Shown piece by piece: positions 1 to 64,000 of a stretch of DNA of 64,000 nt. Under the pieces are notes generated by a model. That model had not been told where the DNA came from. It worked only from the letters and a program-made list of their open reading frames with translations, and ran no database searches. This DNA is from a virus: positions 1 to 64,000 of the IMG/VR virus record IMGVR_UViG_3300025133_000040; one strand, given 5' to 3'. Each line of letters starts with the position of its first letter. The first letter of the stretch is position 1. The position numbers were made by a program, and so were the translations under genes.

Positions 1-125
1 ACGCCCTACGACTAGGTGCTGCTATAGATGATACTGTAGATGAAATAGTATTGTGTTGGAGACCTGTCGGTGGAACGGCTGGTCACGATGTTGAAGCCAG
101 TATGACTTGGAGAGAAATGCAATAA
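1..125 (+). CDS. 3' end of a head/neck protein gene (partial)
   Basis: An open frame enters from the left edge (first whole codon at base 3) and ends with TAA at 123-125, giving the last 40 residues of a protein. The stop overlaps the ATG of the next gene by one base, the junction type used throughout this tail module. Too little is present for a family assignment; position before neck and tail genes suggests a virion protein. Confidence 0.6.
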   Translation, partial: ALRLGAAIDDTVDEIVLCWRPVGGTAGHDVEASMTWREMQ

Positions 126-655
126 TGGCGGGTTTCGACGATATAGCTTGGTCAACTTTAAAGACCTTACACAACGACGCAATAGATAGTGTTATCACCA
201 ACCTTGCAGTTACCAGTCAGATAATTTACCCTCCGAGGTTTACTGATTGCTCAAACTGCTTGTATGATGCTGTGGGCAATAAGTCTGCCAATCGCTATGC
301 GAGCGGCGGGCCTATGGCTTTTAGAAATGGGCAGACCTGTCCTATGTGTAATGGTGCTGGAAAGTTGGCTACGGAGTCTACAGAGGACGTTAGCTTGGTG
401 GTTCTATGGGACCAGACAAGCTGGCTGCCTATCGAGGGTGGCTCTGGCATCAGGGTTCGTAACGGCTCTGTGCAGACCATGAGCCTTAAGGCTACCTATG
501 CTAAGATTAAGAGGGCTAAGGAGCTTATCATCGACACTAGTCTTAACAACCTAAATGTTGGTCGTTATGTAAGGGACGGTGAGCCATGGTGGTGCGGATT
601 CGGTGAGAGTCGGTATTGTGTGGCAATGTGGAGGGAAGCTGGTAGTGGTAGCTAA
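125..655 (+). CDS. Hypothetical neck-region protein with CxxC pairs
   Basis: A 176-residue protein I do not recognise. It has two cysteine pairs, CSNC near residue 43 and CPMC near residue 73, which could hold a zinc ion. A TTG 18 bases upstream also opens the frame, but ATG at 125 is preferred because it overlaps the preceding stop as TAATG. It lies between a head/neck gene and a gp10-like protein, so a role in the head-to-tail connector or as a small virion component is inferred from position only. Confidence 0.6.
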   Translation: MAGFDDIAWSTLKTLHNDAIDSVITNLAVTSQIIYPPRFTDCSNCLYDAVGNKSANRYASGGPMAFRNGQTCPMCNGAGKLATESTEDVSLVVLWDQTSWLPIEGGSGIRVRNGSVQTMSLKATYAKIKRAKELIIDTSLNNLNVGRYVRDGEPWWCGFGESRYCVAMWREAGSGS

Positions 656-1298
656 GCTAAGAGTACACGTTCCAGGGGGCTCTCGTAAGATAGCTGCCGA
701 CATTGCTAAGGTTGTCCTAAAGGATGTGCAGAACTCTCTGGCGGTCTCTAAGGCCCCTATCACTATTGGTGTTAGAAAGATAATCGCTAAGAGATTGCTT
801 AATAGCTCTGTTGTCAGGGAGTTGGAGAGGGGCGGTCAGTTGTATGGGGAGCTTGGTGTTCCAGATGCTCACGCTCGTGTAACTAACATAATAAGAGTAT
901 GGCTTAGAGGGATTGAGGTTAAGTTCACCCCTCTGAAACTTGCAGGAACCCGCATATCAGGGGGTCTGAAGATAACGGCGGTTGACGCCTCGTTTAAGGA
1001 TGTGTTGTCTCAGGGCGATGCTACCTTTGTGACTGCCAAATCAACTAGCCTACCTTGGCTAGAGTGGTTGCTTATGGAGGGGTCAAATTCAATTATTAAA
1101 GATTACACCGTAGGCGTGCATCCTACTAGAAGTCGTACGGGTCGATTGGTTATGGTTAAGACAAGCGCTAGTTCTTGGAGTGTCCCACCTGAGTTTAGCG
1201 GAACTATGAATAACAACTTTGTTACTAGAGCAATGGATGGCGCAGAGGAAGAAATTGATAAACTCCTGTCAAGAGAAATAAATAAGAGACTCAAATAA
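645..1298 (+). CDS. Putative head-closure/tail-completion protein
   Basis: A 217-residue protein. The start is placed at GTG 645 because GGAGGG lies at 630-635, nine bases upstream; the longer frame from 579 would run deep inside the preceding gene. The C-terminus (residues about 190-217) has an amphipathic helix with the pattern FVTRAMDGAEEEIDKLL, which resembles the end of HK97 gp10-type proteins that sit at the head-tail joint. It overlaps the next gene by one base. Family assignment is by layout and pattern, not a clear motif. Confidence 0.5.
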   Translation: MVAKLRVHVPGGSRKIAADIAKVVLKDVQNSLAVSKAPITIGVRKIIAKRLLNSSVVRELERGGQLYGELGVPDAHARVTNIIRVWLRGIEVKFTPLKLAGTRISGGLKITAVDASFKDVLSQGDATFVTAKSTSLPWLEWLLMEGSNSIIKDYTVGVHPTRSRTGRLVMVKTSASSWSVPPEFSGTMNNNFVTRAMDGAEEEIDKLLSREINKRLK

Positions 1299-2257
1299 TG
1301 GCCGTTGAAAGTTATACTAGATTTAAACTTGTCAGTCCCCACTACGGCGACGACCAGTACATGACTCAGTTGGAGAACAATGTCCAACAGTGGCTTCAGT
1401 GGGGGCTCCTAGGAATCGGAGGGTGGCGAGACGTAAGTATCCCTACCTCTGGGGCTTACGGAGGAGACTTTAGCAGACTAAGACCAGTTACGGACAGCAA
1501 CTACACAGACGGTCAAATCTGGGAGGGTGCTAGGAAAGACTGGGTCTGGGAAACCGGGGTAAACTATGTGGACACCACGGGGGGAACCGGCAATCCTACG
1601 CCCGTTGGCGTGCCAGATATTGATGGCAGCCCCGCAGCAGGAAGCTATCACGTAGACTATCGTAATGGTAGGGTGATTTTCGATACGGCTATCTCAACCT
1701 CATCAACGGTTCAGGTGGCCCACTCCTTTCGTAGTACTCAGGTTTACAGGGCAGATACCGCCCCCTGGTATCAGGAAGCTCAGCTTCGCTCTAACAGGCC
1801 AGACTCTTCGCAGTTCCTCCAAGAGGCAAGCGGGACGTGGTCTGTGAACGCTAGGCACAGAATACAGTTGCCATGTATTGTGGTGGGGGCAGTTCCCTCA
1901 GCACATACCACGCCCTTTCAGTTGGGTAATGGTAAGCTGTGGATACACCAAGATATGATGTTTCACGTCTTTGCTGAGACTAGAAGTGACCGTAACAAGC
2001 TATGTAGTATTTTAATGGCTCAAACAGATATGAATATCTGGCTATTTGATACTAACGCTGTGGCAGCAGACGAGGCATACCCATTAGATTACCGTGGCGA
2101 ACTCACAGGAAGCATACAATACCCTGATTTAGTCAGTGAAACAGGCTATCAGTGGCGTCGTTGTCGCTTTGAAAGAGGGAACGCAGAGGAGCTTGAAGTC
2201 ATACATCCAAACCTCTATGAGGGGCGAATACGACTACTAGCTGAGTTTGACCATTAA
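1298..2257 (+). CDS. Hypothetical structural protein, neck/tail-terminator region
   Basis: A 319-residue protein rich in aromatic residues and beta-strand-like stretches, with no enzyme motif. It stands immediately before the major tail protein, where siphoviruses usually carry the tail terminator or a connector protein. I do not recognise the family. Its stop codon (2255-2257) is followed after one base by the promoter-like motif of the major tail gene, so it is probably the last gene of the upstream transcription unit. Confidence 0.5.
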   Translation: MAVESYTRFKLVSPHYGDDQYMTQLENNVQQWLQWGLLGIGGWRDVSIPTSGAYGGDFSRLRPVTDSNYTDGQIWEGARKDWVWETGVNYVDTTGGTGNPTPVGVPDIDGSPAAGSYHVDYRNGRVIFDTAISTSSTVQVAHSFRSTQVYRADTAPWYQEAQLRSNRPDSSQFLQEASGTWSVNARHRIQLPCIVVGAVPSAHTTPFQLGNGKLWIHQDMMFHVFAETRSDRNKLCSILMAQTDMNIWLFDTNAVAADEAYPLDYRGELTGSIQYPDLVSETGYQWRRCRFERGNAEELEVIHPNLYEGRIRLLAEFDH

Positions 2258-2258
2258 C

Positions 2259-2268
2259 GGTGTATTAT
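2259..2268 (+). promoter_or_regulatory. Promoter motif GGTGTATTAT before the major tail gene
   Basis: GGTGTATTAT lies in the 55-base gap between two structural genes, 45 bases before the major tail ATG. It matches one of a set of GGTGTATAAT motifs found before - strand genes at 48.7, 53.6, 55.9 and 59.2 kb. No -35 box stands at 16-18 bases, so recognition by a phage sigma factor is inferred. GGAGAG at 2299-2305 serves as ribosome binding site. Confidence 0.55.
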
Positions 2269-2312
2269 CACAGTACACCAGCATTTGTTTGATTATTTCG
2301 GAGAGCTATTAA

Positions 2313-3515
2313 ATGGCTAATAAAAGAATTTACTACGCTGTTCACGCAGTAGCTATTAAGGGAGACGGTGGTAACTACGATTTCGGTGTTACCAACGACT
2401 ACGAAGTAGCTCATGGCGTTCAGTCCGTAGGTGTTTCAACTAACTTTAACTTAGAGCAAGTCTTTCAGTTGGGTCAGTTAGAAATCTATGAAAACGTAGA
2501 GAATATTCCCGATGTGGAAATTACTCTGAACAAGGTTCTTGACGGTTATCCTTTGTTGTACCACATGGCTACACAAGATACTACCGCTGGACCATCTCTA
2601 GCCAACCGCTCAACTGCCGAGTGCATCTTCGGTATGGCTATTTACCAAGACACTGAGAACTCTGCCATCGCAGGTGCCAATAGCGCACCTAGCATCTTGG
2701 CTTGTTCCGGTATGTTTGTAGGCTCTGTGTCTTACAGCTTCCCTCTAGAAGATAACTTCAATGAAGATATTACTCTAGTTGGAAACCACAAGATTTGGAA
2801 GAACCAGCCGTCTCACGGTGCTGACATGGCCACGCTTCCACCAGTCACGTTTGATACAACGGACACTGGCCTTGACACAAACGATGACTCTCCTGTTGGT
2901 ACGGGTGGTATTAATCGTCGTCAAGACATCTTGTTCTCTTTCGTTGCTGCCTCTGGCACCGACGTTAACGGAGCCGTTAGCGACCCAGACTCCACCATTC
3001 TTCCTTACGACGTTGACGGTATTACCGACAGCGGTACTAACGAAGAAGACGTTAATGGAGACTACGGCGCTCACCTGTCGTCCATCTCAATCTCTGTTGA
3101 CCTTGGTCGTACAGAAATCAATGAGCTTGGTCGTCGCCTACCTTACACTCGTGTTGTTGACTTCCCAACAGAAGTTACCTGCGAGATTGAAACCACAACA
3201 AGTTCTGGTGACCTTGTTTCTGCCACAGAAGACGGCGTTTACGGTACTGGTACTGGCGCGTGTGTTGAAGGTGAAAACTTAATCAACCGCACAATCCGTA
3301 TCGCTACTTGTGAAGGTACTCGTATCTATCTAGGTACTAAGAACCGTCTGTCTGCTGTGAACTATTCTGGTGGCGATGCTGCTGGTGGCAATGTTAGTGT
3401 TTCTTATACTTACTCTACGTTCAACGACTTCGTGGTCTTGCACAGTGGTGAGCAGAACATTAACTCAACTGCCTCAACATGGTGGACCCAGCGTGGTGCT
3501 CACTTGGTTGGATAA
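2313..3515 (+). CDS. Major tail (tube) protein
   Basis: A 400-residue protein expected to form the tail tube. It is placed by position (after neck genes, before chaperone-like genes and tape measure), by its length, and by its own transcription unit: a promoter motif at 2259 and a strong terminator at 3525-3560, as expected for the most abundant tail protein. The N-terminal part has beta-strand patterns and the segment ENVENIPDVEITLNKVLDGYP (residues about 60-80) of the kind seen in tail tube proteins. The rest is low in lysine and rich in Ser, Thr, Asp and Gly. Start ATG follows GGAGAG by seven bases. A sheath protein is excluded by lack of any sheath-sized neighbour. Confidence 0.7.
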   Translation: MANKRIYYAVHAVAIKGDGGNYDFGVTNDYEVAHGVQSVGVSTNFNLEQVFQLGQLEIYENVENIPDVEITLNKVLDGYPLLYHMATQDTTAGPSLANRSTAECIFGMAIYQDTENSAIAGANSAPSILACSGMFVGSVSYSFPLEDNFNEDITLVGNHKIWKNQPSHGADMATLPPVTFDTTDTGLDTNDDSPVGTGGINRRQDILFSFVAASGTDVNGAVSDPDSTILPYDVDGITDSGTNEEDVNGDYGAHLSSISISVDLGRTEINELGRRLPYTRVVDFPTEVTCEIETTTSSGDLVSATEDGVYGTGTGACVEGENLINRTIRIATCEGTRIYLGTKNRLSAVNYSGGDAAGGNVSVSYTYSTFNDFVVLHSGEQNINSTASTWWTQRGAHLVG

Positions 3516-3524
3516 TTTAGATAG

Positions 3525-3560
3525 GCTAGGGTCGTAAGAGGCCCTAGCTTATTTTTTTTA
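3525..3560 (+). terminator. Intrinsic terminator after the major tail gene
   Basis: Perfect 7-bp stem GCTAGGG (3525-3531) / CCCTAGC (3542-3548) with a 10-base loop, followed by TTATTTTTTTT. It begins ten bases after the stop codon. Confidence 0.85.
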
Positions 3561-3706
3561 TTATTAAGAAGGATTGTTGGCAAATTGCCTGGATAAGAGC
3601 CTTGAGGATGGGGTTCGGATTACAACTAGTTTCTTATCTAGGTCAACAGTGTATGCGATAGGCTCCTTGGCGGGTAGTCGAGTGACATTGATTGACCTTT
3701 TTTTAT
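3561..3706 (+). ncRNA. Structured non-coding stretch ending in a second terminator
   Basis: There is no credible gene here. Three stems can be drawn: a small GGCA/TGCC hairpin (3579-3589); GATAAGA (3592-3598) pairing with TCTTATC (3632-3638); and GGTCAACAGTGT (3641-3652) pairing with ACATTG-A-TTGACC (3685-3697), one bulged base, directly followed by TTTTTTT. The last stem is a plausible intrinsic terminator in front of the gene at 3726. Whether this is a separate small RNA or the leader of that gene is not clear. Confidence 0.4.
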
Positions 3707-3725
3707 TGGTTGAAGGAGACACACT

Positions 3726-4148
3726 GTGTGTGATTTTAGAAATCCACCAACAGGAATGGTGGAAGACGGTGAGAATATTCCCGTCACATTTAGAGGATAC
3801 GTTGATTATAGTTATCAACATTCTAAAGACTGGTACGACGATAATAACGTGCCACAATCCCCATATATGAGCGCCCACCCCTGGATGGGTGGAGACACCA
3901 AATTTGAAGAAGGTGCCTACTATGTTTGCGCTACGGGTAGTAGCTATCAATACTACGACGGTGAGCACTGGGAGCCCAGAGAGCTTCTATTTGAAGAAGG
4001 GGACGACTGGAGCTGTGGGCATCCTTTCGCTACTAGAACGGGCGTGGTGCCAGTAGGTGGTTGGAGTGGAGACGCCCCTCCATACTCAAGAATTAACATA
4101 TCAGCAGAACTAGGCAGGGATTTCTTTGAACTGCCCCAAGGAACTTAA
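3726..4148 (+). CDS. Hypothetical tail-module protein
   Basis: A 140-residue protein rich in Tyr, Trp, Asp and Gly, likely a small beta protein. GTG 3726 is chosen because AGGAG at 3714-3718 lies seven bases upstream; it starts just after a terminator-like hairpin. No family recognised. Between the major tail protein and chaperone-like genes, it could be a minor tail or decoration protein. A competing frame (from 3574) overlaps it but crosses the hairpins and lacks this ribosome site. Confidence 0.55.
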   Translation: MCDFRNPPTGMVEDGENIPVTFRGYVDYSYQHSKDWYDDNNVPQSPYMSAHPWMGGDTKFEEGAYYVCATGSSYQYYDGEHWEPRELLFEEGDDWSCGHPFATRTGVVPVGGWSGDAPPYSRINISAELGRDFFELPQGT

Positions 4149-4150
4149 AG

Positions 4151-4366
4151 ATGGAACCAGAACAACTATATATTATTATTGGTCAACTATACGTAGACAC
4201 GGCGAGATTGCAAGCTGGTATAGAAAGCCTTAACGGGGTCATTAAGATGAAAGACACCGAAATCAATCAACTACAACAACAACTGATAGCGGCTACAAAT
4301 GGACAAACAGGACAAGCACAGGTTGATGTACCGGCTGTTGGCGGGGTACTGCCGCATAAGGCTTAA
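4151..4366 (+). CDS. Small coiled-coil-like protein
   Basis: A 71-residue protein with heptad-like leucine/isoleucine spacing over residues 5-50 (short coiled coil) and a glutamine-rich stretch near residue 40. It starts two bases after the preceding stop. Its last 68 bases are also the first codons of the next gene in the +1 frame. Function unknown; similar small genes near tape measures often assist tail assembly. Confidence 0.55.
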   Translation: MEPEQLYIIIGQLYVDTARLQAGIESLNGVIKMKDTEINQLQQQLIAATNGQTGQAQVDVPAVGGVLPHKA

Positions 4367-5390
4367 CGACAAGACCTACTACATCAAATCCCCTACATCG
4401 GGAATGTTGTACGAGGCCGCTGAGGTGTACCGAGAGGTATACAACGAGAACGTCTATAAGGACTGGATGCGCGTTGCCGACGCCAGGAGACAGGCGATTA
4501 AGCAGGGCGTATGGCCTGAGGACGGAGACAAGAAGATTAAGGATTGTGACGACACCATAGAGAACAAGAAAATTGAACTCTACGAAACATTCTTGACAGA
4601 CCCAGAAAAGCACAAAGAAACTAAGGCAATCCTGTCTAATGTTAAGAAGTATCAGTCTAAGCTGTTGTCTCAGAAACACGCTTTCGACCATATGACACTT
4701 GAAGGATATGCTGAACACTGTAGTCAATGCCATCTGTTCTCTCAGATTATATGTGGCAGCGATAAGGAAAGGCTGTGGGCCTCTTACGAGACAACCAACA
4801 CCGGCCTACTACATCGCATAATGACAGAGTATCGTGCCAGGGCTATTGACCCCACCACGTTAAGGGAAATATCCCGCACAGAACCTTGGCGTAGCTATTG
4901 GTCTGCTGAGAAGGAAGGGGCCTTTGCTGACGGGATAGAGAACGACGACCAGCGCACCCTAGTCTTATACAGTAGAATGTACGACAGTGTGTATGGTCAT
5001 CCAGAGTGTCCGTCTGACGACGTTGTTTCAAATAACGACATGTTGGACGGGTGGCTGGCGCTCAACAAAAGGAAAGCAGAGAAAGACAGAAAGACCAAGG
5101 AAGTAGAGAACATACTTCCTAGTCATATTAAGGACGGCGCTCGCGAGGTTTTCATACCTGTGTCTCAGTTCAACAATAAGGGTGAAAGGATAAGCAAGGA
5201 GGAGCAAAACAAAAGGGCGGCTAAGATTTATAACCTGAACGATACTTCAGGAAGAGTTGCCATCAACAAGAGGGAAGCCTTTATTAAGAAACAAGGTGAG
5301 AATATAGTTGGCGCTGATATGCTCCCAGACACTAAGATTGAGCTAACCCACCAAGCTAAAGAGCAGTTTATGCAAAGAGTGAAAGGATAA
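4299..5390 (+). CDS. Hypothetical tail-assembly region protein
   Basis: A 363-residue, highly charged, mostly helical protein without recognised motifs apart from four cysteines (for example CSQC near residue 137). Its ATG lies 68 bases inside the preceding gene, with no good ribosome site, so translation is probably coupled to it. It sits between the tail tube and tape measure genes, where tail-assembly chaperones are usual, but it is much larger than typical G/GT proteins. The assignment is positional. Confidence 0.5.
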   Translation: MDKQDKHRLMYRLLAGYCRIRLNDKTYYIKSPTSGMLYEAAEVYREVYNENVYKDWMRVADARRQAIKQGVWPEDGDKKIKDCDDTIENKKIELYETFLTDPEKHKETKAILSNVKKYQSKLLSQKHAFDHMTLEGYAEHCSQCHLFSQIICGSDKERLWASYETTNTGLLHRIMTEYRARAIDPTTLREISRTEPWRSYWSAEKEGAFADGIENDDQRTLVLYSRMYDSVYGHPECPSDDVVSNNDMLDGWLALNKRKAEKDRKTKEVENILPSHIKDGAREVFIPVSQFNNKGERISKEEQNKRAAKIYNLNDTSGRVAINKREAFIKKQGENIVGADMLPDTKIELTHQAKEQFMQRVKG

Positions 5391-5394
5391 TAAA

Positions 5395-5766
5395 ATGGAC
5401 AACAGACATGAAATAAGGGCCATTAAGAACAGAGCTAGAGAGCTAAACAAAGAGCGCTCTCAAGCCAATTCTAAGAAGCAATTAATGAGCAATATAAAGA
5501 CCAAGTTCAAGACCACCATGATTGGTGCCTTGGATGCTTTCGAGAAGGGCTTCGGCCATCTTTGGGGTCATGGTCTTCGTGCCTCAGAACTCACAGAAGC
5601 AGAATTAGAGTTTCGTGAGAACTGGGAGGAAGCTAGAAGAGATGTGTTAGATAAAGGAAACCTTCAGTCTAGAGCAGCTATGGATGAAATAGCTCAACAC
5701 ACACTAGACTGGAATCGTCATCAATTGGAACTTGTAGTAAAGAATTCGGAGCCTACAAATGAGTAA
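5395..5766 (+). CDS. Hypothetical basic helical protein
   Basis: A 123-residue protein: basic N-terminal half (many Arg and Lys to residue 45), acidic helical C-terminal half. Start follows AAAGGA at a suitable distance. Its last codons overlap the next gene by eight bases (ATGAGTAA), so the two are probably translationally coupled. No family recognised; likely part of the tail-assembly group. Confidence 0.5.
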   Translation: MDNRHEIRAIKNRARELNKERSQANSKKQLMSNIKTKFKTTMIGALDAFEKGFGHLWGHGLRASELTEAELEFRENWEEARRDVLDKGNLQSRAAMDEIAQHTLDWNRHQLELVVKNSEPTNE

Positions 5767-6658
5767 CAAAACCAAAAAGTCACAATTTACCGTCACAATC
5801 ACAGGTGAGGACGGACAAGAAAAAGAACTTAGCCTAGCCATTGCCAGTCCTACGTGGGACGAGCAGCAGGATGCTCAGGATAAGTACAACCTAACATTTA
5901 AGAGGGCCTGCGACAACGAAGCGTTGTTGAGACCGCGATTGGATGACTTCTTGAAGGACCAGAAGGTCTGGACGCCTGAAAAAGAGGCCGAGCTAACCAG
6001 CTTGCAGAAGCAATTTCAAGATTTGCTGTATAAGATGTCTAAGGGTGGTTCACTAGACGATTTGGTGCCCCTTACAAGGGAAATTAAGGAGACTCGTAAC
6101 AAGATTAACGAGATAGCCAACGTCAGAGACCAGTATTCAGGTAATACGGCTGAGGGTCAGGCTGAAAACATGCGATTTGCCTGCCTCCTAGCGGCCTCTG
6201 TGGTGTATAATGACACAGGGAAGCGATATTGGCCTACTGTAGATGACTACTTGGCCGAATCTAGCAATGAAGTGGCTGGTGCGGCAGCAGAAAAGTATGC
6301 TGCAATACTTGTCGGCCTTACCGACGAGAACCCAACGGCAGAGTTGCCTGAGAATAAGTTGCTCATTAAGCTAAAGCTGATGAACAAAGATTGTCGCTAC
6401 CTAACTAAGGACACCAAAAAGCCCTATGCTCCTATCAAGGTTGATGGCGAGTGGGTTGACATCCTTCTTGACAAAGAGGGTCGCTTTATCAACGAGGACG
6501 ATGAGCTGATTGACGCTTATGGTCGTTTAGTTGACGAAGATGGTGAGTTTGTCGAGGCTGGTCAGTGGGTTACGGACGAACCCAAGAAGGCCAAAAAGAC
6601 AAAGGCGAAGGTTGAAAAAGAGGCAAAGGCCGAGGCGAAGGACTGGGTCGAAGCCTAG
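5759..6658 (+). CDS. Putative tail-assembly chaperone
   Basis: A 299-residue protein directly before the tape measure, the usual place of the tail-assembly chaperone that holds the tape measure during tube polymerisation. It starts with a short beta segment (FTVTITGEDGQEKELSLAIA) and continues as charged helices; residues about 225-265 contain repeated D/E-rich turns (KEGRFINEDDELI, YGRLVDEDGEFV) and the end is a Lys/Ala/Glu tail. No slippery-site extension frame is present downstream, so the usual G/GT frameshift is not seen. GGTGTATAAT occurs at 6202-6211 in its coding sequence and might be an internal promoter. Confidence 0.45.
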   Translation: MSNKTKKSQFTVTITGEDGQEKELSLAIASPTWDEQQDAQDKYNLTFKRACDNEALLRPRLDDFLKDQKVWTPEKEAELTSLQKQFQDLLYKMSKGGSLDDLVPLTREIKETRNKINEIANVRDQYSGNTAEGQAENMRFACLLAASVVYNDTGKRYWPTVDDYLAESSNEVAGAAAEKYAAILVGLTDENPTAELPENKLLIKLKLMNKDCRYLTKDTKKPYAPIKVDGEWVDILLDKEGRFINEDDELIDAYGRLVDEDGEFVEAGQWVTDEPKKAKKTKAKVEKEAKAEAKDWVEA

Positions 6659-6675
6659 AAATAGAAGTGGATAGT

Positions 6676-6746
6676 GGTTATACCGGCAGATGTTAGGGTG
6701 GAGGGTTTCGAGACCCAGCCTGTCTTCCGGTATAGCCATTTTTTTT
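6676..6746 (+). terminator. Branched terminator-like RNA element before the tape measure gene
   Basis: GGTTATACCGG (6676-6686) pairs with CCGGTATAGCC (6727-6737), 11 bp with one G-U, followed by ATTTTTTTT. The 40-base interior holds a second hairpin, GGGTT(TCGA)GACCC at 6703-6716. The long closed interior is unusual for a simple terminator and it sits immediately before the tape measure ribosome site, so it may attenuate tape measure transcription. Confidence 0.6.
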
Positions 6747-6759
6747 ATAGGTAGGCTAA

Positions 6760-9700
6760 ATGGCTAAAACAGTAATTAATGCAGAGGTGCGAGTCAGTGG
6801 TCCTAAGGGACTAGCAGGTGTCGCACGACAAATTCAGCGTGGCTTAACTGGCATCTCGGCTAATGTCGGCGTCAAAATTAATCAGGCTGCTGCTAAAAAT
6901 GTAGCCGCCCTTGATAGCAACCTAAAGATTCTTAACGCAACCCTTAAAACCACTTCTGTTATGGGGTCTTCTGCCGCTGTTGGCATTAGTCAGGTTGGCG
7001 CTGCTGCTCGTAAGAGCGCTACCGCTATAGGCTCCGTTGGAAAGGCTGCCAATACGGCTTCTGCTGGAGTAGGCAAGGCTGCAAAGAACACCGAGAAGCT
7101 TAGCAATGAGATGGCTGAGTTCGGGCGTGTGTCTGGTTTGGCCATCCGTCGTTTTGCTGGCTTCTCTATTGCCACAGGCGTTATCTTTGGTCTTATTCGC
7201 GCAGTTAGCAATGCTACCAGCGAGGCCATTACATTTGAGCGCGAGATGATTCGTGTCGCTCAGGTTACCGGCGGTACGGTTGCCAGTTTGAGAGACCTTC
7301 AGAAAGAAGTTACGAGCCTCGCCACCGGCCTGGGTGTGTCCTCTACAGACCTTTTAAAGGTGTCTCGTATCCTGGCCCAGACAGGTCTAACCGCTAAAGA
7401 AACTGCTCAGGCTCTAGAAGCACTAGCGAAGTCTGAGCTTGCTCCTACATTTACAAACATTGAACAGACCGCCGAAGGTGCCATCGCCATTATGCGTCAG
7501 TTTGGTATCGAGGCCAGTGGCCTAGAAAAGGCTCTTGGTTCTGTTAATGCCGTTGCTGGTAAGTTCGCCGTTGAATCCGACGACATCATTCAAGCCGTGC
7601 GCCGTGCTGGTGGTGTGTTCGCCGCTGCCTCCCACGGAGTTAGTGAAGGCACAGACGCTCTTAACGAGTTCATTGCTGTGTTTACCTCTGTTCGTGCTAC
7701 GACTCGTGAATCTGCTGAGTCTATCGCTACTGGTTTGCGTACCATCTTTACTCGATTGCAAAGAAATACGACTATTGAGTCCTTAGAGGAGCTTGGTATT
7801 CGCATGAGGGACTTGGAGGGTAAGTTTGTTGGTCCCTACAAGGCTATCAACAATATCGCAATTGCTCTTGAAAAAATCGACCCACGAGACCGCAGGTTCG
7901 CAGCTATCGCTGAGGAACTTGGCGGCTTCCGTCAAATCTCCAAGGTCATCCCGTTGGTGCAGCAACTTGAAACTCGCCTGGGCGCTCTAGGTGTGGCGCA
8001 AGAAGGTCAAAGTTCACTAAGTAGGGACGCTGAGAAAGCTCAGGAGTCCTTAGCTGTTCAATTCCAAAAGACTCGTGAAAACTTCTCTGCTCTTATTCGT
8101 GAAGTTACTGCAAGCGATACGTTTAAGGCGTTCGCTAAGACCGCACTAGCACTTGCTGATGGTTTTATTGCTCTTGCGAGAACTGTTAAGCCTCTTATTC
8201 CAATCCTAACGGCTTTCGCCGCTATCAAGCTAGGCTCATCAGTAGCTCAATTCCTTGGTGGTTTTGGCACAGGTGCCAGAGGTGGTGGAGCTGGTGGTTT
8301 CGGAGTTGGCGCTGCCAACCTGCTTAGCGGTGCTAGATTTAATACTGGTGGCCTAGTTCCTGGTCGTGGTCCGAATAGGGATACTGTACCTGCTTCGTTG
8401 ACGAAGGGTGAATTTGTTATCCAGCGTCCTGCTGTTGACAACCTTGGCGTTCCTTTCTTGGAAAGGCTGAACAGAAACAAGGGTGGTTCTGTTCCTGGGT
8501 TTAATGATGGAGATTTCTTTGACGACGAAGGTAAAGCAAGTATACCTCCTGGTCAATTCCCACAGGCTTCTGGTATAGGGAGAGTAGATGTTAGCAATAA
8601 GAAGCTTGAGAACGCGGTAGACGTGGGGGGTCTTTTCTTGAGGCCCTTCGGAGTAGACAAGGTTGTTTCTGGAAGTATTCCCATTAACTCTTTCGCTCCT
8701 CAAAGCACGATAACAAAAGGCCCCAACAAGGGAAAATCTACAGGTTTGAGTTTTTCCCCTGGAAACAAAACAGAGCGAATAGCGGTTAAAAATAAATATG
8801 GACTAGCACAAAATGCAACTAAGATACCTTTTAATATCCACATTGGCTCCCTACCACAGTCATCGGCAGATGATTTTGAAGGAAATCTAGAAGGAATAAC
8901 TGCGAATTTTATTAAGGAGCAAGCCAAGTCCGTGTTCGGAGGCAAAGGACTCCCTAAGACCTCAGAAATTCGTAAAAACTTAGAAAAATTTAATTTCCCT
9001 CAAATTTCCGGCAACTTGTTTGAAGCTATGATTTCTTCGTCTAGTGGTAAGTTTGACGACAAGACTACCAGTAATGCCAATCTAGATTTTGATAGTATCA
9101 CATCAAGGGTTGCTACTGCATTTAACAACCCTGCTTTGGCGGGACTGCCGGGAGATGCTAAAAGAACCCTCGGGACGGAGGCTGTTGCGTCTTTAATTAA
9201 GAAGACAAAGAATTATATTTCTCAAACCGTCAAACCAGAAAAAAAGGGTCTCAACGAAGGCGGTCCTGGCGAAGTTAACGCTATGCTTACCAAGGGTGAG
9301 TTCGTTCTACAGAAAAAAGCCGTTGACCGAATCGGTGTTGCTAACGCTAGAAAACTAAACGACTCAACAGATACTCCGAAGTTTCATACCGGCGGTCTTG
9401 TTGGTCTTAACAAGGGTGGTGGTCTTCCTGGGTACAACAATGCAGGTCCAGTAAATAAACTAGGCGAGGAAGAAACCTATACAGACCTCTTTGAGCTAGG
9501 CGAAAAAGCGATATTAAAAGGAGGTAAGGCAGTAGAGTCTGGCTTTACGTCTCTTTTTGGTCTTCTTGTTGGTAAGGTTGAGGGCGCGAAGAAGTCTATT
9601 GCCGATAAAAAGGTTGCGAAAGCCGAGGCCGCCGATAAGCTCGCTGACAAAAGAGGGAGGGCTGGCTTAAAAAGCTTCATAGCCAATCGACCAGGAGGTA

Positions 9701-12700
9701 CTCCTCACGATAGGTTTAAAAACGCAAAGTCTCTTATTGGTAAAGAGCTAACTGACAAGGGCGTTGGCGCTAAAGACCTTCCCAAGGCAATGGCTGAGGT
9801 TGTTAGGGAGATTAGGAAAAACGGAGGAAATGTACCGGAGGCTATTTCTACAGTTGCTAAGAACGTAAATAAGGTCAACAACAACCTAAGCAAGGCCGCC
9901 GACAACTCTAAAGCAGTAGCCAATAAAACAGGTCAGGCAGCCACAACCGCCGCCAAGCAAAGCAAAGGAGGTGGGTTCTTTGCAAATAGAAGGGCAGAGA
10001 ACGAACTATTTAGGAGGGCGAAAGCAGGAGAAGAACTGGGAGAGAAAGACACTAAAAAACTTGAAGCTGCTAGTCAAAGAAGATTCCAGCAAAAAGCCCT
10101 TATAGGTCTTGCATCTACAGCAATCATAGGTGCTGTAAGTAGCCAAGCGGAAGTTGCTAGGAAAAAGGCCGTAGAATCTGGAGACGCAAGGGGTGCAGGC
10201 GTAGCTTCTGCTATTTCCGGTGCTGTCGGAGGCGCAGGAGCGGGCTTTGCTGTGGCTGGTCCCTTGGGTGCTGTTGTTGGCGGTGTCGCTGGAGCTGCTA
10301 GTGCTTTTATTAGCGCGCAACAAAGTGCTGCTGAAGAAATCGCACAAAACAAACTTAAGAAATCTCTTGATGGTCTAGCCAAGGAAGTTGAGATTTTCAA
10401 GAAAGATGGAACCTTAAAGGGGCTCAATGAAGCCATCAAGAAGGCTGGCAGCGCGGCAAGCGAAGCTGGTGATTCAATAAGGAGCAGGGCTACAGGCACA
10501 TTTGGTGGTCTTGTTGGTTCGGCATTGGTTCCTTCTTTAGGAGGGGGAAATGAAGGGGCAAAAGCCGGTGCGATACTAGGCCCTCTAGGATTGATAGCCA
10601 ACAGGCTTGAGTTGGTCGTTAATGGCTTTACAGGTAGCGACTCAGCAGGTGAGGATGTTAGAGCTGCCGCAGCTAAGTTTGATAAAAATGTGGCCGAAGA
10701 AACATTCAGAGGAGCCAAGTCAGCAGCGATTGAGAGTAAAAATGCCATCGCAGCACTGATAGAAAGAGGAAAGACCAATAAAGAAATTGCAACTCTTTTG
10801 CCAGACACCGTACAGGCACTTGCGCTTGGTACTGACAGCGATACAGTCGCAGCAATCAACAAAGCTGTTGAGGGCAGGGTTAAGGAAAGAAATGCTGAAC
10901 TACAAGCCAACACTAGGCCGAGGTACAATCGTGACACTTCTAGGCAAGTAGCTGCGACCGTTGGTAAAGATGAAGAAGCAAGAATCAGGCGGGAAGAGGA
11001 AACTAAGGCAGGCTTGGCTGCTCGTGCTAAGTTGCTTGATGCGGAAAGGAAGAGTAAGGAAGTAAGAGACAACCTAGCCATAGCTTCTAGGTTGGCGAAT
11101 AAAGAGGTGGATGCTCTTACCGACAGGTTGCTTGATTTTGGTGCTGCGTCTAAGGCTGCTACAGACGACCTAAACTTGTCTGTGAAGGGTGTTCTAGAGG
11201 ATATTTCTAATTTTGATGCTGACGTTGTTAGCGGCGGCGGCCCTAGGAAGAGAAACATATTTAAGAATATCAGAGGCACAGACAAAGAAACCGCAATAAG
11301 AGAAACAGACATTCTAACTGGCAGGCTTAGAAGTGAGGGTAACAACCAAGTAGCCGACGATATTGATGTTGGCGTTAAGTCGTTTAAGGAAGCTCAGGCA
11401 GTTCTTCCTGGCCTACTTCAGAAGTTCGCGTCTGAAAGAGCGAACAAACTAGACGAAGAAGGAAAGGACGTTGGTCTTGCGTTTGTTAGTGAACTAACAG
11501 AAGCTCTTGGGGACGATGTTCCTAATGCTTTGTCTAATCAAATAGTAACAACTATAAATAACGCCCTCTCTGCCTCTGGAGGTGGCGATAGCAGACAAAC
11601 TGCTGGTCAGACAGTTCAAGGGCTTATTGAGAGCGGAAGCGTAACCAGTAAGCTTTTTGAAGTACTTAAAAACGTCATTAATACTGCTGCCACCGAAACC
11701 GACCAGTTTAACAACAAGATTGTTAAGTACAATTCCTTAGCAGCAAAAAGGACTAGCTTACAAATAAGCCAAAACAGAGCGGAAGACGCAACCTTAAAAA
11801 TAAGACAAAGCAATCAAGGAATACTCGACGGTATCAACGAAGTAAGAGGCGGGGAGGGTGTTCGTAGCAGGTTTAGGTCCAGGGTAAGCTCCCTTACAAC
11901 TAGGGGTGGATTATCTGGAACTCTAGACGCAAGCGCCATAGCAACAAGGATAGCTAGTGACCGCTCGAAAAGACAGGGCTTAATCGACCAGCAAAGAAAA
12001 CTAAGAGACAGAGGTGAGGACGGAGACCTAGCCGCAGTAAACGCGCTCCAATCTGAAATTGATGCTCTTAGCACCTCTCTTGTAGACAACAAGGCAGCGC
12101 TAACTCTACTAAGCACAAGCACAGACGAACTTACCGCAATTCAAAAAGACATTGCAGACCTTGAGAGAAGGAAGCAGCTTGGTGAAAAGGACTTTGAGCA
12201 ACTTGCAACAGGAGGCCCTCAAGAGATAATTGAGTTGACAAGAAGAATACAGGCTGGCTTTAGTTTCTTGTCTGGTAATGTAACTGCAAAAGGAGGAATT
12301 GCTGGCGTTAAGACGATAGAAAATATATTTAGGGGTAGCAACGACGACAAATCCGCAGACTTTGTAACCAAGCAAAAAGATGACCTGATTATAAAAAGCC
12401 TTCGCGATAGGAAGATTCTTCCAAAAAGCGTAATTAGTGGTCGTGAAGAGGTTATCGGAGGTAAGGACAAGCTAAAGGCAGACGCAGAAGAAGCAGCTAG
12501 AAAGCGACTTGCCGCCGCTAGAAAAGCTGAGGAACTTGCGAGAGCTAGTAATACTCTAGCCATAACAGAACTAACAAAAGCAATGGACAGAGTGGCGGCT
12601 GCCGTTGGGGCACCTAAGTTAGGCGCTAAGAATGGCGCTATTGTTCCCGGTGCTGGACTTGGGGCTGGTGGGGGTATGGGTGACCGTGTTCCAGCTATGC

Positions 12701-13704
12701 TTGAGCCTGGAGAGCTTGTTGTTCCAAATAGAAGTGCTGGTGCTACCGTTGCTGCTATGCAAGCTGCCGGTATTCCTGTTCCTGGGTTTAGAAATGGAAC
12801 TCGTCGTGTTACTAGATACAAGCCACAAGGCTTTGCTGCTAAGAAGGAAGAGACTAAAGAACTTAAAAAGCGAATAGAAATACTAACGAGAAATGCCAGG
12901 TATAGAGCTAGAAATCAACCGCTAGGCCCCGGTGGCAGCAGGATGACCAAAGAGCAAGAGCAGCAACTTGCTGACGCCATCGCGAGGCTAAGGAGGAAGA
13001 CTCCGACTCCAGACCTAGAAAGGCGAGCCGAAGCCTCAAGGAAAGTCGCAAGGGAAAAAACTAATCGAGGAAGACCTGGATTTGGCCATGGTCGCGGTAT
13101 TAGACAAGCGGCAGCACAAATACTAGATAGTGAGCAGCACCAAAACGTACGAAAGAGAGCTGCTAACAGGTCTCTTAACGCACAGAGAAGGTTTGGGTTA
13201 AGCAGGGTTCGTCAGCGAGCTATGGAAATCACAGCCAGGACCGGAGGAAGAGGAGGATATGAGCAAGCAAGAAACGAGATTAGGGCTGAAGTAGCTGCTG
13301 AAAAAGCAAGAAAGAGACAGGCGTATCTAAACCGCCGTGGTATGCAAAGCGGAGGTAGAGCGCCTGGAGGAACTCCTGTTAGCAGAGGTGGCGGTGCTGG
13401 TAACTTTGCTCAAGTAGCAGACGCTATGAAGGGTGCTGCTGAGAGCCTTAATAAGTTAGTAAGTGGATTGGGTGAAATAAATATCCCAGAAAGAATTGAA
13501 ATGTCAGCCACTATCGAGCATAATGTTAATATAAACGGTGCTGAAGTCCTGTCTCAAATGAAAGAGGGATTAGCCGCCGTAGCAAGAGATGTTGTAATTA
13601 CTGAGCTGTCGAAGCACATGGACCTAACAACAGGCGAGACTAACGAGTCGAGCGGAAGCGGGTCAACAGGCGGTCAGACCCCAATCGCAGGAAAGGCTGT
13701 GTAA
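6760..13704 (+). CDS. Tail tape measure protein
   Basis: A 2314-residue protein that sets tail length and is ejected with the DNA. Residues about 160-345 match the phage tail tape-measure core (FEREMIRVAQVTGG onward, with alternating Leu/Ala helices). Hydrophobic segments lie near residues 140-160, 470-490 and 1150-1190, the last very rich in Gly and Ala. Three copies of a Gly-rich module with the pattern GG-x-VPG and (T/E)(K/P)GE(F/L)V occur near residues 527-585, 830-890 and 1955-2010. Long charged coiled-coil regions fill the rest. If spacing follows the usual rule of about 1.5 angstrom per residue, the tail would be about 340-350 nm (inference). It abuts the next ATG without overlap. Confidence 0.92.
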   Translation: MAKTVINAEVRVSGPKGLAGVARQIQRGLTGISANVGVKINQAAAKNVAALDSNLKILNATLKTTSVMGSSAAVGISQVGAAARKSATAIGSVGKAANTASAGVGKAAKNTEKLSNEMAEFGRVSGLAIRRFAGFSIATGVIFGLIRAVSNATSEAITFEREMIRVAQVTGGTVASLRDLQKEVTSLATGLGVSSTDLLKVSRILAQTGLTAKETAQALEALAKSELAPTFTNIEQTAEGAIAIMRQFGIEASGLEKALGSVNAVAGKFAVESDDIIQAVRRAGGVFAAASHGVSEGTDALNEFIAVFTSVRATTRESAESIATGLRTIFTRLQRNTTIESLEELGIRMRDLEGKFVGPYKAINNIAIALEKIDPRDRRFAAIAEELGGFRQISKVIPLVQQLETRLGALGVAQEGQSSLSRDAEKAQESLAVQFQKTRENFSALIREVTASDTFKAFAKTALALADGFIALARTVKPLIPILTAFAAIKLGSSVAQFLGGFGTGARGGGAGGFGVGAANLLSGARFNTGGLVPGRGPNRDTVPASLTKGEFVIQRPAVDNLGVPFLERLNRNKGGSVPGFNDGDFFDDEGKASIPPGQFPQASGIGRVDVSNKKLENAVDVGGLFLRPFGVDKVVSGSIPINSFAPQSTITKGPNKGKSTGLSFSPGNKTERIAVKNKYGLAQNATKIPFNIHIGSLPQSSADDFEGNLEGITANFIKEQAKSVFGGKGLPKTSEIRKNLEKFNFPQISGNLFEAMISSSSGKFDDKTTSNANLDFDSITSRVATAFNNPALAGLPGDAKRTLGTEAVASLIKKTKNYISQTVKPEKKGLNEGGPGEVNAMLTKGEFVLQKKAVDRIGVANARKLNDSTDTPKFHTGGLVGLNKGGGLPGYNNAGPVNKLGEEETYTDLFELGEKAILKGGKAVESGFTSLFGLLVGKVEGAKKSIADKKVAKAEAADKLADKRGRAGLKSFIANRPGGTPHDRFKNAKSLIGKELTDKGVGAKDLPKAMAEVVREIRKNGGNVPEAISTVAKNVNKVNNNLSKAADNSKAVANKTGQAATTAAKQSKGGGFFANRRAENELFRRAKAGEELGEKDTKKLEAASQRRFQQKALIGLASTAIIGAVSSQAEVARKKAVESGDARGAGVASAISGAVGGAGAGFAVAGPLGAVVGGVAGAASAFISAQQSAAEEIAQNKLKKSLDGLAKEVEIFKKDGTLKGLNEAIKKAGSAASEAGDSIRSRATGTFGGLVGSALVPSLGGGNEGAKAGAILGPLGLIANRLELVVNGFTGSDSAGEDVRAAAAKFDKNVAEETFRGAKSAAIESKNAIAALIERGKTNKEIATLLPDTVQALALGTDSDTVAAINKAVEGRVKERNAELQANTRPRYNRDTSRQVAATVGKDEEARIRREEETKAGLAARAKLLDAERKSKEVRDNLAIASRLANKEVDALTDRLLDFGAASKAATDDLNLSVKGVLEDISNFDADVVSGGGPRKRNIFKNIRGTDKETAIRETDILTGRLRSEGNNQVADDIDVGVKSFKEAQAVLPGLLQKFASERANKLDEEGKDVGLAFVSELTEALGDDVPNALSNQIVTTINNALSASGGGDSRQTAGQTVQGLIESGSVTSKLFEVLKNVINTAATETDQFNNKIVKYNSLAAKRTSLQISQNRAEDATLKIRQSNQGILDGINEVRGGEGVRSRFRSRVSSLTTRGGLSGTLDASAIATRIASDRSKRQGLIDQQRKLRDRGEDGDLAAVNALQSEIDALSTSLVDNKAALTLLSTSTDELTAIQKDIADLERRKQLGEKDFEQLATGGPQEIIELTRRIQAGFSFLSGNVTAKGGIAGVKTIENIFRGSNDDKSADFVTKQKDDLIIKSLRDRKILPKSVISGREEVIGGKDKLKADAEEAARKRLAAARKAEELARASNTLAITELTKAMDRVAAAVGAPKLGAKNGAIVPGAGLGAGGGMGDRVPAMLEPGELVVPNRSAGATVAAMQAAGIPVPGFRNGTRRVTRYKPQGFAAKKEETKELKKRIEILTRNARYRARNQPLGPGGSRMTKEQEQQLADAIARLRRKTPTPDLERRAEASRKVAREKTNRGRPGFGHGRGIRQAAAQILDSEQHQNVRKRAANRSLNAQRRFGLSRVRQRAMEITARTGGRGGYEQARNEIRAEVAAEKARKRQAYLNRRGMQSGGRAPGGTPVSRGGGAGNFAQVADAMKGAAESLNKLVSGLGEINIPERIEMSATIEHNVNINGAEVLSQMKEGLAAVARDVVITELSKHMDLTTGETNESSGSGSTGGQTPIAGKAV

Positions 13705-15246
13705 ATGAGTACTGTAACTATGAACTATGGGGACTATGCGTTTAGTCCGGTTCCCCTAATGAACATTAGTAAGGAGTATCAGAAAACCGACGATGGAACC
13801 ATCGTAGGCACACTCTTTAATGTTTCATTGGAAGGTACGCTTACGCCCCTGCCCTCTGGAGCTGTTGGCTACCTTGCCGTAGACGCACTTCAAGATGGTC
13901 TTCGCTCAGCAATGGCAGAGCAAGGAAATCTGTTTAAGGTTCAGTGTGATGCTACCACCCTTATTGAGGCATATCCAAGGATAAATAGTCTGTCGCTTAA
14001 TAGTTCTAACAACCAGTGGGTTATGACATGTCCTTACAGCATCAACCTAGAGTGGGACGATGAGCCCAATGCGTCTGGTGAGAACTCAGGAATAATGCCT
14101 CCGTATATCTCAGCCACTTCCGAGGAGTGGAGCCTAGAGTTTGCTGAGGAAAGCGCCGCCTTTGACTGGGACTTAGACAACGGAACTAAGGATGCCATGA
14201 GCCCCATTCTCCGTCTTAGCCACTCTGTTTCTGCCACAGGAAAGAAGCACTATAGTAGTGCAGGCGGTACTGCTGGTCAGCTAGACCTACCGGCGTGGGA
14301 GCAAGCACGTAACTACGTAATGACAAAACTTGGTCAAGACGAACAGTTTGTTGCTAATACTGGCGTGCTAAATCTCGACGTTAGTGAGTACGGTTACTTT
14401 AATCATATTCGCTCCGTCACGGTGGGTGAGCTTGCTGGTACTTATGCCGTACAAGAGAACTGGGTTGTGTTTCCTGAGAGCGCTACTGGTGTTCCAGGTA
14501 AGGCTTTAGAGGATTTTAGCATTGAGGTTCGTGAGAGCCAAGACAATGGACTAATAAGTGTTGGTATTAACGGTTCAGTTCAAGGACTAGAAGAAAGAAG
14601 CTACGGCACCACATCTGGTCAGTTTGCAATTGCGACCACCAAGTATGCTAACGCTCTGTCTTATTGGAATGTTGTAAAGACTAGACTGTATTGGAGGGCC
14701 AACGAAGCTCTTAACAATACAACAACAACAACAAGAGGGTTGCACACGCAGGCGAAAACAAGTTCCATAGGCCACAGCCCTAGCAAAGGAACAGTTACAT
14801 ATAACTATGAATATGATGACCGTGCTTGCAATATTATTTCAGGCGCTAAGTCTGAGTCTATTCAAATTAACGACACTCATCCTACAGATGTATTTGCGGA
14901 GTTGGCAGTACTGGGTAGAGCCAACGGACCTATTCTACAGTCTATGAGTACGGTAAGCGCAGCAACTCGCGATGTGTCTATCGAGGTTGTGATGGGAGCA
15001 CCAAGTGGAGACTGCACAAGTTGCAGCTCTCAGTTTAGCAGTATGCTTGGCTTGTCGAACGCCCCCACAGGGGAAGTAGAAACCCTTCTGTGTTGCTTTC
15101 AGACAGACCTAACAGACGCATACAGTCAGGTATTCAAAACTTCGGACTCCTCAAGCTGGAATCCAAAGTCAGGAAGATATTCAAGAAACGTAACGTGGAC
15201 GTATACCAATTGTAGCGGTACGGCCCCAAGCACAACATTTTGTTAA
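13705..15246 (+). CDS. Distal tail / hub-associated protein
   Basis: A 513-residue protein following the tape measure, where siphoviruses encode the distal tail protein. The N-terminal 110 residues look like a beta-sandwich (ISLEWDDEP-like end near residue 120), the middle contains mixed alpha/beta segments, and the C-terminus carries several Cys (CTSCSS near residue 436, LLCCF near residue 459). AGGAAAGG before the stop of the tape measure gives the ribosome site. No enzymatic motif. The assignment rests on gene order. Confidence 0.55.
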   Translation: MSTVTMNYGDYAFSPVPLMNISKEYQKTDDGTIVGTLFNVSLEGTLTPLPSGAVGYLAVDALQDGLRSAMAEQGNLFKVQCDATTLIEAYPRINSLSLNSSNNQWVMTCPYSINLEWDDEPNASGENSGIMPPYISATSEEWSLEFAEESAAFDWDLDNGTKDAMSPILRLSHSVSATGKKHYSSAGGTAGQLDLPAWEQARNYVMTKLGQDEQFVANTGVLNLDVSEYGYFNHIRSVTVGELAGTYAVQENWVVFPESATGVPGKALEDFSIEVRESQDNGLISVGINGSVQGLEERSYGTTSGQFAIATTKYANALSYWNVVKTRLYWRANEALNNTTTTTRGLHTQAKTSSIGHSPSKGTVTYNYEYDDRACNIISGAKSESIQINDTHPTDVFAELAVLGRANGPILQSMSTVSAATRDVSIEVVMGAPSGDCTSCSSQFSSMLGLSNAPTGEVETLLCCFQTDLTDAYSQVFKTSDSSSWNPKSGRYSRNVTWTYTNCSGTAPSTTFC

Positions 15247-15255
15247 GGTATAATC

Positions 15256-15630
15256 ATGGCAGCAACTAAAAGCACAACAGTCATTCAGAACAGCGTGACT
15301 CTCTCTGCTGGTGGTGGACCAACGACTACTTCTAGTGCAAGTGTCGCCACCGGCTTCGGAGCTTCTTTATTTTTAAAGATTACTAACGGAGCAACAGCAC
15401 CTACGACCCAGGCAACCGCAAGGATAGAGGTAAGCCCAGACGGCACAAACTTCTACGATTTAAGCGGCGGCACAGAGGACTTGAACGGGGGAACTACAAA
15501 TGCAGATGTAACCTCTAATCACTTTGAACTACCAATCGGCATCCAGTCTGTACGCATTGTTGCGACACACGGAGACGACCAGGACATCACAATCCGTTCA
15601 GAGGTGAGTGACATAACAGCGGTAGCGTAA
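15256..15630 (+). CDS. Small beta-sandwich tail protein
   Basis: A 124-residue Ser/Thr/Gly-rich protein with the pattern ARIEVSPDGTNFYDLSGG (residues about 55-73), typical of small phage tail or fibre-associated beta proteins that measure out a 'noisy value plus offset' immunoglobulin-like fold. It overlaps the following gene by one base (TAATG). No catalytic residues; likely a minor tail or adaptor protein. Confidence 0.5.
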   Translation: MAATKSTTVIQNSVTLSAGGGPTTTSSASVATGFGASLFLKITNGATAPTTQATARIEVSPDGTNFYDLSGGTEDLNGGTTNADVTSNHFELPIGIQSVRIVATHGDDQDITIRSEVSDITAVA

Positions 15631-17111
15631 TGATAGTATCACCAGCAATACTAGGAGCAATTCTAAGAACCTCTGAAGCCAGGGGTGAGTTGCAACACCA
15701 TTGGGATTTCCTTGAGGGCTCAGGCTCCGTGGCGCACGATGATGTTGGCCTTCTTGATGCCTCATTCCAGGGAACTCCGACCTTTGACTCTGATATTCCT
15801 ACGGTGCTTTTTGAGGGCGCTACCGACTCCCTGTTGTTCGATGGCAGTACTGATTACCTTACAATCCCGCAGGCTACTACTGCCTGGGACACAACCAGTG
15901 CTCAGACACTTGTCTTCTGGGTTAAGGCAGACGCAATAGGTGGTGTTGCGGCAGCAAATGAGTTCCCAACTATCATCTCCCTCACCAGCGACCAGAGTGA
16001 GTCATTTACTATATGGCTTAACGACACTCACGACAGTGTTAACTCTGATGGCTTGAACTTTGGCTTCCAGGGTCTTTACGATAAAAATGTAAGTACCTCA
16101 GCCACTTTCCTAGGTAACTGGGTGCATGTCGCTATTGTTTACGACGGTGTTAGCTACAACTCTGATAGCAGCTACACTATATATGTCAACGGTGTTTCGC
16201 AAAGCATCACAGCAAGCGGGGCTCCACCAGCGCACACAGAAATCACACAGATTGGGAAGGGGACCACGACCACCAGCTTCTTTGATGGTCGCCTATTCGA
16301 TATAAGGGTGTACAACAAAGCCCTTACTAGTGGTGAGGTCTCCGCATTGGACGCAGGCTACAACAACCTATGGGAGGGCGCTGACGACAGTTGGAATACG
16401 GCTTCTAACTGGCCGCTTAATGGTGTGCCCACGTCAGATGACGCTGTTTTGTTTGATAGTACAGATAATTCAGATTGTCTTGTTGATATTAATAGGCCAA
16501 CCGTGTATAATCTTACTATAGCGGCGTCTTACACTGGGACGTTTACTATGTCTAGCTTCTTTACTGTGACAAATGATTTCTCTCATTTAAGCACGGCTGG
16601 CACGGTTCTATATCCTCAGACACTCCTAGTTGGAGGGGACTGTGACATAGACGAAGTCCTGCACCAGGACAACATTAAGGATACAACGATTGAAATGAAT
16701 GGTAGTACGGCCCAAACCCTAACGCTGCCCGACACAGCCTCAATCGTTATTGACAAGCTTATAATTAACTCTGGGGACACTGTCACTTTGGCAGGCACAC
16801 TGACCCAGGTTAAGTTAAATCGCTTAGAAGTTTCCCTTGGGGAATTGGCCGTTGCCTCTAAGTACCTAACAATAACAGACGACCTAGACGTAATCGGAGG
16901 AACGATTACTGGTCTTTCTACTGCCACAGCTCACACTGTAGGTGGTTCTGCCCGTTTGTACGGTGATAGTAAAATCAGCTTATTAAACCTGGGCTTCGCC
17001 AGTGCGACAGAATTTAATGTCACTGGTGGTTTTTTCATAAGGAACGCTACTGTAGGAAACTTGAACGCATCTGGGACAGGTGCCCAATGCTTGAATTGCA
17101 CAGAGGCTTAA
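15630..17111 (+). CDS. LamG-domain tail fibre/receptor-binding candidate
   Basis: A 493-residue protein. Residues about 20-240 form a concanavalin/laminin-G-like jellyroll: HHWDFLEGSG at the start, LLFDGSTDYLTIP, WVHVAIVYDG, TIYVNGV and the closing FDIRVYNKALTSGEV strand, all hallmarks of LamG-type carbohydrate-binding folds. The C-terminal half begins with WNTASNWPLNGVPTSDD and continues as repeated beta strands, suggesting a beta-helix or fibre shaft. Likely function is binding host surface sugars. No hydrolase motif is visible. Confidence 0.65.
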   Translation: MIVSPAILGAILRTSEARGELQHHWDFLEGSGSVAHDDVGLLDASFQGTPTFDSDIPTVLFEGATDSLLFDGSTDYLTIPQATTAWDTTSAQTLVFWVKADAIGGVAAANEFPTIISLTSDQSESFTIWLNDTHDSVNSDGLNFGFQGLYDKNVSTSATFLGNWVHVAIVYDGVSYNSDSSYTIYVNGVSQSITASGAPPAHTEITQIGKGTTTTSFFDGRLFDIRVYNKALTSGEVSALDAGYNNLWEGADDSWNTASNWPLNGVPTSDDAVLFDSTDNSDCLVDINRPTVYNLTIAASYTGTFTMSSFFTVTNDFSHLSTAGTVLYPQTLLVGGDCDIDEVLHQDNIKDTTIEMNGSTAQTLTLPDTASIVIDKLIINSGDTVTLAGTLTQVKLNRLEVSLGELAVASKYLTITDDLDVIGGTITGLSTATAHTVGGSARLYGDSKISLLNLGFASATEFNVTGGFFIRNATVGNLNASGTGAQCLNCTEA

Positions 17112-17117
17112 GGAAAC

Positions 17118-20100
17118 ATGGCAAATACAAACGTAACATTTAGCACATTAGGACAGCCCGTAAAAAACGACTGTAGTCCAGACAGGGTCTATGGCGGGTT
17201 TGAGCAAACAATTTTCTTAGGGGCTAGTGTATCTTCATTTTCAGCCTCCGTTGGTTGGAACGAACAAACATCTGACGTTACAGTCACTTTAGTTGAAGAC
17301 ACATGCCCAGCACCGAGTGCTAGGCCCAAGGTTTATTGGGACTCAAACCTTAATAAGCAAACTACGGCTGCTGCTGACCCAGGATTTATAGGGGAAACAG
17401 TTCCTATTATTGGTGTACCTGTGTACTTTAGGGTGGGCGACTTTGAATTCTCTGGCATAGTACAGAGTTGGGAGGAAAACAATTCTAGCTCTGGTAAGCC
17501 GGTATACACTGTTAAGATTTCTGACGGTCGAAGTATCTTAGACGGCGTCCATCTTATTATTAATGAATACGCAGGAGGTGTAGGCAGTCAGTTTAATGCC
17601 TTCAACGTCTACGGATATATGGAAAGCTTTGGTGAAAGCTGCCCTTTAACCACGATTAACGGCGCTCAGTTCGGAACTCCAGCCGGTGGCTTCGGAGGGT
17701 CAAACTCAAACAACAACGGAATGGCTGCTGCCGACATAAGTAGGGGCTTTAATGTTCTGTCGAATTCTATTCCCGCAACTATAAATCCGTACTCCCCTTA
17801 TGGTCGTGTTGTAAGCAAGGGAACCACTGGTGGAAGTTACGGGGTTGTTAACAGGGATGGCGTCCTGCTAAACACAAGTGTTTCTTCGTACTATATTGAT
17901 ATTTCTGAACTACCAACAGTTCCTAGTTACTATCGTATTAACGGTATCAGCGTCACCTTGTCTGAGTATGTTAGTCGTATTTGTCAAGATGCAGGGTATG
18001 ACTATTACTGGGAAATGGTAATGGTTAAGAACAACGACTTGGCCAGTAGCGGCATCGGTAAGTTTCTAAAGCTAAGAACGGCATCAAGGCTAGTCCAGCC
18101 ATCTTTTGGCGAAATACAAAATTTCATAGACAACAGCGACGGAACAATAAGCAGCTCAACAGGCAGGGAGCTACGCCAAGAGGCTGTCGCCTCTATTCTG
18201 GTAGGTGGTAATGTTGAGGGCGTATTCCAAGCAGAACAACATACCTCTCCTGGTTTTTTTGTCGGCGCTACTGCGTGTGACGAAGAAGACGACATGATTC
18301 TTCCTTATTTTGGCCTGGACTCTGCCCAGGATATTATAGTCCCATGTAGGAACGCTGTAACTGATGAGTGGGAGATTACCGTAGATGCTACAGACATCAA
18401 TGCGGTAATGACAACAGTGACCCTTCCGACAACTGTCACTATCACAGAGGCAGAGATAAGGGCCGTAGAGGGCTCAATGGATGTGTGGCTGTCTATTGAG
18501 AGTGCGTACCACCAAAGCGGTGCCGCAACAGACATTGGCGGCGAGCTTTATGGAGCAGGCAAGGTGTTTGGAAGAGGAGAGGGAATTAGTAAAATGTTGC
18601 AGAAGGTTATAACCGCTGCAAAAAACGGAAATCCAATAGAATTTGCCGGGGCTGTCGGAGGTATGTTCATAGGTTCGCTAGATGGAGACCAAGAAAGAAT
18701 AGCAGACATTAAAGCTATATATGAATGGATTAAAACCTACTCTAGTTTCTACGGCACCCACTTCATGGTTAGGGTTCCGTACACATGTGCTGTTCAAGAC
18801 CCTGACAGCACAAACCTTGTCTATAGCGAGCAGCCACAGCAAGACGGCTGGACAGATGAGTCTCAAATTATAGGACTGTCTACAAGCGGTCTCCCTATTA
18901 AGTTTTTCATAAACCAAACCGGCAAGGTTGAGGCTATGGTCCGTATCGACGGAATAGCTAGGACAAATTTATCAGAACTAGATGTTAATACGTACATTAC
19001 TGACGGAAGCAGTATGTGGATAAAAGCTAGTGTGGAGGATGAAGAGTGGGTGTATCACGATAAGAGCGCCCTAACAAACCCAAGGGCTGTTATATCAATA
19101 CCTCATCCGGTCAACACATACGACGAAGTTCAGCCAGACGTACTAGCGCTAGGAATTAAAAAAATGTTCACTGTCTTAGGCGGCACAGAGCCACAATGGA
19201 CAGCGTTTAAAGACATACTACTCAAAGAAGGCTCAGACATACTAAGCTCATACTTCCCATCGTCTAAGACTATGCCAGACGCCGCATCTTTCGGTATAAA
19301 AAACAATGTTTTAACGTATGGGCCGTGGACGAACACTGGAGTGCCTGGGCCGATAAGGATAGAACGCAACGACGGACTAGTGCCATGGGAGTACGATGGC
19401 ACCACAGCAATGAACGCCGCCGGTCAAGCATTGGCCAACGAGGGTATTACTAATATGGTACTAGGAGAAATGGGGTCAGTTAGTGTCCCTGGCTATCCAG
19501 ACCTTCCTCTTGGTGCAGAAATCGGAGCACTAGCTGGTGGCTTCTACGGAGGGGGCACGAACCTCATTGAAAATAGAAACCATAGCATTGGTAATTTTGA
19601 AGACACCCTACCTGGAGGAGGTAGTCTTTCTGTCGTGTATGGGTTCTTTACGTACGGAGGTGCCTGGACTGGATTGTATGGCCCTAATATTACCAATATA
19701 TCTCTATCGGTTGGTACGAGCGGCCTTACTACAAGCTACACAATGAGAACTTTCACTCCCAAGTTTGGCAGGTTCGCAAAGCTCAACTCCGAAAGGCTTC
19801 GTCAGCAAGGACAGCTAAGAAACGAAATACTAACAGAGAGAGCGTCAAGAAGGCAGAACTTTGAGGGTAGAAGATTTAAAGCCGCAGCAAGCAGGTATGC
19901 TAGAAGAGTTAAAGACAATCTAAACCTACCACACCACCATGGTCAAGGTATTGCGAACACTAGCCACCACCTACTAACTGGTCAGTACGGAGGTGCTGGT
20001 GTTGACTACGCATCGGTTAGTGCTAAAAGCGCTTTTGATGTGGTCAGGGAAATAGGCGAAGACTACGCAAGTAAGCACTTTATGGGTCTTGATAGTGTGT

Positions 20101-27853: not shown

Positions 27854-28250
27854 TGTCCCTACGTCCTATCACGATGTAGTGATTTTGCTGGAGCTGTTTA
27901 AGGGTGACGGTAAGGCCAACCTCGGTTAGCTCGTCGATAACGGCTGTAATGTGTGATAGGTTTTTCCTACCTGAGATAGACGATACTGCTTGCTCTATTG
28001 ATTCGTGGCCGTAATGGATGCGCCTTGCTAGGTCTACCAAGTCCACACCTAGGATTTGAATAGTGCCACCATACCTCATCAACTTAAGAGACTCAAGCAG
28101 GACCGTGTCTCTACTTTCTGGAGGTATGTAGTCCAATATATCTTCCAAGACGACTTCGTCGTAGGATGCAGGTATTAAACTTGGCACATCATTTAGAAGT
28201 ACTTCAAATTCTTTTTCTGCTTTTTCTAGAGTGATGATTACTTTTTTCAT
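27843..28250 (-). CDS. Methyltransferase-like half domain
   Basis: A 135-residue protein resembling the C-terminal half of class I SAM-dependent methyltransferases: YDEVVLEDILDYIPPESRD (motif IV region, residues about 29-47) followed by LLESLKLMRYGGTIQILGV, the 'leader loop' helix and strand common to small-molecule methyltransferases. The glycine-rich SAM motif I that should precede it is absent, so it may be inactive alone, a partner subunit, or a regulatory relic. Confidence 0.5.
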   Translation of the reverse strand: MKKVIITLEKAEKEFEVLLNDVPSLIPASYDEVVLEDILDYIPPESRDTVLLESLKLMRYGGTIQILGVDLVDLARRIHYGHESIEQAVSSISGRKNLSHITAVIDELTEVGLTVTLKQLQQNHYIVIGRRDNVE

Positions 28251-29185
28251 GCTAAGAATATCCTATGTTTAGTTTCTGCTATCAGTGAGTCCCAACTACT
28301 TAAGAACTTATCCATGCTGAACTTGTCCTTTACTAGTTCTCTAGCGGCTTCTGAGTATTTTTTTAGGTCGCTGGGTTTGTTTAATAGCTCTTTAACTGCT
28401 GTGGTAATTTCGTATTTGCTTTTTGCGTAGACAACAGAATCTCCAAGTACCTTTTCAAGTACTGGTGTGCGATTGGTTATAATAGCACAGCCTGCCGCCA
28501 TTGCTTTTAGTAACTCGTAAGGCACCCCCATATTACTTGTTAGGTTTACATATACCTTGGATTTGCCAAACGCTTCGTTGTATTCTTCGTCGTACAGTTC
28601 CTCAGACACACCTTGATTTGGACCTACAAACAAATGGTTGTCAAACTCCCTACCGACAAGCGGGAAAATATCGTAATCGCCAGTATGAAACTTGCCAGCT
28701 ATCAATACGTCAACCGTTTTCTCAGCAACGGTATCTGGTATGTCAACACCATAGGGAATTGTGATTGAGTTGTCATTAAACTTTACAGTGTCGTCCACAC
28801 AGATATTTGTATGTTTGTTGTACGGGTTAATGCTATCCGTATGCTCTGGTGGAAAGGTAAAGTGGTCAACGACAATCGTAGGAATGTGTAAGCCCATACT
28901 TAATCTTTCGATAAGGCTTCCATCAAGCCTGTTGTGGCATATCAGGAGGTCAAACGGGATGGTGTGCATCGTCGTAGAGAACACACTGGGAGAAATATGT
29001 ATGTTCTGCGGTAGGCTTTTAGTACACGGCCTCCAGTTGAGCACCGACATCTTATCGCTGCCGTATATGTTGTGACCAAGCCTAGACAAGGCAAGCTCAA
29101 ACTGCCCATCAACAAATTCAGACAGGATATTCAACGGTCTGTCTTGTTCGTATGATTTTGCCATTAAGTTTCTAATGGGTGACAT
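28247..29185 (-). CDS. GT-B glycosyltransferase
   Basis: A 312-residue protein with a GT4-like C-terminal donor site, NMGVPYELLKAMAAGCAIIT (residues about 209-228), followed by the usual terminal helices. ATG 29185 is preferred because GGAAGGA lies about eight bases upstream; an in-frame ATG at 29164 would overlap the preceding stop as TAATG and is the alternative. Cassette member; donor and acceptor unknown. Confidence 0.65.
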   Translation of the reverse strand: MSPIRNLMAKSYEQDRPLNILSEFVDGQFELALSRLGHNIYGSDKMSVLNWRPCTKSLPQNIHISPSVFSTTMHTIPFDLLICHNRLDGSLIERLSMGLHIPTIVVDHFTFPPEHTDSINPYNKHTNICVDDTVKFNDNSITIPYGVDIPDTVAEKTVDVLIAGKFHTGDYDIFPLVGREFDNHLFVGPNQGVSEELYDEEYNEAFGKSKVYVNLTSNMGVPYELLKAMAAGCAIITNRTPVLEKVLGDSVVYAKSKYEITTAVKELLNKPSDLKKYSEAARELVKDKFSMDKFLSSWDSLIAETKHRIFLA

Positions 29186-30297
29186 ATTTTTCCTTCCATT
29201 AGTTTAGCGATACTGTCGTGTGTGTAGTTTTGGATTCTTTTCTGTAGTGCTTCTTTTCTTTGTCCTTTGCGCTCCTCGCTCATTTCGTAGGCAGCTCTCA
29301 TTTGTTTCTGCATAGAGATGATGTTTGGCTCCTGCCACGTCTCGTGGCTTGTGTAGAGCTGTCGCAAGGGGAAGTCGCTAACAACGACTGGCACTTCATG
29401 GCTGTCTATGTGTAGCCCAGCATTACCTGTTAGCTCAGACATGGGGGTGTTATCTGTTACGACAACTTGATTCCCCATTACCATAGCCTCCATCACCGGC
29501 CTAGACAAGGATTCACCACGAGAAGGAATTACCAAGCAATCGCCTAAAACGTGCAGGCCATTCAGTTCTGCCTCACTTAAGAAGTCTGTAATAATAAACT
29601 CTCGGTGGTAGTCTTGCAGACTAGCGTACAGTCTCATCTTTTTCTTTAGGTCAAGAATTTCACCTTGCAGCTCCGAGGACAGGTCTTCTGCCGACCTGAG
29701 TAGCTTGCTGGTTTTAATGACTAGTTTGACGGGCTCGCTTCTTGCAAACTCACGATGGAACGCCAAAACTAAACCCATGATGTTTTTTCTATAGATTTTC
29801 TCACCAAGGAAGTAGAACACATAACAGTCTTCCATCTCTGGTAGCTTTAATGGTTCCGCTTCTGGGTTCAGCCAATCCATGTCGATAGGCATAGGCACAA
29901 CACTAACGGGGACGTTGACACCGTCATTTAAAAGTATTTGCTTCTCTGTTTCGCTGCTCACCCACATTTCATCAAGTAGATTGATGTGGTTCGCCCATCC
30001 AATAGGCTTCCAACCAGCGGTTTCAAAGTAGGAGATACCTATATTGTGACAGTCTGCTTGATAATCGAAGTAGTGAGGGAGCGCGTTCTGAATAACGACA
30101 TCAGGACGAGCTTTCAACACTGTGTTCTCTAGCTTTTCGACGTACGAAGGAACGTCTTCGTCAACACTAGCGGCCATGAATATTGGCTTAGACGACACGT
30201 TGAATTTAGTTTTAGACAAAGCCTTCAAGTAGTCTCTTGATGCCCTACCCCAACCGTCTCGCTGTCTGTATGGTCCGATAAAGAGTACATTCTTCAT
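29164..30297 (-). CDS. GT4-type glycosyltransferase
   Basis: A 377-residue GT-B enzyme. KNVLFIGPYRQRDGWGRASR at the start is the acceptor-side glycine loop; YVFYFLGEKIYRKNIMGLVL (about 155-175) is the linker strand before the donor domain; SRGESLSRPVMEAMVMGNQV (about 258-278) is the E-x7-E donor motif. It overlaps the upstream glycosyltransferase by one base. It probably transfers a hexose from an NDP donor. Confidence 0.75.
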   Translation of the reverse strand: MKNVLFIGPYRQRDGWGRASRDYLKALSKTKFNVSSKPIFMAASVDEDVPSYVEKLENTVLKARPDVVIQNALPHYFDYQADCHNIGISYFETAGWKPIGWANHINLLDEMWVSSETEKQILLNDGVNVPVSVVPMPIDMDWLNPEAEPLKLPEMEDCYVFYFLGEKIYRKNIMGLVLAFHREFARSEPVKLVIKTSKLLRSAEDLSSELQGEILDLKKKMRLYASLQDYHREFIITDFLSEAELNGLHVLGDCLVIPSRGESLSRPVMEAMVMGNQVVVTDNTPMSELTGNAGLHIDSHEVPVVVSDFPLRQLYTSHETWQEPNIISMQKQMRAAYEMSEERKGQRKEALQKRIQNYTHDSIAKLMEGKICHPLET

Positions 30298-31934
30298 TAC
30301 ATTTTTCCTCTAGCAAAGTTAATGTAGTCTGTTCCGGCTGGCTTTAGTAAGCCGACACGATTCTGCTCACAAACAATTTTGTTCTGAGCGATGTTAAGAA
30401 ATGTTTTAAATATTTTTTGTTGGTCAACAGGCTTAAAAGACGACCCTTCTTGAATCCACCCATAGTTTAAGTCCTCAAGGATGGTAAGAGCCTCTGTGCT
30501 ACTGCGCCTATGTGGCTCGTCAATTACCGAGCGATAAATCCAGTTGACAAAGTCTTTGTTGTCCATACCCTCAGGGATTGAGGCAGGAGGATTGGGCAGG
30601 TCAATAGGTGCGTTCCACTGACCCTGACGCCCTGTTAGCTCAACATTGTCGATGTAGTCTGCCCAAGTTTGAGCTGTCTTATCCCAGTCGAAGTATCTTT
30701 CAGCAGCCTTTCGGGCACTATTAGATTTTTTCTTCCATTCTTCTGGTGACATTTTAGCCATCTTGACGAATGTCTTAGCGGTAAACTCAACGTCGGGCAG
30801 AGCCCTTACGGATTCTGTACCTAGGTCATGGAAGAATCGTTGAACCTTAAGAGGGAACCCCTTGGTCTTTTCTACAACGTCTTCCATTGCTGAGTAGTTC
30901 ACCGCTGAAATAGGAACACCACAAGCTGCTGCTTCTGCCATAGGCATACCAAAGCCTTCACAGGTTGCGTATTGCACATAGTAATCAAACAATTGATACA
31001 CCTGAGCTAGGTGTCGTCTGTCAAATCCTTTGTTTGTGTTAGGCATAATGCCTGTTGGTGCGTTGCTGTGAGGAGAGTACGTGCGAGCGCCTTGAAATCT
31101 TGATACAAACGGCTCGTTGGTTTCCTCGCAAATGTAGCTGAATAGTACCTTGTGACCAATGCCGTAGTACTTACTCCACTTAGCTAGGTTCCAGCCCACG
31201 TCTGGATAAGACGTATGACAGTATAGGTAGACGTTCTCAGAAAGCTCTGGGTTGTCGTCCATGAACTTGCGAAAAGCTTGGAACAGGTCTGGGTATAGCT
31301 TCCTCACCTGATTACGTGCGACCATACCAATGATAACTGCGTTCTCATTAAACCCTAGTCGCTTACGGTGTTCCTTTAGGTTTTCGATAGGGACATAGGT
31401 CTTAAGGTCTACGCCTGGAGATGCCGTGCCTTTATACTCTATCTTATTATGGCTCTGCTCTTGAATGACCTTTCCTCCCCAGTCCGTATAGGTAAATACG
31501 GCGTCAGCTCCGCAGAAAGAATCAATCCATTCTTCTTTTTGTGGGGCAGAGTCAACAGTAGGCATGATGGCCCAGTTGAAGTACTTCCTAAGGGGGCTGT
31601 TAGCCTGATGCGCAAAACACCAGGGGTCTCTAATGTCGATGACTATGTCTGGACGATAGTCTATAAGGACTCGTTCAAACCGCCACTCTCCAAACTTGTT
31701 AGTGGGTTTAGAAACAAATTCCTTATGCCGTGGGTCATTTGGCCTGACGTTGTTAGCGTACTGTGGCCATGGCTTAGGGTCCATAGCTAGTCCCTGGACT
31801 GTTACACCCATGGCGAACTCAGCTATGTCGTATCCTTGGCTATGTAACCTAGTTAGAATTTCGTTTCCGTACGTCCCAAAGCCAGAAGCGGCAGTTGAGG
31901 ATTCATTACACAGAAGTATTTTCTTTTTTGCCAT
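30297..31934 (-). CDS. Large GT4-type glycosyltransferase
   Basis: A 545-residue GT-B enzyme. The start is placed at ATG 31934 (KKKILLCNESSTAASGFGTY follows), since the longer frame would run inside the sigma-factor gene; even so the two overlap by 29 bases. ENAVIIGMVARNQVRKLYP (about 197-215) opens the donor domain and CEGFGMPMAEAAACGVPISA (about 320-340) is the E-x7-E donor motif. A C-terminal extension of about 120 residues follows, unusual for the family. First gene of the cassette, directly downstream of a phage sigma factor. Confidence 0.75.
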   Translation of the reverse strand: MAKKKILLCNESSTAASGFGTYGNEILTRLHSQGYDIAEFAMGVTVQGLAMDPKPWPQYANNVRPNDPRHKEFVSKPTNKFGEWRFERVLIDYRPDIVIDIRDPWCFAHQANSPLRKYFNWAIMPTVDSAPQKEEWIDSFCGADAVFTYTDWGGKVIQEQSHNKIEYKGTASPGVDLKTYVPIENLKEHRKRLGFNENAVIIGMVARNQVRKLYPDLFQAFRKFMDDNPELSENVYLYCHTSYPDVGWNLAKWSKYYGIGHKVLFSYICEETNEPFVSRFQGARTYSPHSNAPTGIMPNTNKGFDRRHLAQVYQLFDYYVQYATCEGFGMPMAEAAACGVPISAVNYSAMEDVVEKTKGFPLKVQRFFHDLGTESVRALPDVEFTAKTFVKMAKMSPEEWKKKSNSARKAAERYFDWDKTAQTWADYIDNVELTGRQGQWNAPIDLPNPPASIPEGMDNKDFVNWIYRSVIDEPHRRSSTEALTILEDLNYGWIQEGSSFKPVDQQKIFKTFLNIAQNKIVCEQNRVGLLKPAGTDYINFARGKM

Positions 31935-32397
31935 TTGCGTTCTTGATTTTTTGAACTGCGTTTTTGTAAATTTTACTTGCCCACTGAGGGGTGTAACCAC
32001 CAAACTCTTCGGCAATCTTAGTGAAGGTATGGTTCTGCAACCTTCTTTCTACGACGAACCTCTCCTTGTGTGTGAGGTTTTCAGGTATAACTTCTTCTAC
32101 ATTTTCCTTGGTTGTAAAAGATTCGTCACCTGATAGACCCTGGTTGCGTTCACTGTATCGCTTCTCTTTGTTTATATGGCGCATGATTTCGCCTGAGATA
32201 TAGTACCAAGAGTAGGTACTGAGAGCGCTGCCTTTGCTAGGGTCGTACTTGCGTATGGCTTTTAACAAACCAATCCTCCCAAGCTGGATGTAGTCATCCA
32301 ACTCAAGAGGATTTCGTGGTCTGAAAGATTTCGCAATGTGTATCACCAAACCAATGTTGTCATTGATAAGGGAATTTTCTATATCACACTGGCCCAC
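31906..32397 (-). CDS. Sigma-70 family RNA polymerase sigma factor
   Basis: A 163-residue sigma factor. Region 2 is clear: LELDDYIQLGRIGLLKAIRKYDP (residues about 31-52, core-binding 2.2) and STYSWYYISGEIMRHINKEK (2.3-2.4, -10 recognition). Region 4 is LTHKERFVVERRLQNHTF plus TKIAEEFGG (about 107-135). Region 3 is missing, as in small alternative or T4 gp55-like factors. Start GTG overlaps the last base of the SSB stop. It would redirect host RNA polymerase, perhaps to the GGTGTATAAT motif set. Confidence 0.85.
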   Translation of the reverse strand: MGQCDIENSLINDNIGLVIHIAKSFRPRNPLELDDYIQLGRIGLLKAIRKYDPSKGSALSTYSWYYISGEIMRHINKEKRYSERNQGLSGDESFTTKENVEEVIPENLTHKERFVVERRLQNHTFTKIAEEFGGYTPQWASKIYKNAVQKIKNANGKKENTSV

Positions 32398-32807
32398 TAA
32401 AAGGGAATTTTCTTCTCGTTGCCAGCACTGGCAGTTTCAGTGGTTTCGGAGTGCTCAGAGCTACCTCCGTCGTCAAGGTTTCGCTTCCTAATGGTGGTAG
32501 GCTTAATGCGATTAGCCTTGATGAACACGTCAGTTCGCTTCTGCTCGTGCTTGTCTGTCCAGTCCTTGCTATCAAGTTGGCCTTCCACGAGGACAAGCTC
32601 ACCCTTTTCTAGCGCCGCCACCTTTTCGGCTGAATAACCCCAGGCTGTGACACGAGCCCAAATTGTTTTGTCTACCCAGTCTCCGGTTTTCTTGTCCTTA
32701 TAGCCATCGTTGATAGCCACGGAAAAGTTTGCAACCTTTGAGCTGCCAGCGTCACGAAGTTCAGGTTGGGCTCCAAGACGACCCCATACAGTTACGATAT
32801 TGCACAT
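32397..32807 (-). CDS. ssb: Single-stranded DNA-binding protein
   Basis: A 136-residue SSB. The OB fold covers residues 1-105: VTVWGRLGAQPELR, VANFSVAINDGYKDK, WARVTAWGYSAEKVAAL, KGELVLVEGQLDSKDW and TDVFIKANRI are the standard strands. The C-terminal tail is short and ends KKIPF instead of the usual acidic DDDIPF, so partner binding may differ. It begins 16 bases after the T-run of a hairpin. GGGAG lies about eight bases before the ATG. Confidence 0.88.
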   Translation of the reverse strand: MCNIVTVWGRLGAQPELRDAGSSKVANFSVAINDGYKDKKTGDWVDKTIWARVTAWGYSAEKVAALEKGELVLVEGQLDSKDWTDKHEQKRTDVFIKANRIKPTTIRKRNLDDGGSSEHSETTETASAGNEKKIPF

Positions 32808-32822
32808 ATTCTAGTGCTCCCA

Positions 32823-32859
32823 TAAAAAAAATAATTACCAGGACGTTGTTGTCCTTGGT
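32823..32859 (-). terminator. Terminator-like hairpin between polymerase and ssb
   Basis: On the - strand ACCAAGGAC and GTCCTGGT pair (32859 down to 32837, one bulged base, 6-base loop), followed by AATTATTTTTTTT. It ends just before the ssb ribosome site and begins only about five bases after the predicted start of transcription from the promoter at 32871-32899. Confidence 0.7.
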
Positions 32860-32870
32860 CTGATATATTA

Positions 32871-32899
32871 AGTGTAGACACGACCATGGTCTTTGTCAA
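32871..32899 (-). promoter_or_regulatory. Sigma70-like promoter for ssb
   Basis: On the - strand TTGACA (32899-32894), 17 bases, TACACT (32876-32871). The -35 box begins directly after the TAG stop of the polymerase gene. Confidence 0.6.
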
Positions 32900-34585
32900 C
32901 TATAGCTGCTTAATTTTTTCCACAATAATCCCGCCACGGTCACTTTTCTTACCGCTAATCAGGATGGTGTTGTCCTCAAAGAGGTAGCCGTTGAGTTCTT
33001 CCCAGCTATCAGGGAACACAACTACGTTCTCCATGGTGCCGCTGAGGTCAGAAACCTCTAGGAACGCCATGCTAGAGCCAGGATTCTTACCGTTCTTTGT
33101 CTTAACCTGTTTAACCCTGTCGATTTGACAGGAGATAATGATAGGTGTTCGTCTGAACCCATGGTTAAACTCTCTAATATTACAGTTGGCGTTGCCAATG
33201 TCTACCCCGTCCACAGCAGATGCCGTCAGAGCCACCCCTAGGAGCCTACGTTCCTCTTGGTTAATCCACTGAGGAGTGTCCCCAAGGTCGTGAGGAGGGC
33301 TCACAACAGCCTGTAGAAAGCCTCTCACTTTGTGAAGGCGAGGTTTAGTATGGCACACAGCATCTTTTCCTGAGCCTAAAGATATGATTAATTCTAACAC
33401 ATGCTCAAGACTCTCAACCTCATGCCTCGTTCTGACTGCCGCACTACCCTCGTAGTCCTTCAGAAGAAGTAGTCGTTCCACTTTGGGCTTCTCTGTTTTG
33501 CTTACCTTGCTGTAGATAAGGTATTCATACTCCATTCTACTGCGAGATACCTTCATGTAGTCCAAGGCACCCGATTTAATCATAGCTATGACCGCCGTCT
33601 TGGTAACCCTCTGAGACAGGAAGACAAGGAACTCTACCCATGTCCACTCACCCCTTCCTTTTCCTAGCATCTTCTCAATATGGCAGGTTTTGTCTACTAC
33701 CTTATCAAATACGGAGCCACCAATTCCCTTAATGTCTACAAATCCAAAGTAAATCTTCTGATTAATTATACGGAAGTGGTCGTTTAGGTTTCGGAAGTCT
33801 GGAGCATATACGTCAACATCGTGATTACGTGCGTCATTGACTAGCTCACGAATTTCATCTTGGGGCTTTTGCTTTTCCTTGGCGTAAAACAAGTAGGAAG
33901 TGTAGAAAACCTTAGGGAAGTGAGCCTTAGCATACGCAGCTAGATAGCCGTTCACAGCATAACACACAGCGTGAGACAGGTTGAAAGAGTACCGTTGGGA
34001 CTTTTCAATCCATCCAAAAATTTGCTCAGCCTCTTCCTCTGTGACAATACCCACACTCCTACAGCCCTCCATAAACTCAAACTTGACCTTCTGCATGACC
34101 TCGACTTTTTTCTTGCCGATAGCCTTACGAAGTACGTCTGCCTGTTGAAGGTTGAATCCCGCAATATCCTTTGCTATTTGCATAGCGTTCTCTTGGTAAA
34201 TCATCTGACCAAAAGTAGAACTAAGAGCGGCCTCAAGAGCTGGATGGTAGTAGCTTATCTCTTCCTTGCCATTTTTACGGTCGATATAGTGATTGGTAAT
34301 AGACTTATCATCAATCATAGCCTCAGAACACCCAGGACGGATGATGGCAGACAATGCCGCAAGCTGTTCGATATTCTCAGGTTTAAGCTTAGAGGCGAGA
34401 GACTGACCCAGCCTACTCTCTAGTTGGAATACGCCTTTTGTTTTTCCTGATGAAATTAAATCCCATGTTCTAGTGCAGTCCAAAGGGACCACGTCTAGAC
34501 TAGGATTAAATCTTAGCTTAGGGCGACCATTAACTTCACCGCTTGTCTCAAAGCAGCAGCCGCATCCTGGGTAAGTATAGGTCAT
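32900..34585 (-). CDS. dnaE: DNA polymerase III alpha, C-terminal part (split)
   Basis: A 561-residue protein equal to the second half of a bacterial Pol III alpha subunit. After a Cys-rich start (CGCCFETSGE) it follows DnaE from LDCTRTWDLISSGKTKGVFQ (about 35-54) through RKAIGKKKVEVMQK, YSFNLSHAVCYAV (about 200-212), the tandem HhH-like FVDIKGIGGSVFDK (about 270) and an OB fold at the end (residues about 470-561). The catalytic aspartates are in the other half (35657-37561). Directly adjoins the exonuclease gene. The intact YSFNLSH segment rules out the split-intein site of cyanobacterial DnaE. Confidence 0.88.
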   Translation of the reverse strand: MTYTYPGCGCCFETSGEVNGRPKLRFNPSLDVVPLDCTRTWDLISSGKTKGVFQLESRLGQSLASKLKPENIEQLAALSAIIRPGCSEAMIDDKSITNHYIDRKNGKEEISYYHPALEAALSSTFGQMIYQENAMQIAKDIAGFNLQQADVLRKAIGKKKVEVMQKVKFEFMEGCRSVGIVTEEEAEQIFGWIEKSQRYSFNLSHAVCYAVNGYLAAYAKAHFPKVFYTSYLFYAKEKQKPQDEIRELVNDARNHDVDVYAPDFRNLNDHFRIINQKIYFGFVDIKGIGGSVFDKVVDKTCHIEKMLGKGRGEWTWVEFLVFLSQRVTKTAVIAMIKSGALDYMKVSRSRMEYEYLIYSKVSKTEKPKVERLLLLKDYEGSAAVRTRHEVESLEHVLELIISLGSGKDAVCHTKPRLHKVRGFLQAVVSPPHDLGDTPQWINQEERRLLGVALTASAVDGVDIGNANCNIREFNHGFRRTPIIISCQIDRVKQVKTKNGKNPGSSMAFLEVSDLSGTMENVVVFPDSWEELNGYLFEDNTILISGKKSDRGGIIVEKIKQL

Positions 34586-35284
34586 TTATTTTTTCTTACT
34601 CTTCTTTAGGGCCTCGTGATATTCTTTAAACTTATCAACACGCGAAGCGCAATGGCGACTTAGCGTTAAGAAACGAATAATCAACTCGGCACAGTCCTGA
34701 ACATCCTTTAGGGCGTCGTGAGCGTTGGTAGCATCAATCTGAAAAAACTCACGCAACGTATCCACCTTGTAGTTAGCAGGCCCATAAGACAGCCCTTCAA
34801 ACCAGTGGTACGCCATACGTTGAACGTCAGCCATGTCACAGTCACGAGGAAAGAACATGGTTTTGATATTGTATTTGTCATTTAGCTTATTGGCAATAGG
34901 AATGTCGAAGCCACCAATGTTGGCTCCACCAGGAACAGGGGCGGTCCACATAGTGCCACCTGGATTAAACCTATTAACAAAATTAGAGAAGAGGCTCCAC
35001 GTCACGTCTTGTGAGGGAGCCTCTCTCCATGAGGTAATGATAGCATCCGTAGTTGTCTTTTGAATCCTTGCGTGCCAGCCGATAGTCTCAAGACGCTCGT
35101 CCGTTAGGTAGTCATCAATCTTGTCAATTCCAGGCGGCTTCATCATTGTGTTAAATTCCGAACCAGGGATAACCTCTAGCTTAATCGGGTCGATAACACA
35201 TGCAGCCACTTGTACCGGGTTGCAAGTCTCTGGCTTAGGACCATCGGTTTCAAAGTCAAATACGAAATACTTTCTTTTGTTCAT
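34586..35284 (-). CDS. dnaQ: DEDDh 3'-5' proofreading exonuclease (epsilon-like)
   Basis: A 232-residue exonuclease. The metal-binding residues are visible: VFDFETDG (residues 8-15; D10, E12), NIGGFDIP (about 123-130) and NAHDALKDVQD (about 187-197; H and D), the DEDDh set. It lies between the two halves of Pol III alpha, so it is almost certainly the proofreading subunit of this replicase. It overlaps the upstream small gene by four bases (ATGA). Confidence 0.85.
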   Translation of the reverse strand: MNKRKYFVFDFETDGPKPETCNPVQVAACVIDPIKLEVIPGSEFNTMMKPPGIDKIDDYLTDERLETIGWHARIQKTTTDAIITSWREAPSQDVTWSLFSNFVNRFNPGGTMWTAPVPGGANIGGFDIPIANKLNDKYNIKTMFFPRDCDMADVQRMAYHWFEGLSYGPANYKVDTLREFFQIDATNAHDALKDVQDCAELIIRFLTLSRHCASRVDKFKEYHEALKKSKKK

Positions 35285-35664
35285 TTTTTATCCTGTATTG
35301 AGTCGTAGTCAAAATCCTCTTCATCGTCTTCGTCTTCTTCAAGTGTAGGGTCTTCTACCTCTCTTGTCAAGGGGAAACCAAACAATTCTTCTACATCGTT
35401 GGTTGAATTCATCTGCTTGATAATATCTTCTGGGAATATGTCGCTGTCTACGGTCGGTTCGACACCCTTTGAGAGCGTAGTCTCAACCACGTCTATACCC
35501 TCAATCAGTTCTACCTTGGTCTTAGCTCCGAACAAGGCGTTGCCAGAGTGGCTAGTAGCATTGTACTCAGGGCAGCAACCTGCCGTCTTCCAGTAAGTCT
35601 TAACTCGTTGATATTCAATGTCATGTATTCTGAAAAATCCGTTCATTGGAACTTCTTTAAACAT
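35281..35664 (-). CDS. Small acidic protein within the replicase operon
   Basis: A 127-residue protein beginning at ATG 35664 (alternatives a few codons upstream), overlapping the end of the polymerase N-terminal gene by eight bases. The C-terminal third is strongly acidic (DPTLEEDEDDEEDFDYD). One CC pair (residues about 29-30). Not recognised. Placed between two halves of Pol III alpha and next to the exonuclease; a bridging or clamp-contact role would fit, but this is speculation. Confidence 0.55.
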   Translation of the reverse strand: MFKEVPMNGFFRIHDIEYQRVKTYWKTAGCCPEYNATSHSGNALFGAKTKVELIEGIDVVETTLSKGVEPTVDSDIFPEDIIKQMNSTNDVEELFGFPLTREVEDPTLEEDEDDEEDFDYDSIQDKK

Positions 35665-37561
35665 TAGCATAGTCATAATCAGTAGTCTCTCTTTCTTTTT
35701 TGGTGTTTTGGAGAATGTCTCCAAACTCTAAAATTTCTTGTATGCCCATAATCTTGTCCAACAAGGCGATGCCTAGAATGTCTAGCTTGACCATGCCTAA
35801 GGCTTCCAGGTCATTCATTTCCATTCCGGCTACGAGCATCTTCTTTTTAGTATCATACACCATAGGGCAGTACTCTTCAAGCGGTTCTGGTGAGATAATA
35901 ACACCAGCAGCGTGCTTAGACTGGATGATTTTCGTCCCTTCCAACCGCATAGCTTGCTCAAAACGAGGCCCTAACTCGCCTGTCACGTTGCCGTTTTCAT
36001 CAATGCCGACTCCCCACTCAGCAAAATCCGCTGGTTTTTCCTCTAAGGCGAAGCGAATTAAGGAAGAATCGCCAGTTTCCTCCTTCATTTCCTGAAGTTC
36101 GCCCGCTACTTTGGCGGGGTCTGGAATTAATTTAGTGATACGATTAATGTCGTCGTTACTTAGGTCTGCATATGCCTTGAACACATCCTTTACCGCAGCA
36201 CGACCTTGCATTGTCTGGTAGGTAATCATTTGGCTAACCTTGTCGTCGCCGTACCTGTCCTTAATGTGCTGAATTACTTCCTCTCGCTTAGCAACGGGAA
36301 CGTCCATATCAATATCAGGTAGGGAGATATTATCCTCTGTATTTCTACCCTCGTTGTAGAACCTTTCAATCAGCAAACCATAAGGAATCGGGTCTACCTG
36401 TGTGATGCCAATGAGGTAAGAGATAAGACAGCCTGCGGCTGACCCACGTCCAGGTCCAGCCAACCAACCCTTATCCCTAACGAAGTTAACAATGTCTTGA
36501 CAGATTAGGAAGTACCCAGATAGGTCTGCCCCCTCAAAAATGTCAAGCTCTTTCTTAACTCGGTCGGCGTACTCTTGGTGCTTGTGTTCTGGAACCTTGC
36601 CTGCGATTAGTTTGGCCCAGCCCTCACGACATAATTGCCGTAGATACAGGTTGCTATCCATGCCGTTGGGGCAAGGAAAAGGAGGCAGGATGGGCTTCCT
36701 AGTAATTTTGAAGTCCTCAATCTTAGCATCAAGCTCCAGAGTGTTTGCCAGTTCTTCCTCAGTGTGTCCGTACTCTATCATTTCCTCGTACGAGGGGATG
36801 TGAAAGCGGTCTGAGTTGAAGAAGCAGTTAAGTTGAAACTCAGGCTTCTTGCCGTTGCGTAGGTTGGTCCCCATACCACGACACAGAAGGATGTTCTGGT
36901 CGGGTGCTTGGTCCTGAGTCGCATAGTGAGCATCGGGCGTTGCTATCACAGGGATTCCTGTTCTGCGCCCCACCTCGCGTACCATCTCAGTCACCTTACG
37001 TTGTAGTGGCTCATAGTCCGCTAAATACAACTGTGTTTCAAGGTAGAAGTTTCCCTTGCCGAACGCCTCTTGCATTTCCAGAGCTAGTCTAACACCAGCA
37101 TCCATGCCTGAGCTAATCAGCATGTTGGCTAGGCATGAGCCTAGGTGCCCACTAAAGCCTATGATGTTACCATCTAGGTATTCTTTTAACTGTTCAAACG
37201 ACAGGCGAGGGCGACGGTAGAAGTGGTCGGGGTGGTTAGATGCTGAGGTAATCTTAATCAGCTTCATCCAGCCCTTGTAGTTCTTACACAGAACAGGGAG
37301 GTGGGACATTTTAGAGTTCTCTGGTTTCTTGACAGAGGCATCTAGCTTAGAAATGTAAAGCTCGCAACCCAGAATAGGCTTCTTACCTGCGTCCCTCATA
37401 GCTTTAGAGAATTGTACCACACCGCTCACAGAACCATGGTCTGTTAGGGCACAGCTACCCGCATCAATAGCCTCAATACGTGCCGCCATCTGCTCAGGCT
37501 GAGCTAGGCCATCCAGAAGAGAGAAATGTGAGTGGCAATGGAGGGGGGTGTACTTTTTCAT
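35657..37561 (-). CDS. dnaE: DNA polymerase III alpha, N-terminal part (split)
   Basis: A 634-residue protein equal to the first half of DnaE. The PHP domain is at residues about 1-210: LHCHSHFSLLDG, ALTDHGSVSG, LGCELY and ATPDAHYATQ keep the metal ligands, so it may be an active phosphatase/exonuclease. The palm follows with GRGSAAGCL (about 378), SLPDIDMDVP (about 411-420; the two catalytic Asp) and VKLDILG (about 589-595; the third Asp). It ends shortly after this. With the other half (561 residues) the total matches a full alpha subunit. Start overlaps the HNH gene stop (ATGA). Confidence 0.9.
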   Translation of the reverse strand: MKKYTPLHCHSHFSLLDGLAQPEQMAARIEAIDAGSCALTDHGSVSGVVQFSKAMRDAGKKPILGCELYISKLDASVKKPENSKMSHLPVLCKNYKGWMKLIKITSASNHPDHFYRRPRLSFEQLKEYLDGNIIGFSGHLGSCLANMLISSGMDAGVRLALEMQEAFGKGNFYLETQLYLADYEPLQRKVTEMVREVGRRTGIPVIATPDAHYATQDQAPDQNILLCRGMGTNLRNGKKPEFQLNCFFNSDRFHIPSYEEMIEYGHTEEELANTLELDAKIEDFKITRKPILPPFPCPNGMDSNLYLRQLCREGWAKLIAGKVPEHKHQEYADRVKKELDIFEGADLSGYFLICQDIVNFVRDKGWLAGPGRGSAAGCLISYLIGITQVDPIPYGLLIERFYNEGRNTEDNISLPDIDMDVPVAKREEVIQHIKDRYGDDKVSQMITYQTMQGRAAVKDVFKAYADLSNDDINRITKLIPDPAKVAGELQEMKEETGDSSLIRFALEEKPADFAEWGVGIDENGNVTGELGPRFEQAMRLEGTKIIQSKHAAGVIISPEPLEEYCPMVYDTKKKMLVAGMEMNDLEALGMVKLDILGIALLDKIMGIQEILEFGDILQNTKKERETTDYDYANV

Positions 37562-38217
37562 ACGTAGGTATCGCTCTTTCTAATGTTGTCGGCAGCCCAC
37601 AGGGGTTGCAGGTTTGTATAGTGAAAGCATTGCCTCTGTTGTTCGGGGTCTGTAAGGTCGAACGACGCGCATGGCCGTATGTGGTCGATGTGCCAATCGC
37701 CGTGATTGCTCCAAGACATACCTTCTGTAAATCTTTCTGCTAGGTAGTCTTTAGCGAAAGATATAGAGCATCCGACCAACGCAACTACAGACTCACTCTT
37801 GTATTCTTTTTTAATGCGCCCCGTGAAGGAGCTTCGCAGTATGGCGGTCAGTCTATATTCGGGGTCGTTTTTATACCTATCTCTCTGTAGTTTTCTTCTT
37901 CGTTTTTTATACTTGCTTGTCTGTTTGTATGCCTTGTGGGATGCGAGGTTGTCACTATACCACTTCCTGCTTTTGTCTTTTAATCTTTCTTTGTTCTCGG
38001 CGTAATATCTTCTATTCCTCTCTTTAATTTTTTCTATGTTCTTCTCTCTGTATATTTTACCTTGCTTGTGTATTTTTTTCCTGTTCTTATCCTTATATAT
38101 CTTACTAGATATGGCCACACAAGACCTACATACGTAGTAAAGCCCATCTTTATTAGCTGATTGTTTGCAAAATTCCCTAAGCTCTTTCTCAAGCTTACAC
38201 TTGGTGCAAGTTTTCAT
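37558..38217 (-). CDS. HNH endonuclease, free-standing
   Basis: A 219-residue protein. A zinc-ribbon-like N-terminus (CTKC, residues 3-6; CRSC, about 30-33) is followed by a long basic helical region full of Lys, Arg and Tyr (KERNRRYYAENKERLK and similar repeats), then an HNH site near the C-terminus with DWHIDHIRPCASFDL and HYTNLQPLWAADNIRKSD. This is the layout of phage HNH nucleases related to endonuclease VII/homing types. It lies just before the polymerase gene, a common insertion place. Confidence 0.75.
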   Translation of the reverse strand: MKTCTKCKLEKELREFCKQSANKDGLYYVCRSCVAISSKIYKDKNRKKIHKQGKIYREKNIEKIKERNRRYYAENKERLKDKSRKWYSDNLASHKAYKQTSKYKKRRRKLQRDRYKNDPEYRLTAILRSSFTGRIKKEYKSESVVALVGCSISFAKDYLAERFTEGMSWSNHGDWHIDHIRPCASFDLTDPEQQRQCFHYTNLQPLWAADNIRKSDTYV

Positions 38218-38426
38218 ATTTTAATATCCAAGTTAACATCGTCAACAGAAAAATAGTACGGACCTGGACCATTTTTACCAAGCTGCATTACTGGACCGCT
38301 ATATACAGTTATGCCGGTAGGATACATACCAGACTTTAGGTAAAATTCATCAATCTCTTTTTGAATAGCTATACGAATGTTCCTTTCGTATTCTCTCGTT
38401 AGGTTTGATAATTTTGATATGTCCAT
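38214..38426 (-). CDS. Small hypothetical protein
   Basis: A 70-residue protein with a helical N-terminal half (KLSNLTREYERNIRIAIQKE) and a beta C-terminal half. No motif recognised. It overlaps both neighbours by one to four bases, so it is a true member of the operon between the exported protein and the HNH nuclease. Confidence 0.5.
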   Translation of the reverse strand: MDISKLSNLTREYERNIRIAIQKEIDEFYLKSGMYPTGITVYSGPVMQLGKNGPGPYYFSVDDVNLDIKI

Positions 38427-38953
38427 TATTTCATCTTCCTTAGTTCTTCTAGCGTTCCTTGAAATATCACAATGCCATTTATGAGGCCGTTTTCCAGCAT
38501 CGCTTCAAACGGATTCTTCTCTAACTTGGCGACGGGGGGCTTCATTAGCTCTTGCCTATGTTCTTTAGCAAGGAACTCCCTCTCAATAATCTCTACATCC
38601 TCTTGTGTCCACGACTCAGATACTATCTTACATCTTATATCTCTAATATGTTTACCGTCCATCCACATTACTCGGTAGCGATATACGTCGGAACCTAAGA
38701 CCCTTATAGGTATCTGGTTTTTACTCTTTATCAGTCTCCATGCTATCACATGGTACATACGTTTTTCCCACCGCTTGCTTTCTTTATAGAAAATCATCTG
38801 GTCGAAGACAAGTCGGCCCTCGTCGTCATAGAAATGATTAATCTCAATCTTATCAACCACCTCTTGTAGTATTGTACCATGAAGGGGGCTGGGGTCAAGA
38901 GCAAATGAAACATTTGCCCACAAAAGAATCGCTAAGAAGAAGAACGCTCGCAT
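38426..38953 (-). CDS. Exported protein with signal peptide
   Basis: A 175-residue protein with a clear Sec signal peptide: MR, a hydrophobic core (AFFFLAILLWANVSF) and a likely cleavage site before LDPS (after residue 18 or 19). The mature part is charged, with a beta region and helices and no recognised motif. An exported protein in a replication operon is unusual; it may act in the periplasm or envelope, for example in superinfection exclusion. Confidence 0.6.
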   Translation of the reverse strand: MRAFFFLAILLWANVSFALDPSPLHGTILQEVVDKIEINHFYDDEGRLVFDQMIFYKESKRWEKRMYHVIAWRLIKSKNQIPIRVLGSDVYRYRVMWMDGKHIRDIRCKIVSESWTQEDVEIIEREFLAKEHRQELMKPPVAKLEKNPFEAMLENGLINGIVIFQGTLEELRKMK

Positions 38954-39226
38954 TTAGAGCCCCCATTGGTCTTCCAAATCCTCCGCTTCGGCCTGTCTAC
39001 GCAACAGGTCATAAAACTGTGCCGCTGCTTTACAGTAGCCATCCTTGTAGTCGTCGGTCTTTAGGTTGTCTACGTCGAGGATAACATACTGAAGGCACTC
39101 CCACAGCATAGGTTGCTCCTCTTTAATTTGTAGATACCTTTCAACTTGCCAGTCCACACCGCCGTGGCTCATTGAGTTGAGGGCGCTTTCAAGGGTTTCA
39201 AATGTGACTTCCGGTAGATATGTCAT
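38954..39226 (-). CDS. Hypothetical helical protein
   Basis: A 90-residue acidic protein with helices (FETLESALNSMSHGG, CKAAAQFYDLLRRQAEAE). No recognised motif. It begins two bases after the stop of the nuclease gene and abuts the exported-protein gene, so it is part of the same transcript. Confidence 0.5.
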   Translation of the reverse strand: MTYLPEVTFETLESALNSMSHGGVDWQVERYLQIKEEQPMLWECLQYVILDVDNLKTDDYKDGYCKAAAQFYDLLRRQAEAEDLEDQWGL

Positions 39227-39228
39227 GC

Positions 39229-40290
39229 TTACTCCGTTGAGCCAGGGGCTTTGTACTTGGTGAAGTCATGCCCCTCACGAGTCATGTGCTTCATAATCGT
39301 GTCTACGTCACGATGTTTAAAGGTTAGTTCAAGCTGCTCACACTGTGTCATGCACTCACCATTGTTTTTATGGATAGGAGTTACAGTAGTATCCTCAAAA
39401 GTCTCTTTAGCAAACTGACAAAAGCGACAAGGGCGAAGCCAGGGCTTAACAGACCTGTCGTGCTTGACTAGGCCAGGACGTTCCATTGTTTGCATTTCAA
39501 GAATCTGCTTACGCAGTCTCTCTAGTGTGTCAGCAATGTCCTTGCGCTCAAAGAACAAAGACACAGCCTTTTCCTTGTCGTTCACATAGAAGATAGTGAC
39601 CGTCAGGGTTTCCAAGTCTGGGAACAGCTTGTATGCGGCATACTGATAGAGCCTAAGCTGAATGTCAACCATTAGGTCGGAGTACTCTTTGCGCTGACCA
39701 GTACCCCAGTCCTTTCGCTGGCCGGTTTTCCAGTCAACAATCTCGTAGTGACCAGGGCCAACCTCTGTAATGAGGTCAATGGTGCCCCTGGCAAATACGG
39801 TTCCCTTCATAATATCTCCGCACACTTCGTACTCGTAGTCTGCCCACTCACTAGGAAGTGGAAATTCAAACTGAGCCTCTGGTTGCACGATTTTAAGCTT
39901 GCGAGGGTCGTATAAGCCGTCCTTGTAATCTAGGAACGCCCATGTCCAGGTGTGGCAGTCAATACGGTCAGCATCTTGCCAGTTGTGGTGGTCAAAAGCT
40001 TTTGTGTAGTAGTCGTACACCTTGTCAACCAAGTCGTCAACGTCAATCTTATAAACGTCTGCCGTTACCTCACCAAGAAATTCGTCATCAAAATAAGTAT
40101 CTTCGCCGTTTTGCTGTGCAAGCTTAGCACACGCTAGAATTTCAAGGGCCTTGTGACAAATGGTTCCCTTGTCGGCTTTCATATTTGAGGGGCCTTCCCA
40201 GCCCAGTACGTATTCACCTACCATTTTTAGCTCGCACATCTTTTTGCCCGAAAGCATAGATGAGCGGATATAAGTTACGGGTAAGCCCAT
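39229..40290 (-). CDS. PD-(D/E)XK nuclease of the RecB/Cas4 type
   Basis: A 353-residue nuclease. The core site is GTIDLI (about 168-173, Asp) and EIVDWKTGQ (about 182-190, D-W-K), the RecB/Cas4 motif. One Cys near residue 19 and a C-terminal group CRFC plus CMTQC (about 290-325) match the four-Cys arrangement that holds an iron-sulfur cluster in Cas4/AddB nucleases. Phage versions act with recombinase and helicase in end processing; the RecA-like gene is in the same operon. Confidence 0.75.
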   Translation of the reverse strand: MGLPVTYIRSSMLSGKKMCELKMVGEYVLGWEGPSNMKADKGTICHKALEILACAKLAQQNGEDTYFDDEFLGEVTADVYKIDVDDLVDKVYDYYTKAFDHHNWQDADRIDCHTWTWAFLDYKDGLYDPRKLKIVQPEAQFEFPLPSEWADYEYEVCGDIMKGTVFARGTIDLITEVGPGHYEIVDWKTGQRKDWGTGQRKEYSDLMVDIQLRLYQYAAYKLFPDLETLTVTIFYVNDKEKAVSLFFERKDIADTLERLRKQILEMQTMERPGLVKHDRSVKPWLRPCRFCQFAKETFEDTTVTPIHKNNGECMTQCEQLELTFKHRDVDTIMKHMTREGHDFTKYKAPGSTE

Positions 40291-40298
40291 TTAGGTCT

Positions 40299-41141
40299 CT
40301 ATTCTGTTAAGTTTTCAGGAGCATCAATCCAGCCAGCCTCGACAAGAGCCTCACCAACTGCGTTCATTTGTTCTAGTAGATTCATCTTATGGTTGTCAAT
40401 CACCCAGTCGAACTTCGACCAGTCAAACTCGTCCTTGTCTAATGCCGTCTCACTAGGGTGCTGGTCCTGCCCCTCGTAAATATCTCGGGTCAGTCGCATT
40501 ACCTTGCCCCCTGCCTTCTGGATTGCCTCAACCTCATTAGGGAAGCGACAGTCAGTAATCAGGGCTACGAGTGGTTGCTCGATTTCAATGCGTCGGATAG
40601 TGGCGTCGGCCCATACGTTATGGTACATCTTACGGAACACCTCAGTACCCACGTACTGCATGACTTCACGAGCGGTCATGGTTCCCGGCGCATGATAAGT
40701 CATCCCTAAACTATCTAGGGTTTTCTTTCCATCAATTGTGTTCCACACGTCTGCTGTGGCAACCCCAGGCATGTCCTCCCACTTTAGGTGCGTAGCACTG
40801 TTCTTCTGCTCGTCAGTACCATAGCACTGTTCACGAGTTAGGCCAAGCACGTTCACGCACACGTCTTGCTTTAGCGTGTCTGCAAAAGAGTAGCACTTGA
40901 TATAGGGGTCTAGATAGTGGGCCTTGAAGTTGTACATCGCATCGTCAACACGCTCCAAGTCGAGAATACCTGCGCTGTCTTCTTGTCCTAGGAGGTCTGT
41001 AATTTGAATCTTACCCTCTGGGGTAACGGCTACAGAACCCTTCACTATTTGTAGTGCTCTTAGCTCCCTGGCTATCAACTGATTAGCTGCTGAGTTTTTT
41101 CCAGCTTGCTTCTTACCGCTGAATCCTAGAATTTTAGTCAT
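40299..41141 (-). CDS. Deoxynucleoside monophosphate kinase
   Basis: A 280-residue P-loop kinase. The Walker A motif is GKKQAGKNS (residues 8-16), modified as in phage dNMP kinases (T4 gp1 type). TDCRFPNEVEAIQKAGGKV (about 194-212) is the characteristic NMP-kinase strand and loop, preceded by REVMQYVGTEVFRK. It would phosphorylate dNMPs made by the thymidylate synthase and dCMP deaminase pathway. It overlaps the primase gene by eight bases. Confidence 0.8.
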   Translation of the reverse strand: MTKILGFSGKKQAGKNSAANQLIARELRALQIVKGSVAVTPEGKIQITDLLGQEDSAGILDLERVDDAMYNFKAHYLDPYIKCYSFADTLKQDVCVNVLGLTREQCYGTDEQKNSATHLKWEDMPGVATADVWNTIDGKKTLDSLGMTYHAPGTMTAREVMQYVGTEVFRKMYHNVWADATIRRIEIEQPLVALITDCRFPNEVEAIQKAGGKVMRLTRDIYEGQDQHPSETALDKDEFDWSKFDWVIDNHKMNLLEQMNAVGEALVEAGWIDAPENLTE

Positions 41142-42309
41142 ACAAGTACGCTCCGTAAATATCTAATTGACTTAAGTATGGGTCAACGAACGCTCTTAGG
41201 TCTGGTGCTGATAGCTTACCTATGTCGTTGCCGTCTGGGGTTGCACCTATTATATTATATATATTACCACATTTGGTCTTCACATCTTCAATGAGAGTTC
41301 TACCGCCCTCATCATTGTCACCTATTACAAGTATACATAGAGCGCCGCTCTTGTCAAGTAATATTTTCTGCCCATCTTTGAGAGAGCTTCCGAAAACGGC
41401 TACGGAATTATGCACCCCAGCCTCTTCTAGCCTCCAGACATTGCCAGGGCTCTCCACGACGACGACAAGGCCGCTCTTTTTAATATGTCTCTTAGCGTAC
41501 CAAAGGTTGTAGAGGTGGTTGTCAGTCTTTAGCGTTTCACTATGCTTCCACTTGGGGTATCTCTTACACTCTCCAGAGGGGTTGTGATAGCCTTTACACT
41601 TCTCACACTCTGGATTAGTGCTACGACCACTACATCCCACCATGTAGCTATGCCACTCGTCGTAAACAGGTACTACCGTACGAGTATAGAATGGCTTTGT
41701 GGGGTCCGCACAGTAGCCAACGTCGTACTTTTCTAAGACTTCCTCACTATAAGGAGGGTCTAGGTTTAGATAGTAGGGAGACGGGATTCTAATGCCACTA
41801 TTTCGCACTTCTTCCCTACTAGGACCAGAGTCAACAACCTCGCTTTGCCGTTTCTTAGTTGCCAACCTAGAAATAAACCGTCGTCTTTCTTCTTGCTCGT
41901 CGCTAGTGTCAATATCATAGTTCTTTTTATTGACAAAGGCAGAGCACCACTCAACAGCCTCTCCAAACGACACTGTATCGTCACCCTTAGTCTCCCAATT
42001 GTATTCACAATGAGAAAGAACCCCCCGAATAAACCCTATAGGGCTATTGCAGAATACCTCTTGGCATTGTCTGGTATTACACAGCCAGTTTCCACGGTTT
42101 GAGTGACCGTCGTGAAAAACATTTAATGCGCTACCATTGTCACCGCCGTGAACAGGGCAGCAACCCACATACATCCTGTTTGTGCGGTACAAATCCAGGT
42201 TAAAGTACTGAACGACACGCTCAAAGTTATCAATAATATCATAGCCCAAGGCCAACAGCTTGGCTTGTGGCCATTTATTGGAATGGTATTCTTCCTTCGT
42301 CCTCGTCAT
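41134..42309 (-). CDS. dnaG: DnaG-type DNA primase
   Basis: A 391-residue primase. The N-terminal zinc-binding domain shows GCCPVHGGD (about 49-57) and CNTRQC (about 76-81). The TOPRIM domain has LVVVVESPGNVW (about 275-290; Glu) and VIGDNDEGG (about 325-333; D-x-D), needed for primer synthesis. A second CxxC plus Cys (CEKCKGYHNPSGEC) sits between them near residue 235, an added zinc knuckle not usual in DnaG. The helicase gene lies upstream in the transcript and overlaps it by 35 bases. Confidence 0.85.
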   Translation of the reverse strand: MTRTKEEYHSNKWPQAKLLALGYDIIDNFERVVQYFNLDLYRTNRMYVGCCPVHGGDNGSALNVFHDGHSNRGNWLCNTRQCQEVFCNSPIGFIRGVLSHCEYNWETKGDDTVSFGEAVEWCSAFVNKKNYDIDTSDEQEERRRFISRLATKKRQSEVVDSGPSREEVRNSGIRIPSPYYLNLDPPYSEEVLEKYDVGYCADPTKPFYTRTVVPVYDEWHSYMVGCSGRSTNPECEKCKGYHNPSGECKRYPKWKHSETLKTDNHLYNLWYAKRHIKKSGLVVVVESPGNVWRLEEAGVHNSVAVFGSSLKDGQKILLDKSGALCILVIGDNDEGGRTLIEDVKTKCGNIYNIIGATPDGNDIGKLSAPDLRAFVDPYLSQLDIYGAYLYD

Positions 42310-43750
42310 CGCCGTCTTCCCTCAATGTTAAGTTATTTCGTACAGCACCTTCGTCAAGCTCAAAGCGGGTTTCACCCTCTAAGATTTGAGCACACCACCC
42401 CTTAACTTGCACGTTGATGTAGTTACCGTCCTCAATTCCACCGCCATGACGAGTCACCACAGGGCACAGCTTGTGTGTCCCGTTTTCTTCTGGGTCGTCA
42501 GACAATTCTTCTGGAGATTTCTTCTTAAAGATTGTGAAATTACTACACAGCCAGATGATTCTGTCGGAACCGGAAGCGGCCCCTGTTCCCTCGTCTTTAA
42601 TGCCGTCACGATTCAACTGCATCAGAGACAAGATAGGAACGTCGTAGCGAACAGCAAAGTTGTGCAGGCCGGTCATCATAAAGCCTAGCAACTGATACTC
42701 TTTTAGGTCTGCGCTGACGCCTTTAGAGTCCATGAGCTTAAGATAGTCGTAGAAGATAACACAGTCGTTAGCTTTTCCGTTCTCGTCGAGTCCAACCTCT
42801 TTAACAATCCACCTTCTAATCAGTGCTAGAATTTCCTCAAAAGGCATACCGGCCACAGATTTGTGGAAATAAGGTGCAGCCTTGAGTTTCTTGGCACCCT
42901 CCATAGCTTTCTGGAATGACTCGGGTTTTTGGCCAAACTTACCTGTCTCAATGTCGTTAATGCCTACGCCACTAAGCATAGCAAGAGAGCGAGCAAGGTG
43001 GTCTTCCTTGCGCATTTCCGTATCAAGGTTGAGTACTGGTAGACCATGAGTACTAGCGATATGATAGCCCATATTATCCGTTAGGAGGGTCTTACCTGTC
43101 TTAGGACGAGCGCCAATCATATTGACCGTACCTCGACGCAAGCCGCCGCCAATGCACTCGTCATAGCGAGGGAACCCTGTGGAAATACCAATCTGTTCAA
43201 CTGGATTATCGGCTAGGTGTTGAAGAAATTCCTCTGCACCATCACCTAAGACCTCTGGTTCGTTGTCGTTGTCGTTTAGCAGGGAGGTAAAGTCGAAGAT
43301 TGTGTCTTCTGCAATGCCTAGAATCTGAGCAACTGGTTCATCTCCCTTGACGTGCATCAGCTTGTTCTGTGCGTCACCAAGTTGAGAGTGCAGCAGCCTT
43401 GTAACTTGAAGCTTGCGAATCTTCGCAGCAAATGCTCTAACATTGCGTAGCTCAACAGGGAAATTCATAATGGCTTCTAGATAGCCACCTTCTGTTTTTT
43501 CAGTAAACAGGTCAGCAACACCCATCTCGTGTGCGGCAGAGTGGACAGAGGGCAGGTCAATCTTGCGGGTGTCATCGTTCTCCATAATTCGCGCTAAACA
43601 TCCGTAGAGCACAGAGTTGAAGGTCTCTGTAAAGGTATCTGCCTGCAAAATATCCGCAATGTCGTAGTAGGCATCGGAACCATGTCGGCAAATACCAGCC
43701 AAGACAGCACGCTCCGCTGCCTTATCACTTAAAATCTTAGTAGTTTTCAT
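42275..43750 (-). CDS. dnaB: DnaB-like replicative helicase
   Basis: A 491-residue replicative helicase. The N-terminal domain (about 1-130) has the DnaB pattern ERAVLAGICRHGSDAYYDIA. The RecA-like motor has Walker A GARPKTGKTLL (about 213-223), LNLDTEMRKED (about 245, Walker A-linked acidic residue), VIFYDYLKLM (about 340, Walker B) and LSLMQLNRDG (about 370). It works with the adjacent primase at the fork. Confidence 0.87.
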   Translation of the reverse strand: MKTTKILSDKAAERAVLAGICRHGSDAYYDIADILQADTFTETFNSVLYGCLARIMENDDTRKIDLPSVHSAAHEMGVADLFTEKTEGGYLEAIMNFPVELRNVRAFAAKIRKLQVTRLLHSQLGDAQNKLMHVKGDEPVAQILGIAEDTIFDFTSLLNDNDNEPEVLGDGAEEFLQHLADNPVEQIGISTGFPRYDECIGGGLRRGTVNMIGARPKTGKTLLTDNMGYHIASTHGLPVLNLDTEMRKEDHLARSLAMLSGVGINDIETGKFGQKPESFQKAMEGAKKLKAAPYFHKSVAGMPFEEILALIRRWIVKEVGLDENGKANDCVIFYDYLKLMDSKGVSADLKEYQLLGFMMTGLHNFAVRYDVPILSLMQLNRDGIKDEGTGAASGSDRIIWLCSNFTIFKKKSPEELSDDPEENGTHKLCPVVTRHGGGIEDGNYINVQVKGWCAQILEGETRFELDEGAVRNNLTLREDGDDEDEGRIPFQ

Positions 43751-44371
43751 CTATTTTCCTCTTGTCGCACACCTATTACACACATATCTCCACTCTTTTT
43801 CCATCGCGTCATAGTGTAACATCTCCCCACCAACCCTGAATACCCTATTGCACTTATGACAGTTAATTTCTACGCCCTCATAATCCTCTCTTCTCTCTGC
43901 CGGGGCCGCGCCATTACACACTGGGTCCACCTTCTTCTGCCAAGCAGTATCTTCCTTGGCGGTGTTGCTAAATTCGTCAATATCGAATTTGTTTACTTCG
44001 TCTATGTCTTCTCTGTTGTTTGGCATGGTCTCTGTACGACCCTGTGCCTGACCCCTAGTATCTCCAGGCTTTAAGACCCTTGGCCTCTTATTCTTTCGGG
44101 TAGTAGGCCGCTGCTTCAGCTTAGGTTTTGGCGTTTCTTCTCCTGGTATTATAATACGACTTGGCTTGGAGTCAACCCTTTTATTCCTATTTTGTTTACG
44201 CTTGCTGCCGGGCTTCTTCTTGCCCGTAGGTCTTGCTGGTGCCCCTGGTTCTGCCCCACCTAGCCCCTCCATCAGCTTCATCTTCTCAGCCGGTGTTAGG
44301 GTGTCTAGTGTGTTTAGTATGTCAGCCGCAGTAATCTTACTGGGTTTTCTTTTCTGTTTTCTTTTAGCCAT
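43751..44371 (-). CDS. Basic protein with C-terminal zinc ribbon
   Basis: A 206-residue protein. The N-terminal 110 residues are very basic and low in complexity (RKQKRKPSK, KKKPGSKRKQNRNKR, RPTTRKNKRPR), as in nucleic-acid binding tails. The C-terminus has CHKC (about 171-174) and CNRC (about 198-201), a zinc ribbon. It lies directly before the helicase and could load or regulate it, but I do not recognise the family. Confidence 0.55.
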   Translation of the reverse strand: MAKRKQKRKPSKITAADILNTLDTLTPAEKMKLMEGLGGAEPGAPARPTGKKKPGSKRKQNRNKRVDSKPSRIIIPGEETPKPKLKQRPTTRKNKRPRVLKPGDTRGQAQGRTETMPNNREDIDEVNKFDIDEFSNTAKEDTAWQKKVDPVCNGAAPAERREDYEGVEINCHKCNRVFRVGGEMLHYDAMEKEWRYVCNRCATRGK

Positions 44372-44861
44372 GTTTGTTCTCCGAAACTTTAGCGATTTGA
44401 TTATCTTTCAGACTACCGGCCAAAGCTTGAAGGTGTTTTGATAAACCGTCGAGTCTAGCCTTCCTTTGCTCTGCATAGTCTTTTATTTGTATGATTTTAG
44501 CGACGACTGAGTTTTCCTTGGCGACCGCACTCATTTTGAACTCATGCGAACCAAACAGGTCTTTGATTATTCTTAGGTTGGTTGATGTTGTGCCGTATTC
44601 GTTGAGTTTTGCCTTACACCAGAGCACACGAGAGCTTTCCTTGTTCATCGCCCTGGTGAGATACCATCCGTACTGCAATAATCTATAAGATATTTCAGCA
44701 CACCCAGTGGGAGTTAGCTTAGCAAGGGCATTTCTAGGCATGTTAAGGTACTCGTCCAACTCAATCTCCATGCCGGGAGGTGCGGCAGCAGGAAGGCACA
44801 GGGCCTTTTCATAGTCGTCCAGGGCATCCTGTATAAATTGCATGTCTTCATTAACATTCAT
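44364..44861 (-). CDS. Hypothetical helical protein in the recombination operon
   Basis: A 165-residue, mostly helical, Ala/Leu/Lys-rich protein with no recognised motif. The C-terminal half could form a coiled coil (IIQIKDYAEQRKARLDGL). It overlaps the neighbours by eight to eleven bases, so it belongs to the RecA-to-helicase transcript. A recombination mediator role would fit the position but cannot be shown. Confidence 0.5.
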   Translation of the reverse strand: MNVNEDMQFIQDALDDYEKALCLPAAAPPGMEIELDEYLNMPRNALAKLTPTGCAEISYRLLQYGWYLTRAMNKESSRVLWCKAKLNEYGTTSTNLRIIKDLFGSHEFKMSAVAKENSVVAKIIQIKDYAEQRKARLDGLSKHLQALAGSLKDNQIAKVSENKHG

Positions 44862-45246
44862 CTAGTTTCTCCCTCATATCGCCTTCACTGTCTTTGTAGC
44901 TGAACTCAATTAATGTGATGCCGTTCAACTCGCACCACTCTTTCTTATTTCTATCGTTCTTTTTACCTGCAACAAAGTCCATCTTGCTCTTGTGAAACAT
45001 AGGGGTGAACTTGAAGTGCTGAACACCGTGAAATTCTACGGCAATATTAAGTATAGGTATAAAAATATCCAAGTACAGTGTCTTGTTCCTGACTATTGGA
45101 ATAGACACCTCTTGGAGGATGCGAACGGTCGGCCACTTCTCCCTTAACAGGGCTAGGCTGGCATTATGCCCTATGGATGCAGTCGTATGACGGTGCTCCT
45201 TTGGGGTCCACTTTACAGTCGTATCGTCTAACATTGTTACCCACAT
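44851..45246 (-). CDS. Vsr-like (EDxHD/DUF559-type) nuclease
   Basis: A 131-residue protein equal to a bare PD-(D/E)XK nuclease domain: LYLDIFIPILNIAVEFHGVQHF (residues about 58-79) carries the Asp, Glu and distal His, and GITLIEFSYKD the following strand. This core is very like the one in the homing nuclease at 23690-24556 (LDLFLPILKVAIEVDGPSHF), but without HTH or NUMOD3 parts. It starts at the ATG that overlaps the RecA-like stop (TAATG). May act in recombination or be a shortened homing gene. Confidence 0.6.
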   Translation of the reverse strand: MWVTMLDDTTVKWTPKEHRHTTASIGHNASLALLREKWPTVRILQEVSIPIVRNKTLYLDIFIPILNIAVEFHGVQHFKFTPMFHKSKMDFVAGKKNDRNKKEWCELNGITLIEFSYKDSEGDMREKLDEC

Positions 45247-46310
45247 TAAAACCCCATCATTTCTCGTACTTGCTTGCTAATTTCAGTATATGTCTCAGGA
45301 TTTTCCCTTAGGTAGTCAGCCGCCTTGTCCTTACCCTGTGCTTTGCTCTCGTCTGGGAACGTATACCATGCACCACCCTTATTGATGATGCCAATATCAA
45401 CAGCCATGTCGATAATTTCCCACTCCTTGTCAATACCGTGATTGTACCTTAGAAATGACTCAGCCTTGCGCCCAGGAGGGCCTATAGAGGACGAGTGGCA
45501 CTTCCAATGAACGACTTGACCAATGGGATTATCGTTGTTCTCAGGCTTAAGTGTGCGGTGTGTAGCCTCAAGCTTAACATCCATCTGATATTGCAACTTA
45601 CGGCCACTAGCTTCCATCCAAGGACTCATACTCCTGCTCTGGTCAGCGATTTTATGTGTCACACCAAGGATAAGGCACTTGTTGACTGGTAGGACGTTGG
45701 ACACTTTCTTGCAGAAGCTAGAGAGCATCAGAGGAACATCGTCACGGAAGCGGTCGGCGTAGCTGGAGTCCATTCTGGAGCCACTACATAGCTGGGAGAA
45801 CGAATCTACAACAAAAATAGACCCCGGCTTAGTATTGACTAAGTGCTCTAAGATAGAGAGGTATTTCTCAGCGGTGAGAATATTCCCTGGTTCCGACTGG
45901 ATGCTAGTAAACCACCTTTCGGAGAGGTCTAGAGACTTAATGCCAGCAAGGTCTCTCGCCTTAATTCGTCCTTCAATATTGAAGAAGTAGACATGCCTGC
46001 CGTCTGGACACAAGTCGTTGGCATACTCCATTCCTTGTGCTGTTCCAGCGAAGTCGAGCCACAGAGTGGTCTTTCCTACCTTGGGAGGGCCAGTTGAGAT
46101 ACAAAAACTACCCTCTGGGATACCTCCTGCAAGCATCAGGTCAATCGCAGGACTAACTGGAATAGTAACACTTGGGTTGTCCACAATAGACTGCCCGCTA
46201 ACGAAAATTCCCTCACCAAATTCCTTAATCAAAGATGCGTCAATTGCTGGTGCAACCTTTGTGCCCCCAGAGTCCTTCGCCTTAGCCTTAGCCTTTGCCT
46301 TCTTCGCCAT
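45246..46310 (-). CDS. RecA-like recombinase
   Basis: A 354-residue RecA/UvsX-type ATPase. After a Lys/Ala-rich N-terminus it shows LMLAGGIPEGSFCISTGPPK-VGKTT (Walker A at about 73-80), FFNIEGRI (about 109) where the catalytic Glu lies, and SIFVVDSFSQLCSGSR (about 165-180, Walker B and loop L1 start). LPVNKCLILGVTHKI (about 208-222) carries the motif expected before loop L2. It would pair DNA strands in phage recombination-dependent replication. Overlaps the next genes on both sides. Confidence 0.82.
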   Translation of the reverse strand: MAKKAKAKAKAKDSGGTKVAPAIDASLIKEFGEGIFVSGQSIVDNPSVTIPVSPAIDLMLAGGIPEGSFCISTGPPKVGKTTLWLDFAGTAQGMEYANDLCPDGRHVYFFNIEGRIKARDLAGIKSLDLSERWFTSIQSEPGNILTAEKYLSILEHLVNTKPGSIFVVDSFSQLCSGSRMDSSYADRFRDDVPLMLSSFCKKVSNVLPVNKCLILGVTHKIADQSRSMSPWMEASGRKLQYQMDVKLEATHRTLKPENNDNPIGQVVHWKCHSSSIGPPGRKAESFLRYNHGIDKEWEIIDMAVDIGIINKGGAWYTFPDESKAQGKDKAADYLRENPETYTEISKQVREMMGF

Positions 46311-46767
46311 TCTCTATCTCCGTTAGCTTACCTAGTAACGAGCCCGTACTGCGTCGTTTCCTTGGCTTGCTTGTTACTGTTTGCTCGTTATACTCTTTTT
46401 GGTTAGTTATTGCTGCTTCTCTCTTTACTGCCTCAGCCACGACTTCTTTCTGCTTCTCTTCAATTATACGCACCAACCAAGGAGAACGCAAGCTATAAGT
46501 TTTGCGACTTCTAAAATCTTGTAGGGCACGAATGATTGCAAGCTCGTCATACTTTTTGAGAAGCTTGTTTGCTGCTGGAGTTTGATTGCGGAAGTACTTT
46601 GCCCACTCAGGTAGACGCCAAAAGCGAACGGGTAGTGCTGTTACCTCGTCCGCTTCGGCTTTTTTATAGCAAATTAATTCAACAATATATTGAGCCGCTG
46701 TTACGAACTCACCAGGGGAACTAGGGGAAGGGTACTTACACTTTTCCGTTCGTTTCGGCATTTTCAC
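46288..46767 (-). CDS. Hypothetical basic protein
   Basis: A 159-residue protein. The GTG at 46767 is five to six bases after AAGGA; ATG at 46761 is a possible alternative. A helical middle (TPAANKLLKKYDELAIIRAL) with two Trp-rich stretches (FWRLPEWAKYF, SPWLVRIIEEKQ) precedes a basic tail (KPRKRRS). It overlaps the RecA-like gene by 23 bases. Similar small proteins before phage recombinases act as recombination accessory factors; here this is only positional. Confidence 0.5.
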   Translation of the reverse strand: MKMPKRTEKCKYPSPSSPGEFVTAAQYIVELICYKKAEADEVTALPVRFWRLPEWAKYFRNQTPAANKLLKKYDELAIIRALQDFRSRKTYSLRSPWLVRIIEEKQKEVVAEAVKREAAITNQKEYNEQTVTSKPRKRRSTGSLLGKLTEIENGEEGKG

Positions 46768-47263
46768 TCATTTCCTTATAGAGGTCTTTGTAAGCCTTCT
46801 TAAGATTACGATACAACTTAAACTTTCTAGTGGCCTCGTGCTGTATTCTCATACCCACACAATCACATTGCTTTTTGTCATACAGGTTGTGGTGACCTTC
46901 TTTCCTAAATGTTCTTAGGACAGTATCAACGGAACACCCATACTCTTCATCGTCGTCACAAACAATGATGGCGTATAACCCCATGCGTCTCTGACGGTGC
47001 ATTTGTTCGTCGTAGTGAAATCCTACGTGCTTAATCCCTGGACCGTGATAGACTTCTTCTAGCTCATCGCATTTGAGCACACACTTAAAGACAAGAGCGT
47101 CTACCATAAACTTTTCAGTTTGGGTAAGTTCCTGAGGGCCGTCATACTGAGGGTCTCTCTTTAAGGCTTTAATATCAAGAGCTATCCTTGCCATCTCTGC
47201 CTTTAGGTCTTTTGCTGATGTCCACAAGGTGTTTAACTGCGTTTCGGTTGCATAGTCGTTCAT
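46736..47263 (-). CDS. Hypothetical protein with distal Cys pair
   Basis: A 175-residue protein, helical at the ends, with a central beta-like region (GLYAIIVCDDDEEYGCSVDTV, residues about 94-114) and CDC near residue 133. Not recognised. It overlaps the downstream gene by 32 bases and is tightly packed in the same transcript. Confidence 0.5.
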   Translation of the reverse strand: MNDYATETQLNTLWTSAKDLKAEMARIALDIKALKRDPQYDGPQELTQTEKFMVDALVFKCVLKCDELEEVYHGPGIKHVGFHYDEQMHRQRRMGLYAIIVCDDDEEYGCSVDTVLRTFRKEGHHNLYDKKQCDCVGMRIQHEATRKFKLYRNLKKAYKDLYKEMSENAETNGKV

Positions 47264-47823
47264 TCTTTAATCTTCTTACTTTTAATATTGTAAACATTAC
47301 CACGAGCACTACGGCAAACGTCTGGAAGAGGGCGACGATTAGCACTATCGTCACTCTTTTCAGCAGCGGCAGCAGTCATAATAGACACGCCCTTAGAACC
47401 ACCCTTGGTTTCACGAATCATGTAGCTACTAACGTCCCGGCTATTAACCGCAAAAGTGTATAGCTCACGACCATCCTTGGGTAGTTCGTACAGCTTAGGG
47501 ATAGCAGAATCAAGCAACTCCCTAGCGTCGTTAGGGGAGAAGCCGTTGCGACCCATATAGGCTATCGCTTGGTCGTACATATCCTGAGGAACCTCAATAA
47601 CCTCAGCTTCCTCCTCTAGTACTGGTTCGTCTTCTTCGATTGCTTCTGCATACTGCGCTCGCACAATAGTATCAATCAAGTCTGACAGTTCAGTGTTAAC
47701 ATACTTCTCAACTGTGGGTGAGCGTCTGCCAAGTTCTTTGGCGATTTCTGAAATAGACTTGCCATCGTGAATCATACCCTGAATAGAATATTTCTCAACT
47801 TGAGTTAGGGGGCCACTAGCCAT
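47260..47823 (-). CDS. HTH DNA-binding protein
   Basis: A 187-residue protein. ATG 47823 is chosen because it overlaps the preceding stop (TAATG); the longer frame runs through the upstream gene. Residues about 5-40 form a helix-turn-helix of the HTH_23/resolvase type: LTQVEKYSIQGMIHDG, then SISEIAKELGRRSPTVEKYV. The middle is acidic (EEDEPVLEEEAEVIEV) and the C-terminus basic. Probably a transcriptional regulator or recombination factor. Confidence 0.6.
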   Translation of the reverse strand: MASGPLTQVEKYSIQGMIHDGKSISEIAKELGRRSPTVEKYVNTELSDLIDTIVRAQYAEAIEEDEPVLEEEAEVIEVPQDMYDQAIAYMGRNGFSPNDARELLDSAIPKLYELPKDGRELYTFAVNSRDVSSYMIRETKGGSKGVSIMTAAAAEKSDDSANRRPLPDVCRSARGNVYNIKSKKIKE

Positions 47824-48278
47824 TAAAATGCCTCTCTTTCCGCATTTACTAGATGCGCACGGTTCTTTGTTCTTAAAAATGCAAGGTAGCTTAGGAATGG
47901 TTTGACAGGAACGTCTGTCCATCGTAGCTCGGAGATTCCCAAGCGGGTTTTGTTGTGTTGTGCTTGCTCAGCGTCACTGGTAGGGTCAACAAAGTGGCCA
48001 CTGTTTAACTGACGGATGAACATAGAGCCACCAACCTTCATAGCACATGCTAGGTCACGGTCCTTAGCCATGATAGGGGTGCTATCTGGATACACTAGGC
48101 AATGTAGCACAGGGTTTCCGCTTTCGTCGAACGTATCGTTCTTACCAACAATCGTATAGACAATGGTCTCTGCCATGTCATCGCCTGCTGCTGCTTCAAA
48201 TGTTTCAGGCTCTTTAACCGGGCGAAAAATTGCACTATCGGCTTCGTCGTTAAAGGCTCTGTTCGGATTTCTAGCCAT
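47823..48278 (-). CDS. Hypothetical protein
   Basis: A 151-residue protein with beta strands in the middle (TIVYTIVGKNDTF, LHCLVYPDSTPIMAK) and a helical C-terminus. No motif recognised. It overlaps the upstream zinc-ribbon gene by eight bases and the HTH gene by one. Confidence 0.5.
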   Translation of the reverse strand: MARNPNRAFNDEADSAIFRPVKEPETFEAAAGDDMAETIVYTIVGKNDTFDESGNPVLHCLVYPDSTPIMAKDRDLACAMKVGGSMFIRQLNSGHFVDPTSDAEQAQHNKTRLGISELRWTDVPVKPFLSYLAFLRTKNRAHLVNAEREAF

Positions 48279-48651
48279 TTATATCTTTCTTTCTTTTCTT
48301 AGGACTGCGAGTTTGCTTTCTGGACGCCAGCTTATCGCCTCTTGCGTCTACAGGCACACGAGTACCACCATCTGGCATAGGCCCTTCATAAGGCTTACGC
48401 AGGTGTTCGGTATTCTCTTGGTTGATTTTGTGCTTTTCGTCTTTACTGAGCTTGTCAGTATTCACGTCGGCCTTGTGGCCTAGCGACTGGGGGATTGTGG
48501 TAGATATACTAGCACATTCAGTGTAGTTTCTAGTACATCTTTTCTTACCGCAGGATGGACAGGTAGGTCGAGAGGTGCTCGATTGGGCCATTGGATAGAC
48601 CCTCTCAAACACTGTCTCGCATTTGTCACACTCAAAATTATAAGCGGGCAT
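48271..48651 (-). CDS. FmdB-type zinc-ribbon protein
   Basis: A 126-residue protein with an FmdB/putative regulatory zinc ribbon at residues 1-45: YNFECDKCETVFERVYPM and TCPSCGKKRCTRNY (two CxxC pairs). The rest is basic and disordered (SRKQTRSPKKRKK). A GGTGTATAAT motif ends four bases before its ATG, with no ribosome binding site, so a leaderless message is possible. Confidence 0.65.
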   Translation of the reverse strand: MPAYNFECDKCETVFERVYPMAQSSTSRPTCPSCGKKRCTRNYTECASISTTIPQSLGHKADVNTDKLSKDEKHKINQENTEHLRKPYEGPMPDGGTRVPVDARGDKLASRKQTRSPKKRKKDING

Positions 48652-48655
48652 CTTT

Positions 48656-48665
48656 ATTATACACC
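48656..48665 (-). promoter_or_regulatory. GGTGTATAAT motif before the FmdB-type gene
   Basis: On the - strand GGTGTATAAT (48665-48656), four bases before the ATG at 48651. Identical to the motifs at 53562 and 55929. Confidence 0.5.
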
Positions 48666-48670
48666 AATAC

Positions 48671-49180
48671 TTAGAGGATTTGTCCTAGTAAATCATAAAA
48701 TTCCCGAGGGCTTTTAAGGGTTGTGTCCACCCCTTTGCCATCTGCCAGAGCTAGATTAGCTACAGGCCCCATGTTATTGTCTTTGCCAAGTACAATAGAG
48801 CCCTTCTCTGTACAAAAGGTAACATCTCTCCAGGTAGCGCTAACGATGTTGCCCATATTTCTCTTCAAGGCTATTAGGGTATCGTCGTTGTCGGTCCAGT
48901 GAATTTCATACCCATCCATCTCATAGGCATACTCCAAATCCTCAGTACAAAAACCATCGGGGAACAAATCCACACTCACAATTCGGACTTCGTCATCCGT
49001 TGGTGCGGCGTTAATCATTTTGCTCCTACGGAATTGACGCCACTCTCCTCTGTCTAGGTCATAGCCACTAATCAGGCCGTGATGGTGGTTTTCGGAGTTG
49101 TCAGAAGTGACATAGAGCCTACGAACAGCCCCAGGTTCGGAGCCAGCCTCGTAACGGAATTTAATTACTGTGCCTTGCAT
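48671..49180 (-). CDS. WYL-domain-like ligand-sensing protein
   Basis: A 169-residue protein with a WYL-like core in residues about 1-60: VIKFRYEAGSEPGAVRRLYV, then HHHGLISGYDLDRGEWRQFR and RSKMINA, the strands that bind small ligands or nucleic acid. No HTH is attached, unlike bacterial WYL regulators. AGGGTG precedes the ATG by eight bases; an 18-codon upstream frame (49217 to 49161) overlaps the start. A sigma70-like promoter lies upstream. Confidence 0.5.
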   Translation of the reverse strand: MQGTVIKFRYEAGSEPGAVRRLYVTSDNSENHHHGLISGYDLDRGEWRQFRRSKMINAAPTDDEVRIVSVDLFPDGFCTEDLEYAYEMDGYEIHWTDNDDTLIALKRNMGNIVSATWRDVTFCTEKGSIVLGKDNNMGPVANLALADGKGVDTTLKSPREFYDLLGQIL

Positions 49181-49224
49181 GTGGTTTCACCCTATAGAAG
49201 AATAACGAACGTGTCATATATTCA

Positions 49225-49252
49225 AGTATAGGGCAAAACCCACACAAGTCAA
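49225..49252 (-). promoter_or_regulatory. Sigma70-like promoter TTGACT-16-TATACT
   Basis: On the - strand TTGACT (49252-49247), 16 bases, TATACT (49230-49225). The TGA stop of the HNH gene is inside the -35 box. The predicted RNA start is near 49218, at a leaderless ATG of an 18-codon frame. Confidence 0.7.
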
Positions 49253-49935
49253 GCAATAAAAGCGTTGATTTCGTCCTCTACAGACTCGTCATCGTCGCTT
49301 TCAATGTAAGACTCACCAAGGCCAGCAGCCTCACGAGCCTCAATAATTTGCCTATATCTTTTAGTTAGATGCGGCTCCCACTCTGGTTCAATTTTGTTCC
49401 AGGGAGTTAGACCTAAGATATAGTGAGCGGAACTAGGAGCCTTGGGCCGATAGCCATTAATTAGACGGAAAGAGGTGTCTATAAGCTTGCTGTCAGCCTT
49501 CTCGCTGTTGCACGTACCGCAACATGTAACAATATTTGTCCATGTCGTGGGGCTCCCGCGCCTGTTTTGTTCCTTCCATAGCTTACGAGGGACAACATGG
49601 TCAAGAGTAAGCATGGCTATGTCAGGATACACCTCACCGCAGTACATACAAGTAGACTTATCTCTAATGTAGATATTCTTACGGGAGAATTTAATCTTGC
49701 CCTTCCTAGGCTTATACCTAGGAACCACGCCAACGGCTGGCACAGGGTATTTTCTGCCATGAGTTCCTAGAATGTACTCACTCTTGTAGAAATCAATAAC
49801 ATTAATACCCTTGCTAGGGTCTTCTGAGTATTTCCAACTGTCTTTGACAGCTTCCCTCCAGTTGAGCATACCCAAAGAAGTCCAGTCGGCGTTTAAAACT
49901 AAACACCTACCATGATTCTTCCTCGTAGTGGGCAT
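49249..49935 (-). CDS. HNH endonuclease
   Basis: A 228-residue protein of the HNH family. CMYCGE (about 97-102), MLTLDHVVPRKLW (about 110-122) and WTNIVTCCGTCNSEKAD (about 135-151) form the zinc-bound HNH site. The N-terminus GRCLVLNADWTSLGMLNW is the fixed start of this subfamily, so ATG 49935 is preferred over longer starts inside phoH. Overlaps phoH by 29 bases. Could be a host-takeover or homing nuclease. Confidence 0.75.
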   Translation of the reverse strand: MPTTRKNHGRCLVLNADWTSLGMLNWREAVKDSWKYSEDPSKGINVIDFYKSEYILGTHGRKYPVPAVGVVPRYKPRKGKIKFSRKNIYIRDKSTCMYCGEVYPDIAMLTLDHVVPRKLWKEQNRRGSPTTWTNIVTCCGTCNSEKADSKLIDTSFRLINGYRPKAPSSAHYILGLTPWNKIEPEWEPHLTKRYRQIIEAREAAGLGESYIESDDDESVEDEINAFIA

Positions 49936-50695
49936 AACTCGGTTCGCAGATTCTCTGTACGCCATTTTCCAAATCCTCAATACGGTCCACGATTCTCTGA
50001 ACTAATTCAGAGCGGACAATGTCGTCCTTAGTCAAGTGAGAAACCCCTACACCCCTCACATCCTGCAATGTCTCAGCCAACCTCAACATACTGCCAGCTA
50101 CGCCATCATTCAGGTCTGTTTGGTCTGGGTCTCCTGTGATTACCATTGTACTACCAAATCCGATTCGAGTCAAGGCACTTTTTAGCTGTCCGTAGGAAGC
50201 ATTTTGAGCCTCGTCAAGGATAATGAAGGAGTTTTTGAATGTCCTACCCCTCATATTGCCTAGAGTACACACTTCAATGGTCTCTCTATTGAGCAATCTT
50301 CTGAAGTCGTCTTCAGTAAGGTAGTTCTTCATTTCGTCGTAGATAGGGCGTAAGAACGGCATGGTCTTCTTCTCTAATGTGCCAGGAAGAAAGCCGGTAC
50401 GTTCATTTTCGATAGTCACAAGAGGACGGGTAACGATAATCTTCTCGTAGTTACCCTTAGCTAGACCTAGGATAGCTTCTGATGCAGCTATAAAGGTTTT
50501 ACCAGTGCCAGGGGGGCCTATTGCAAACGTCACCTCATTTCGATGTATCGTTTTTAGGTAGGATTTTTGCCCTGGAGTCTTAGCCGTAACTTCCCATTGT
50601 TTTAAGTTAAGGCCAGTGTCTTCTCGTTGACTTTTTCGTTGTTTTCTGCGTGTTGGCATGGGATTGTCTCTCAAGTTAGTAGTAGTATTGTCCAT
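49907..50695 (-). CDS. phoH: PhoH-like ATPase
   Basis: A 262-residue P-loop protein of the PhoH family, common in marine phages. Walker A is IGPPGTGKTFIA (residues about 59-70); FIILDEAQNASYGQLKSALT (about 158-177) is Walker B and the PhoH signature; VVITGDPDQTDL follows. ATG 50695 is chosen, ten bases after the RNR stop, with AGGATAGGG before it. The biochemical role (RNA helicase-like) is unsettled in the family. Confidence 0.85.
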   Translation of the reverse strand: MDNTTTNLRDNPMPTRRKQRKSQREDTGLNLKQWEVTAKTPGQKSYLKTIHRNEVTFAIGPPGTGKTFIAASEAILGLAKGNYEKIIVTRPLVTIENERTGFLPGTLEKKTMPFLRPIYDEMKNYLTEDDFRRLLNRETIEVCTLGNMRGRTFKNSFIILDEAQNASYGQLKSALTRIGFGSTMVITGDPDQTDLNDGVAGSMLRLAETLQDVRGVGVSHLTKDDIVRSELVQRIVDRIEDLENGVQRICEPSYAHYEEESW

Positions 50696-50705
50696 CGCCC
50701 TATCC

Positions 50706-53030
50706 TTACACGATACACGCACCTCCTGCGCAGGCTATCGCCTCTTCTGGTGCTGTGTTGTCTTCCGTTTCAATCATAAGAAGGTAATCTACCTTCTGGA
50801 AGCTCTCTTTTAGGTCGCAATATCGTTTCCAGTTGTACACGTCCTTTAGGCAGTACGTCAGTTTTTTAGTGTCGTCACCAAAATATTTCTTAGCATACTT
50901 CTTTGCATTTCTCATAAAGTTTAGTCGCTTTGCAGCCAACTCAGCTATCTTGTGAAACTCTTCAACAGTTTCAGCATCGCCATCGAACGCATCCTTCCAC
51001 TGGTCATTCAGGATAAAGTCACAAGCCGCCCACAGGTCTTCGTCGAACACCTTTAAGGCGTCCTCAATAAGCCCTGAGGTCCATATAGCAGCGTCACCAT
51101 ACTCTCTCACGATTTCCTTGGAGGTGTACACAGCCGTGAACGGTGCCTGTTTGTAGTCCTTGTCGCCTGATTGGGGCAGCAAAGAGATACCGCAAAAGTA
51201 TTCTCGGTTACCGTAGATAAACTTGGAAACATCACCCCATTCATCTGGTTGGACCGTTATAGTATTACTCACATTATGACGTAGCCAGGGTTGTGTACAC
51301 AGGGATTCCCTTGTGCCTGCCTCAACCCAGTTTTGCTGAGTGCTTTTAACCAGTTTGAGTAGGTCAACAGCCGCCATTTGGTTTTTAGTCTTCGCTCCGT
51401 TAGGAACTTCAATAGGGAAGTAGATAACGTCGTCTGTTTTATTGGCTGACCACACCGATTCTTCGCACGCCTTAGGGTTCTTCATCTTGAAGAACTGATA
51501 AGGGGCTTCGTCTTTGTTGGCTTGCACCAGTCTCAAGTATCTCTTCGCATGGTGGGGGTGGATGCCTGAGCTAGTACCTAGCACACAACTTGATGTGCCT
51601 TCTGGCTTTAAGCATGTAGCACGAGCGGCTTGGTTGATGCCTATAGCCTTGGCTATCCTCTTGTTTGTGTCAAGCACAACCTGAGCACCCTCTCTTTGAA
51701 TCTTAGGGTCAAGCACAATGTCGGTCTTCTCCATTGTACCTGTCATAGAGACACCTAAAAGGGCCTCTCGTCTAAATATAGCTTCCGAAGTAGCCCCCAA
51801 GTACGGGAACGAGGTGAACCCAGCTTGGAGAGTGCCAATAATTGCTGCGGCTTTACAGCGTTCAAGGAAATCTTCTTTGTCTTTGACCGAACCAGAGTTA
51901 ATGGTACAGAGATTACATCCCTGCCAGCCAGACTTGAGGCCAATTTTTCCAAGGTCGCCTGTGTATCCTCCACCTTTGTACTTCTCCATGTAGGCGTCAT
52001 ACTTTGCTTGGTCTACCACGTCGTAGCACCAGAACTGAATCTCAACACACGGATTAAACAGGGCTTCCTCGTCGTCGGCCCAGACAAACCCAGGCTCACC
52101 AAATTGCTTTGTATGCTCAAGCAACGCATTGAACTGCTCAAAGGAAGTCTTGCCACGAATAAGGATAGCTGAGTTGTTTGAACGAGCACGCTGAGGGTTC
52201 TCCTTGCGCCAGTTGCCAGTCTTAGCCCGAGCCATTTCCAAGTCGTCAGGACTGAAGATAGCAATAGTTGCTGAGCGTCGTACGCCGCCACTTAACACAG
52301 CGTCGGAGGTGTGCATACATAAGTCGTAAGCGTCGATGGGTCGTAAGCGAGTCTGGCCATCTGTGATACAGCGGTCTAGCAGCTCACGAATCTTCTCAAG
52401 GGAATTGCGTAGGCCGTCAGGACCAGGAGCTTTACCAGTACCAGCACTCAGGCGAGCACCTTTTTCTCTAATCTTACTGTAGTCAAATTCTACCTTGCCG
52501 CACTTGTCAGGGTCGTATTCAGCAAACTCTTCCATACCCTCTTGGACACCGAAGTAATTAGTAAGCAAGACACCTAGCGCATCTGACCAGCCCTCAATAG
52601 TGTCTGGTATCTCATATGTTTTCACATTAGACTGCACGCCTACATAAAATGACGGCAGCTTAGCGACGTGGTGCTTCTGAACACTGAACCCTGCTCCACA
52701 ACCACATAGCAAGAGCCAAAAGAACTCCTGAAAGAAACGGGGGCGGTCGCAGTAGCTTGACACGCAATTAAAACAGCGAGCGTGCTTCTTCATCATTGGC
52801 TTACCGCCAAACTGCAATGCTCGCTGACTTCCTAGGACACGTTTCTTGTGGGACATGTCATACGCCCAATTAATATCTTCCTCAATATTAAATTCAGAGT
52901 ACTTGTCAAGCATCATACTTCGTACTCTGTCAATGGCTTCCTTCCAAGTCTCTCTTCTGTACTCTTTCTCTATCCACCTTGCGTACTTCGCTGTAAAGGT
53001 GTAACTCATTAGCTCTTGTGTTACCGACAT
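50706..53030 (-). CDS. Class II (B12-dependent) ribonucleoside-triphosphate reductase
   Basis: A 774-residue monomeric class II RNR, close in length to Lactobacillus RTPR (739). RALQFGGKPMMKKHARCFNC (about 70-90) holds the first redox Cys; FNPCVEIQF (about 328) is the active-site region with the thiyl-forming Cys; GCNLCTINSGSV (about 378) follows; YLGATSEAIFRREALLGVSM is the later conserved strand. The C-terminus CAGGACIV gives the exchange Cys pair. It uses adenosylcobalamin and makes dNTPs without oxygen or a second subunit. It is preceded by a small gene and a structured RNA. Confidence 0.9.
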   Translation of the reverse strand: MSVTQELMSYTFTAKYARWIEKEYRRETWKEAIDRVRSMMLDKYSEFNIEEDINWAYDMSHKKRVLGSQRALQFGGKPMMKKHARCFNCVSSYCDRPRFFQEFFWLLLCGCGAGFSVQKHHVAKLPSFYVGVQSNVKTYEIPDTIEGWSDALGVLLTNYFGVQEGMEEFAEYDPDKCGKVEFDYSKIREKGARLSAGTGKAPGPDGLRNSLEKIRELLDRCITDGQTRLRPIDAYDLCMHTSDAVLSGGVRRSATIAIFSPDDLEMARAKTGNWRKENPQRARSNNSAILIRGKTSFEQFNALLEHTKQFGEPGFVWADDEEALFNPCVEIQFWCYDVVDQAKYDAYMEKYKGGGYTGDLGKIGLKSGWQGCNLCTINSGSVKDKEDFLERCKAAAIIGTLQAGFTSFPYLGATSEAIFRREALLGVSMTGTMEKTDIVLDPKIQREGAQVVLDTNKRIAKAIGINQAARATCLKPEGTSSCVLGTSSGIHPHHAKRYLRLVQANKDEAPYQFFKMKNPKACEESVWSANKTDDVIYFPIEVPNGAKTKNQMAAVDLLKLVKSTQQNWVEAGTRESLCTQPWLRHNVSNTITVQPDEWGDVSKFIYGNREYFCGISLLPQSGDKDYKQAPFTAVYTSKEIVREYGDAAIWTSGLIEDALKVFDEDLWAACDFILNDQWKDAFDGDAETVEEFHKIAELAAKRLNFMRNAKKYAKKYFGDDTKKLTYCLKDVYNWKRYCDLKESFQKVDYLLMIETEDNTAPEEAIACAGGACIV

Positions 53031-53040
53031 TGTTAATCCG

Positions 53041-53310
53041 TTATGTTGTTTTCTTTGCTTGTTGTTTCTCAGCGTACTTAGATGCTTCCCTGGCTAGTTT
53101 GTCAGCGGCCTTGCCCTTAGGTAGTTCGCTCTTAGCTGCTGACGTTCTTCTTTTGTTTCTGCGGGGCTTGCCTTGATACTTAAGGTAGAAATCTGAGATT
53201 GCGCCTGCATCATCAGACCTAAGCACTTTACGTTGACCAGTAGGATTTCCTTGAGCATCTTTTACGTACAAAACCAACTCAAAGTTTTTACTATCTTGTT
53301 TTTCCTTCAT
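53041..53310 (-). CDS. Small basic protein before RNR
   Basis: An 89-residue protein with a beta start (FELVLYVKDAQGNPTG) and a very basic, disordered second half (KPRRNKRRTSAAKS, KYAEKQQAKKTT). GAGAGGA precedes the ATG. It ends ten bases before the RNR start, so the two are co-expressed from the RNA leader upstream. Function unknown. Confidence 0.55.
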   Translation of the reverse strand: MKEKQDSKNFELVLYVKDAQGNPTGQRKVLRSDDAGAISDFYLKYQGKPRRNKRRTSAAKSELPKGKAADKLAREASKYAEKQQAKKTT

Positions 53311-53328
53311 ACTATATCCTCTCTAGAT

Positions 53329-53360
53329 AAAAAAAGACCCGCCACACGAGATGACGGGTC
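53329..53360 (-). terminator. Intrinsic terminator just before the RNR operon
   Basis: On the - strand GACCCG (53360-53355) pairs with CGGGTC (53341-53336) with a 13-base loop, followed by seven T (53335-53329). It ends about 19 bases before the ATG at 53310, so RNR expression from upstream must read through it. Confidence 0.85.
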
Positions 53361-53552
53361 GTAATTTTTGACAGCGACACAATTAAGTTTTGGACCTTCT
53401 GTGATACTGGGTTAAAGTTGCTCAACGGTAGTTAACACGTTTTTCTTGTCAATGTTTAAGTATCATCACGGTCCAGAGTGTGGGTCGGAGAGGTGTCGCT
53501 GTAACGGGCGTTATTGAAAATGCTGCCGCTCTTTATGTTCCCCGACTATCTT
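53361..53552 (-). ncRNA. Structured RNA leader of the class II RNR operon
   Basis: This gene-free stretch folds as nested stems on the - strand: ACAGCGACAC (53502-53493) with GTGTCGCTGT (53380-53371), 10 bp; TGGACC (53475-53470) with GGTCCA (53396-53391); TGATACT (53465-53459) with AGTATCA (53408-53402); GTTAA (53436-53432) with TTAAC (53415-53411). A GGTGTATAAT motif starts it and a terminator ends it. A GACCC at 53486-53482 could also pair with the terminator 3' arm, so an attenuator is possible. Either a free small RNA or a riboswitch-like leader. I see no cobalamin box. Confidence 0.6.
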
Positions 53553-53562
53553 ATTATACACC
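53553..53562 (-). promoter_or_regulatory. GGTGTATAAT motif starting the RNA leader
   Basis: On the - strand GGTGTATAAT (53562-53553); the TAA stop of the dCMP deaminase gene lies within TATAAT. No -35 box at the usual distance. Confidence 0.55.
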
Positions 53563-54150
53563 TGGAAAAGTCATCTCTCGGAATAACATTTTCCCAAATG
53601 CTAAGTGTTTAAATATTTCCATAAAAACTACGTAATCTTCTGTCTCTGCGGCCTTATGTGGGCGTCCAGCGTGTATCACCTCCACAACACCGGCCTGTCT
53701 CATAAGCATTGTACAGTATTCACAGGTAAGGTTGGTGACATACACCTTGGAGCCCTTAAGGGATGTTCCATTGTAGGCAGCGTTGCAGATACCGTTAGCT
53801 TCTGAGTGTACCATCCACTCATACTTAGCCTTGAGCCTACCTGTTTCATCTCTCATGTTAGGTAAAACAGAATCGTCGAAATCCCTGGGGAAACCATTGT
53901 AACCAGTGACTAGCTCTTTGTTATCCCTTACGAAGACACAGCCAACTTTTGTTTGAGCGTCATGGCTACGCTTAGCAACGTCAAAGGCCCTACCCATAAA
54001 GAAAGTGTCCCAGCAGGGCCTCTCGTGGGGGACTTGAAATTCCTTGTATTCCTCAAGGCGTTTTCTAGCTGCGGAGGATAGCTTAGGAGGTCTGCTAACA
54101 GCCCTGCCTTGCCATACCCCATCTTCTGTATAATATGATTCCCTTGCCAT
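53554..54150 (-). CDS. dCMP deaminase
   Basis: A 198-residue deoxycytidylate deaminase. The zinc site is HSEANGICNAA (about 113-123; His and Glu) and TCEYCTMLM (about 137-145; two Cys). GYNGFPRDF (about 86) matches the substrate loop of the family. It makes dUMP for thymidylate synthase. The N-terminal 45 residues are an addition to the usual length. The ATG lies six bases after TATACT and has no ribosome site, so the message is predicted to be leaderless. Confidence 0.88.
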   Translation of the reverse strand: MARESYYTEDGVWQGRAVSRPPKLSSAARKRLEEYKEFQVPHERPCWDTFFMGRAFDVAKRSHDAQTKVGCVFVRDNKELVTGYNGFPRDFDDSVLPNMRDETGRLKAKYEWMVHSEANGICNAAYNGTSLKGSKVYVTNLTCEYCTMLMRQAGVVEVIHAGRPHKAAETEDYVVFMEIFKHLAFGKMLFREMTFPGV

Positions 54151-54156
54151 GTCTAA

Positions 54157-54184
54157 AGTATAGACTTGGAACCCTTAAAGTCAA
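54157..54184 (-). promoter_or_regulatory. Sigma70-like promoter TTGACT-16-TATACT for dCMP deaminase
   Basis: On the - strand TTGACT (54184-54179), 16 bases, TATACT (54162-54157), then six bases to the ATG. The TGA stop of the DUF1353 gene (54183-54181) lies inside the -35 box. Same hexamers and spacing as at 49252. Confidence 0.7.
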
Positions 54185-54567
54185 GCTTGTTTTTCTCTTC
54201 TGCGGTATTTATTCCAGAACACCCAACCACCCACACGTAGGGCTGCCCAGCAAAGAAATGCTTGGAACTTATTGGCGTGATGGCTGCCAGCGATGGCGCA
54301 CTTATACCAGATACTATCAGCACGATAGCGAGAAACCTTGCCGGTTTCATAAAGATGGTCGTGAACGACTCCAGCGATGTCAACCTTAGACCATCGCACC
54401 ACCCCCCGGCCAAACCAGGGGATGCTGCTATAATCTGTTGTAAAATTCTCTGGAACTATAATGGTTATTCCGTCTACTTTAACAGCCAAGACACGAAGCA
54501 AACGACGCCTGCCGTTGCCTAGTCTTTCTATTCGTAGCGGCCCACTGATAAGTTGTGCTTCTTCCAT
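54181..54567 (-). CDS. DUF1353 family protein
   Basis: A 128-residue protein with the DUF1353 pattern: VPENFTTDYSSIPWFGRG (residues about 38-55), VAGVVHDHLYETGKVSR-like segment (about 64-80; HDxLY), RADSIWYKCAI (about 81-92) and AALRVGGWVFW at the C-terminus. DUF1353 proteins occur in many phages, often near tail or lysis genes; their role is unknown. It lies next to a small membrane protein, so a lysis or envelope role is possible. Confidence 0.7.
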   Translation of the reverse strand: MEEAQLISGPLRIERLGNGRRRLLRVLAVKVDGITIIVPENFTTDYSSIPWFGRGVVRWSKVDIAGVVHDHLYETGKVSRYRADSIWYKCAIAGSHHANKFQAFLCWAALRVGGWVFWNKYRRREKQA

Positions 54568-54569
54568 GG

Positions 54570-54959
54570 TTAGCTAAATACTTGAAAGGCGTTAAGAATT
54601 AGACCAATTACCAAGCCTATAACACTAACAACAGAGGTGATACCTACTACGGTAGCGTACATATTAGAAATTCCTAATGTGTTTTTATCTACCTTATCTT
54701 CAAGCTCACCCATCTCCTGTCTGTAGTTACTTTCTACAGACATTTGAAGCTCATATATTTTCTTGACAAAGTCAACACGAAATGCGTTGAGTGCTTCTTG
54801 AATTTTTACGGCATCTGCTGTTCTAGCTTTGGCTTCTTCACGTACAGTAATATCAATCCTCTCCAACTCTTGGAGGATTAACCTTTTATACTCTACGAAA
54901 TTATCTGCTTTATCGGGCATCGACTTACTTTCGGGTTGCTTATCTGGTTTTCTAGACAT
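54570..54959 (-). CDS. Small membrane protein, XhlA/holin-like layout
   Basis: A 129-residue protein starting at ATG 54959 (the longer frame from 54995 would begin inside the terminator). Residues about 20-95 are charged and helical, probably coiled coil (EYKRLILQELERIDITVRE). Residues about 104-127 form one transmembrane helix (GITSVVSVIGLVIGLILNAF). A cytoplasmic coiled coil with a C-terminal membrane helix is the layout of XhlA-type holin-associated proteins. Together with the DUF1353 gene this could be part of a lysis cassette. No endolysin is recognised in the window. Confidence 0.5.
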   Translation of the reverse strand: MSRKPDKQPESKSMPDKADNFVEYKRLILQELERIDITVREEAKARTADAVKIQEALNAFRVDFVKKIYELQMSVESNYRQEMGELEDKVDKNTLGISNMYATVVGITSVVSVIGLVIGLILNAFQVFS

Positions 54960-54972
54960 AATATCTGCCCAC

Positions 54973-55014
54973 AAAAAAAATATCGGCAGCCTCATATTTC
55001 AGAGACTACCGATA
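54973..55014 (-). terminator. Strong terminator after the isolated virion-like gene
   Basis: A 13-bp stem on the - strand, TATCGGTAGTCTC (55014-55002) with GAGGCTGCCGATA (54993-54981), two G-U pairs, 8-base loop, followed by eight T (54980-54973). The strongest terminator on the - strand. Confidence 0.9.
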
Positions 55015-55020
55015 CCCATA

Positions 55021-55848
55021 TTAACCTACAGTCTTAGCGCTGTAATCATCCTGCTCAGGCAATGGCTTACCTGTACGGTAAACTAGCTCGCCAGGAATGG
55101 CTAAGGTTGGTGCAGCAGCATTGTCAGTACCCATCGTGGATGCGTCGTCCGCAACCGTTGGGGCAGTAGAGAATGTACCGCTGTAGATGTTCCAGTAACC
55201 AGCACGAATGGCTGTAGCTACACGATTGGTTCGCATGTGTTCTAGCTTGTGGATAGAACGACGAACGCCGAAGTCACTTGCGCCAGAGCGAAGGACTGTG
55301 TTAGACTGACCTGCAAGGGTAGTCGTAACCTTACGCATAACATAAGCACCAGCCGTCATCGTGGCAAAATTGCCAGCAGCAGCTCGGTACGCCAAGGTTC
55401 CTTCACCTAGACCGTCACTAGGAAGGTCAGTAGTGAAAGTGTTAGTGGTCTCTGCGGTAACCCGCTGAGGACCATGGTAGATACTATTAGTATCTGACAC
55501 ATTGATAATATCACCAACACTTAGAACGTGGCTTGCCAATGTGTAGACAGAGAAACCGCCAGCGGTTGCAGCAACACTAGTAACAGCCACAGAAGCACCC
55601 CACTGAGCAGAACCAACATTGATGCCGCCAAGTACCAAGGAGCCGTAATGAGGACGACCACGGTCGCCAAAGGGAACGTCGGTCATGCCGATGCTCGTTG
55701 TTCCACCAGTACCTAGACCAGTAGCTCGACCCTTGTTGAGGTCGGTTGTGCTTGCACCTGAGGCTGAGCCTGCGGTGTCATAATAATCGTTGCCTGCGGA
55801 AGGATTTACCAACAGGTAAGGGTCGTAAAGACCGAAATGGCCACCCAT
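55021..55848 (-). CDS. Virion-like protein in an isolated transcription unit
   Basis: A 275-residue protein rich in Gly, Ala, Ser and Thr, with beta-like stretches (GGFSVYTLASHVLSVGD, TMTAGAYVMRKV) and few charged residues, unlike all its enzyme neighbours. It looks like a head decoration, fibre or minor capsid protein. It has its own GGTGTATAAT motif (55929) and a strong terminator (54973-55014), the same arrangement as the major tail gene, so it is probably made late and in quantity. The leader of about 60 bases contains AAGAAAGAG before the ATG. Its place on the opposite strand to all other structural genes is odd. Confidence 0.6.
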   Translation of the reverse strand: MGGHFGLYDPYLLVNPSAGNDYYDTAGSASGASTTDLNKGRATGLGTGGTTSIGMTDVPFGDRGRPHYGSLVLGGINVGSAQWGASVAVTSVAATAGGFSVYTLASHVLSVGDIINVSDTNSIYHGPQRVTAETTNTFTTDLPSDGLGEGTLAYRAAAGNFATMTAGAYVMRKVTTTLAGQSNTVLRSGASDFGVRRSIHKLEHMRTNRVATAIRAGYWNIYSGTFSTAPTVADDASTMGTDNAAAPTLAIPGELVYRTGKPLPEQDDYSAKTVG

Positions 55849-55883
55849 AATACTACTCTTTCTTAAAGTAGTTAATCAAGTTC

Positions 55884-56534
55884 CTAGTGTGTCCTATCTT
55901 TTGAGTTCCTGTTCATACTATTATACACCGCCATTGGCGATTGGAAGTTAATTCCATATATATTAGATGTCTTTACAGTGTCATATTGGTTTGACTTCCA
56001 GATTTTCCCGTTAGTTATGCAGGATACTCCGTACTTTTCCTGCAATTCTAAGGCCCATAGCAGGTTGTCAGAAAAATCGTCAAGAAAATTCCCATTAGAC
56101 GGGTAGAAATACTCAACCCCCAGGTCGCACGCAATAGCCGTCACTTCGTAGATGGTCTTACTATCCATGGCGCGATAGTCTAGCATGACCCTGAGGGTAG
56201 ACCCGTGCTCCTCACACACCTTCCTCTGGGACTCTATATCGTCGGCAACCAGCTCAAGTTTGCGGTTGGCCGTCCATACGGTGGGTATGACCAGATTGAT
56301 GGCGTTGGCCCCTCGCCTAATAGCAGAAAGGGCTGAGTGGCTACGGACAGACGACTCCAGGGTGTTCACTTCTGCCGCAATATCTATATCTTTTTTGACC
56401 ACCTCGCGGAACAAAGGGATAAAAAACGGGCTCGTAAGTACGCTATTGCACCCTAGCTCTATAGACTGGAAGAAGCCCTGTAGGGCATCATCCTCTTTAA
56501 GGTCTCTTCCTTTGATTGTTACTTCCTTATACAC
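55884..56534 (-). CDS. DeoC/aldolase-fold protein lacking catalytic lysine
   Basis: A 216-residue TIM-barrel-like protein resembling deoxyribose-phosphate aldolase: AINLVIPTVWTANRKLELVA (about 79-98), STLRVMLDYRAMDSKTIYEV (about 112-131) and GVEYFYPSNGNFLDD (about 140-154) correspond to DeoC strands 4-6. The Schiff-base Lys of the KTSTGK motif is replaced (PSNGN) and the Asp of the VVIP strand is Asn, so the standard aldolase reaction is not expected. Start GTG overlaps the ClpP gene by eight bases. A phage metabolic gene of changed function is likely. Confidence 0.55.
   Translation of the reverse strand: MYKEVTIKGRDLKEDDALQGFFQSIELGCNSVLTSPFFIPLFREVVKKDIDIAAEVNTLESSVRSHSALSAIRRGANAINLVIPTVWTANRKLELVADDIESQRKVCEEHGSTLRVMLDYRAMDSKTIYEVTAIACDLGVEYFYPSNGNFLDDFSDNLLWALELQEKYGVSCITNGKIWKSNQYDTVKTSNIYGINFQSPMAVYNSMNRNSKDRTH
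55920..55929 (-). promoter_or_regulatory. GGTGTATAAT motif for the isolated virion-like gene
   Basis: On the - strand GGTGTATAAT (55929-55920), inside the last codons of the DeoC-like gene, 72 bases before the ATG at 55848. No -35 box at the usual distance. Confidence 0.55.
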
Positions 56535-57228
56535 TTAGCACTTTCTCCCTAGCCTTGGCTGTAGTCTCATACCCTTCGTCACCGATTACGCCGTCAGCAA
56601 AACCATAATAGACCGCCTCTTTAGCGGTGAGCCACCACTCCTCTTTCAGGTCCATCTTCTTCTGAAGGAACGTCTTAACGGCCTTTTCCCCCATGTTTCT
56701 TTCCTTGAAGTATTCACCACCAACGCACACTCTAACGTAGTTGTCAAGCATAACGTCACAGGTCTTCTTTAGTTGCTCGGCCTCGGTTAGGAACTGCTTA
56801 GAGGTTCCAACCATACCTGCGCTACCATGGTGAATCATAAAAGAACAATTAGGCATCAACAGCCTTGTGTCTGCTGCCTGCATCATAATGCTGCTCATAG
56901 AAACAGCCCAGCCATGAGAGATAGACAGGATGTGGCAGGTAGAATGGGCAATGGCATCGTATATAGCCATCCCGTAGGGCCACTCACCACCAGTACAACA
57001 GAAGTGTACTGTTATGGGTTCACTATCAAAGGCTTCCAGGTATCTCAGATTCTTTATAAAGACATTAGCCACGCTAAAATCTATACCTGATTCTAAGCTT
57101 TCATCGTCGTAAGATTCTGAGTTAACGAATATCTCTTTGGAGTCTATATGAATACCTTGATTGTGCATTACTTCCAGCGCCCCGTGCCTCTGGGGTACTG
57201 TTCTTTTCTTTACACTAGGTATTGCCAT
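56527..57228 (-). CDS. ClpP-like serine protease
   Basis: A 233-residue ClpP/crotonase-fold protease. HFCCTGGEWPYGMAIYDAI (about 75-93) is the oxyanion strand region; HGWAVSMSSIMMQAA (about 104-118) carries the catalytic Ser (near 109), and NCSFMIHHGSAG (about 126-137) the His. It is longer than host ClpP (about 195-200) and lies outside the head module, so an effect on host protein turnover is as likely as prohead maturation. Overlaps the next gene by 14 bases. Confidence 0.78.
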   Translation of the reverse strand: MAIPSVKKRTVPQRHGALEVMHNQGIHIDSKEIFVNSESYDDESLESGIDFSVANVFIKNLRYLEAFDSEPITVHFCCTGGEWPYGMAIYDAIAHSTCHILSISHGWAVSMSSIMMQAADTRLLMPNCSFMIHHGSAGMVGTSKQFLTEAEQLKKTCDVMLDNYVRVCVGGEYFKERNMGEKAVKTFLQKKMDLKEEWWLTAKEAVYYGFADGVIGDEGYETTAKAREKVLSV

Positions 57229-57763
57229 TTTTTACTCCGTCCGTTTCCTTAGTTGTCTCGTCCAACAACCACGGAACAGATGATGGGTCTTGAGCACTGA
57301 GCAAGTCAGTGATGCGCTTACGGCTCCTCTTCTGTTGGTGGGGCTTGGTCTCTAGATTTTTAAAGTGCTCGTCAACTTGCTTGCTAATGCTGCTAAACAC
57401 CTCACTGGGCTTGAATAGCTTACCTACGGCGATTCTCATACGTAAAGGAGACATAACCTCAAAGGACTCGACGCCTAAAGTTTCTGATACAATTTCACAA
57501 ATCGGATAGCTAATATTAAAGGAGGTATGACCCTGCCAAAAATTCATAATATCCATAAGAGCCCTAGGGCCAACGAGAGGTATGACGCCATGGTCACTAA
57601 TTAGAACTCTGTGTTTTTTACCTACAGGGTGAGGCCCATCAAGGGGTTCGCCTTCAAATTCGTCGTCAAGTCTATCGTCTGCGTCTGGGTCATAGTCAAA
57701 CTCTGTGTCGTCAGCAAATGGGCTTGCCCACTTCTCCCAAACGATTAGGTTTTTATTTTTCAT
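57215..57763 (-). CDS. Hypothetical acidic protein between TS and ClpP
   Basis: A 182-residue protein, acidic in the first 50 residues (DDTEFDYDPDADDRLDDEFE) and basic at the end. The middle is mixed alpha/beta. No motif recognised. It overlaps the thymidylate synthase by one base and ClpP by 14, so it is in one transcript with both. Confidence 0.5.
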   Translation of the reverse strand: MKNKNLIVWEKWASPFADDTEFDYDPDADDRLDDEFEGEPLDGPHPVGKKHRVLISDHGVIPLVGPRALMDIMNFWQGHTSFNISYPICEIVSETLGVESFEVMSPLRMRIAVGKLFKPSEVFSSISKQVDEHFKNLETKPHQQKRSRKRITDLLSAQDPSSVPWLLDETTKETDGVKNGNT

Positions 57764-58677
57764 TATACCGCTACCTCTCCGAAGTCAAGTTTAGAGTGAG
57801 GATTATAGTCAATTAGTTCCGTCTTGTCGTGTGTCCAATCAAAGATGCTGAATTGTTTTTCCTCTGGATGCAGCTTCAACTTAGGTAGTTGTCGCGGCTT
57901 CCTCTTTAGCTGTTCCTTCGCAACTTCAATCTGATTCTCATAGATGTGTGCATCACATAGGGTGCCGCTCAGATTTCCAGGCTTAAGCCCCGAGTCCTTA
58001 CATAGTAGCTCCAATAGGAGCCCGTAACTTGCGATGTTGAACGGTACGCCCAGCATCATGTCGCATGAACGCTGCGTCCAGTGTAGGCTTAGTTCGCCAT
58101 CAATGTGTGTTAGTATCCACATAAGGTGGCAGGGCGGTAGGGCCATAGCCTGAATCTGGCTAGGGTTCCACGCACTCACTACTAGTCGTCGGTCGTCAGG
58201 ATTGTTTTCTAGTTTGCTTACCACTTGCTTGAGCTGGTCGATGCCTTTTAACTGGCCGTCACAACCCTCACTATAGACTTCGTTCCATTTGCGCCACTGG
58301 TAGCCATAGATGGGTCCAAGGTCATCCACTCTTTTTTGTATTTTTTTTCTGTTTGGAAACGGGTAGTCAATACCATTATTGATAACATTTAAATCCCCAT
58401 GAACTATCCTGTCAACCTCTACAGGATTGGCCCACTCGTCCCATATCTTACACTTGCGTTTCTGATACCAAGACTTAGAGGTGATACCCCCTATGAACCC
58501 CTCTAGCTCAACAGCCATGGTTCGGAAGGCAAGCTTCTTAGTCGTGCAAGCAGGGAAGCCCTCGTGCATCTCATGTGAGAAGAACTGGTTGGGACATACT
58601 ATGGTCTTACCGGCTCGTGTGTCCTTGGGCTTACCCTTGGACAGGATATTGTCTACAATGTCAAGATACTGCTGCAT
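57763..58677 (-). CDS. thyA: Thymidylate synthase (ThyA type)
   Basis: A 304-residue ThyA. DLGPIYGYQWRKW (about 119-131), RRLVVSAWNPSQI (about 163-175), ALPPCHLMW (Cys about 183, the nucleophile), RSCDMMLGVPFNIASYGL (about 202-219) and DAHIYENQ (about 242) are the folate and dUMP sites. The Asn in PFNIASY, which selects uracil over cytosine, and both Trp of KIWDEW are kept, so it should be a true dUMP methylase and not a dCMP or dUMP hydroxymethylase. Works with dCMP deaminase and RNR. Confidence 0.9.
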   Translation of the reverse strand: MQQYLDIVDNILSKGKPKDTRAGKTIVCPNQFFSHEMHEGFPACTTKKLAFRTMAVELEGFIGGITSKSWYQKRKCKIWDEWANPVEVDRIVHGDLNVINNGIDYPFPNRKKIQKRVDDLGPIYGYQWRKWNEVYSEGCDGQLKGIDQLKQVVSKLENNPDDRRLVVSAWNPSQIQAMALPPCHLMWILTHIDGELSLHWTQRSCDMMLGVPFNIASYGLLLELLCKDSGLKPGNLSGTLCDAHIYENQIEVAKEQLKRKPRQLPKLKLHPEEKQFSIFDWTHDKTELIDYNPHSKLDFGEVAV

Positions 58678-58679
58678 GT

Positions 58680-59150
58680 TTAGTCCTTTGTGTGCTCAGC
58701 GTCGTGAGCAAACTTCTTAAGGGTTGACTGGGCATTGATGACTGGCTGGTGAACCGAAAGGTTCTCAGTATCCTGCCAGCTTACAATTATTTGCCTTACA
58801 AAATCCTTGAGGTCTGGCTGCCCTAAGACAACGTCAACCAACGTCTTATAGATTACCTCGTTGAACTCGCCATTGGTAACATCAGCCACCAACTGCCCAA
58901 GCCTGGAGGCCGTTCTATTCATGTCTTCCTCAGGACACCACACCACATTAATGCGAGCCTGATGTGACCTATCTACATAGAAGGTTACACCGCATATCAT
59001 ATCCTCAGAGCCTAAACTATTTTGCCCTGCCTCTTCTGCTGCCTCACCTTGTTCTTCTATGTATTTCTGCACATTGTACTGCTGAACAACCTCGTCTGTA
59101 GTGGGAACATCGAATCCAAGTAGGTTATTAAAAAATCTTTCCCAAGCCAA
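58680..59150 (-). CDS. Hypothetical protein with TTG start
   Basis: A 156-residue, acidic, mostly helical protein. The start is TTG 59150, with GGGAGAG about five bases before it. A GGTGTATAAC motif lies 18 bases upstream. Not recognised. It begins a transcript that continues into thymidylate synthase two bases after its stop. Confidence 0.55.
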   Translation of the reverse strand: MAWERFFNNLLGFDVPTTDEVVQQYNVQKYIEEQGEAAEEAGQNSLGSEDMICGVTFYVDRSHQARINVVWCPEEDMNRTASRLGQLVADVTNGEFNEVIYKTLVDVVLGQPDLKDFVRQIIVSWQDTENLSVHQPVINAQSTLKKFAHDAEHTKD

Positions 59151-59167
59151 AGTACTCTCCCTTATAT

Positions 59168-59177
59168 GTTATACACC
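59168..59177 (-). promoter_or_regulatory. GGTGTATAAC motif before the 58680-59150 gene
   Basis: On the - strand GGTGTATAAC (59177-59168) in the 34-base gap between two genes; one base different from the other copies. It could start a transcript through thymidylate synthase. Confidence 0.45.
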
Positions 59178-59184
59178 TATAAAA

Positions 59185-59685
59185 CTAGCTAATTGACCAT
59201 AGCTGTAGTAGCTCATCTCGCACTCTTTCTGGGTGTAGCGTGGAGAAATTAATAAAAACCTCGTCCATTATATGGTCCATGTCATACAGGCAGAGGGTGG
59301 CGTTACCGTCACCCCCCGCTGTAATAAGCCTCTTTGGTGGGTTGTCCTCTACGAATCGTTTAAGCTCTTTAACGGATGCGATGTATAGGTCTGTCACCAT
59401 GTGAGCCCAGAAATTAGCGGTGGTTGCACCTAAGCCACTAGGCTTACCTGACTTAGGATTGAAAGTTTCGATTGCTATATTACCACTACGGTTAGCATAA
59501 ATATCGTACTTGACTTCTGTTGTGAAGCCTTTGTCCTTATCTATAGTAGAAGTTATATCAAAGAATTTTCTTTTATTTACTGGTCCCTCATTAAGCTCGG
59601 ACGGGAACCCCGCCTCTTCGTAGAGCTTAAGCACAGCGTTCTCTGCTGTCTTACCGATTGCTAAATCACGAGTCCACGCCGACAT
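59185..59685 (-). CDS. PD-(D/E)XK nuclease-like protein
   Basis: A 166-residue protein with a probable PD-(D/E)XK site: KRKFFDITSTI (residues about 39-49; Asp) and FTTEVKYDIYAN (about 54-65; E-V-K), followed by the strand NIAIETFNP. The alpha-beta-beta-beta arrangement matches small restriction- or resolvase-type nucleases. It overlaps the sigma factor by 20 bases. May act on branched DNA or host DNA. Confidence 0.6.
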   Translation of the reverse strand: MSAWTRDLAIGKTAENAVLKLYEEAGFPSELNEGPVNKRKFFDITSTIDKDKGFTTEVKYDIYANRSGNIAIETFNPKSGKPSGLGATTANFWAHMVTDLYIASVKELKRFVEDNPPKRLITAGGDGNATLCLYDMDHIMDEVFINFSTLHPERVRDELLQLWSIS

Positions 59686-60298
59686 AGGCAGCCAATCCTT
59701 TCATTTTTTCTTTTGCTTTTTTAATAGATAGTCGCACAGCTTCTCTTGTCACCCCTTTTTCACAGGCAATGTCTTGCAATGTCCTATTCTCTATATAGTA
59801 ATTATAGGCACAACTATGCTGCTTGTCAGTTAATTTATCGTCGGAAAGCAAAAATTCAACAAACTCCTTGTTCTCCACGTCTTTTGCTGTCTTTGTGGAG
59901 TCTTCATCTGGGTCAGCAATTATTGAGAGTAGCTCTTGAGAGTCTTCTCCGCTCCCCATTAGTGTGTGCAAGGACTTAACCTGTTTCTTATAGGCTCTTT
60001 TACGTCTAGTTAGGTATCCACACACAGCATACCTTGCCATGGACTTGCGATAGCCTTCTTTGCTGCCTCGCCCGTCAAAGTTCCAATCACTTAACATAAT
60101 TTGCGTAGTAATGTTTGCCATAGCATCGTCGTTGCTTAAAATTTCATTCGATGCTTGGTAGCCAAATTCACTTCTCATTGAAATGACTAAGTATCGTGCA
60201 ATTTTTTGGTATTCATCTAGGCTCAGGTCTACTTGACCTTTCTTATCTTCTTTAAAATTATTACCAACGTAGCCTAGTGTAGCAATGTCAAGATTCAT
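59666..60298 (-). CDS. Second sigma-70-like factor
   Basis: A 210-residue protein with sigma region 4 at the C-terminus: LTDKQHSCAYNYYIENRTLQ, then DIACEKGVTREAVRLSIKKA (about 160-198), a clear -35-type HTH. The middle (FDGRGSKEGYRKSMARYAV, CGYLTRRKRAY; about 74-103) resembles regions 2.3-2.4. Region 2.1-2.2 is hard to see. It is the second sigma factor in the window; each could read one promoter class. Overlaps both neighbours. Confidence 0.7.
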   Translation of the reverse strand: MNLDIATLGYVGNNFKEDKKGQVDLSLDEYQKIARYLVISMRSEFGYQASNEILSNDDAMANITTQIMLSDWNFDGRGSKEGYRKSMARYAVCGYLTRRKRAYKKQVKSLHTLMGSGEDSQELLSIIADPDEDSTKTAKDVENKEFVEFLLSDDKLTDKQHSCAYNYYIENRTLQDIACEKGVTREAVRLSIKKAKEKMKGLAAYVGVDS

Positions 60299-60696
60299 TC
60301 GTTTCTCCCATAAAATAAAGCGTTACCAACCATAATGTCCTGTAAGTCTTGTTTTCCTATGTCCTGTTGTGACACCGTTGCGGTATCAATCAATTGATAG
60401 TTGTACTCGTACTCTTCTTCAACGAGTCCAAAATATATAGCCCAACTAGGGGGGTCGTCCATGTCGTCTATCCACGTAGTTGCATTATCGTCAGATAGAA
60501 CGTCTAATCTTAACCATTTTCCAGTTGGTCTTTTAACAGTCATGTCGGTGTCGTAGTACACCGGGAAGTTGTGCAACCCTTTCGGAAGGTGCATGTCTTT
60601 CAAAGATATGCCCATCTGCAACTCAAGCGCTGCCATTCTAATGGCGTTGTTAATTTCCCCTTTGTTGTCGGGGTGAGTCACAATTGCTATAGTCAT
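60295..60696 (-). CDS. Hypothetical protein
   Basis: A 133-residue protein with an N-terminal strand-helix (IAIVTHPDNKGEINNAIRMA) and an acidic, Trp/Tyr-rich second half (WIDDMDDPPSWAIYFG). Not recognised. It overlaps its neighbours by one to four bases, between a glycosyltransferase and the sigma factor. Confidence 0.5.
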   Translation of the reverse strand: MTIAIVTHPDNKGEINNAIRMAALELQMGISLKDMHLPKGLHNFPVYYDTDMTVKRPTGKWLRLDVLSDDNATTWIDDMDDPPSWAIYFGLVEEEYEYNYQLIDTATVSQQDIGKQDLQDIMVGNALFYGRNE

Positions 60697-61781
60697 TATA
60701 CAGTAACTCCCATTGAAGTCAATAGGGTTTTTGCGGTATTTTCCCAGGAGAATCGCCCTGCTGTCACGATTCCTTGGGGGTTGTCTGGCCTATTTTTATA
60801 ACAGAATCTCATATGTTCGATAAGTTGCTCCTCTTGGTCGAGGTCAAAGTCCATCCACTCTCCCTGCCCATGGAACCAGATACCATCATAGGCATCTTCT
60901 AGGCCATCGCTGGGCTCAATCAAAAAGGAATTGTCAGCATCGCAGTACTCAGTATGCGCAGAGTAGTTCGTTGTGATGACTGGCTTACCACACGACATCA
61001 TTTCAAGTAGCTCCATATTCCAGCCCTCAGCACGAGCAGGGAAAACCCCACAGTCTACCGTTGCCATAGCCGCAGCAACGTCTTTATGTCCTTTTACTGC
61101 CGGTAAAACATGTATCTTGCTCGCCAAGGACAACGTGCTATACTGGTTGAGCCAACCCCTTGTCTGTCCAGGTGTTAGGAATGGGTTGTGAGGCATCATT
61201 ATGAGCCTTACGTTGTCTGTTTTATTAAACGCCTTGTCGAAGCACCTGCCAAGTGTGTCGTGCCCCTTGCGCTTCTCCCACTTGCCAATGTTGAAGAAGG
61301 TATATTCATCCTCTGGTTTAAACAAGGTCGTCAGTTCGTCCGTACGGGCCTCTGCGTTGAACACACTACTGTCTACGCCTAAAGGCACAACATCGGCTTT
61401 TCTACCTATCTGCTCCTCTATGATTGAGGCAGCCCAAGAGGAGCACACTGTGAGCCTGTCGGGAAATCCAAGGTGGTGCTTTTCTATATCGTTGAATTTA
61501 TTCAACTCAAAGATTGGCATGGCAGTATACTCGCCACGACCTACTCTATTGGCTAGGTCAAACTGGTGCCAGATTTGCAGAGTAGGGGCGTCGTAGTCAA
61601 ACTCGTTGGCGTTGGCAGCACAGCCGTTAAGGAAGTCTAGTTCCTCCTTGGTGTCTGCCTGTATGTTCCCCTTGGAGAATAAGGACACCTTGTGGTCTAG
61701 CTTGTGAAGGGCGTCGATAATATATTTAGTAGCAATGCCGTAGCCAGTATTGCTAGTACTTCCCATAAGATTTATATTCAT
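60696..61781 (-). CDS. GT4-type glycosyltransferase
   Basis: A 361-residue GT-B enzyme. ATG 61781 overlaps the preceding stop (ATGA). NLMGSTSNTGYGIATKYIID (residues 4-23) is the acceptor-side glycine loop; TFFNIGKWEKRKGHDTLGR (about 147-165) the donor-domain strand; ARAEGWNMELLEMMSCGKPV (about 249-268) the donor motif. It lies outside the main cassette, next to a dehydrogenase, and may serve a different sugar acceptor. Confidence 0.72.
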   Translation of the reverse strand: MNINLMGSTSNTGYGIATKYIIDALHKLDHKVSLFSKGNIQADTKEELDFLNGCAANANEFDYDAPTLQIWHQFDLANRVGRGEYTAMPIFELNKFNDIEKHHLGFPDRLTVCSSWAASIIEEQIGRKADVVPLGVDSSVFNAEARTDELTTLFKPEDEYTFFNIGKWEKRKGHDTLGRCFDKAFNKTDNVRLIMMPHNPFLTPGQTRGWLNQYSTLSLASKIHVLPAVKGHKDVAAAMATVDCGVFPARAEGWNMELLEMMSCGKPVITTNYSAHTEYCDADNSFLIEPSDGLEDAYDGIWFHGQGEWMDFDLDQEEQLIEHMRFCYKNRPDNPQGIVTAGRFSWENTAKTLLTSMGVTV

Positions 61782-62824
61782 TCCTCGTTCGCCTCGCACA
61801 TTAGCTTGCTTACTGTTTCATTAAACTCTGAAAAGTGGGTCGTTCCAATCTCTTCGTAGCCCACAACAGGGCCAGACAGCCTACCCTGTGCCATCAGGTT
61901 GACTACAGAACTAACAGGGAACGCTGTAGCCATTTGCATAGCGCTGAACCTCTTGTTTGCCACAACATACTTTGACACAAAATTCCTGTCCACATCCACA
62001 TGGAACACGACCTTATCGTCCTCTTCTGTCCTTTCAGCGTCTAGTATGTCGCAAACATACTTAGGAGGAATATCAGACTTAATTAATAGAGACATAGCGG
62101 CGTGGTGTCCAAGCCATCTGACTGTCTTGTACTCGCAGTCCTCAACCCCTTTCTTAAGCATACTGTCAATAGTATGGGAGGCACCACCACTAGTGCGGAA
62201 ACACTCATACTGTCCCTCTCCCGGCCACGAGGACGTAACCTTAGCATAGCCGCTCATACCGGGAGCCTTAAGAACCTCCCCTCCTTTTAGTACAACGCAA
62301 TCGTCTTTATATTCGTTGATAAGCCCATCGGCAGACCAAGTCCTTTTATAGTTATAAACCTTTCGCTCGTCATACTTAGCAGGAATACCTCCGCACAGCA
62401 TTACAACCTTTTTAACCGGCTCACCCCTTGGTAAACCATATAACATTTCAGCCACAATATTAACCCAGCCAGGAGCGAGGCCCTGGTCTGTTGCTGCGAT
62501 TCCCCCTCTAAGCTTAGCAAACTTATTAATGTCGGACGACGTTTTTACGTGCCCTCCAAGGTCAACGTAGGGAACACCCTGAGAGATAGCGTCTATAGCC
62601 ACCTTAAGGTTTTGATGGTACGGCATAGCAGACACAACTACCGCAACATCGTTGTGCTCATTTATTTTAAATTCATCATACACTCTAGGGAAGTCTACGT
62701 TGGGACCACCGGGATATGATGTGTCCACACCAACAGTATGATAGCCTAGCTGCTTCAAGGCCCAGCAGATTGCTTGACCCATGTTGCCGTTCGCTCCGTA
62801 TACTACAATTTTCTTATCTTTCAT
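61778..62824 (-). CDS. Saccharopine-dehydrogenase-like oxidoreductase
   Basis: A 348-residue NAD(P)-dependent enzyme. ATG 62824 follows AAGGAG by seven bases. VVYGANGNMGQAICWALKQL (residues 7-26) is the Rossmann motif; YVDLGGH (about 91-97) and AATDQGLAPGWVNIVA (about 113-128) are the Lys9/saccharopine and carboxynorspermidine dehydrogenase signatures; the C-terminal domain covers about 135-330. These enzymes act on amino-acid or polyamine imines. The substrate in a phage is unknown. Confidence 0.7.
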   Translation of the reverse strand: MKDKKIVVYGANGNMGQAICWALKQLGYHTVGVDTSYPGGPNVDFPRVYDEFKINEHNDVAVVVSAMPYHQNLKVAIDAISQGVPYVDLGGHVKTSSDINKFAKLRGGIAATDQGLAPGWVNIVAEMLYGLPRGEPVKKVVMLCGGIPAKYDERKVYNYKRTWSADGLINEYKDDCVVLKGGEVLKAPGMSGYAKVTSSWPGEGQYECFRTSGGASHTIDSMLKKGVEDCEYKTVRWLGHHAAMSLLIKSDIPPKYVCDILDAERTEEDDKVVFHVDVDRNFVSKYVVANKRFSAMQMATAFPVSSVVNLMAQGRLSGPVVGYEEIGTTHFSEFNETVSKLMCEANEE

Positions 62825-63176
62825 TGAGTATCTCCTTAAACTCTGGGAGGTCGCCGTTCTTTTTAACGCACTCATCTTCGTAGAGGTGCATAAGCCTGCG
62901 TCTCATCTCGTCTTCCATGTCTGGGAAGACACCAAGAGCGTCGGACAAGCTTGTATAGCCAAGCTTTCCTTCTGGGAAAAATGTTTGAAGCCACAACCGA
63001 CTAACGAAGTAGTTAAATGCGCCCTTAACCTTGCCGGAAGGAACGGTCTTAAGAATCTCAGAAATATCTTCAATCCCAGGCTGAGAGCGAGAGCTAATAG
63101 CCCCACACCACTGAGATAAGAAACCAATCTGGTCTTTGATGTGTTGTCTGTCTTTTTTTGGCTCAATGTATGGCAT
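62814..63176 (-). CDS. DUF6899-like phage protein
   Basis: A 120-residue protein that resembles a small phage family starting MPYI, followed by a Pro/Arg-rich helix and a core with GKVKGAFNYFVSRLW, SLSDALGVFPDMEDEMRRRL and YEDECVKKNGD. Members are common in tailed phages but without known function. It overlaps the dehydrogenase gene by eleven bases and the upstream gene by one. Confidence 0.55.
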   Translation of the reverse strand: MPYIEPKKDRQHIKDQIGFLSQWCGAISSRSQPGIEDISEILKTVPSGKVKGAFNYFVSRLWLQTFFPEGKLGYTSLSDALGVFPDMEDEMRRRLMHLYEDECVKKNGDLPEFKEILNER

Positions 63177-63499
63177 TATAATTCCTCCAGTATCTTTCCA
63201 AGTTGTTCTTCTTCATCTCTTCGTAATGCCTCTATGCAGTTTGCACGAGCACAGCTAAGGGCCTTCTGATATAGCTGAGACGACAGGCGTTTAAACTCAA
63301 CAGTTGTTTTGTAGATTGTTTTTCCGTCTATTTTTATATGAATGACTTCGGTACGATTCGTAGACGAGAACACGGTCCTTTTCAACCCAACGCATTTACC
63401 ACTCTCGCTTTTGGCTACTATTACTTCCTCGCTTGCGTTTGAAAATTTCCAATCTAGATTGCCAAGAACCATAAAAAATTTACATCTATTAGTTGCCAT
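63176..63499 (-). CDS. Hypothetical protein
   Basis: A 107-residue protein. ATG 63499 is chosen (TTAGGA nearby) over the longer frame inside glpX; overlap with glpX is eleven bases. An N-terminal beta part (FFMVLGNLDWKFSNASEEVI) is followed by a helical C-terminus (LYQKALSCARANCIEALRRD). No motif recognised. Confidence 0.5.
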   Translation of the reverse strand: MATNRCKFFMVLGNLDWKFSNASEEVIVAKSESGKCVGLKRTVFSSTNRTEVIHIKIDGKTIYKTTVEFKRLSSQLYQKALSCARANCIEALRRDEEEQLGKILEEL

Positions 63500-64000
63500 G
63501 CGTAGTCCTAATTTCCCTATAGGTGCCAGAGGCACTTTTCATAAACAGTGAATGAGTCAAAGGCTTCGACCCCTTACGAACCTGAACACCGTCAAGCAAG
63601 CTGCCATCCGTAATGCCCGTTGATATAAAAGCACAGTCGCCCCTCACTAGGTCGTTTTCGTTTAAAATCTCTCCGCACTTAACAAACCTTGAACTACCGT
63701 CCATCATTCGCTCAACTTCTTCCATCTCAAAGCCCCCTCCAAGGCACTTAACTGCGGCAGCAGAAATAACAGCCTCAGGTGCGCCGCCGATACCACAGTA
63801 CAGGTCGATGCCAGAGTTAGGTAGACACGTAGCGATAGAGGCATTAACATCACAGTCTTGAATAAGTTTAATCCTACAGCCAATTCCCCTTAGTAGTTCA
63901 ATGCTGTGTCCGTTACGCGGCCTATCAAGCATACACACCGTAACTTCATTAACCTGCTTCTTTAGCGCGTCAGCCACCATGGTAGCTACCTCACTAATAG
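63489..64000 (-). CDS. glpX: GlpX class II FBPase/SBPase (partial at the right edge)
   Basis: The C-terminal 170 residues of a class II fructose-1,6-/sedoheptulose-1,7-bisphosphatase; the frame continues past base 64000 without a start (the ATG at 63980 is internal). LDRPRNGHSIELLRGIG, QDCDVNASIATCL, YCGIGGAPEAVISAAAVKCL (with the metal-binding Glu) and ISTGITDGSLLDGV, then THSLFMKSASGTYREIRTTH, match GlpX throughout. The enzyme removes the 1-phosphate from FBP or SBP; cyanobacteria use this form in the Calvin cycle. Whether the Asp cluster is present lies outside the window. Confidence 0.85.
   Translation of the reverse strand, partial: ISEVATMVADALKKQVNEVTVCMLDRPRNGHSIELLRGIGCRIKLIQDCDVNASIATCLPNSGIDLYCGIGGAPEAVISAAAVKCLGGGFEMEEVERMMDGSSRFVKCGEILNENDLVRGDCAFISTGITDGSLLDGVQVRKGSKPLTHSLFMKSASGTYREIRTTHGN

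Follow-up and report, generated by a model that had tools for sequence, protein, structure and literature searches.

The roughly 220-nt RNA that fills the gap between a phage dCMP deaminase gene and the genes for a basic protein and a class II (B12-dependent) ribonucleotide reductase (RNR) may be a cis-acting attenuator of transcription, built like a riboswitch, that controls read-through into basic protein and RNR, a reading to which we give about an even chance of being right. In folding predictions, a G-rich strand at the 5' end of the RNA has two mutually exclusive partners, both in this phage and in a divergent homologue. RNR sets the DNA precursor supply for phage replication, and a strand contested by pseudoknot and antiterminator in two distant phages would represent a new, uncatalogued attenuator class.

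Locus, fold and relatives of the RNA

The window, i.e., the whole stretch of 64,000 nucleotides analyzed, forms part of a virus record of 111,831 bases. On the minus strand, the genes follow the order dCMP deaminase, 89-aa basic protein, class II RNR, PhoH and HNH protein, with a 242-nt gap separating the first two (Table 1). An earlier note on this DNA had described a gene-free stretch in front of the RNR operon that folds into stems and ends in a terminator, and this description proved accurate. The gap is non-coding, P2 is an exact 10-bp stem and the region's sole inverted repeat of at least 9 nt, both inner stems of the apical domain are present, and the intrinsic terminator is strong and lies 18 nt upstream of the basic protein ATG. 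The apical hairpins are weaker than the inner stems, and a search for direct (tandem) repeats in the window RNA found none.

Elsewhere in the window (37561-32900, minus strand), DNA polymerase III alpha is encoded in two ORFs, a PHP and NTPase half and a finger and HHH half, separated by an ORF for an RNase_T exonuclease. Also present in this virus record (L052) are a tmRNA (L052:14083-14437, minus strand), a GOLLD RNA (L052:1774-2267, minus strand) and about 30 tRNA genes.

Table 1 Coordinates of the features discussed; positions refer to the window unless a locus is given.
Feature	Position	Strand	Remarks
Sigma-70-type promoter TTGACT-16-TATACT, just before the deaminase	54157..54184	-	Matches the promoter class of this phage at 12/12
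dCMP deaminase gene, upstream of the RNA	53554..54150	-	Pfam dCMP_cyt_deam_1 4e-18; stop 53556-53554
Non-coding gap, 242 nt, dCMP deaminase to 89-aa ORF	53553-53311	-
5' G-strand GUCGGGG, common partner of pseudoknot and antiterminator	53540..53546	-	Predicted
Conserved block GGGGAAYAUAAAG	53531..53543	-	L023 copy differs only by C/U
P1 hairpin AGCGG/CCGUU, loop UCAAUAA (53517-53511)	53503..53530	-	Prefix folds; loop common to L023
P2 5' arm ACAGCGACAC	53493..53502	-	Exact inverted repeat; double-sided changes vs L023
C-strand CUCCGAC (P2 loop), pairs with the G-strand in the pseudoknot	53484..53490	-	Predicted
Apical domain, stems TGGACC/GGTCCA and TGATACT/AGTATCA	53392..53475	-	Fold; variable, much shorter in L023
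Conserved unpaired AAAACUUAAU, before P2 3' arm	53382..53391	-	Identical in L023
P2 3' arm GUGUCGCUGU	53371..53380	-	Exact inverted repeat
Intrinsic terminator	53329..53360	-	Hairpin 53360-53336, then T7; same place in L023
89-aa basic protein gene	53041..53310	-	ATG 53310
Class II (B12-dependent) RNR gene	50706..53030	-	PF21995 9e-7, phrog_367 1e-91
PhoH gene	50722-49907	-
Motif B	L110:3905-3974	+	Also L093, L104, L107, L122, L130, L131, L137, L140
Motif B, further loci	L142, L143, L147, L149, L151, L152, L153

A divergent, shorter homologue of the RNA occupies the same gap between deaminase and basic protein in a second phage, L023, whose proteins share 58% (RNR), 39-43% (basic protein) and 36% (deaminase) identity with those of the window. 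In the RNR of this phage (L023:5001-8186), NPC is followed by an insertion of ~300 aa resembling an intein. Aligned globally, the two gaps scored 39.3 against a shuffle mean of 9.7 (sd 7.3), a value reached by none of 2000 shuffles; the local conserved block alone was not significant (199/3000 shuffles). The unpaired blocks GGGGAAYAUAAAG, UCAAUAA and AAACUUAAU and the terminator are common to both RNAs. The window RNA folds only modestly better than shuffles (z = -1.8, with 8 of 200 shuffles equally good; z = -1.4 without the terminator), and the homologue gives z = -4.1 with and -2.1 without its terminator.

Compared with L023, the stems show double-sided changes that preserve pairing. In P2, two of nine aligned pairs carry double-sided changes and none is broken; the same type of change is seen in 2/8 pairs of the terminator and in 1/5 pairs of the predicted pseudoknot described below, all counted in a hand alignment; an automatic alignment misplaced the P2 3' arm. 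Covariation is expected in any terminator. The changes in P2 and in the pseudoknot rest on two distinct sequences, the window type and L023, which are too few to establish a class. Two 98%-identical contigs (L002 and L003) carry the RNA unchanged and, at 1.5-2% divergence, are uninformative.

Of 99 RNR loci whose upstream sequence was long enough, only 4 showed the RNA signature, and these were window-type contigs or L023. Exact 16- and 18-mer scans returned only L002, L003 and chance matches, and scans for GTATAAT..GGGGAANATAAAG and GGGGAAYATAAAG..CAATAA recovered the stem together with the CTTAAT block only in the window group and L023. BLAST in the phage collection gave no convincing match, and the arrangement is absent from RHph_I1_18 and KLEP7, the best-matching isolates of that collection. 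A conserved-block search in 27 large relatives yielded chance matches only, outside L023, and an RNR search of genome contigs yielded one locus, which lacks the RNA.

In sixteen viral relatives, a different conserved hairpin of ~70 nt, motif B, lies between dCMP deaminase and RNR, directly upstream of the latter, with the pattern GGCCCUUGC..CUCUAACC-AUGAUUUAUCAUA-..UAUGA..AAUCA-..GGGCC and an outer stem that covaries (columns G-C, U-A, A-U and C-G, G-C). It matches no Rfam family. Identity with the window RNA was rejected, since the motif B model R1 scores 55-88 bits on its members and 5-6 bits on the window and L023. Yet other short stem-closed elements are located just upstream of RNR in L091, L097, L109, L114, L132, L138 and L154. 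The region upstream of RNR seems to turn over quickly, and the occurrence of motif B besides the window RNA suggests that RNA control of RNR is common among such phages.

Predicted pseudoknot and antiterminator pairings

The 5' G-strand (AGGGG in L023) is complementary to the C-strand of the P2 loop (CCCCU in L023), which lies ~2 nt inside the loop in both RNAs, and the resulting pseudoknot pairing comprises 7 bp in the window and 5 bp in L023. A duplex as good was obtained in 121/3000 (window) and 76/3000 (L023) loop shuffles, and in 6/3000 and 111/3000 shuffles of the 5' end, respectively. When both RNAs were folded only to the terminator 5' arm or loop, the G-strand region paired with the terminator arm, at predicted probabilities of ~0.7-0.99 in the window and 0.4-0.97 in L023. 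Pairing with the first 16 nt covered 6.9 of 10 nt of the terminator arm in the window and 5.4 of 8 nt in L023. This antiterminator pairing was reached by 3/400 (window) and 7/400 (L023) leader shuffles, which lends it moderate support; with the 5' 16 nt alone shuffled it was reached in 26/400 and 49/400, so that the G-run accounts for part of the pairing. The antiterminator helix of L023 is made up differently, of GGAAU/AUUCC plus GG/CC and AGA/UCU. Both phages place an intrinsic terminator between the leader and the basic protein and RNR genes, and in both homologues an alternative helix is predicted to sequester one terminator arm.

The earlier note had envisaged a switch in which GACCC at 53486-53482 competes with the terminator 5' arm for the same GGGTC. 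GACCC is indeed present, but this competing pairing amounts to only 5 bp and is absent from the folds. The strand predicted to be contested in both homologues is the 5' G-strand (53546-53540), not the terminator 3' arm. The C-strand overlaps GACCC, and C-strand and terminator 5' arm are alike in the window, with CGACCC in both.

Pseudoknot energies are estimates that include an assumed penalty of 7-9 kcal/mol. By these estimates, the antiterminator lies ~3-8 kcal/mol below the pseudoknot state until the terminator completes, and the completed terminator lies far below both. The estimated energies along transcription fit a switch.

In the proposed attenuator, RNA polymerase would arrive from the promoter ahead of the deaminase gene, and the terminator 5' arm would pair with the G-strand before the terminator 3' arm is made. 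With this energetically favoured antiterminator in place, the polymerase would continue into the basic protein and RNR genes. If something stabilised the pseudoknot that G-strand and P2-loop C-strand form next to AAYAUAAAG and AAACUUAAU, the terminator arm would be freed, transcription would stop and RNR would be lowered. Candidate triggers are a metabolite of dNTP synthesis, the RNR cofactor, or the co-occurring basic protein bound to its own leader. The basic protein may act as such a trigger, since it was found only beside the RNA in the loci examined (window-type contigs and L023). The gap, stems, terminator, homology and complementarity are evident from the sequences, all structures being predictions, and from these we infer the exchange of states, the response of the polymerase and the trigger. 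That the RNA represents a phage-only new riboswitch class, in which binding of a dNTP-pathway metabolite or of adenosylcobalamin to the pseudoknot attenuates the phage B12-dependent RNR, appears rather unlikely to us.

Promoters and rival explanations

The promoter motif that the earlier note had assigned to the RNA itself, GGTGTATAAT at 53562-53553, is present but corresponds to the Gly-Val-stop of the deaminase (GGT GTA TAA) plus one base. GGTGTATAA encodes this terminal Gly-Val-stop, an ending common to most RNR relatives, and in most of those with the same gene order the deaminase ends in GGTGTAT or GGTGTAA; the motif is conserved as coding sequence. No -35 was found at GGTGTATAAT, where 'cgagag' stands at the 16-nt spacing used by the promoters of this phage, and the promoter scan does not list the site. 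The same motif is found just upstream of the phage tmRNA and of a tRNA gene, and the copy at the tmRNA, too, has no -35 and supplies the G-V-stop of an ORF. An own promoter for the RNA is therefore doubtful; a weak internal start at the deaminase stop codon is conceivable, given that the motif also precedes the tmRNA and the tRNA gene.

The promoter class of the phage reads TTGACT(CCA)-16 nt-TATAMT, with GTG preceding the second hexamer in many members. Written as TTGACTCCA..GTGTATAMT with 16-nt spacing, the class is phage-wide and lies nearly always on the minus strand (G000 44175-111489). The member located just before the deaminase is the best candidate for the promoter of a unit comprising deaminase, RNA, basic protein and RNR. 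No promoter with a -35 between RNA and RNR was found by the promoter scan, and in L023 a strong promoter before the deaminase was not seen. Taken together, the missing -35, the coding nature of the motif and the 12/12 promoter before the deaminase make the RNA most simply a 3' UTR or leader within a deaminase-RNR unit. Transcription of basic protein and RNR seems to require that polymerase reads through the terminator.

The earlier note had left the choice between a phage small RNA and an RNR-controlling leader. A small RNA acting in trans, stand-alone or derived from a 3' UTR, would arise if transcripts of the deaminase or of a weak stop-codon promoter ended at the terminator, and such an origin would agree with a folded RNA bracketed by TATAAT and a strong terminator and with the motif's placement before tmRNA and tRNA. 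We consider it improbable, since the coding motif lacks a -35, basic protein and RNR would be left without a visible promoter, and the RNA adjoins the RNR locus in both phages. A leader is the better reading, in line with the homologue in the same place in L023, the double-sided stem changes and the conserved terminator, whereas the own promoter of the note found no support.

Alternatively, the basic protein might bind the pseudoknotted RNA and set the read-through of its own operon, in the extreme as a pair resembling a type III toxin-antitoxin system. Protein and RNA co-occur exactly, although in two lineages, and the linker and tail of the protein are basic. For the protein, AlphaFold predicts a beta hairpin plus helices at modest confidence. 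Pfam, PHROG and PADLOC returned no significant match to the basic protein, nor did a structure search (best PDB E 0.57), the RNA is devoid of tandem repeats, and ToxN-type toxins are much larger than 89 aa; autogenous control or such a pair is a tentative and not very probable explanation, even though the order of RNA, terminator and protein is like that of type III loci (PMC8860590 and PMC5772629 for that class). A zinc-ribbon ORF, considered for homology to the basic protein, turned out to be unrelated. A plain constitutive terminator with partial read-through, the remaining fold being incidental, would be compatible with the modest z-scores of the window RNA and the ease with which G-runs and C-runs pair; it is very improbable, as P2 and the unpaired blocks are kept in L023, where deaminase identity is down to 36%.

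Comparison with known RNAs

The attenuator reading was set against known RNA families. Across all families of Rfam 15, the window RNA gave 0 matches at the gathering threshold, and in a relaxed scan its best matches were terminator-like sRNAs at E 0.1-1, i.e., at chance level, with L023 behaving likewise. Cobalamin riboswitches are known leaders of B12-related genes, and class II RNR uses AdoCbl as its cofactor. Neither the window RNA nor L023 matched the cobalamin riboswitch at the gathering threshold or at E up to 10, in agreement with the earlier note, which had seen no known riboswitch consensus. An HDV-like ribozyme was rejected by comparison with the HDV helix order, as the window hairpin precedes P2 rather than lying inside it.

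The nrdJ RNA motif is named as an Rfam prediction (PMC8388888); its name implies an association with class II RNR, and the window RNA gave no match to it in the Rfam 15 scans. Type III toxin-antitoxin loci of the ToxIN kind share with the window a pseudoknotted RNA, predicted in the window, followed by a terminator and a protein gene. The window differs from them in having no RNA repeats, no match to the ToxN, CptN or TenpN families (Pfam, PADLOC) and a smaller protein.

In Mesoplasma florum, the leader of a ribonucleotide reductase gene is a 2'-deoxyguanosine riboswitch, its fold a variant of that of guanine riboswitches, and one of its strands serves either the ligand-binding fold or an antiterminator, the bound state permitting the terminator (PMC12268651). 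The window RNA differs from it in matching no Rfam purine family, in its predicted pseudoknot and in its unrelated conserved blocks. Like it, the window RNA lies ahead of an RNR gene and, by prediction, has one strand split between a fold and an antiterminator.
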